Virus record (IMG/VR): IMGVR_UViG_3300009032_000012
Location: 1 to 28,061 of that record
DNA from: a virus
Length of the DNA: 28,061 nucleotides
Strand: one strand, 5' to 3'
The translations under genes were made by a program, and so were the position numbers. Below, in pieces: positions 1 through 28,061 of this stretch. Numbering within the stretch: the first letter of the stretch is position 1; every line of letters starts with the position of its first letter. Under the pieces are notes generated by a model. The model had not been told where the DNA came from and searched no databases. It saw only the letters and a list, made by a program, of their open reading frames with translations.

Positions 1-824
1 GATGTCGGGGTCGATGCAGTGACTCGTTGCTGATCGTAATCGGCAGGACCAGCATCGACGAGCACCACTGCGTCATGCCCTGCGACCATCGTCCACTGTG
101 GATCAGATGTGACATCATCCAGAATATTAAGCGGGGTCGCCCCTGATGCAGCTCCGGTATATACCTCAATCGTTCCTGAACCGGCACTTGTCAGGGTGAT
201 CGCAGTTCCGCCTGATGTCATTGACAGTTTAAATGTGTCGCTGCTCGTATTGACGACGTAATACAGAAAATCTGCGAGCAGTGGCGCAGGCAGTGTACCT
301 GACGACTGGATCATGACTGACGTGTTATTGGAAAGCGTCGCACCGGTGAGGATGTCGCCGGATGCCGTTACTGTGCTCTTGGTCCCGTATGTCCTAATAT
401 ATTTATTGGTTGGGGTAGCGCAGAACAATTCCAGGTCAAGGAACGTTGCGTTGACCTGTGCCGTTCCGTGCAATGCGATGACTGCTTTATTTGCGAACGC
501 CAGTTCCCCTGTGTTGCCCCACACCCCATCAGAGTTGGCGAGTATCCGACCCGGAAGCGTTCCGGTAGTCCCCAGAAGGTTTCCGGTGGTTATTTTCAGA
601 TAGCCACTTGTACCGTTCTTGAAATAAAGCATCCCTGGCGTGGAGGCGTGACCATTTACCGTTACTGATGCCATCCCGTTAGCCATGCCAGACTGATCTA
701 CATTCAGTAGCACACTATGGGAGGCCGCGATGACGACGGCATCTCCGTTTAGCGGTACAACACCTCCAACCCATGTACCGGTTGCTGACCAAAGGCCGGA
801 CGCTGCACTTGTAATTGTAGCCAT
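1..824 (-). CDS. Tail fibre / adhesin-like protein, N-terminal part (runs off the window)
   Basis: Open frame from an ATG at 824 to the window edge with no stop, about 274 codons; the C-terminus is missing. The ATG overlaps the upstream stop as TAATG, so translation is probably coupled. The N-terminus (about residues 9-42, a Trp-rich stretch with VPLNGDAVVI) resembles the start of G8-type domains found in surface and carbohydrate-associated proteins. Around residues 175-225 there is a block (FLYYVVN...FKLSMTSGG...LTSAGSG) of the kind common in phage tail-fibre proteins. No signal peptide or membrane segment is seen. From these features and its place at the end of the tail cluster I infer a virion adhesion protein. 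Receptor and enzymatic activity are unknown. Confidence 0.75.
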   Translation of the reverse strand, partial: MATITSAASGLWSATGTWVGGVVPLNGDAVVIAASHSVLLNVDQSGMANGMASVTVNGHASTPGMLYFKNGTSGYLKITTGNLLGTTGTLPGRILANSDGVWGNTGELAFANKAVIALHGTAQVNATFLDLELFCATPTNKYIRTYGTKSTVTASGDILTGATLSNNTSVMIQSSGTLPAPLLADFLYYVVNTSSDTFKLSMTSGGTAITLTSAGSGTIEVYTGAASGATPLNILDDVTSDPQWTMVAGHDAVVLVDAGPADYDQQRVTASTPT

Positions 825-1285
825 TACAGAATATCCCTTAATTGATCATCGTTTAGGCTCAAAACAATACCCACCAGCACCGACCAGCATCCTTCCAGCG
901 TTCTCGGAGTTTCTGGAATCATCCCTTTTTGCATCGCCATTTGTGCATAAGAATAAATTAATGCCTGCGCAATCCCGGCCTCTTTCCAAGGAACAGACGA
1001 TAGGAACTCCTTCGGTGTCATTTCGGGATTATTGCGTATTGATGCAACAGCCTCCCATTTCAGCCGCTCCTTGTCGTCCTCTATTGACAGAAGAATGGAA
1101 GGAGACTCTTTAACCGGCGGCACCGTCGATATTCTTTCTGCTATGGCAACAATCAGATCGGTAGGGTCATCATCGACATTCGATAACATAACTATGTCGT
1201 TAATGTCATCATGCCCCTCCCTCTGACAACAAAACCTGCACTCAATCCCCGCCAGGGTGTGCGATATTCGGTGGATAATTTTCAC
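824..1285 (-). CDS. Hypothetical phage protein, 153 aa
   Basis: The frame starts at a GTG (1285) with AAGGAGC just upstream and ends by a TAATG overlap with the partial fibre gene. I do not recognise a family. It is a soluble, acidic, mostly helical-looking protein with a Cys-rich start (CRFCC, about residues 16-20) and no signal peptide. It sits between two presumed virion or tail-associated genes, so a fibre assembly or small structural role is possible, but nothing in the sequence shows it. Confidence 0.7.
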   Translation of the reverse strand: MKIIHRISHTLAGIECRFCCQREGHDDINDIVMLSNVDDDPTDLIVAIAERISTVPPVKESPSILLSIEDDKERLKWEAVASIRNNPEMTPKEFLSSVPWKEAGIAQALIYSYAQMAMQKGMIPETPRTLEGCWSVLVGIVLSLNDDQLRDIL

Positions 1286-1298
1286 GATGCTCCTTGGA

Positions 1299-1736
1299 TT
1301 ATGTTATTGTAAGAATCGTTCCTGGGGTGGTGTTGTTAAATTTAACGGTGAAAGGTTCTGTGTCGAGCAAAGTCACACTTGAGCCATAATCCCAGAACCC
1401 AACAACAGCTTTTGACGGAGATGTCGCAGAATCGTTGTATAAAATTGCGTACCTGAACGGCCCAATACCCCCAGCGGTAGCGGTGAATACAGCCTGTGTA
1501 CCTGAAACTGTCATTACCCCCGCAGATTCAGCACTTGTTATTGTTGGCGCAATACCTCCGGCAGGATACCCGTTTGCCGATGCAGGTGCAGGATGGGAAC
1601 CGAGACTCCATCCGGTATCAGTTGCAGCAGTTGGTGCAGTATTAGTCAAGGCTACCTTGTAAACATGTGCAGAGAAATCATGCTTCCCTTTTCCTAATTG
1701 CTCTGGGAAATCGTTGAATTTTGTGAACGTTGCCAT
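1299..1736 (-). CDS. Small phage structural protein of the MATFTKF... type, 145 aa
   Basis: ATG at 1736 with AAGGAGC five bases upstream. The opening MATFTKFNDFPEQLGKGKHD followed by VYKVALTNTAPTAATDTGW matches a type of small protein often met in phage tail regions; the family's role is not settled as far as I know. The rest is Gly/Thr/Ala-rich and looks all-beta. No signal peptide. The nearest genes are an Ig-like small protein upstream and a hypothetical protein downstream. I infer a virion decoration or tail-tip accessory protein. Confidence 0.75.
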   Translation of the reverse strand: MATFTKFNDFPEQLGKGKHDFSAHVYKVALTNTAPTAATDTGWSLGSHPAPASANGYPAGGIAPTITSAESAGVMTVSGTQAVFTATAGGIGPFRYAILYNDSATSPSKAVVGFWDYGSSVTLLDTEPFTVKFNNTTPGTILTIT

Positions 1737-1748
1737 TTTGTGCTCCTT

Positions 1749-2048
1749 TTAAATTTCTTTTATTTTCATTTGAACATCATATTCCCATTTATTGCCGTTT
1801 GACGTAACGCATCTAAATGAGATCTTATATGGTGAGTCCCCAGCTGTACCAGCCCGGACTAAAACAGAAACCTTGCTTCCGTCGTTGGCGACTGATGCCT
1901 GATTGGTGACGGAGGATGACACATCAATGCCAGACTTATCAACTGCGGTTACAGTTTGGCTAGTAATGGTTTCCGGTTCCGTAAAATTTGCGCCGAAGTT
2001 CGCATCGATTGTAAACTCTTCGTAAATCTGCTTTGTAAAATTATCCAC
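1749..2048 (-). CDS. Small beta-sandwich-like phage protein, 99 aa
   Basis: GTG start at 2048 with GGAGGT four bases upstream, inside the last codons of the repeat-protein gene (8-nt overlap). The sequence reads as alternating beta strands (TVTAVDKSGIDVSSSV, then VSVLVRAGTAGDSPYKISF, then KWEYDVQMKI). This is the pattern of single-domain phage proteins with an Ig-like fold in which a DxxGxDVTSS-type segment is common. It may decorate the tail or support a fibre. There are no cysteine pairs beyond one Cys and no export signal. Confidence 0.7.
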   Translation of the reverse strand: MDNFTKQIYEEFTIDANFGANFTEPETITSQTVTAVDKSGIDVSSSVTNQASVANDGSKVSVLVRAGTAGDSPYKISFRCVTSNGNKWEYDVQMKIKEI

Positions 2049-3165
2049 GGCTACCTCCGGCTCTCCTCCTGTCGAAATTTGTCTTAGTCGAAAGCCTGTC
2101 GAAATTCATCTTAGTCATCAACCTTTCAAAATTCATCTTAGTCGAAATTATGCCGAAATGCAAAACAGGAAAATAATTTGAAAATCCCTTTTCTAGCATT
2201 GCATCAACGCCTGGAATTAAAATGGTGCCGTAGCCAGCGTTTAGCCTGTACTCCCTGGAAAACAGTGCATCTAGTCCGGACACCGAAACTGCCCCAGTCT
2301 CAAGGTTGAGAGATCTTGACCTTTGAAGCGTTGCAGGAATTCCGGATACTGAAAATGCGCCAGGAACCAATACAAGAGATCTGGATACTTGGAGCGTTGC
2401 CGGTGCGCCGGTTATTGATATTGATCCTGTCTCAAGATTGAGAGATTTACTTGAAGCCGCATATATTAATTCAGCAGGAGATCCGGCAATTGTTACCGAA
2501 CCTGGCCCAAGGGTAAGCGCCCTAGCAATCTGAAGATTTGCCAATGCTCCGGTTATCGAAACTGAACCTGGATCAAGATTGATAAACCTGGCGAGTTGGA
2601 GCGTTGCAGGAAAACCGGATATTGAAACCGAGCCTGGATCTAACGAAAGAGATCTTGAAAGTTGAAGAACCGCCGAAGATCCGGCAATTGAAACCGAGCC
2701 AGGTTCAAGATTGAGAGATTTGCTTAACGCTGTGTATATTAAACTAGCAGAGAATCCGGATATTGAAACCGAGCCTGGATCTAATGCAAGAGATCTAGCT
2801 AACTGGATAGTCGCAGGAGATCCGGCAATTGAAACTGCACCCGCCCCAAGATCAAGATATCGGGACCTTTGAAGCGTTGCCGAAAATCCGGATATCGATA
2901 TGGTTCCTGGATCTAATACAAGAGATCTGGACCTTTGGAGAGTCGCCGGAGATCCAGATATTGTTATGGACCCATATCCAAGATTGAGATCCCTTGCAAC
3001 CTGTAGACCCGCCGGAGATCCCGATATTGCTATGGCACCCGGCTCAAGGTTGAGCGTATAGCTTGAAACAGATGCACTGTCTTTACCGACTGGCCCACCG
3101 TCGGCCCATCGCTGCACAGTATCGGTATATGTTGGTCCAGCGTCGGCCCATCGAAAAGTCAGCAT
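2041..3165 (-). CDS. Tandem-repeat phage protein (13 x ~22 aa), probable tail fibre or shaft
   Basis: 374 aa, ATG directly after the stop of the lipoprotein gene (TAGATG) with only a poor ribosome site, so coupled translation is likely. After a short head with two RWADxGP motifs (about residues 5 and 20), residues ~36-325 are 13 tandem copies of a unit close to SLxLxPGSxSIxGxxAxLQ. Units are 22 residues long except the fifth and ninth, which are 25 and end in IYxAxSK. Near the C-terminus is a second repeat: three 9-residue copies based on TKMNFDRLS, then a basic tail. Repeats with an LxxG...I.G..A.L pattern occur singly in other phage tail proteins; a run of 13 suggests a fibrous or beta-solenoid shaft. 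The function is inferred from position and repetition only. Confidence 0.7.
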   Translation of the reverse strand: MLTFRWADAGPTYTDTVQRWADGGPVGKDSASVSSYTLNLEPGAIAISGSPAGLQVARDLNLGYGSITISGSPATLQRSRSLVLDPGTISISGFSATLQRSRYLDLGAGAVSIAGSPATIQLARSLALDPGSVSISGFSASLIYTALSKSLNLEPGSVSIAGSSAVLQLSRSLSLDPGSVSISGFPATLQLARFINLDPGSVSITGALANLQIARALTLGPGSVTIAGSPAELIYAASSKSLNLETGSISITGAPATLQVSRSLVLVPGAFSVSGIPATLQRSRSLNLETGAVSVSGLDALFSREYRLNAGYGTILIPGVDAMLEKGFSNYFPVLHFGIISTKMNFERLMTKMNFDRLSTKTNFDRRRAGGSRG

Positions 3166-3708
3166 CTACGGAACCGGTGCAAAAAATGGTTCAGCTGTTT
3201 GCGGGTTATAGCTCTGATTAATTTGTCCAGGTTGGTACGGTCCGTAAAAATTCGGTTTTGCAGACTCAACAAAATTGCTCGCGAACTTCTCGGCAAAATA
3301 GAAACCTGTAAACATTTTGCCAAGATCGATGAAGCCATCTGCTGTTTTTGTCGCCCATGCCCAAACGGGATGAATGGACGGCTGCACTGGTAGCTGGTTA
3401 TTGAATTTGGCAGACTCACGGACAGACAAGCTTTTCATTATTTGCACATGTACGCCTGGAGAGACCTCGACCATCTCAAATTGCAGGCTAACCGTGGGAA
3501 GTGCGGCATCTTTGGCAATCAGCCGATCACGGTTGCGGAGCGTTTGATGTACCTCGTGCTCTTTGGCTACCGAGGCATCGGCAGTATATCCGGCAGTTTT
3601 ATTTATAACTCCACCACCTTCATTGATCATTGTGTCGGTTATAGGCATGAGCCCACCGCCAGCACAACCTGATAGAAAAAGTGGTATTAAGAATATTGTT
3701 TTTTTCAT
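3166..3708 (-). CDS. Phage-encoded lipoprotein, 180 aa
   Basis: The ATG at 3708 is preferred over an upstream TTG (3720) because GAGGAAC lies just before it. The protein begins MKKTIFLIPLFLSGCAGGG, a lipoprotein signal with lipobox LSGC, Cys15 being the acylated residue; Ala at +2 predicts outer-membrane sorting. The mature part is unremarkable, with a basic/acidic helix around residues 45-65 and a Pro-rich end (ending in FFAPVP). No family is recognised. It lies in the fibre cluster next to an exported protein. It could be a lysogenic-conversion or superinfection-exclusion factor, or less likely a spanin-like lysis protein, since it is long for an Rz1. Confidence 0.75.
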   Translation of the reverse strand: MKKTIFLIPLFLSGCAGGGLMPITDTMINEGGGVINKTAGYTADASVAKEHEVHQTLRNRDRLIAKDAALPTVSLQFEMVEVSPGVHVQIMKSLSVRESAKFNNQLPVQPSIHPVWAWATKTADGFIDLGKMFTGFYFAEKFASNFVESAKPNFYGPYQPGQINQSYNPQTAEPFFAPVP

Positions 3709-3721
3709 ATTGTTCCTCAAA

Positions 3722-4102
3722 TTATTTCCCAGTCCCGAGCGGTCCGACGTTAACCGTTTCCCCGTCTACCGTGATAGTGAAATTCATGAATACAGGCGGA
3801 GCTCCACTTATTGGCGCATATGTCCAAGCGTAAGCGGGCGAGTGTGTGCTTTCGATATTCTCTAACGATACCGCCGTCATGGTAAACATGCGGACACCGT
3901 ACACAATCGGAACGTTGGGGCAATCCATCTTCGTAGTGCTAGCCGAAGCAAGAGTAGAGCAAACCTTCACCCCATCCATATACAATCGAAACTCTTTCGC
4001 CGGAGACTCGTAGGTAAACGTCACCTCTATCTTTTTATCAGCCGCCTGTGCCGATACCACAAACCCTAACCAAAATAATGTTGCGATAATTATTTTTTTC
4101 AT
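3722..4102 (-). CDS. Exported protein with a probable fibronectin-III-like domain, 126 aa
   Basis: ATG at 4102 overlaps the previous stop as ATGA and has GAGGTG five bases upstream. Residues 1-20 form a Sec signal peptide (positive n-region, hydrophobic core, AQA|A cleavage site). The mature part has a single beta-sandwich-like pattern: VTFTYESPAKEFRLYMDGVK, then MFTMTAVSLENIESTHSPAY, which resembles fibronectin type III strands. Two cysteines (in KVCST and DCPNV) could form a disulfide in the periplasm. It lies directly before the lipoprotein gene, so the two are probably co-translated and may act together in the envelope. The specific function is unknown. Confidence 0.7.
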   Translation of the reverse strand: MKKIIIATLFWLGFVVSAQAADKKIEVTFTYESPAKEFRLYMDGVKVCSTLASASTTKMDCPNVPIVYGVRMFTMTAVSLENIESTHSPAYAWTYAPISGAPPVFMNFTITVDGETVNVGPLGTGK

Positions 4103-4482
4103 TTCTTCACCTCTAAGTTTTTCTGTTCAAGCTTAGAATATACCGACGTTGCCAGTAAGATAGCTGAATCAATTGTTGGGTTTTTACCGTCTGCAAGCAG
4201 GCCACCTAAAATTGCAGCTGTGAGCGAGAGTATCGCAGATGATTTATCCGGGCGCACAAGCGCAGCTTTGACAAGAGCCTCTTCACCTTTTGCAATCATG
4301 TATTGCTTGCACATTTCAAAAAACTCACCCTCGTCGATGAATATTTTTTGATTGCTCGAAGGTCTTTCGAAATTGACTGGAGTATACCCTATGCTTGACG
4401 CTGCCATAGCCGTTCCCCCTGCATCTGTTGCCAGGATAATGTACGATACACTCCCATCTTTTTTATAAATTATTTTCGTCAT
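4099..4482 (-). CDS. Hypothetical phage protein, 127 aa
   Basis: ATG at 4482 with GAGG five bases upstream; the stop overlaps the next start (ATGA). The N-terminal half (IIYKKDGSVSYIILATDAGG) looks like beta hairpins. The C-terminal half is helical with a hydrophobic stretch (AILSLTAAILGGLLADG, about residues 82-99) that is short for a membrane span. No family recognised. It is co-oriented with fibre genes upstream and the exported pair downstream; a structural or fibre-chaperone role is only a guess. Confidence 0.65.
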   Translation of the reverse strand: MTKIIYKKDGSVSYIILATDAGGTAMAASSIGYTPVNFERPSSNQKIFIDEGEFFEMCKQYMIAKGEEALVKAALVRPDKSSAILSLTAAILGGLLADGKNPTIDSAILLATSVYSKLEQKNLEVKK

Positions 4483-4489
4483 TTCTGCC

Positions 4490-4894
4490 TCATGTTAAAT
4501 ATTCTCTACGTAAAATGCGTTTGAACTCAGCAGCTGTGATCAAGTTTGCATCACGAAGTTTAATCAGCATCTTTTTCAATTTTCTGTTTTCTGCGGTGAC
4601 TGAAACCTCTTTCATCGCTTTGATTTTTTCAACAACCAACTCGATATGTGTGTCGTTTTTAGCTGCCGCAAATATTCCCAATAAATTTGCATCTCCGATT
4701 AACTCTAGAAATTCGCTCAGCGGTATCAACACTCCGGATATCTCCGGCGCTGAATAATCTGCTAGCGGCATTACGCCGGAATAATCGCCAATCACGTTGG
4801 TATCGATTATCTCAGTATTTGCAAAAAGCGCAATATCATCTGGATAAACAATCGTGACCCCTGACATGATTACAGGGAATTTAACTTTTCTCAT
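4490..4894 (-). CDS. Hypothetical phage protein, 134 aa, helical C-terminus
   Basis: ATG at 4894 with GGGAGG six bases upstream. The first half is hydrophobic and beta-like (VKFPVIMSGVTIVYPDD). The second half (about residues 75-134) is a charged helical region rich in Lys and Glu (VVEKIKAMKEVSVTAENRKL) ending in a basic tail. This two-part layout is seen in some fibre-associated or tail-fibre-assembly proteins, but there is no motif that proves it. It immediately follows the 278-aa fibre-like gene with almost no spacing, which fits a partner of that protein. Confidence 0.65.
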   Translation of the reverse strand: MRKVKFPVIMSGVTIVYPDDIALFANTEIIDTNVIGDYSGVMPLADYSAPEISGVLIPLSEFLELIGDANLLGIFAAAKNDTHIELVVEKIKAMKEVSVTAENRKLKKMLIKLRDANLITAAEFKRILRREYLT

Positions 4895-4895
4895 T

Positions 4896-5732
4896 TTATA
4901 CCTCCCATATTGTTTTAGCTGGGTTAATTTGCAAAAGCATTGAATTTACGGCTTTGTAGAAACTCGCCTTACTATACCCCAAATGTGGCCCAGGTACATT
5001 AACACCTTCGGCATCTATTGGAAAAAAGTAATCGCCAAAGAGTGTGAAACCACTACCGTAGCCTGTATAAAAACTCACTTGCGATAAACCCTGAGTAGTG
5101 AAAGGTAGTTTCGTAGAGTCATACAAAAAGCGAAAAAAATGCCCTCCGGTTGCATAATCGCAGGCCATAAGCAATACTTTATTGGTAGGTATTTGGTTTA
5201 CAGATGAGTTGCTTAATACCCTGGTTGTGGTATTTGCATAAAGAGTATCTTTAACCGAACTAGTAGACATAACGACGAGGAGCGTTGACCCACTCAAGTA
5301 ATATTTTGTCGTATGCGGCGAATAAGCGCCACTATATGACAGCAGCCCATTTTGCTTTGTACCTGCTGTTATTACTCCGGTGAGTGTGTTAATAGTACAA
5401 TAAACAGTATTCCAAATCGATGTGCTTTTTTGCGCGAAGATGTGCAATGTGTCGGTTGCTGGTATATACAATCCAGTCCCAACAAACATATCCATTGTGG
5501 CCTCTACATTAGCAGGGGTGATTGTCCACACCAACGTCCCGGCGTTATTATAGAGTTTTATCGAAGGGGGTGGATACGAGTTGTCATAGTTAAAAACAAT
5601 GCAACTCTTATCTCCCTTCTGAGCATTCATGCCGTTAAGAACAGATGAAGTAAGATCAACGCTTGGAGCACAGTTGCTCAAGTCCAAAAAAGGCAAACCT
5701 TTACCAGTGAAATAATCAGTAATTTTACTCAT
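4896..5732 (-). CDS. Probable tail fibre / receptor-binding accessory protein, 278 aa
   Basis: The chosen start is the ATG at 5732, which overlaps the preceding stop (TAATG) and has GGAGG eight bases upstream; a longer frame from 5786 lacks this support and would overlap the previous gene by 55 nt. The protein is rich in Ser, Thr, Tyr and Gly, with several repeated strand-turn-strand patches (IKLYNNAGTLVWTIT; TVYCTINTLTGVITAG; KYYLSGSTLLVVMST) suggestive of a beta-propeller or other all-beta fold. No catalytic motif and no signal peptide are visible. Its position after a fibre-type gene suggests exposure on the tail tip. Confidence 0.65.
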   Translation of the reverse strand: MSKITDYFTGKGLPFLDLSNCAPSVDLTSSVLNGMNAQKGDKSCIVFNYDNSYPPPSIKLYNNAGTLVWTITPANVEATMDMFVGTGLYIPATDTLHIFAQKSTSIWNTVYCTINTLTGVITAGTKQNGLLSYSGAYSPHTTKYYLSGSTLLVVMSTSSVKDTLYANTTTRVLSNSSVNQIPTNKVLLMACDYATGGHFFRFLYDSTKLPFTTQGLSQVSFYTGYGSGFTLFGDYFFPIDAEGVNVPGPHLGYSKASFYKAVNSMLLQINPAKTIWEV

Positions 5733-6412
5733 TAAATTAACCTCCAGCCAATAGTTGCATCCACATAAATCATATTTATGAAACAATCTTTATTCAAAAT
5801 TAAATCTTCCGCAAGGCCCATTATCAATTTACCGTTTCTGCCTATTGTACAATTTTTCTCCTGGAACGTCCCTGAATAATCGCCAACGTTGATTTTTTGT
5901 CCAGGTGCCGGTGATGCCGGTAGCGTGCCGGTGATTGCTATAGTGCTGGTATTAACAAGGTAATTTATATCAGCCAGAATGTTAAAATTTGCAGTGATTA
6001 CGTTCACGGTTGGCGCTGCGATTGTAAGCCTCAACCAGTTTCCGGTTACTGACCCAACTGGGTTATCACCGACAATACCTGTACCCTTGCATCGATATGT
6101 TGCACCATCGCTCCCAGCTACGCATGCAGGGGTTGTGTAACTTACACCCACTGCCCACAGAGTAACCCCAGCGGCGGCAATGGCTGAAACAGTCGAAGCG
6201 GCAGCCATGTCAGCTGAAGTCGCAGCCGATATAGCGTTATTGTTTACCTCAGAAGCAACCGCGTTCATCTCTATTGATACTGCGTTTATGCTCGATGCAA
6301 TCGTTGGAAAATATGTAAACATCGATTGCATATTTGTATTAAAATTTGCCTGGCTGTCAGATCTTGCAGGTACAATCCCGCCATATGCGACAACAGTTGA
6401 GGTGATTGTCAC
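5732..6412 (-). CDS. Tail fibre protein, 226 aa
   Basis: The chosen start is the GTG at 6412: it forms a GTGA overlap with the distal tail gene and has GGAGGAG five bases upstream; the longer ATG frame (6439) has no such site. The N-terminus (about residues 18-60: ARSDSQANFNTNMQSMFTYF, then NAVSIEMNAVASEVN) matches the attachment region often seen in phage fibres, followed by an Ala/Ser-rich helical stretch (about 65-85). The C-terminal half (YLVNTSTIAITGTLPASPAP...GWRLI) is the beta-rich tip pattern seen in many fibres. I infer trimeric assembly and tail-tip attachment from the family type. Confidence 0.75.
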   Translation of the reverse strand: MTITSTVVAYGGIVPARSDSQANFNTNMQSMFTYFPTIASSINAVSIEMNAVASEVNNNAISAATSADMAAASTVSAIAAAGVTLWAVGVSYTTPACVAGSDGATYRCKGTGIVGDNPVGSVTGNWLRLTIAAPTVNVITANFNILADINYLVNTSTIAITGTLPASPAPGQKINVGDYSGTFQEKNCTIGRNGKLIMGLAEDLILNKDCFINMIYVDATIGWRLI

Positions 6413-7155
6413 GATAACTCCTCCACATCGATAGAACAATTTGAACGTCTGAAACTCTCATGTACGATTGAAAATGCTTTGAAAAATCCATATATTATTG
6501 TTTCTTCAGCCGTTGCATCTCCGATATATACCATCGCTACAGCCCTATGGTCTGCAAGAAGCCTTTGGACGTAAGGCACCCAGGTTTTAGGCATGGTGAG
6601 TGAAAAAGATGCAATTTTAGCGTAACGCCGCTCAGTTATTGTCATCCGGCCGGTAACTGCCTCAACACTTTTTGAGCTGTAATCCTGTATGCCAATTTGG
6701 GTGCCGTATAGAGTTGTACCCAGATCCCACGTTGTCCCGATTATCAACGATCCAACTGTAATGGCTGCGGCGGTAACAACCACGGTGATTGATGCAGATG
6801 GATATGCTGGCAGATCTGTTAAAACAATATTTTCCTTTTTACGAAGTGGAGAGAAACACCATGTGTAAAAATCGACAACATCTGATAGATCCATAAGGCT
6901 TGCGGAGTAGTTGTAAACTACCCCAGCAGTTGGGTCTGTCATCGTGACCGTAACTGCGTCAGCCACCATCGCCATTAGCGCTAAAGAATTGCATAGTTCG
7001 GCAGGAGTGAGCACAACAGTCATGCTGGCTGCGCATGTAGTCCCAGTACCTGTTTTCCCGTCGAACATGTAATCCTTGTTCACTGCCGCCGCCGTGATAG
7101 ACGTAACTTTGGGAGATGCTGCCAAACCGATTAAAATTGGTTTTATTGCTTTCAT
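6409..7155 (-). CDS. Distal tail / tail-tip protein, 248 aa
   Basis: ATG at 7155 overlaps the tape measure stop (ATGA) with GGAGAGGA upstream. Its place right after the tape measure and before the fibres is where siphoviruses encode distal tail or hub proteins. The sequence is Thr/Val/Ala-rich and all-beta. The C-terminal part (about 150-248) contains WDLGTTLYGTQIGIQDYSSK and VPYVQRLLADHRAVAMVYIG, ending in a strand-rich SIDVEELS, a layout seen in uncharacterised tail proteins from phages with this gene order. I do not see a lysozyme or peptidase motif. The exact role is inferred. Confidence 0.65.
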   Translation of the reverse strand: MKAIKPILIGLAASPKVTSITAAAVNKDYMFDGKTGTGTTCAASMTVVLTPAELCNSLALMAMVADAVTVTMTDPTAGVVYNYSASLMDLSDVVDFYTWCFSPLRKKENIVLTDLPAYPSASITVVVTAAAITVGSLIIGTTWDLGTTLYGTQIGIQDYSSKSVEAVTGRMTITERRYAKIASFSLTMPKTWVPYVQRLLADHRAVAMVYIGDATAEETIIYGFFKAFSIVHESFRRSNCSIDVEELS

Positions 7156-9227
7156 GCAGTCCTCTCCGCTGGCATTCCGTCATAATCGAATTTGCGAAGC
7201 GCTAACGCCGTATCCTGTGTGTTTTTTGCAATATAAAAAAGTTCTTGCCGCAATGCCCGTATTTCTGTTGCCACCTCAGAAGATCCGCCAAATTCACCTG
7301 AACGAATTTTAGCGGAGAGAATTTTCATGGTGTCCAGATCTATCACACCCTCGCCAAGCCGAAGAGATCCGATACCATCATCGCCACGCGGCACAAGAAG
7401 CCGGGTAACAACTCCGCCCCCTGCATGCCCTGCTGTCTCAAACTCGGTCCCGAACCCAGAATAGTTGACTGCATTACCAGAATCGTTACCTGAATCCCTT
7501 GGTGTATTTTCCCTGTTAATGTCGTTGCCGAACTGATCTAGCATATTTCCAACCGATCCAACAGCCATCTGAATGGCCGAAACGCTCCCGACTACCTCTC
7601 TGGCGGCATCTATAAAAGCACCTCCAACCACACCAACAGCACTCGCCAACATATCAGATCCCATTGATGTTTCGTAAAACGCAACCGCCAAATCAGCAGC
7701 AACCGACGGGACTCCATTCATCTCGGCAACGTATGCGGCTGTTGCGTCAATCGCCTCGGCCGTCGCAGGAGCAAACCCAGCCATCTGGAAAATGAGATCG
7801 TTAAAACTGAGCCCCGTAGATTTCCAAGCACCACTTGACTCGTCGAAGACTCTAATTGTTTCTGATAATTCGCCGGTTGCGTCTCTGGCAGCGAATTGTG
7901 TTTGTGAGAAAGCCATTGCCAATTCATCCGCAAGTGACGGAACCCCCGCCATTTGTGCAACATATGCAGCGGTAGAGTCTATGGCGCTGGCTGTTTTTGG
8001 GTTAAGATCGGCCATTTGATCAGCCAGATCCATGATGTTTATTTTGGTTTTATTCCACGTTCCTGTCGAAGCGTCAAATTTTTCAACCATGTAGCCAAAA
8101 GCCGTCGTTGTGTTTCCTACTGATTGTTCTCCAACATATGCTGTTTCTTGCATTTCAGCACCTAACACCATAAGCCCCGTAGAAGTGTCGATAGAAACAG
8201 TATTGAACTGTTTTAAACTCTCGTTCATTTCTCCAAGCGCATCGGTAGTATTGTGTAACCAACCATCAGCAGGAATTTTCCCTTGTTGAGCTAAATCGGA
8301 CAACGACAGACCTGACGATTGTAGTTGTGAGTTTACGCCCGGTTGTTGAGGCTCCAAAGCAATCATGAGAGCGAATCCTGCAATTGCACCAATGACCGAT
8401 GCATTAAGAGCAGCAATTGCGGCACCTGTTGCTGCACCTGCTGCGGCACCTGCCTCGGCAGCAACTACCGGCGCAACCTCAGCCACAACTACCGGCGCAA
8501 CCTCAGCGGCAACGACGGCCCCACCTGTTGATGTAAGATAAGATCCTACACCTGCAACAGCGGCATCGTATGCAGCTGTCGCCGTGCCGCTAGCGATCAA
8601 ATCCAATGTTACAGCCCCTTGGTATGCTGAGTATGCACCAAGTCCTGTTTGTACTGTACCGACACCGTAATTGCCTTTACTAATGTTATCTATGCCTGAA
8701 TACATTCCGTATGCGCCACCAGCAACACCGATGGCACCGCCGACGGTACTAACCAACGATCCAGTGGTGGATGCGCCGCCTGCGAGCGAGCTTGCTCCTT
8801 CACCGGCTAGAAACTTCACGCCCTCGGCTGCTATTCCGGAACCCTGCGAGCTAAAATAATCCGCCTCGGTTGCCGCGGGCTTTGCTGTGCTCAACAGTCC
8901 CGAAATGCCTCCGATTATTGACCCGAAGGAAGATCCTGATGAGCTAAACATGCTCATAATCTCGCTGCTTGCCCACTCGACTATAATCTTAGCGATTAGA
9001 TTAATAAAAGCATCCAACATACTGTCGGTAAGCGACTTCCACGCGTCTCCGACGCTTTCAAATCCGCCTTTGAGTCCGGTTGCTAAAACATTGGTAAAAT
9101 TGTTCATGACATCTTGCCCGAATGACTGCCAAGCCTTCTTCATTGCTTGGAGACTTTCGTTGTGTTTATCTTGAATGATGTTTTGCTGTAAAACGTACCA
9201 ATCTTTGACCCGTGTTTGGTTGTCCAT
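7152..9227 (-). CDS. Tape measure protein, C-terminal part (separate reading frame)
   Basis: 691 codons from an ATG at 9227, overlapping the N-terminal part by 88 nt in the -1 frame. Residues ~1-95 continue the helical tape measure (WYVLQQNIIQDKHNESLQAM; FINLIAKIIVEWASSEIMSM). Then come Gly/Ala-rich hydrophobic stretches (about 100-290), two copies of a 77-residue module (starting near 384 and 461), and a classical tape-measure end at about 601-691 (HAGGGVV...LRLGEGVIDLDTM, ...EIRALRQEL...ALRKFDYDGMP). Neither part alone has the normal architecture; together they would give about 1,310 residues. The ATG has only a weak GGGA upstream, so a separate start is doubtful. Likely one tape measure split by frameshift, sequencing error or recoding. 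Confidence 0.8.
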   Translation of the reverse strand: MDNQTRVKDWYVLQQNIIQDKHNESLQAMKKAWQSFGQDVMNNFTNVLATGLKGGFESVGDAWKSLTDSMLDAFINLIAKIIVEWASSEIMSMFSSSGSSFGSIIGGISGLLSTAKPAATEADYFSSQGSGIAAEGVKFLAGEGASSLAGGASTTGSLVSTVGGAIGVAGGAYGMYSGIDNISKGNYGVGTVQTGLGAYSAYQGAVTLDLIASGTATAAYDAAVAGVGSYLTSTGGAVVAAEVAPVVVAEVAPVVAAEAGAAAGAATGAAIAALNASVIGAIAGFALMIALEPQQPGVNSQLQSSGLSLSDLAQQGKIPADGWLHNTTDALGEMNESLKQFNTVSIDTSTGLMVLGAEMQETAYVGEQSVGNTTTAFGYMVEKFDASTGTWNKTKINIMDLADQMADLNPKTASAIDSTAAYVAQMAGVPSLADELAMAFSQTQFAARDATGELSETIRVFDESSGAWKSTGLSFNDLIFQMAGFAPATAEAIDATAAYVAEMNGVPSVAADLAVAFYETSMGSDMLASAVGVVGGAFIDAAREVVGSVSAIQMAVGSVGNMLDQFGNDINRENTPRDSGNDSGNAVNYSGFGTEFETAGHAGGGVVTRLLVPRGDDGIGSLRLGEGVIDLDTMKILSAKIRSGEFGGSSEVATEIRALRQELFYIAKNTQDTALALRKFDYDGMPAERTA

Positions 9228-11080
9228 ATCGTCCCAGCTGCTGCGAGTTGGGCATTGTACGATTGTGTCAACCGTTTCATTTCGCTAGCAAGTTTGTTGT
9301 TCTCACTGTTTTCAAAAAAAGACTCAAATTCTTCTTTTATTTGTCTCTGCTTTTCGTCATTCTGCAGTGTTATGTTGATTTGTTTTTGTCCGCTTGCGAC
9401 AAGCTCATCCTCAATTTTTCTTATCCTGCCTTCTTCATCATCAAATGCTTTATCTTTCAGTACCCGTTCATAATCTGTTATTTTTTGTTGCAGCTCCATT
9501 TTTGATCCAGCTGCTTTGCGGTATTCAGCCACCTCTGCTTTGATTTTGCTTATTGTATACTCATATGTGTCGAGGGTAGCCTCGTTAATTTTATCGGAGA
9601 GATTTCCCTCAAGTTTAATCAGATCTTCTGTATGCTTTCTCGCGGCCTCTACTCGTTTTTCCCCTTCTTTCCTGCTGTCTTCGCTCGATTTTGTTTCTTT
9701 CTTTTCCTTGTCGGTATAATATGCACTTTCGGCTTTTGTTATTTTCTCTGCATTCTCAATTGCCCATAGCGCGTTTACTTCAAAAGAATCTTTTTTGTTC
9801 GTCTGCGAGACTAAAAATTGCCTGTTGCTCTCTTGCTCCATATCAGCCAAAATCATAAAGCTGTCCTTAGCTACATTCAACGCCGTTCCTTTGTTACCAA
9901 TAACCTCTATTTGCAACTTCAGTGCTTTGGTTTGATCATCAATTGCGTCTAACTCAGCTTTTTTCGCTTCTCTGGCCTCGTACGTGAATGCGAAACTTTC
10001 TGCAACGTCCTTGCGTTTTACCGCAAGATCAGCTAATTGATCCTTGATAAATGCAACACCGGTACCGAGTTCGGTTTGCCACGTCTTCATGTCCTCCCTG
10101 CTTGATGACAGCCAGTCGCCAAGAGTTTTGTCAGATGACGCGGCCACAATTGCGAGTCCCTGAACGGATCTGACTAGGCCAGAAACTCCCTCTATCGCAC
10201 CGGCGGTTAGTGTGATCATACCAGAAAAAAGGCCAAGGATTGCACCCTTGTTTGATTCGACTGTTGACGATAAATCTTTTATCGCGGATACCATTTGGCC
10301 AGTTCCGTCGGTGGATTTATCGGCCTCATGAGCAAAAGTTTGAATGACGGTTGTTAAATCTGTCCAGGACTGGTCGATGGTTTGCTTCATCTGGCCAAAT
10401 TCACTCTCTATTGTCGATTTCTGAGATAAAAGCGCAGTGGTAATCACATCTGATGTTAGCTGCCCTTGCTTTGCCATCTCTCGCAGCTGGCCTATATTTA
10501 CACCGAGCCCATCGGCTAATGCTTTGGCTAGTCTGGGAGTTTGCTCCATAACCGAGTTAAACTCTTCCCCTCGCAGGACCCCTGAAGAAAGTCCTTGCCC
10601 TAACTGCACAAGCGCGGCTGATGATGAAGCCGCTGACGCACCCGATATGATCAACGCTTGATTAATCGTCTCAGTCATTTGGGTTGTTTGCGCTTGAGTA
10701 ATCCCGAGATCCTGCGTAGCCCTTGCAATAGATGTATAGAGTTTCACCGTTTCACTTTGCGATACGTGAGTACGAAGAGAAACATCATAAAGTTGCTGTT
10801 GCACTGCGGCTAGATTTGCTGACCCTGTAGTTACCAGTGCAAGTCTTGATTCGAGCTGGGTATATTGGTCCATGACGGACAAAAGTTGCTTGCCAAAATA
10901 CACAAGCGACAAACTGCCAAAAATCACTTGGAGTGAAGAAAAGCTGGACGACAGTAAATCACTTGATGCTTTGCCTTTTTTGCCCACATCATCAAGTTCT
11001 GATGAAACGCGTTTGAGTCCTGAAACGGCACCCTCATTTTTTACATCAATTACGATGTTGATGGAACTGGTGTTACTCAT
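9140..11080 (-). CDS. Tape measure protein, N-terminal part
   Basis: 646 codons, ATG at 11080 after the GT stop (TAAATG) with GGGGG upstream. Residues ~70-250 carry the tape-measure N-terminal domain (VMDQYTQLESRLALVTTGSA; LVQLGQGLSSGVLRGEEFNS; LREMAKQGQLTSDVITTALL). It is followed by a Gly/Val-rich hydrophobic patch (about 280-310) and long coiled-coil-like helices (about 330-610). Tape measure proteins fix tail length and are delivered during DNA injection. The last ~25 residues (after about residue 620) look like out-of-frame translation: basic, low complexity, unlike the preceding helix, while the -1 frame at the same place continues tape-measure-like sequence. Confidence 0.88.
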   Translation of the reverse strand: MSNTSSINIVIDVKNEGAVSGLKRVSSELDDVGKKGKASSDLLSSSFSSLQVIFGSLSLVYFGKQLLSVMDQYTQLESRLALVTTGSANLAAVQQQLYDVSLRTHVSQSETVKLYTSIARATQDLGITQAQTTQMTETINQALIISGASAASSSAALVQLGQGLSSGVLRGEEFNSVMEQTPRLAKALADGLGVNIGQLREMAKQGQLTSDVITTALLSQKSTIESEFGQMKQTIDQSWTDLTTVIQTFAHEADKSTDGTGQMVSAIKDLSSTVESNKGAILGLFSGMITLTAGAIEGVSGLVRSVQGLAIVAASSDKTLGDWLSSSREDMKTWQTELGTGVAFIKDQLADLAVKRKDVAESFAFTYEAREAKKAELDAIDDQTKALKLQIEVIGNKGTALNVAKDSFMILADMEQESNRQFLVSQTNKKDSFEVNALWAIENAEKITKAESAYYTDKEKKETKSSEDSRKEGEKRVEAARKHTEDLIKLEGNLSDKINEATLDTYEYTISKIKAEVAEYRKAAGSKMELQQKITDYERVLKDKAFDDEEGRIRKIEDELVASGQKQINITLQNDEKQRQIKEEFESFFENSENNKLASEMKRLTQSYNAQLAAAGTIWTTKHGSKIGTFYSKTSFKINTTKVSKQ

Positions 11081-11757
11081 TTAACCCCCAATCATCGGGC
11101 AAGCCGTTTTTAATGCATCCTTAAGTCTGCCTAGGTCAATCCATTCTTCAATCGTCAAATCGTTTGCCTCAAGCGGATATCCTCCACGAACAAGAGCTGC
11201 CAGGTGCAAAAGTTTTATTGTGTACTGGCCAAGATCAGAACTGCGCTTCTTTGGGCATTGCGAGCATGCCCAAGTCAGATCGCCTATTTCAAAAAGGCAC
11301 TTATCCTCTTCGACGGGTGTGCACAGTCCCCGTCGAAGGGCATCGATGTCCTCGGTTACTTTCCCTCGGCATCCTCTCCCCCGAGAATAGATGCTGATCC
11401 ATCAAATACATGAGCCGCAAGCAGCATCACAAGATCAGACCCGTTGTCTTCAACAAATTTTTTCCATTCAGGCAGGAAGTTTGTACTACCTTCTGAGCTG
11501 GAAATAGGCAGATATTTGTCTCCTTCTAACCGCTCAAAATCTCCATCCTTTATTCCTGATAATATTTGAAGACCGAAAGTTATCCTGGATGTAGCTTGGT
11601 TAAACTCAACTTTATTGCCTTTGCGCTGTACGGATAGATTAGCGTAAGCCTGCCGCTCTTTCGTTGTCGGCATCCGGTAAAATAGAGTGATGTCCGAATC
11701 GCTTAAATTATCGTGTATTCGTAATTCGTTGTTTTGTTTTGCTTCTCTTCGAGCCAT
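11081..11757 (-). CDS. Tail assembly chaperone GT fusion made by -1 frameshift
   Basis: The stop of the 133-aa chaperone (TAA, 11358-11356) is preceded by GGGAAAG in the correct register (G GGA AAG). A -1 slip there reads on as GTA ACC GAG... and stays open for 92 more codons to a TAA at 11083-11081, just before the tape measure ATG. Coordinates are complement(join(11359..11757, 11081..11359)); the fusion is 225 aa. The T part has four cysteines (GLC, DKC, then ACSQC) and a helical end (LGQYTIKLLHLAALVRGGYP; IEEWIDLGRL). In lambda, gpG and gpGT act as chaperones for the tape measure and tail tube; gpGT is a minor product of a slip at the same heptamer. The gene order tube, G, T, tape measure is the classical one. 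Confidence 0.85.
11308..11338 (-). promoter_or_regulatory. Stem-loop downstream of the frameshift site
   Basis: A perfect 10-bp inverted repeat (arms 11308-11317 and 11329-11338, GC-rich CTTCGACGGG with its complement) around an 11-nt loop. In the mRNA it begins 20 nt after the slippery heptamer. It lies inside the T coding frame, so it is not a terminator (no U-run). It may stimulate frameshifting; the 20-nt spacing is longer than the usual 5-9 nt, so this role is inferred. Confidence 0.6.
11356..11757 (-). CDS. Tail assembly chaperone, G-like (unshifted product), 133 aa
   Basis: ATG at 11757 with AGAGGAA upstream. It lies between the tail tube and tape measure genes, the standard place for the G chaperone. 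The N-terminus is acidic/basic (RREAKQNNELRIHDNLSDSD), followed by ITLFYRMPTTKERQAYANLS and a helical second half (LPEWKKFVEDNGSDLVMLLA). It resembles siphovirus tail assembly chaperones in length and context. It would bind the tape measure during tail assembly and be absent from the mature virion. It ends in GGEDAEGK at the slippery site, so most ribosomes should make this form and a minority the GT fusion. Confidence 0.8.
   Translation of the reverse strand: MARREAKQNNELRIHDNLSDSDITLFYRMPTTKERQAYANLSVQRKGNKVEFNQATSRITFGLQILSGIKDGDFERLEGDKYLPISSSEGSTNFLPEWKKFVEDNGSDLVMLLAAHVFDGSASILGGEDAEGK
11359..11365 (-). promoter_or_regulatory. Programmed -1 frameshift site (slippery GGGAAAG)
   Basis: The heptamer fits X XXY YYZ as G GGA AAG in the zero frame and stands immediately before the TAA stop. 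It is the same heptamer used by lambda for its G-T frameshift. The stop codon right after it and the stem at 11308-11338 would both make ribosomes pause. The -1 frame downstream is open up to the tape measure start. Confidence 0.85.
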
Positions 11758-11768
11758 ATAGTTTCCTC

Positions 11769-13046
11769 TTATTGTGAGTATCCGGTTTGCAGGTTTTTTA
11801 CTTTGACAATTACTGAGCCGTAGGTTGCATCTTCAAGCACTTGGATGTTCCCGGCTTCGCCCATTCTTTTGCCATCAACTTTCATGTCAGCGGCTAGAAT
11901 TGCTAATTTAGGAAAAACAATCTCGACTTGATATTTATTCGACCCATCGTAAAGTGCGCCCTCAGCCAAGATCCTTAGCGCGAACTGGCTGTTGTCGATC
12001 ACATGCCGCTGTAATATCATTTCCTTCATTTTCCGATCCAGGCTCAACGACTGTTCTCGGCCATCACGGTAAGATGATGATGCGAACGCCCCGCCAGCAC
12101 CTGGCAGAAATTCTATAGCCAGTTTGTTCGAGAATTTCCATTCAATCCCCCCAATCTCAGAGTTTAAAACACGGCCCCCTGTGATTGCAGTACCATTCCA
12201 GGTTCCGCCCATATTGATCTGCAATTCTGAGACCCTGAGCGGTGTTTCCTGAACTTTTGCCGGGAAAGTGAATGCAGCAGCCTCAACCGGAGTATAAAGT
12301 ATTTTGTAGTTGACCGATGTAGCCGACGCTGCAGGGGCTGTCATTGTTATAGCGGCAGGCACGGCGGCAGAAACAGCAGAGTAAACCACCTCAGTCCAAA
12401 CCCCAGCGGTGAGTTCAACTTTTATCCGCTGAACATTATCTAGCCTGTCCTGTGCCGTTGCGCCCTGTACCCCATTTGATGCGAGGGTAAGAGACACAAG
12501 ATTGCCGGCAAGTGATCTAGTTTCCTCGACTACGTTGTCAACGAATTTCCCGGTGCCTTTTATGTCTGCTGACAGTCCAACCCAGTCATCTTTCTTGAAA
12601 CTGGCCGTAAAACCATCGACGAACATAGACATGAATCGGCGTTTAAGAATAGTCTTGCCGTATCGCTGCATTGCAGAAAAACTCGGCAAAGATCGCTGAA
12701 GATCAACATCTCCTTGCAATGGTGTTATTGTGTGTAGGTATCCAGTTCCCGCAGCGGTGGGTGTCGATACTCCCAAAGCGTATGACATAATAAAAGCAAA
12801 ATGCTGTGGCTGTGCTTTCGGGAACTTAAAATTCCCGCCAGAAGTTGCCCCGTTATCATATATGAAATCAGGCTCTTCCATGCCTGTTGCTTCGTTTGAA
12901 TTGTTTTCCCTGCGATAACTCAGTGTGAGCAGGTCGTCAACAGATACCGCCAAAGACAATCCCATCGTTTGCTCTGTATTGAGCGCTGTTTCCTTTAGCG
13001 CTGCCGATACTGCGCACAGGTTATGATTTGCACGTGTACTAAGCAT
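11769..13046 (-). CDS. Major tail (tube) protein, 425 aa
   Basis: ATG at 13046 with AGGAGGT five bases upstream, overlapping the previous gene by 8 nt. It stands directly before the G/GT chaperones, where siphoviruses encode the tube. The N-terminal part (GLSLAVSVDDLLTLSYRREN; FKFPKAQPQHFAFIMSYALG) and the beta-rich middle fit tail-tube proteins. About residues 185-290 look like an inserted Ig-like or decorated domain (VKVELTAGVWTEVVYSAVSA-type strands, Ala/Pro-rich). It is long for a tube protein (often 200-250 aa), consistent with an extra domain. I do not see a tail sheath signature, and no separate tube gene follows it. Confidence 0.65.
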   Translation of the reverse strand: MLSTRANHNLCAVSAALKETALNTEQTMGLSLAVSVDDLLTLSYRRENNSNEATGMEEPDFIYDNGATSGGNFKFPKAQPQHFAFIMSYALGVSTPTAAGTGYLHTITPLQGDVDLQRSLPSFSAMQRYGKTILKRRFMSMFVDGFTASFKKDDWVGLSADIKGTGKFVDNVVEETRSLAGNLVSLTLASNGVQGATAQDRLDNVQRIKVELTAGVWTEVVYSAVSAAVPAAITMTAPAASATSVNYKILYTPVEAAAFTFPAKVQETPLRVSELQINMGGTWNGTAITGGRVLNSEIGGIEWKFSNKLAIEFLPGAGGAFASSSYRDGREQSLSLDRKMKEMILQRHVIDNSQFALRILAEGALYDGSNKYQVEIVFPKLAILAADMKVDGKRMGEAGNIQVLEDATYGSVIVKVKNLQTGYSQ

Positions 13047-13233
13047 TGTCTACCTCCTGCGCTTTTACCTGTTTTGGCGTGGGTAATTGCTGATGGATGA
13101 TCATGGTGAATTTATCAGCCTCCGAAAGCGGGATCTCGGTATAAACCACATCATGAATAAAAGCACGATTTTCAAACGGCCCTTCGACCATCTGGAACCG
13201 CTCTTGGTTTGGTTTTAGCAAATATTCAGGCAT
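13039..13233 (-). CDS. Small hypothetical protein in the tail block, 64 aa
   Basis: ATG at 13233 with AAGGAG eight bases upstream; its end overlaps the tail tube start. It is an acidic small protein (VEGPFENRAFIHDVVYTEIP; LPTPKQVKAQEVDNA). No family recognised. Small proteins between the tail-terminator-type gene and the tube gene are common in such clusters, so a tail-assembly accessory role is possible. Confidence 0.65.
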   Translation of the reverse strand: MPEYLLKPNQERFQMVEGPFENRAFIHDVVYTEIPLSEADKFTMIIHQQLPTPKQVKAQEVDNA

Positions 13234-13252
13234 AAAAAAATCTCCTTATTGT

Positions 13253-13684
13253 TTATATATTACGTTCCAACGTATAAATTAACGTCCTAGTCATCATCAC
13301 CAAAAATTGGTTTGTGTCTGTCGTGGAAAGCGTGGACGGCGAATCCTGCCCTATCTCTACCCGCTGAACGTCGGGCAATCCCAATAGGTTGTTAATGAGA
13401 GCGTCTGTTGCCGTATCGAGCAGTTGGAAAACCCCACCATTGCCACATAGAGCAGTAAACCCGTCCTCAGACATTTGCACAAATCCGACCAGCTCAACCG
13501 TGGCGGTAATCTCTACCATTTCCCCGGCCAACTCTTCCCGCGATATTCCAGCATCCTTTATCCCGATACAAGGTTGCCGGGTGCCCGTTGGCATGTAGTT
13601 TACATTCGGAGTTATGTAGCAATCACTCGGCCTGGGCATTACTCCCTGAATTACTGATCTGATGGCTGGCAATAGCGTTTTCAT
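13253..13684 (-). CDS. Mu gp37-like tail/head completion protein, 143 aa
   Basis: ATG at 13684 overlaps the DUF1320 gene stop (TAATG). Length, order (after gp36-like, before the tube) and features such as the start LLPAIRSVIQGVMPRPSDCY and the alternating strands TATVELVGFVQMSE...RTLIYTLERNI fit the Mu gp37/DUF1834 type, thought to act at the head-tail interface or tail end. No enzymatic motif is present. The family is assigned on pattern and synteny, not on a search. Confidence 0.65.
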   Translation of the reverse strand: MKTLLPAIRSVIQGVMPRPSDCYITPNVNYMPTGTRQPCIGIKDAGISREELAGEMVEITATVELVGFVQMSEDGFTALCGNGGVFQLLDTATDALINNLLGLPDVQRVEIGQDSPSTLSTTDTNQFLVMMTRTLIYTLERNI

Positions 13685-14082
13685 TAAAGCCCTTCCATGT
13701 TTCCGCGGTTGAATATTCTTCCTGCTGTTACGAAAGAAGCCCCCGCCGACAATTGCCCCAATACTTTTCTGTCGGTGCTGATCCGTTCAAGCGTTTTAAT
13801 CGCAGTTTGGTATCGTTCCCGCCTACCATCCGGAGCACCTGACGTATCCAGAGCATACAGATTCCAAATTGCAATATCAACAGCTAAAGTGATAAGGATC
13901 GGATTAGAAATCGGCATGGTGTAGTTACCCGCCAGGTAGCTGTCGATTTCTAACCCTGCCGCGTCCAGGGCAGCTTGCACAGTCTCAATGATAACAATTC
14001 CGTCGTCATCTTCATCCGTCAACCGCATCAGCTCTGTTTGAGTGATACGGTTGTTCAGATCTGCAATAGTGGCGTAACTCAC
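13684..14082 (-). CDS. DUF1320 / Mu gp36-like head-tail connector protein, 132 aa
   Basis: GTG start at 14082 in a GTGA overlap with the gp35-like gene. Motifs typical of DUF1320 are visible: YATIADLNNRITQTELMRLT at the start, VQAALDAAGLEIDSYLAGNY in the middle (about residues 35-55), ILITLAVDIAIWNLYA next, and YQTAIKTLERI before a Gly-rich end. This family is encoded just after the capsid region in Mu-like phages and is thought to join head and tail. Length is normal for the family. Confidence 0.85.
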   Translation of the reverse strand: MSYATIADLNNRITQTELMRLTDEDDDGIVIIETVQAALDAAGLEIDSYLAGNYTMPISNPILITLAVDIAIWNLYALDTSGAPDGRRERYQTAIKTLERISTDRKVLGQLSAGASFVTAGRIFNRGNMEGL

Positions 14083-14273
14083 GATGAGACCTTAATCTTG
14101 TTCTTTCGCTCGCTATGAGTGTCTTCTTTTTTTACAACTGTCAGCATTCCTTCATCTCGTAACACTTTCAGCTCAGCCGCTGTAAAAAAATCGTCTTCAT
14201 ATTGTGTCGGGGTCTGCGAATGGGCAATCCCGCCCCTTCGGAATCCTTCTTTTTTGCTGGTAATAGTTATCAT
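14079..14273 (-). CDS. Mu gp35 / HI1506-like small protein, 64 aa
   Basis: ATG at 14273 with AGGAGG five bases upstream. The sequence matches the HI1506-like pattern of Mu-like phages: ITSKKEGFRRGGIAH, a Pro/Thr linker, then DDFFTAAELKVLRDEGMLTV. These are small proteins between the capsid and DUF1320 genes with no firm function. The C-terminal tail is basic (SERKNKIKVSS). Confidence 0.8.
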   Translation of the reverse strand: MITITSKKEGFRRGGIAHSQTPTQYEDDFFTAAELKVLRDEGMLTVVKKEDTHSERKNKIKVSS

Positions 14274-14287
14274 CGAGTCCTCCTGTT

Positions 14288-14312
14288 GGGAGGTTTGGGT
14301 TACAAACCTCCC
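14288..14312. terminator. Perfect 10-bp hairpin after the capsid gene
   Basis: Arms 14288-14297 and 14303-14312 (GGGAGGTTTG and its complement) with a 5-nt loop, in the short gap between the capsid stop and the gp35-like ribosome site. On the plus strand it is followed by TTTTAATT, so it could stop antisense transcripts. On the minus (sense) strand no U-run follows, so there it is better seen as an mRNA-stabilising or processing hairpin behind the abundant capsid message. Confidence 0.6.
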
Positions 14313-14318
14313 TTTTAA

Positions 14319-15227
14319 TTATGCGTCGGCACCGGTTGAGCCGTAAATCATCTGCCAAAAACCATAGCCACCAGCGGCTCGGGCTTCAGCACCGAATTTG
14401 AATTTTTTGCGCATGAACACGTCATCGGCTTGTGGATCTGTTTGCTGCACAAATACCGGCTTTTTCCGCTCCTGATAGATAAACGGCTTGACAGGCTTCG
14501 TAGTATCAAGAAGGAACCACGCATCATCGCTCGTTAATCGAGAATCAGTTACCACAGAGATTGTACCCTTGTACGGATTTGCCTTCCCGTCGTCGAGTCT
14601 GTCATTATTTGCAAGGATATTTGCAACATCTTCCAGTGCAGGCGGAACCAGTAGAATATTTGGGGTGATATTCAACGGCCTGCCTCCGTCGTCTTTGAAT
14701 TTTTTCATCGCTGTTCTGCCAACGCCCAGCGACGCAATGGCAGCAGCTTGAGACGCTGCACTGAGTTTTTTTGTACCTAGGTTTGATACAGATACACCAT
14801 TTACTGGGTGATCAGAATCAACCATGAATTGACCATCGAAACAAAGCAAAGTAAAAACTCCGTTTACCAAGTCGGCTACCATCTCGTCAGGCAATTGTTT
14901 TGCTGCAAATCCTGCCATCTGTGCTTGCGGTGCGTATACGCCCAGTTGGTCGTCTTCGATGTCGTTTCTGTCAACCTCTACCGTCGCCTCAAAATCGTTG
15001 TTTACTAAGGTGTAGGTGAATGCAGTAAGTGACTTAACGCTTTTGTCGCCAATCCACTTCTTCATTTGTGGAAAATTTGACAGCCATTTGTAATCATTTT
15101 GGCTAGTACCGGAAGGAATCAACATTGCAACTTTGTCCCAAAAACTCGGGGCAGCTTCGAACGCTTTGTTGAAGGTTGTTTTCAAATTAATGAAAACAGC
15201 AGACAAATTAGAACTGTTAACTATCAT
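14319..15227 (-). CDS. Major capsid protein, Mu gpT-like, 302 aa
   Basis: ATG at 15227 with AAGGAG upstream across an A-rich spacer. Typical gpT features: NLKTTFNKAFEAAPSFWDKV at the start, KWLSNFPQMKKWIGDK (about 47-62), FEATVEVDRNDIEDDQLGVY (about 78-97), the MVDSDHPVNG motif near 135, and ANILANNDRLDDGKANPYKG before the C-terminus. Length is normal for gpT (about 305 aa). It forms the HK97-like icosahedral shell, assembled on the scaffold encoded upstream. It is followed by a hairpin at 14288-14312. Confidence 0.93.
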   Translation of the reverse strand: MIVNSSNLSAVFINLKTTFNKAFEAAPSFWDKVAMLIPSGTSQNDYKWLSNFPQMKKWIGDKSVKSLTAFTYTLVNNDFEATVEVDRNDIEDDQLGVYAPQAQMAGFAAKQLPDEMVADLVNGVFTLLCFDGQFMVDSDHPVNGVSVSNLGTKKLSAASQAAAIASLGVGRTAMKKFKDDGGRPLNITPNILLVPPALEDVANILANNDRLDDGKANPYKGTISVVTDSRLTSDDAWFLLDTTKPVKPFIYQERKKPVFVQQTDPQADDVFMRKKFKFGAEARAAGGYGFWQMIYGSTGADA

Positions 15228-15251
15228 TTTTTTTAATCTCCTTATGGTTTG

Positions 15252-15770
15252 TTATGCTGTGTAAATTAGGCCAGCAGCCCTTAGTTTTGCGTAAAACGCG
15301 TTTACATTTGCTTTCAGTGTTGCCAGATCGTCGCCAACGGCTGAATCTGCATGTGCTGCGCTCTGCGGCATTCCAGCCGGAATTCGCACCCATACCCCGT
15401 CTGTTGCAACTGCTACAACTAGGCCTGCCATGATCCCTTTCGTCCCTGGGACTTTGGCTACAGTTTGTGAGTTCTCAATAAAGCACAATTTTCCAACATC
15501 TGCCACCACTACTGCATTAGTAGCAGAGTTGGTCAGCTTGAACAATTTATTTGAATATACTCTGCATGTTTTATCACCGGCAGATCCAGCGGAGTTATCA
15601 ACCGAGTGATCTGCAACGCCGAACACCCTTATTGCAGCAGCATCAGCAGCAGCGACAATAAAACCTGTAGCATTTACTCCCACCATTTTTCCACCCTCAA
15701 TGGAGGTCGATGCTGCAACCGACATTGCGAGTAAAATACCGTCCTTTCTTTCTGTCATTCTTTCAGCCAT
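15252..15770 (-). CDS. Capsid decoration-like protein, 172 aa
   Basis: ATG at 15770 with CGAGGT upstream. It sits between the protease/scaffold and the capsid genes, where Mu-like siphoviruses often encode a small capsid-associated protein. The core (about 20-130) is rich in Val, Ala and Gly with strands GKMVGVNATGFIVAA, RVFGVADHSVDNSAGSAGDK and GIMAGLVVAVATDGVWVRIP. This resembles small DUF2190-type or head-stabilising proteins. The end is a helix (DDLATLKANVNAFYAKLRAA). Role inferred from position and fold pattern. Confidence 0.65.
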   Translation of the reverse strand: MAERMTERKDGILLAMSVAASTSIEGGKMVGVNATGFIVAAADAAAIRVFGVADHSVDNSAGSAGDKTCRVYSNKLFKLTNSATNAVVVADVGKLCFIENSQTVAKVPGTKGIMAGLVVAVATDGVWVRIPAGMPQSAAHADSAVGDDLATLKANVNAFYAKLRAAGLIYTA

Positions 15771-15792
15771 AATATTACCTCGTTATTTAATT

Positions 15793-16284
15793 TTATTTGC
15801 CGTACTTTTCAAGATCTTCTGCCGAGTTTCCGAACATCTCCGCAATTTGCTTTTGCTCGCTGTTTAGAGACTTTTTATCTCCGTCGATTGATTTGTCGTC
15901 TAGCCCACTATCAGCCCCGATAGTGGGCGCGGATGCACAATAATCAGTAAATCTGTCCAGCCCGCCTTCTTGCATGCACTGCGCTTTGTGGTATTCGGAA
16001 GTTGCAGGTGTAATTTTCCCATCCTTGAGCGCCTGGGAAATTGCAGCATTAACCGCCGTTTCAACCTTCTCCCCTTTCATTGTGATCAGGAGTGATTCGG
16101 CGTTAGTCGCTTTTGCAAGTGCTGCATCAAAATCCGCACGTGGCACAAATTTGTCCAGGCTTGGATTGTCTGCCCTGTTTGTGGCCGATACAAGCTCTGC
16201 TTTAAGCAATCCTGCTTTGATTATTGCTTCAGTCTCGCTTGTGCTCTCAGGCAGCGCCAATGCCGCCAGTAATGCTTTTAACAT
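15793..16284 (-). CDS. Internal in-frame scaffold product (Mu gpZ-like), 163 aa
   Basis: The ATG at 16284 (residue 156 of the protease) is in frame, and GAGGAG (16296-16291) lies six bases before it, a better site than many true starts here. The product would start MLKALLAALALPESTSETEA and hold only the helical C-terminal half. In Mu the scaffold gpZ is made from an internal start in gene I; the same arrangement is inferred here. Confidence 0.65.
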   Translation of the reverse strand: MLKALLAALALPESTSETEAIIKAGLLKAELVSATNRADNPSLDKFVPRADFDAALAKATNAESLLITMKGEKVETAVNAAISQALKDGKITPATSEYHKAQCMQEGGLDRFTDYCASAPTIGADSGLDDKSIDGDKKSLNSEQKQIAEMFGNSAEDLEKYGK

Positions 16285-16749
16285 ATCATGCTCCTCTGGG
16301 GTATTGGTCCCCTGCTGTTGATTGAGTGCCGGAAGTTTCAGGTTTGGTTGATTTGTAGCGCCCACTGAAGTTATCCCGACGATTGTACCGCTCCGTTGCT
16401 CGTAAATAATCACCGGGCTAAGATAACGGTAAGATTTTTCCTCCACTATTTGCCGACCGGATGCATTCCACTCCACATTGCCCCATATTTCGCCATTTCT
16501 CGCTTCAAGCTTTTTAACCCAGCCTATGGCCGGTGCAGGATCTCCGTTTGGAGCTTTGTGCTCCGTACTATGCTCAATGTCTATGGGAATATCCCTAGCC
16601 AATGTGTTAAACGCTTCAAGGATTTTGCCCGGATTATCGTTTAGAAAAGTTCTTCCGTCTCTGCCGACAATCCTACCCCCTGGGATAAGCGCCACCCAAT
16701 CGGGAAGATCACCCGGCAATATTGCAACTGCGTTGATAGCCGTTTTCAT
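15793..16749 (-). CDS. Prohead protease / scaffold, Mu gpI-like, 318 aa
   Basis: ATG at 16749 overlaps the morphogenesis gene stop (ATGA), AGAGGT upstream. The N-terminal half (about 1-145) is the Mu gpI-type protease region: DWVALIPGGRIVGRDGRTFL, then PIDIEHSTEHKAPNGDPAPA with candidate active-site acids and His (about residues 55-65), then EKSYRYLSPVI and GITSVGATNQPNLKLPAL. The C-terminal half (156-318) is helical and charged, as expected of a scaffold. Mature phage heads lose the scaffold after proteolysis. A strong internal start (16284) suggests that a separate scaffold is also made, as for Mu gpZ. Confidence 0.9.
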   Translation of the reverse strand: MKTAINAVAILPGDLPDWVALIPGGRIVGRDGRTFLNDNPGKILEAFNTLARDIPIDIEHSTEHKAPNGDPAPAIGWVKKLEARNGEIWGNVEWNASGRQIVEEKSYRYLSPVIIYEQRSGTIVGITSVGATNQPNLKLPALNQQQGTNTPEEHDMLKALLAALALPESTSETEAIIKAGLLKAELVSATNRADNPSLDKFVPRADFDAALAKATNAESLLITMKGEKVETAVNAAISQALKDGKITPATSEYHKAQCMQEGGLDRFTDYCASAPTIGADSGLDDKSIDGDKKSLNSEQKQIAEMFGNSAEDLEKYGK

Positions 16750-17273
16750 TTTTTAACCTCTGTTTGAATAAGATCCAATATCCACAACCTGTCTTTCTCG
16801 GCAAGATCCATTTTACCGCCATCGTTAATAGCCAAATATGGCCTGGCCGGGATGGTCACCTTGCGGCCCCGCCCGGCCTTTCCGCCAAATTGATGCACTT
16901 CGGCGTAAGGGATTGATCCTGACGTCCCTATTTTTACACTACTCGGTCCAGCCTGAAAATGTATTGAGCCTGACAGGTCGCCAGTTTCGAAAAGTATTTT
17001 TTTCCCCGTTATGTATCTCTTCCCTTTGGCAGATAATCCGCCTTTTTTCTTAAAACCTTTGTTCTTTTTGAGCCCAATCAATAACGTAGGCTGAGATAAT
17101 CTCTGCCACTTAGTACCGTCCGGGGAACTCTCATTTTGAAAATTCTCCATTACTCGCCGTTCGTAGAGTGCTCCGATTTTAGTCATCAGCGGAGATAAAT
17201 TCGAAACTTTTGTCAGCAACTTATCTATATTGCCAGCAACTTGTTTGTCGTCTATTTTTACTGAGATGTTCAT
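16746..17273 (-). CDS. Phage virion morphogenesis protein, Mu gpG/gp31-like, 175 aa
   Basis: The chosen start is the ATG at 17273 in an ATGA overlap with the MuF gene; a GTG at 17300 would extend it by nine residues into that gene. Family features: MNISVKIDDKQVAGNIDKLL at the start, LMTKIGALYERRVMENFQNE (about 30-50), SPDGTKWQRLSQPTL, LFETGDLSGSIHFQ, IGTSGSIPYAEVHQFGG and VTIPARPYLAIND. These match the phage virion morphogenesis family, linked in Mu to tail or head-completion steps. Length is normal. A Lys-rich loop (LKKNKGFKKKGGLSAKGKR) is characteristic. Confidence 0.88.
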   Translation of the reverse strand: MNISVKIDDKQVAGNIDKLLTKVSNLSPLMTKIGALYERRVMENFQNESSPDGTKWQRLSQPTLLIGLKKNKGFKKKGGLSAKGKRYITGKKILFETGDLSGSIHFQAGPSSVKIGTSGSIPYAEVHQFGGKAGRGRKVTIPARPYLAINDGGKMDLAEKDRLWILDLIQTEVKK

Positions 17274-17965
17274 ATATTGTCGTCCAGTTTTTTCTGCCAC
17301 GCCTCGGCAATGTCGGCTGGCATAGAATCTTTTTTTTCTTTGATGCTGGCAAAAAGCTGATCTTTGCCGGCTGTACCAACATTATAATCCCATCCTGGAT
17401 CTGCCAGGTTTTCCCACCCTTCAGGTCTTTTTTTCGGTACCTCTGAGTCAAGTGCTATTACCGCTTTGCATTTACATCCCCAGCCATTGGGTGGGTAATT
17501 TTTCGCCCAGAATCGATCTGTCCTCGGCAGAACTGTTCCGTTCATCGCAACATGGTTCGGCCTGGGGTTTCGCACACTGTCGTTATGAACATATTTTAGG
17601 TTTTCAATGCCCCCTGCTTCAAACTGCTGCCATCGCCCTGCCTGGTAAGCGCTGTTTATATTTGTTCGCCAAATCAGGTCGCTCCGCCATGATGGCCCGC
17701 CACCTTTTAACTGCCACCCATACCGCTCAAGCAATGGTCGGAATTGAGTCCTAAACTCGCGAATATTCATATCACCTGCGATTGCTTTGTCTGTCATCGA
17801 TCTTAGCTCAATCAATAAATCAGCTTGATATGCCCCGGCTGAAACAAAAGCCTTCGCTTGCGCTGCGCCTACAAGATCGTCGTACGCAAGAGTAGGAATA
17901 TTTATTTTATCTCTGAACCACGCTTCGGCCTCTACAAAAGGCAGTTTAAATATATCGTCGTTCAT
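17270..17965 (-). CDS. MuF-type minor head protein, Mu gp30-like, 231 aa
   Basis: ATG at 17965 overlaps the portal stop (ATGA); there is no clear ribosome site, so coupling to the portal is likely. The MuF signature is clear: RSDLIWRTNINSAYQAGRWQ (about 94-113), VRNPRPNHVAMNGTVLP (about 131-147) and YPPNGWGCKCKAVI (about 157-170). The family (SPP1 gp7-like) has a few copies inside the head and may take part in head morphogenesis or be injected. It is shorter than Mu gpF (over 400 aa) and has no fused C-terminal toxin domain. Confidence 0.92.
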   Translation of the reverse strand: MNDDIFKLPFVEAEAWFRDKINIPTLAYDDLVGAAQAKAFVSAGAYQADLLIELRSMTDKAIAGDMNIREFRTQFRPLLERYGWQLKGGGPSWRSDLIWRTNINSAYQAGRWQQFEAGGIENLKYVHNDSVRNPRPNHVAMNGTVLPRTDRFWAKNYPPNGWGCKCKAVIALDSEVPKKRPEGWENLADPGWDYNVGTAGKDQLFASIKEKKDSMPADIAEAWQKKLDDNI

Positions 17966-19476
17966 GCGACTGAAAGACGACCGGCGAGGTTTGATAATAT
18001 TTCAATCCTTGCCAATGTAACCGCCAGTTTATCCGGATTTGTTGCTGCATACAAATCAATCAATCTCTCTCGGAATTGAGCCAGGCTTTCAACATTTCCC
18101 AATAGCGCTTCAGCAGCTATTATCAACTCGTCTGCATGATCTTCAGTCATTTTTTTCGTCAATGAAAATAAAGAGGACTCATCGCTCTGCAATTCAACGC
18201 TATTTTTTGCCGTAACAACAGGAGTTTTGGCAGGTGCCAATAATTCGGCATCATTCGCCGGTTCGGGAAAACCAAATTTGTCTCGAATGACAGATTGCTC
18301 AACTTTGAGCCCGAGCGGGATTAACTCCTTGAGCGCTTGGGTAACAATTGTCAAATTTTCATTCTCTATCGCTCTAAGAATTAACTCAGGATAGTTTTCC
18401 TGCGGCCCAAAGTTCAGGTCTATAAATGGCCTTACTAGATCTCTGTTGAGTGTTTCGGCTAATTGTGTTGCATCGTCGTCTCTTATGTCGGCCCTGACTT
18501 CTGCCTGTGCTTCGTCACTGCCTAGTTTGCCGGGAGTGCCGGAGGTTGTGGCCGACTGCCCAAGTATTCCCCTGCTCACTTGTGTATCAAGCCAGTCAGC
18601 AAGGCTCAAAAAAAGCGAAGATCCTCCAGAGCCTGCTGATTTCCCTGCCTCTATAAATTCAATCTGCATCGATTCAGGTATTACCGCAGCAGCGTCGATC
18701 CCAAGGTTAGCAACAGCCATTTTCAAAATATCTACATCCGCTGGTAAAGATCCGGTCTGATATTTACCCAGTCGTAAAGGCATCCCAAAGACCTCAGCGA
18801 ATGCCATCCAGTCTTTTACTGCATAATTTTTGAGCAGGAACGACAACGCCGCCACCCTGGCAAGGCCACCTCGAATAGGTATGCCTGTTTTTAGGTGCGG
18901 CAGGTGTACGATAAATTTGTATGGTGCAAGCTCAATCCCCTCTGCCATGTTCTCCGAATCAATGAGCCTGAGTTGTTTTCGTGATTCTCTATCGAATATG
19001 AAGAATCTCGGATCACGCCATTCATACCGTTCAGGAGTCCATGAAGTCCCACGATTCCAGATTATCTCAGCAACAGAATATCCTTTTCCAAGAGCATCAA
19101 GAAGATCCTTCAGCAGTCCTCGGAATCCTGATTTTTTGGTTAAAAGCATCACCTCGTCTGCGAGTGAAACGTCTTTAGCTTCATCACTCACAGCCTCGAC
19201 GGTAACAGGGAGCGACGATACAGCCAGCCTTCTCTTGCCAATCTCGCACCTATAATGCAAGTCTCGTTCTTCCATCTCTTCTGCGAGAGTTAAGAAGTCA
19301 TTTGCATCACCAGCGGCGGCCCCTTGCAGCAGTGCGGCCAATCTGTATGGGGTTAAACCGTTTGCAGTTGAGTTGTCCCAGACAGTTCGGACACCTGCAA
19401 GTGAGGTTGAGGCTAATTCTTTGCTTAAAAACTTACTCTGTACAGGGTTACCCCGATAGTCTAGAATTTGTGACAT
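17962..19476 (-). CDS. Portal protein, DUF935 / Mu gp29-like, 504 aa
   Basis: ATG at 19476 in a TAATG overlap with the terminase gene. DUF935 features: LTPYRLAALLQGAAAGDAND near residue 40, LAEEMEERDLHYRCEIGKRR (about 62-81), LGKGYSVAEIIWNRGTSWTP (about 128-147), KFIVHLPHLKTGIPIRGGLA, NYAVKDWMAFAEVFGMPLRL and the Glu/Asp-rich RADIRDDDATQLAETLNRDL. It forms the dodecameric portal ring at one head vertex for DNA packaging and tail joining. Length is normal for the family (about 510 aa). Confidence 0.93.
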   Translation of the reverse strand: MSQILDYRGNPVQSKFLSKELASTSLAGVRTVWDNSTANGLTPYRLAALLQGAAAGDANDFLTLAEEMEERDLHYRCEIGKRRLAVSSLPVTVEAVSDEAKDVSLADEVMLLTKKSGFRGLLKDLLDALGKGYSVAEIIWNRGTSWTPERYEWRDPRFFIFDRESRKQLRLIDSENMAEGIELAPYKFIVHLPHLKTGIPIRGGLARVAALSFLLKNYAVKDWMAFAEVFGMPLRLGKYQTGSLPADVDILKMAVANLGIDAAAVIPESMQIEFIEAGKSAGSGGSSLFLSLADWLDTQVSRGILGQSATTSGTPGKLGSDEAQAEVRADIRDDDATQLAETLNRDLVRPFIDLNFGPQENYPELILRAIENENLTIVTQALKELIPLGLKVEQSVIRDKFGFPEPANDAELLAPAKTPVVTAKNSVELQSDESSLFSLTKKMTEDHADELIIAAEALLGNVESLAQFRERLIDLYAATNPDKLAVTLARIEILSNLAGRLSVA

Positions 19477-20834
19477 TACAAGCGTCCCCGTATTCTTTGT
19501 ATTTCACGTTTGTTTCCAACGGTTGAATAGTTGTATTCAGCTGTCGGTATTGGGCACTCATGATCGATCATGTACCCAATCGCGGTTGTTATGTGCTGAT
19601 ATTCGGAGTCTTCTTCAAGAAAGGAAGAATTTTTTTTAAGTTGAACTGTCGCCAGTCCCTTGTGCGTGTATGGTGCGGCCACAACGTTTACATATAGTGA
19701 TACGTGGCCGGCTGCGTTCTGGATCTTTGCCCTTACAGCGTTCTGCCGATCTTTTATTGATGGTGCTGCCGGTTTAACCCTGCGAGCGTAAATCCAACCT
19801 GCATCACGCAAAACTTTTTCAATTTCGGTGAAGTCGGACGCATGACCGTGTTTCTCGCCAGCGCGTCCGGCAGGATCTCCGTAAATTATAACGTTTTTGT
19901 TTTCGTGGTTTTTATATCGCTCAACAAACTCCATAGCGGATTGCCTTGCAACGGCTGATGTTAAAATTATTTCATCCAGGAGATAGAAATCATCTCCACG
20001 TTGAACGCCTATACCACTACTCATAGGGGTATAATTAAAATCATGATACCACAATAAGCGCTCATGCGGTAATATTTTCTCATTTGTATAATTTTTTGTA
20101 CTATAATCTTCGTAAATTCTCCCTGCGGCTGTTGAAAATTCAGCCTCATACTCCTGCCTAAATTGTCTGGGAGACATTTGCCGCTTTGCTGCATCAATAA
20201 CGTCTTTTGGTAATATATCGGCACTTTTCCAATGGAATAGTTCCCAGTCTGGATCTCCGGCGGATTCCGCGTATTGCGCCATGTCGTAAAAATGGTTTAA
20301 TCCTTCCGGGACACCGAACAACCAACACCATGCGCGGTAGTTTGGTTTTAACGGATTTACTGTATTGAGTGCCGGGAGCACATTGTATGCCCATGCATCA
20401 CTTTTAATATTTGCAATTTCGTCGATGCCTCCACCAGTCCACGGAACACCTTCGAACCGTTCCGGCTTGTCGAGGCCGATGACGTGTATCTCTGCGCCAT
20501 TTCTGGGGTATATGATTAACCCTGATTCAGATGGCTGCCTGGCATGAAGCGCGGACAAGGTAAGTTTTTTTAAATCCTCCCAGAAAATAAGTTTCGCCTG
20601 TCCATAAGTTGGAGCACAGGCAAAATATAAGTTGCCAGCGTTTTCCGGCTTCGATGCTTCTTGCGCTAAAAACCTTTTGAACCGTTCTGTTTTGCCGCTC
20701 CTCCTGCCAGCTGGCACCACAGGGAATCTGACACCCCGATCAACGGAACCCATAAGCGAAATTTGAACAGGGTGCGCCTTGAGCGGATACCACCTGGCAG
20801 ATTGTCGGATAAGCGCAGGGGTAAGTGCAGTCAA
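19476..20834 (-). CDS. Terminase large subunit, Mu gp28-like, 452 aa
   Basis: TTG start at 20834 (TTGA overlap with the small subunit) with GAGG four bases upstream; no nearer ATG fits. The ATPase has Walker A PAGRRSGKTE (41-50) and Walker B WTGGGIDEIA (132-141). The RNase H-like nuclease half has its first acid in YHDFN (Asp265), a second in IIYGDPAGR (Asp320) and further acids near Asp334. It packages DNA into the prohead through the portal. Somewhat shorter than the Mu gp28 protein, with all main motifs present. Confidence 0.93.
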   Translation of the reverse strand: MTALTPALIRQSARWYPLKAHPVQISLMGSVDRGVRFPVVPAGRRSGKTERFKRFLAQEASKPENAGNLYFACAPTYGQAKLIFWEDLKKLTLSALHARQPSESGLIIYPRNGAEIHVIGLDKPERFEGVPWTGGGIDEIANIKSDAWAYNVLPALNTVNPLKPNYRAWCWLFGVPEGLNHFYDMAQYAESAGDPDWELFHWKSADILPKDVIDAAKRQMSPRQFRQEYEAEFSTAAGRIYEDYSTKNYTNEKILPHERLLWYHDFNYTPMSSGIGVQRGDDFYLLDEIILTSAVARQSAMEFVERYKNHENKNVIIYGDPAGRAGEKHGHASDFTEIEKVLRDAGWIYARRVKPAAPSIKDRQNAVRAKIQNAAGHVSLYVNVVAAPYTHKGLATVQLKKNSSFLEEDSEYQHITTAIGYMIDHECPIPTAEYNYSTVGNKREIQRIRGRL

Positions 20835-21361
20835 CTTAACCTCGCAATCAAATCTGATATAGCCTGTGCAGCACTATCGTTGTTATTTTCCGGGACATCT
20901 TTATTTGCTCTGAGCAATGTTATACCAATTTCGCTCGCCGTATTTGCCACTCGGGATAGTGCGCTCACCATCTGTAGAGGCTCTGGGTTGATAGACATTA
21001 CAGAGTTCCCATTTTCATCAACCTCAACACCCTCAACCATCTCCGACTGACGGTAAGCCAATTCAAACAGCTTTTTTGCCACTCTAGTACCGTTGTGAGC
21101 TGCGCTACCAAGATTCAAAGAAATTGCCAAAAGTTGCGCAGCAAGGTCTTGAGCAACCACTTGAGCAACTCTCGGAAGCTCTTTTAAATTTTTTTCAGCT
21201 GCAACTAATTGTAAAGCCGCTTGTTTTATCTGCTTATGTTGAGCAGTTCTGTAACGAATTGTAGACTCTGGGACACCGAACTCCGCCGATAAGCTCCTGG
21301 AGCTCTCGCCGCCAGAGAACCGGAGTTCTATCTCTTCCCATTGCCTTTTTTTGAGCTTCAT
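20831..21361 (-). CDS. Terminase small subunit-like protein, 176 aa
   Basis: ATG at 21361 overlaps the stop of a 43-aa gene (TAATG); its end overlaps the large-subunit start (TTGA). The N-terminus holds a helix-turn-helix (about residues 8-35: WEEIELRFSGGESSRSLSAE, then FGVPESTIRYRT) like those of small terminase subunits and transposase-type regulators. The middle (about 45-110) is helical, suited to oligomerisation. Position directly before the large subunit supports DNA recognition in packaging. It is not close to Mu gp27 as far as I can judge by eye. Confidence 0.8.
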   Translation of the reverse strand: MKLKKRQWEEIELRFSGGESSRSLSAEFGVPESTIRYRTAQHKQIKQAALQLVAAEKNLKELPRVAQVVAQDLAAQLLAISLNLGSAAHNGTRVAKKLFELAYRQSEMVEGVEVDENGNSVMSINPEPLQMVSALSRVANTASEIGITLLRANKDVPENNNDSAAQAISDLIARLS

Positions 21362-21492
21362 TAAAATTGATCTTTAAAGGGTATTTTCTTTGTACTTTTC
21401 TTTCTGTCTTTTACTCGCTTAAGCGCTTTTGATCCTCCGGCAGCTTTTACGTCGGCGTTGTGTTTCCCCCATATGTTAGAACCGCTTGACAT
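21361..21492 (-). CDS. Small basic protein, 43 aa
   Basis: ATG at 21492 with a full AAGGAGG six bases upstream, one of the best ribosome sites in the window. The gene overlaps the PLD-like gene end by 17 nt and ends in TAATG with the terminase small subunit start. The product starts MSSGSNIWGKHNADVKAAGG and has a Lys/Arg-rich second half (KALKRVKDRKKSTKK). It is predicted to bind nucleic acid or to be a small packaging accessory. No family recognised. Without it there would be a 114-nt gap before the terminase gene. Confidence 0.75.
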   Translation of the reverse strand: MSSGSNIWGKHNADVKAAGGSKALKRVKDRKKSTKKIPFKDQF

Positions 21493-22177
21493 TTGCAACC
21501 TCCTTTGTGTTTTTCAACAGGATTGTTTGCCACAACTCAGTGCGCCTGAGTGATTTATTTATTGTGGCGTACCTTTTTATGATAGCCTGATGTACGTCGT
21601 GGTTAAAATCAAACAGGCTATCGTTATTTTCGATCATGATTTGTTCGATATTCGAAGAAGTTCTTAAATTTGCTGAGCCATGTATTACAATTTTATTTCC
21701 TCCTGTTGTTTGAATGAGACAGATCTTTGTGTGCACGCTTGCGACTGCGAGTTGAAATTTATTATCAATATCAAGTTTCTCGTAGATATACTTTACCAGA
21801 TTTCTTCTTTCATGTGAATAGAAAAAATCCGACACTATAAGGTTCAGTTTTTCGACGTTTCCTGTTTCGAGCAGGCCGGCCAGACTATCCACGTTATCCT
21901 GCGACATTGACAGTGTTGAGATTGTCATCTCATCGACATGCCAGCCGTTTTCATATATGAGCGCTTCGATAAAATCACCGAAGATAAAGTTTCCGCTCAG
22001 GAGTACAAAATATCGGGAGTCTTTGGGCGGATGACCGATAGCCAAGGCGAGTTTTTTTGCATTATCGTATTTCAGGTAAAATTCCGATATTTCTTCCTCG
22101 AATTTTGGTTCCATGTACCGGGATTTATTTATCCCCGCAACAACGTTTACAGCACCCAGTGAAAATATATTAGCCAT
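21476..22177 (-). CDS. Phospholipase D-like (HKD-type) protein, 233 aa
   Basis: The chosen start is the ATG at 22177, a TAATG overlap with a 29-aa gene and GGAGAA upstream; a TTG 63 nt earlier has no support. Near the middle of the C-terminal half is a single PLD-like motif, VHTKICLIQTTGG then KIVIHGSANLRTSSN: His, Lys and the GSAN segment are present, but the Asp usual in HxKxxxxD is not in place. Single-motif PLD proteins can act as dimeric nucleases. The N-terminal part (about 25-100) looks like an alpha/beta region. Next to terminase, a DNA-end or packaging-related nuclease role is plausible; activity is uncertain. Confidence 0.75.
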   Translation of the reverse strand: MANIFSLGAVNVVAGINKSRYMEPKFEEEISEFYLKYDNAKKLALAIGHPPKDSRYFVLLSGNFIFGDFIEALIYENGWHVDEMTISTLSMSQDNVDSLAGLLETGNVEKLNLIVSDFFYSHERRNLVKYIYEKLDIDNKFQLAVASVHTKICLIQTTGGNKIVIHGSANLRTSSNIEQIMIENNDSLFDFNHDVHQAIIKRYATINKSLRRTELWQTILLKNTKEVANVKRF

Positions 22178-22266
22178 TATTTGACTTCTCCCGTTCCGAT
22201 AAAATTTTTTTCTAATTGCTTGATCATTAAATCCGTGCAAAGATTGTGTACCTCAGCCGATGCCAT
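22177..22266 (-). CDS. Very small protein, 29 aa, linked by TAATG overlaps
   Basis: ATG at 22266 overlaps the upstream stop (TAATG); its own stop overlaps the PLD-like gene start (TAATG). The sequence MASAEVHNLCTDLMIKQLEK plus nine more residues shares AxVHNLCxD with the C-terminal part of the preceding 76-aa protein (ATATAKVHNLCPD), as does its DNA. So it may be a duplicated remnant kept to couple translation. No function can be assigned. Confidence 0.5.
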   Translation of the reverse strand: MASAEVHNLCTDLMIKQLEKNFIGTGEVK

Positions 22267-22496
22267 TATTTTACCGGGTTGTTTTCACAATTGTGAAATT
22301 TATGTAGCGGCCTGAAACAGTCCGGGCAAAGATTGTGCACCTTTGCCGTTGCCGTTGCCATTATTTTGGCACGGCTCAACTCTTGGTCGTCCAGCCACAA
22401 AATCAATCGAAGCGGCAATCTGACAGCGACCTGCATCTTTTTCTCTAATTCCGGTAGAGCCGGTTTTCCGGCCCCTTGCCTCTTTCCACCTCTCAT
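22266..22496 (-). CDS. Small protein with GGKRQGAGKP start and Cys/His tail, 76 aa
   Basis: ATG at 22496 with GGGGG upstream. The N-terminal half (MRGGKRQGAGKPALPELEKK, then VAVRLPLRLILWLDDQELSR) matches a common phage and mobile-element small-protein type whose KxxVxLPxxLxxWLxxQ segment looks like a ribbon-helix-helix. The C-terminus (about 50-76) is replaced by CPDCFRPLHKFHNCENN, with a CxxC and a further His/His/Cys, a possible zinc site. A DNA-binding regulator is plausible. The gene ends in TAATG with the 29-aa gene. Confidence 0.65.
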   Translation of the reverse strand: MRGGKRQGAGKPALPELEKKMQVAVRLPLRLILWLDDQELSRAKIMATATAKVHNLCPDCFRPLHKFHNCENNPVK

Positions 22497-22540
22497 AATT
22501 AACCCCCGCGCCTCGTTGCTTTGTTTTTTTGTTTTGTTAT

Positions 22541-22560
22541 CCCCGCTGTGATAGCCGGGG
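22541..22560. repeat. GC-rich imperfect hairpin, copy 1
   Basis: CCCCGCTGTGATAGCCGGGG can form a short stem (CCCCG with CGGGG). It lies just after the stop of the 103-aa gene and resembles copy 2 at 22926-22944 (shared CCCCGGCT...CGGGG on the minus strand). No U-run follows on the minus strand, so not a normal terminator. A message-processing or stabilising element is possible. Confidence 0.45.
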
Positions 22561-22567
22561 AAAAATG

Positions 22568-22879
22568 TTAATCGCGTAAATCATAAATATGCAGATCGTT
22601 TGCGAAAAACGTCAGTTTTCCGCCTTCCTCGCTCCGTTGCGAGTTTTCGAATACTCCGATCATGAAATCCCCTGCCAGGCGCATAGCTGCCGCGGGATGG
22701 ACGACAATCACTCCGACGAAATGACCAGCATCCAGAATATCAGAGGTAGTGACGCTGAATGCGTCGCGATCCCCGATGGAGATCAGATCGATGCCCCGAG
22801 CTGCGCAAATCTCCATTTGCACCGGGGTTGGGGTGTGTCGTGAAATAAATGCGAATTTTCCTTCGTAATCTCCTCTCAT
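22568..22879 (-). CDS. Conserved-looking hypothetical protein with RHTPT motif, 103 aa
   Basis: ATG at 22879; only a weak site (TGAGA) precedes it. It reads as a compact alpha/beta protein: FAFISRHTPTPVQMEICAAR (strand, loop, helix), GIDLISIGDRDAFSVTTSDI, HFVGVIVVHPAAAMRLAGDF, then GVFENSQR and a terminal strand. The alternation of hydrophobic strands and helices suggests a Rossmann-like fold with a conserved RHTPT loop and a VVHPAAA strand. I recall similar short proteins from phages but cannot name a family. Function unknown. Confidence 0.65.
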   Translation of the reverse strand: MRGDYEGKFAFISRHTPTPVQMEICAARGIDLISIGDRDAFSVTTSDILDAGHFVGVIVVHPAAAMRLAGDFMIGVFENSQRSEEGGKLTFFANDLHIYDLRD

Positions 22880-22925
22880 GGCAATCTCACAATGTTAATG
22901 TTCATGGTGTTCTTTTTTTTTATTT

Positions 22926-22944
22926 CCCCGGTAGTGAGCCGGGG
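22926..22944. repeat. GC-rich hairpin, copy 2
   Basis: Perfect 6-bp stem (CCCCGG 22926-22931 with CCGGGG 22939-22944) and 7-nt loop, just after the stop of the 64-aa gene. Related to copy 1 at 22541-22560. On the minus strand an A-rich run follows, not a U-run, so classical termination is unlikely. Confidence 0.45.
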
Positions 22945-22950
22945 GGTTGG

Positions 22951-23145
22951 TTAATACCAAAGCGTTCTGAACCCACTTTGGGCAGATCCATTGGCCTCGT
23001 CCCATAGTTTCATCTGGTCCGTCCCTTCTTCGAAACAGATCCAGTCGGGAATCGGTATTTCCCCATTCTGGATGGACGCTGCAACTTCCAACTGTGAATT
23101 TTCTTCTGTCAACTCATTCACAAATACGTCTAGTCTCTTGCTCAT
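22951..23145 (-). CDS. Small acidic protein, 64 aa
   Basis: The chosen start is the ATG at 23145: AAGGAG lies seven or eight bases before it. A longer frame from 23181 starts only a few bases after the predicted transcription start and has no site. The product (MSKRLDVFVNELTEENSQLE, ..., PDWICFEEGTDQMKLWDEAN) is acidic, with a coiled N-terminal helix. It is the first gene behind the promoter at 23195-23223. No family recognised; a regulator or host-interaction protein is possible. Confidence 0.65.
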   Translation of the reverse strand: MSKRLDVFVNELTEENSQLEVAASIQNGEIPIPDWICFEEGTDQMKLWDEANGSAQSGFRTLWY

Positions 23146-23194
23146 TTTGTTTCTCCTTTTTTTATTTGGCTTTATTGCCATCTTGTATGATTAA

Positions 23195-23223
23195 AGAATA
23201 CCATTAATCAAAGGTGGAGTCAA
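23195..23223 (-). promoter_or_regulatory. Sigma-70-type promoter with palindromic operator
   Basis: On the minus strand TTGACT (23223-23218), a 17-bp spacer and TATTCT (23200-23195) form a strong promoter. A perfect 7-bp inverted repeat, TGATTAA/TTAATCA (23188-23194 and 23204-23210), brackets the -10 box with a 9-bp gap, the layout of an operator for a dimeric repressor. Transcription should start near 23188, before the 64-aa gene, and could feed the genes below it down to the head block. Confidence 0.75.
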
Positions 23224-23406
23224 TAAAAAAAGGGATGCTTTTAAATTTATTATTCGCCACATCGGCAAGAATCAATTTTTTTAGTCACCCCACATGTGGC
23301 CATATTTGCCCATACGCTGAATTTGTTACGTCACGTATGCCAGACTATGGGTTTTATGTAAATCTCACGCCTTGCACTACTCCAGTCGCTTCCTAGTGGC
23401 ATTGCG
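23224..23406. other. Non-coding stretch upstream of the promoter
   Basis: This stretch, part of the gene-free interval 23146-23406, holds no convincing gene. It contains the perfect palindrome CCACATGTGG (23290-23299), a run of eight T (23273-23282 region) and, on the minus strand, only a short frame from 23402 broken by TGA. It may be regulatory or a decayed small gene. Confidence 0.5.
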
Positions 23407-23583
23407 TTAATCACTGCTGAATATTTCAGATGTCTCGAAAAGTTTAATCACCCTTTCGTATGCATCGCTTTCTATTTTTGCCTCTACATTACAAGGTCTT
23501 ATTCCTGTTCCATGTCTTGTATCGTTTTGTACACGCCGAGATTCAGCCAGCCACAATTTCACTTTTGTTATTTTATCCATCAT
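23407..23583 (-). CDS. Small hypothetical protein, 58 aa
   Basis: The preferred start is the ATG at 23583 (or the next codon, 23580): AGGAG and GAGAG lie just upstream. The longer frame from 23637 overlaps the previous gene by 40 nt. The sequence (MMDKITKVKLWLAESRRVQN, then DAYERVIKLFETSEIF) is helical and basic/acidic mixed. No family recognised. It follows the replication-protein block, so a minor replication or regulatory role is possible. Confidence 0.6.
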   Translation of the reverse strand: MMDKITKVKLWLAESRRVQNDTRHGTGIRPCNVEAKIESDAYERVIKLFETSEIFSSD

Positions 23584-23597
23584 GCTCTCGAAGGCTC

Positions 23598-23990
23598 CTA
23601 TTTTTTTACCTTGACTGAATCCATCAACGGCCTCCATCCATCACGCGCCCGTTTCTGTAATTCAGACTCTGACATCGCTTGCAGTTCAGTAAGCCTAGAT
23701 TCCATCATTATTTGACTTTTACTCTTGGTGACAACTTTCCACCGAATAGACATATTTGGATTCATTCCATCAGGGTAAAAACCATGTTCTCGCAAGTGGC
23801 GATAGGTTTCTGCAATTGACAACCGGTTTGCCTTCCCGACCTCTTTATCAAGTCGCTTGTCTGGGAAATCTCCACCGTTTGCCTGCGAGGTAGAAATTGC
23901 ATAATGCTTTTGAAATACAGGCATATTTGCAAATCCGATTAGTTTTTCGGGAGTGACCTCAGTTTGAAGCATTGGTTGAGAAATTAACAT
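23598..23990 (-). CDS. Hypothetical phage protein, 130 aa
   Basis: ATG at 23990, overlapping the end of the replication gene by 32 nt, with only a weak GGGTG before it; ATG at 23972 or 23924 are alternatives. Visible segments: SIAETYRHLREHGFYPDGMN (helix-turn-helix-like, about 58-77), RWKVVTKSKSQIMMESRLTE (basic helix) and ELQAMSESELQKRARDGWRP. It looks like a nucleic-acid-binding helical protein. Placement after the replisome organizer suggests a replication accessory, possibly a helicase loader, but no P-loop is present. Confidence 0.65.
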   Translation of the reverse strand: MLISQPMLQTEVTPEKLIGFANMPVFQKHYAISTSQANGGDFPDKRLDKEVGKANRLSIAETYRHLREHGFYPDGMNPNMSIRWKVVTKSKSQIMMESRLTELQAMSESELQKRARDGWRPLMDSVKVKK

Positions 23991-24819
23991 TTGGCACCCA
24001 AGTTGATTTTATTTTAACTGTGTTTGATTCTTTTGCAGCTTGCAGATACGATTCAAATTTTGTCCCGAAAAGCGTCGTTGGCCGTATGTACTGTTCCATG
24101 TCTGGATTGTTTGCCCACTCATAGTTTTTTTCTTTTATAACCTCCTTGAAATCATCGATACGGAATCCTTCGCTCCATCTTGCTCTGATGTGGCTTTTTG
24201 TACCGTTGGTGGTGTGCTTGAAAGACTTGCCGGTTACATCGTTGAAGAAGTCAATAATTTCCTTATAAGGGATTTGCTGTCGTGGCTTTTGCCCGACAAT
24301 AGATGTTTTAGGTTCTGGATCTGGTTCTGGATCTGGTTCTGGATCTGGTTCTGGGGTTAACGAAGTGCTTAACACCACGTTAACGCTACGTTGGATTTGA
24401 GTCAGCTTATTGTAAACTAAGCGTGTAACACCAGTGCACCCTTCGTTAACTAATTTTGTGTAAATTGAGTTGTGTGTTTTTGCCATTCGAACAAGCCTTG
24501 CCCTGTCTGACCTATCTTGTGCATTGACAACCCACTCTTGCCGTACTTCCCAATTGTGGAGAGAATAGCCATTGTCATTATCAAGAAAACCAATATCAAC
24601 CAGTGCATCAACAAATGAGCCTGGATCTCCGTCAAAACACGCCTCAATTTCAATGTCATCTTTATCCCAGCACGTAAGATAACCAGAAGGTTTTTCAACA
24701 GCCACCCTTGTCCATAGCGTCAGGAGACAAACTATACCTTGATTTCCAAAAAGACGATGAAGCTTCTTTGTCTTTCTGTGTGAAAAAAACGTAGTAGATA
24801 ACCTGATATCCTCATTCAT
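23959..24819 (-). CDS. Phage replisome organizer-like protein, 286 aa
   Basis: ATG at 24819 with GAGG upstream. Residues ~3-110 match the Lin1244/DUF4373-type N-terminal DNA-binding domain (STTFFSHRKTKKLHRLFGNQ, GIVCLLTLWTRVAVEKPSGY, then LVDIGFLDNDNGYSLHNWEV). A PEPDPEPDPEPDPEP linker follows at about 156-170. Residues ~185-262 match the phage C-terminal domain seen in such proteins (PYKEIIDFFNDVTGKSFKHT; SEGFRIDDFKEVIKEKNYEW; RPTTLFGTKFESYL), which fits TIGR02220. It would bind the phage origin and recruit helicase loading. Iteron-like repeats lie inside the gene (24356-24432), as in lambda O. Confidence 0.85.
   Translation of the reverse strand: MNEDIRLSTTFFSHRKTKKLHRLFGNQGIVCLLTLWTRVAVEKPSGYLTCWDKDDIEIEACFDGDPGSFVDALVDIGFLDNDNGYSLHNWEVRQEWVVNAQDRSDRARLVRMAKTHNSIYTKLVNEGCTGVTRLVYNKLTQIQRSVNVVLSTSLTPEPDPEPDPEPDPEPKTSIVGQKPRQQIPYKEIIDFFNDVTGKSFKHTTNGTKSHIRARWSEGFRIDDFKEVIKEKNYEWANNPDMEQYIRPTTLFGTKFESYLQAAKESNTVKIKSTWVPNVNFSTNASN
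24311..24355. repeat. 12-bp tandem repeat coding for the EPDP linker
   Basis: About 3.7 copies of GGTTCTGGATCT in a row (plus strand), coding for the acidic Pro-rich linker of the replisome organizer. Slippage here would change linker length without breaking the frame. Confidence 0.85.
24356..24432. repeat. Iteron-like repeats inside the replication gene
   Basis: Two related 21-bp blocks (24356-24376 and 24412-24432; 16 of 21 positions agree) and several GTTAAC(G) copies (near 24356, 24378-24385 and 24444-24450). Iterons inside the initiator gene mark the origin in lambda-like phages. The repeats are imperfect, so an origin here is inferred, not shown. Confidence 0.4.
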
Positions 24820-24946
24820 ATTTCATATCCTCATTTGCAAAAAGAAAAGGCAGTTCAAAAAACACGCTCGACGTTGGTATGTGAGGAACCAACCCAGGTC
24901 TTAACTGGTCGTGTTTTTTGAACTGCCTTCTATTTTTGATCATCAT
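24812..24946 (-). CDS. Possible 44-aa ORF that spans the 20-bp inverted repeat
   Basis: Frame from ATG at 24946 (or 24943), with GGGG two to five bases upstream, to a TGA at 24814-24812, overlapping the replication gene start by 8 nt. The product begins MMIKNRRQFKKHDQLRPGLV and includes SSVFFELPFLFANEDMKYE; it is basic then hydrophobic. The arms of the inverted repeat are read as part of the coding frame. It could be a true small gene, a leader peptide whose translation opens or closes the hairpin, or chance. No family recognised. Confidence 0.35.
   Translation of the reverse strand: MMIKNRRQFKKHDQLRPGLVPHIPTSSVFFELPFLFANEDMKYE
24847..24929. terminator. 20-bp perfect inverted repeat, likely terminator
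   Basis: Arms 24847-24866 and 24910-24929 pair over all 20 bases around a 43-nt loop, which itself has a 6-bp hairpin (GTTGGT 24873-24878, ACCAAC 24888-24893). On the minus strand TTTTCTTTTT follows the stem, so it could end transcripts from the helicase-methyltransferase block or from the promoter at 24999-25026. The long loop and perfect arms are unusual for a plain terminator; an attenuator, a small RNA end or a cruciform near the origin are alternatives. Confidence 0.6.
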
Positions 24947-24998
24947 GTCCCCACTTTTTTTATTTAAAGATTACCAGGATGTCAAACCTGATAAACAA

Positions 24999-25026
24999 AT
25001 AGTACAATATTGCTGGTTTTTTTCAA
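24999..25026 (-). promoter_or_regulatory. Probable promoter upstream of the inverted repeat
   Basis: On the minus strand TTGAAA (25026-25021), a 16-bp spacer and TACTAT (25004-24999). Transcription would start near 24992 and run through the inverted repeat into the replication gene, or stop at the repeat and give a short RNA of about 150 nt. A further TTGACA at 24985-24980 has no good -10 partner. Confidence 0.5.
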
Positions 25027-25049
25027 TCGCTAAAACTACACATCGGCGG

Positions 25050-25076
25050 CAACTGTCAAGGATTAGTTGACAGTTG
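25050..25076. promoter_or_regulatory. 10-bp inverted repeat, possible operator or terminator
   Basis: Arms CAACTGTCAA (25050-25059) and its complement (25067-25076) with a 7-bp gap, downstream of the DUF7446-like gene. No U-run follows on the minus strand, so a binding site for a dimeric regulator near the promoter at 24999-25026 is as likely as a weak terminator. Confidence 0.45.
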
Positions 25077-25108
25077 GGGTTTCATTTAGGCAATCGTTAG
25101 AACTATAT

Positions 25109-25330
25109 CTAGGGACTGTACTCAACAGTAATCCTATAAATAAGTTTTCCAGTATAAGCATCAGACACCTCAACTGGTTTGCCAAAAATCTTAACATGAT
25201 CTGCTACAGCATTTAAACAATCCATAGTCACGTCTTGCTTTCCTTGTTTCCATTCTCCATGTTTTTTGATCTCACCAACAAATATAGTGTTTGTAAGTGG
25301 GCTTGTTGCTACTCTTAATTTCTTAGGCAT
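25109..25330 (-). CDS. DUF7446-like small phage protein, 73 aa
   Basis: ATG at 25330, three bases after the MazG-like stop, with GCGGTG upstream. The pattern RVATSPLTNTIFVGEIKKHG (about 5-24), DVTMDCLNAVADHVKIFGKP (about 33-52) and a last strand LIYRITVEY matches small phage proteins grouped as DUF7446, whose function is unknown. Length is normal. It is the last gene before the control region and is co-transcribed with the nucleotide- and DNA-modifying enzymes above it. Confidence 0.75.
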   Translation of the reverse strand: MPKKLRVATSPLTNTIFVGEIKKHGEWKQGKQDVTMDCLNAVADHVKIFGKPVEVSDAYTGKLIYRITVEYSP

Positions 25331-25333
25331 AAA

Positions 25334-25600
25334 TCACCGCTTTCCGTTAGAATCCCAAACACGCTTTTTATTGATCGCATGTTTGGTTTTAATTTCCTCA
25401 GATAAACTCGTTCCAAACCTATCAAGTAAAGCTATCGCTACAATCGCAACGTCTGCAATTTCTTCTTTCAATTCATTATTGGTTTTGGCACTTAAAACTT
25501 CGCCTATTTCTTCTAGCAACTTATCAGCAATGTCTTTTACTGTTGCATTTGGAAACGTTGCTTTATGCCACTTCAATACTTCTTTTTCTATCTTTGTCAT
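25334..25600 (-). CDS. MazG-like nucleoside triphosphate pyrophosphohydrolase, 88 aa
   Basis: ATG at 25600 in an ATGA overlap with the methyltransferase gene, GGAG upstream. The all-alpha MazG pattern is visible: DIADKLLEEIGEVLSAKTNN (about 23-42, with the EExxE metal-binding acids), ELKEEIADVAIVAIALLDRF (about 43-62, second ExxxD acids) and EIKTKHAINKKRVW. The enzyme type cleaves (d)NTPs to the monophosphate and pyrophosphate. Phage versions may adjust nucleotide pools, remove unwanted dNTPs or lower the host alarmone signal. Length suits a single-domain form. Confidence 0.85.
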   Translation of the reverse strand: MTKIEKEVLKWHKATFPNATVKDIADKLLEEIGEVLSAKTNNELKEEIADVAIVAIALLDRFGTSLSEEIKTKHAINKKRVWDSNGKR

Positions 25601-26586
25601 AACTGCTCCATAAAACTCTCAAAAGTTAATTGCTCAGAAAATGCAGCAGGTTTGATATCTTTCAGGTTTTTCAACATCTGGCGATAATAAGATGTTTTGA
25701 GTTCGGCGGCAATTGCTTTTCGCCCCAACTTGACTGCGGTATATGGTTCCGATCCAACACCTCCAAACGGGCTAACTACTATATCTCCAGGATTGGATCG
25801 TAATATTATAGCCCGCTCTATAACATCAAGCTGAAGAGGATGAACATGCCGCTCGTCATCAGGTTCTTTACAATCTTTATAAGGCAGAACGTTCCCCATT
25901 CTTATGTCATCCCACACCGAAGAGGCGTATCGTCGCCATATCCAGTGAGAAAAACGGTTTTCGGTTTGCTTTCCTTTCCAGTTTTTGAACTTCAATATTT
26001 CTGCAGGCATTTTTTCTTCACCGGCATATTGTGTCAATCCGTGTGAGTGTGTTACTGGTATACGGTTCTCACCTTTTTTCCGAAACATTAACAAGTAATC
26101 AGCAGACGCAACCCCACCATAAACACCATCATCGACAATAGTTTTGTGGGAAAGGTTCTTAGTCATTGTACGGTTGCGAACCCATAGTGGCTCTTTCCAG
26201 ATAGTGTGTCTGGCAATGAATTTAAAACCGATACTTTCATGTAGTCGTATAATGTCACCGGGAAAGTCTATAAGGTGATCGTCTTTCCCGCTGTTGCTCG
26301 ATGGTATATCTGTGCAGTGTACCGCAGTAATACGTCCAGGCATGGTTATCCGTTCTATCTCTTTAACGCAATATCCATAGTGTTCAAAAAACTCGCTATA
26401 GTCGTTATTTGACATATCTCTTTCGTCTGAGCTGTAAACATACAAGCAGCTTCCTGACTTACTGGCAAAAGGTGGCGAATATATACTCATTCCGACTGTT
26501 TCTCTGTCGATACCCCGAAGAACAGAGACACAATCACCGTTATATATAGCAAAATCTTTCGTTATTTCTTGGCTAATTACTTCCAT
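25597..26586 (-). CDS. DNA methyltransferase (SPPF type), 329 aa
   Basis: ATG at 26586 with GGAGG seven bases upstream, overlapping the helicase gene by 10 nt. Motif IV is SPPF (37-40, in MSIYSPPFASKSG), the form usual for N4-cytosine and some N6-adenine enzymes. The SAM-binding motif I lies near the C-terminus: GDIVVSPFGGVGSEPYTAVK (about 267-286) followed by LGRKAIAAELKTSYY. The order IV then I is the beta-type permutation. The middle (about 125-230) holds the recognition region (WIWRRYASSVWDDIR). No paired endonuclease gene is in view, so it is likely an orphan enzyme that protects phage DNA or marks it. Confidence 0.88.
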   Translation of the reverse strand: MEVISQEITKDFAIYNGDCVSVLRGIDRETVGMSIYSPPFASKSGSCLYVYSSDERDMSNNDYSEFFEHYGYCVKEIERITMPGRITAVHCTDIPSSNSGKDDHLIDFPGDIIRLHESIGFKFIARHTIWKEPLWVRNRTMTKNLSHKTIVDDGVYGGVASADYLLMFRKKGENRIPVTHSHGLTQYAGEEKMPAEILKFKNWKGKQTENRFSHWIWRRYASSVWDDIRMGNVLPYKDCKEPDDERHVHPLQLDVIERAIILRSNPGDIVVSPFGGVGSEPYTAVKLGRKAIAAELKTSYYRQMLKNLKDIKPAAFSEQLTFESFMEQL

Positions 26587-27938
26587 GTTGGAGCCTCCAT
26601 TTTAGTTTGATGACGGTCGATATTTGATATACCAATTGCGTGATTCATTTCTTGGCAAAGATTGTCAAACATTGCTGTTGCCTGTTTAGCTTTTCTTTGC
26701 ATGTTTTGAACAACTTTTCTTTCGCCCTCAGTCATTACCACATCTACCGTTACCTGTTCTTTTTGCCCAAACCTCCAAAACCTTCTAACACACTGGTAAA
26801 ACTGCTCATACGAGTGTGAAGGGTATGTCACCATGTGGCTACAGTTTTGGAGGTTTAACCCCCATGCGCCTATTTTTGGTTTTGTTATCAGGTTTTCTAT
26901 TTCCCCATCAATAAAGGCAAGAAACTTTTCCTCTTTTTTATCATCATTGTCTCTGCCACTTATCTGGACAGATCCCGGTATCATTCTTTGCAAGGTATCT
27001 CCCTCCTCGTTTAAGTGACACCATATCATTGATTGTTTGCCATTATTAACCAATGACATAACCCTCTCGCTACGTTCGTTTATTGTTCTTTTTCTTTCTT
27101 CCCTTTGCTCTCTCAAGTCTTTTGCTGGCATGGCGAACAACATACCAGGCGCCAACGTTTCTGCCTCAACAATATGTTCGTTTTCGGTCAACAGAGGTAA
27201 TACAAAATCAGTATCATCAAATCCAAGGTCAGACGGTTTTCTCATTGCTCTAGCCCAAGAACAAACCCATCGCCAAAAAGGAACCTCTGCGTGACCACGG
27301 AACCTCCACTTAGGGGCTTCTCCATACATTCGGCGCATTGCTGAATTATTGGAGTCGTTTTTGAAAAACTTGTTGAGCATATCCATAAAACCGAGATATC
27401 CAAGTGCTTCTGATGATGTACCAAGTTCTAAATAATCGTTCGGTGCTGCGGTAGCTGTGGTCAATAAACGGAAGGGAATCTTTCTCATAAATTCAGTAAC
27501 TTCTTTTCTGGTTTTTGCGTCCTGCGATTTAATTCGAGAGCTTTCGTCACAGACAATTCCTGAATAATCTTGCCAGTTGAATTTATCTAACTTCTCATAA
27601 TTTGTTACGGTTATTTTTCCGGCAACTTTCCCGTCATTTGATCTTTTTACTTCTATGTCAAACTTATTACCCTCCCTGACTGTCTGGCTCGATACTGCTA
27701 ATGGTGTGACAATCAGCACAGGTTTGTTTGTGTGTTCAACTACTTTTTGTGCCCAGTCTAACAACATCAAACTCTTTCCGAGTCCACAATCGCACAACAG
27801 AGCACCACGGCCCTGCAATAGCGCCCACTCTGTCAAGAAAGCCTGAAATCCATACATCATAGGGTTAGGGGTATATTTTTTAATACCATCCGGCGCCTTT
27901 GACTGTAATTTTGCTTTTAGAAACTCTGAATATTCCAC
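26577..27938 (-). CDS. SNF2/DEAD-like helicase, 453 aa
   Basis: GTG start at 27938 with GGAGG eight bases upstream. Superfamily 2 motifs in order: motif I LLCDCGLGKSLMLLDWA (48-63, Lys55), motif Ia VLIVTPL (74-80), motif II VCDESS (129-134), motif III TATAAPN (161-167), motif V region KIGAWGLNLQNCSHMVTYP (355-373) and motif VI FYQCVRRFWRFGQ (380-392, Arg385/386). This SNF2-like pattern without accessory domains is common in phage DNA-metabolism blocks. It may remodel or unwind DNA during replication. The short motif-II loop DESS replaces DEAH. The overlap with the methyltransferase suggests the two act together. Confidence 0.88.
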   Translation of the reverse strand: MEYSEFLKAKLQSKAPDGIKKYTPNPMMYGFQAFLTEWALLQGRGALLCDCGLGKSLMLLDWAQKVVEHTNKPVLIVTPLAVSSQTVREGNKFDIEVKRSNDGKVAGKITVTNYEKLDKFNWQDYSGIVCDESSRIKSQDAKTRKEVTEFMRKIPFRLLTTATAAPNDYLELGTSSEALGYLGFMDMLNKFFKNDSNNSAMRRMYGEAPKWRFRGHAEVPFWRWVCSWARAMRKPSDLGFDDTDFVLPLLTENEHIVEAETLAPGMLFAMPAKDLREQREERKRTINERSERVMSLVNNGKQSMIWCHLNEEGDTLQRMIPGSVQISGRDNDDKKEEKFLAFIDGEIENLITKPKIGAWGLNLQNCSHMVTYPSHSYEQFYQCVRRFWRFGQKEQVTVDVVMTEGERKVVQNMQRKAKQATAMFDNLCQEMNHAIGISNIDRHQTKMEAPTWK

Positions 27939-27959
27939 AATATAAACCTCCGTTAATAT

Positions 27960-28061
27960 TTAAACCAGAACATCTGTGCAGGCTTTACACTTTAAAAATC
28001 TTCTTGCTGCTCCATGCCCAGTTGATTTCAGCTTTTTGTCGTACTTTTCACATGTGCCAGA
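27960..28061 (-). CDS. C-terminal end of a small Cys-containing phage protein (partial)
   Basis: Open frame from the window edge to a TAA at 27962-27960, 33 residues: SGTCEKYDKKLKSTGHGAAR then RFLKCKACTDVLV. One Cys, a His and a CxxC (KCKAC) give a possible zinc-ribbon half. It lies 22 nt before the helicase start, so it is likely in the same operon. The N-terminus is outside the window and the function is unknown. Confidence 0.6.
   Translation of the reverse strand, partial: SGTCEKYDKKLKSTGHGAARRFLKCKACTDVLV

Follow-up and report, generated by a model that had tools for sequence, protein, structure and literature searches.

The locus described here very probably encodes a lambda-type G/GT pair of tail assembly chaperones produced by -1 frameshifting. 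It lies on a viral contig from IMG/VR, 28,061 bases long, and the window analysed is that whole record. This reading, already advanced in an initial annotation of the DNA, is supported by 61 of 62 relatives, by selection on the T domain, by the chaperone-like model of G and by gene order. The sequence and its phase, a -1 frame kept open among relatives, purifying selection and a G model that resembles chaperones were observed directly, and we infer the slippage itself, its rate and the binding partners of G and T. The features of the junction are as follows:

11356..11757, minus strand: G, a candidate tail assembly chaperone of 133 amino acids in the 0 frame (open reading frame, sequence, fold model, gene order)
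11359..11365, minus strand: slippery heptamer G_GGA_AAG, immediately 5' of the G stop (sequence and phase)
11081..11359, minus strand: T domain, read in the -1 frame over 92 codons and a closing TAA, VTEDI...MIGG (open frame, conservation, selection, model)

The 3' end of G reads GAT GCC GAG GGA AAG TAA, so that, as first noted from the letters alone, GGGAAAG stands in register on the minus strand (11365..11359) directly before the TAA of the 133-aa open reading frame. The -1 frame is already open from 11401, 14 codons upstream of the junction, and runs, as had been described, for 92 codons past the junction to its stop (TAA, 11083..11081), next to the tape measure ATG at 11080. The supposedly empty stretch from the G stop to the tape measure start had been given as 271 nt and in fact measures 275 nt (11081..11355). 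The window contains six copies of GGGAAAG where 4.4 would be expected, and 31 of 100 shuffles reach six; the heptamer by itself is therefore no evidence, and the weight lies in its phase, position and conservation rather than in its mere presence.

Most ribosomes would stop at the TAA and release G of 133 aa. A minority would slip back by one base with GGA in the P site and AAG in the A site, re-pairing on GGG AAA; these would bypass the G stop and append the 92-aa T domain, giving a predicted GT fusion of 225 aa with the junction ...EDAEGK/VTEDI... (predicted junction peptide ...EDAEGKVTEDIDALR...). By analogy with lambda, the model for the functions assigned here to G and GT (review PMC5009743), G would coat the tape measure protein; tail tube subunits would be recruited by the T part of the rarer GT, and both proteins would then depart.

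The initial annotation had also suggested that T is easily missed by gene callers, which is borne out. The codon straddling the G stop is GTA, the first ATG, GTG or TTG of T in the window comes only at codon 50, and the list of minus-strand open reading frames contains no entry of at least 60 aa in the T region; a gene caller would miss T for the last two reasons. The same start codons bear on whether T could be a separate gene, re-initiated at the G stop by coupled translation with no fusion made. The T start adjoins the G stop directly, as such coupling would have it, and one relative fits: in L022 (2986-3000) G ends GTG GGA TGA and an ATG overlaps the stop (ATGA), so that T re-initiation is possible there. 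Late or missing start codons nevertheless disfavour separate initiation of T, both in the window and in 73 of the 89 loci described below, in which codons 1 to 12 of T offer no conventional start. Re-initiation, moreover, has no need of a slippery heptamer, yet an in-phase one is kept in 60/89 loci. We consider it very improbable as an account of the locus, and frameshifting remains the preferred reading.

A first search with the G protein returned 10 relatives; all have the same T protein in the -1 frame, and one is truncated at its contig end. Searches with a T profile extended the set to 89 distinct loci, in every one of which T is read in frame -1 relative to G; loci L112 and L199, which are one sequence, were excluded because frame assignment failed. 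The loci include four in metagenome-assembled genomes, named Desulfobulbus, Desulfobacterium, Desulfobacula and, as the fourth, an unnamed deltaproteobacterium. As the 89 loci had been found through T, an unbiased test was made by searching with a G-only alignment (closer alignment A2) and counting distinct loci with the G stop on the contig. The T profile matched in the -1 frame in 61/62 distinct relatives and in frame 0 or +1 in 0/62. The one exception is a contig that ends 6 codons past the G stop, and the comparison of T-frame conservation proposed at the outset thus found the -1 frame open wherever the contig extends far enough.

The comparison also bears on whether G and T might be a single gene broken by a sequencing or assembly error. 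An error of this kind most likely does occur in the same record, at about 9235 in the tape measure gene. The relatives refute this explanation for the G-T junction: the same break, invariably to -1 and in almost every case at the stop, recurs in 61/62 of them with differing bases at the site, and a near-identical contig from another record carries the identical junction. We regard an error at this junction as practically out of the question.

Relatives also speak for T as a protein. In 37 close pairs dN/dS of T ranges from 0.07 to 0.37, with third-position changes prevailing, and by this sequence measure T is under purifying selection. Ten columns are invariant among 49 sequences (D4, G11, C13, C21, C32, C35, G60, E72, W73 and D75), and the four invariant cysteines C13, C21, C32 and C35 may bind a metal. 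The AlphaFold model of T is confident (pLDDT 90.5); it found no fold match in BFVD, and the T sequence no match in the PDB. A chance opening of the -1 frame over a non-coding stretch, for which one could point to a heptamer expected about four times per window, is refuted by the conservation of the T protein across 89 loci and by dN/dS well below 1, and we give it next to no credence.

The model of G is equally confident (pLDDT 90.3). Its named BFVD matches in Foldseek are mostly tail assembly chaperones, from Gordonia, Haloarcula and Bacillus phages, with probabilities up to 1.0, TM scores of only 0.4-0.5 and weak E values (best 0.0035, named matches at or above 0.012). The PDB gave no fold match to the G model. 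Neither G nor T, as single sequences or across family members, had a significant match in Pfam, PHROGs or NCBIfam, and the 50,697 phage records searched contained no homologue of either.

The G/T locus stands between a tail tube candidate and a tape measure gene with a TMP_3 match, as expected for G/GT chaperones:

11769..13046, minus strand: probable tail tube (major tail) protein of 425 aa (phrog_290, a weak tail match at E 4e-4, and gene order)
9140..11080, minus strand: tape measure protein, N-terminal part (Pfam TMP_3, E 6.7e-62), whose ATG at 11080 abuts the T stop
7152..9227, minus strand: tape measure protein, C-terminal part, separated through a one-base deletion in this record

The 425-aa tail tube candidate is presumably the partner of T. 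The tape measure gene is represented here by two minus-strand open reading frames of 646 and 691 aa that overlap at 9140..9227. In the near-identical contig L002 an extra G at about 9235 leaves the tape measure frame unbroken over at least 1240 codons. Because L002 has this extra G in a G run and an intact frame, the split most likely reflects a sequencing or assembly error and not a second programmed frameshift.

The claim of a Mu-like head holds as well. Profile matches identified a Mu-type head module with portal (Portal_Mu, 6.4e-98), major head protein (Mu-like_gpT, 9.2e-90), protease (Mu-like_Pro, 8.8e-54), gpF-like (Phage_Mu_F, 2.7e-12) and gp36-like (Phage_Mu_Gp36, 3.8e-23) proteins, and a virion morphogenesis gene is also present. 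The tail sheath family PF04984 had no match anywhere in the record, which is possibly incomplete. Elsewhere on the minus strand of the window are genes for an SNF2/helicase-like protein and then an N6_N4 DNA methylase (25597..27938) and, adjoining the terminase genes, a protein with a weakly matched PLD-like domain (21476..22240).

Although the frame relation is constant, the slip site changes among relatives. The assigned shift site falls exactly at the G stop in 77 of the 89 distinct loci, and 60 have an in-phase canonical slippery heptamer near the junction, of the types G_GGA_AAG/C, A_AAA_AAC/A, C_CCA_AAC and C_CCU_UUR (AAAAAAC 23, AAAAAAA 1, GGGAAAC 10, GGGAAAG 9, CCCAAAC 8, CCCTTTG 5, CCCTTTA 4). 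The remaining loci are classed as GGAC-TGA (12), CCCT-xxx-stop (10) and other (7). In L027, L037, L042, L049 and L145 the heptamer comes 28 or 49 nt before the G stop, which is then inside or past the predicted hairpin, so that G and T overlap.

Relaxed sites, in which C_CCU and a codon WYN (UCC, ACC, AUU etc.) precede the stop, were seen in L045, L060, L063, L095, L114, L123, L127, L128, L130, L141, L201 and L214. They mostly stand near relatives with C_CCU_UUR or C_CCA_AAC, and their -1 reading is CCC followed by UUC, UAC or UAU.

RNA structure around the site was also considered. Downstream of the heptamer the window has one candidate element:

11294..11353, minus strand: candidate stimulatory RNA hairpin, with an outer stem from 5 nt past the heptamer and a 12-bp core from 11340

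Its minimum free energy is -29.9 kcal/mol, for a z of -3.14 relative to dinucleotide shuffles, and 48 nt of it give z -3.0 against synonymous recoding; the hairpin is not kept as such in relatives. In the GGGAAA clade a GAGACC/GGUCUC-type stem lies shortly 3' of the heptamer and beats synonymous recoding in many members. It is 74% paired against 31-51% in slid controls, and its covariation was matched by 17 of 500 shuffles. Hairpins are plausible frameshift stimulators, and that of the window may act as one. A conserved downstream hairpin was rejected as a candidate: pair-count support is modest, and the window lacks the register of the GGGAAA clade. An upstream Shine-Dalgarno stimulator was likewise dropped. 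The region upstream of the site pairs with the anti-Shine-Dalgarno sequence at -7.1 kcal/mol against -3.7 for the rest of G, and at codon -4 GAG is preferred to GAA (39 versus 15); this pairing is no better than in synonymous recodings (41/89 lower), that is, no stronger than the amino acids demand.

In about 15 loci the G stop reads NNG GAC TGA instead of a heptamer. Twelve of these belong to the 89-locus set (L028, L033, L043, L055, L066, L082, L097, L105, L115, L117, L125 and L133), and L176, L244 and L282 are additional. The 12 never cluster on the tree, which implies 12 changes, at least five of them forced by well-supported branches. GGACTGA terminates 14 of 124 distinct G open reading frames against 2 of 613 other long open reading frames at the same loci, an enrichment at G ends with a Fisher p of 7e-10 uncorrected for relatedness. 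In L117 the -1 frame opens just 10 nt before the G stop, so a shift there must fall at or directly before CAG GAC TGA. A possible route would be a 'shifty stop': with the weak stop UGA in the A site, tRNA-Asp in the P site would move its pairing from GAC to GGA. The 'shifty stop' idea, slippage at a UGA that occupies the A site, is already known (PMC5009743); nothing relevant came up when the literature was searched for GGACUGA as a site of frameshifting. The re-initiation account finds some footing at these junctions, since a CTG codon overlaps the stop of the C-TGA relatives. Re-initiation at this CUG would fit the constant UGA and not the constant G. Slippage from GAC to GGA would fit the two, the invariable G ahead of GAC as well as the UGA. 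We tentatively suggest, at somewhat less than even chances, that GGACUGA is a natural, recurrently evolved -1 recoding site which has repeatedly replaced the heptamer in this chaperone family.

Like lambda gpG/gpGT, the pair described here sits between tail tube and tape measure genes and has a G_GGA_AAG heptamer, with the shift predicted in the -1 direction (in part after the review PMC5009743). Unlike gpG/gpGT, it has no sequence family match, its T domain carries four cysteines that never vary, the head genes are of Mu type and a hairpin is predicted downstream. A flexible tail on a Mu-like head is not new, as it is known from MuM16-1 of Shewanella, a Mu-like siphovirus (PMC8541194), and from D3112-type Pseudomonas phages (D3112/PaMx73 group), for which a -1 frameshift has also been predicted (PMC4378225). 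The D3112/PaMx73 phages share with the present record a Mu-like head module, a tail of non-contractile type and, among the tail assembly genes, a predicted -1 frameshift; unlike here, their predicted site is T_TTT_TTC, 43 codons 5' of the stop (PMC4378225). Among haloarchaeal siphoviruses, HCTV-1, -2 and -5 have G/T genes as cited in the review PMC5009743, and the fold matches of G include an HHTV-2 chaperone. These viruses differ in having archaeal hosts, and no sequence similarity to the present G/T was found.

The chaperone family is widespread and was previously unlabelled; as far as sequence comparison can tell it is new to the Pfam, PHROGs and NCBIfam profile libraries, while its kind is well known. 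The known G/GT kind thus gains a family lacking from the profile libraries used, with a T domain that gene callers overlook. Within this family the frame relation is fixed while the slip site takes the form of at least six different heptamers and, in some members, of non-canonical sequences, and its members therefore offer a natural series for testing slippage of the bacterial ribosome, above all at GGAC-UGA. The recurrence of that site in relatives is the unexpected part of our findings and the most interesting lead from the G/GT locus.
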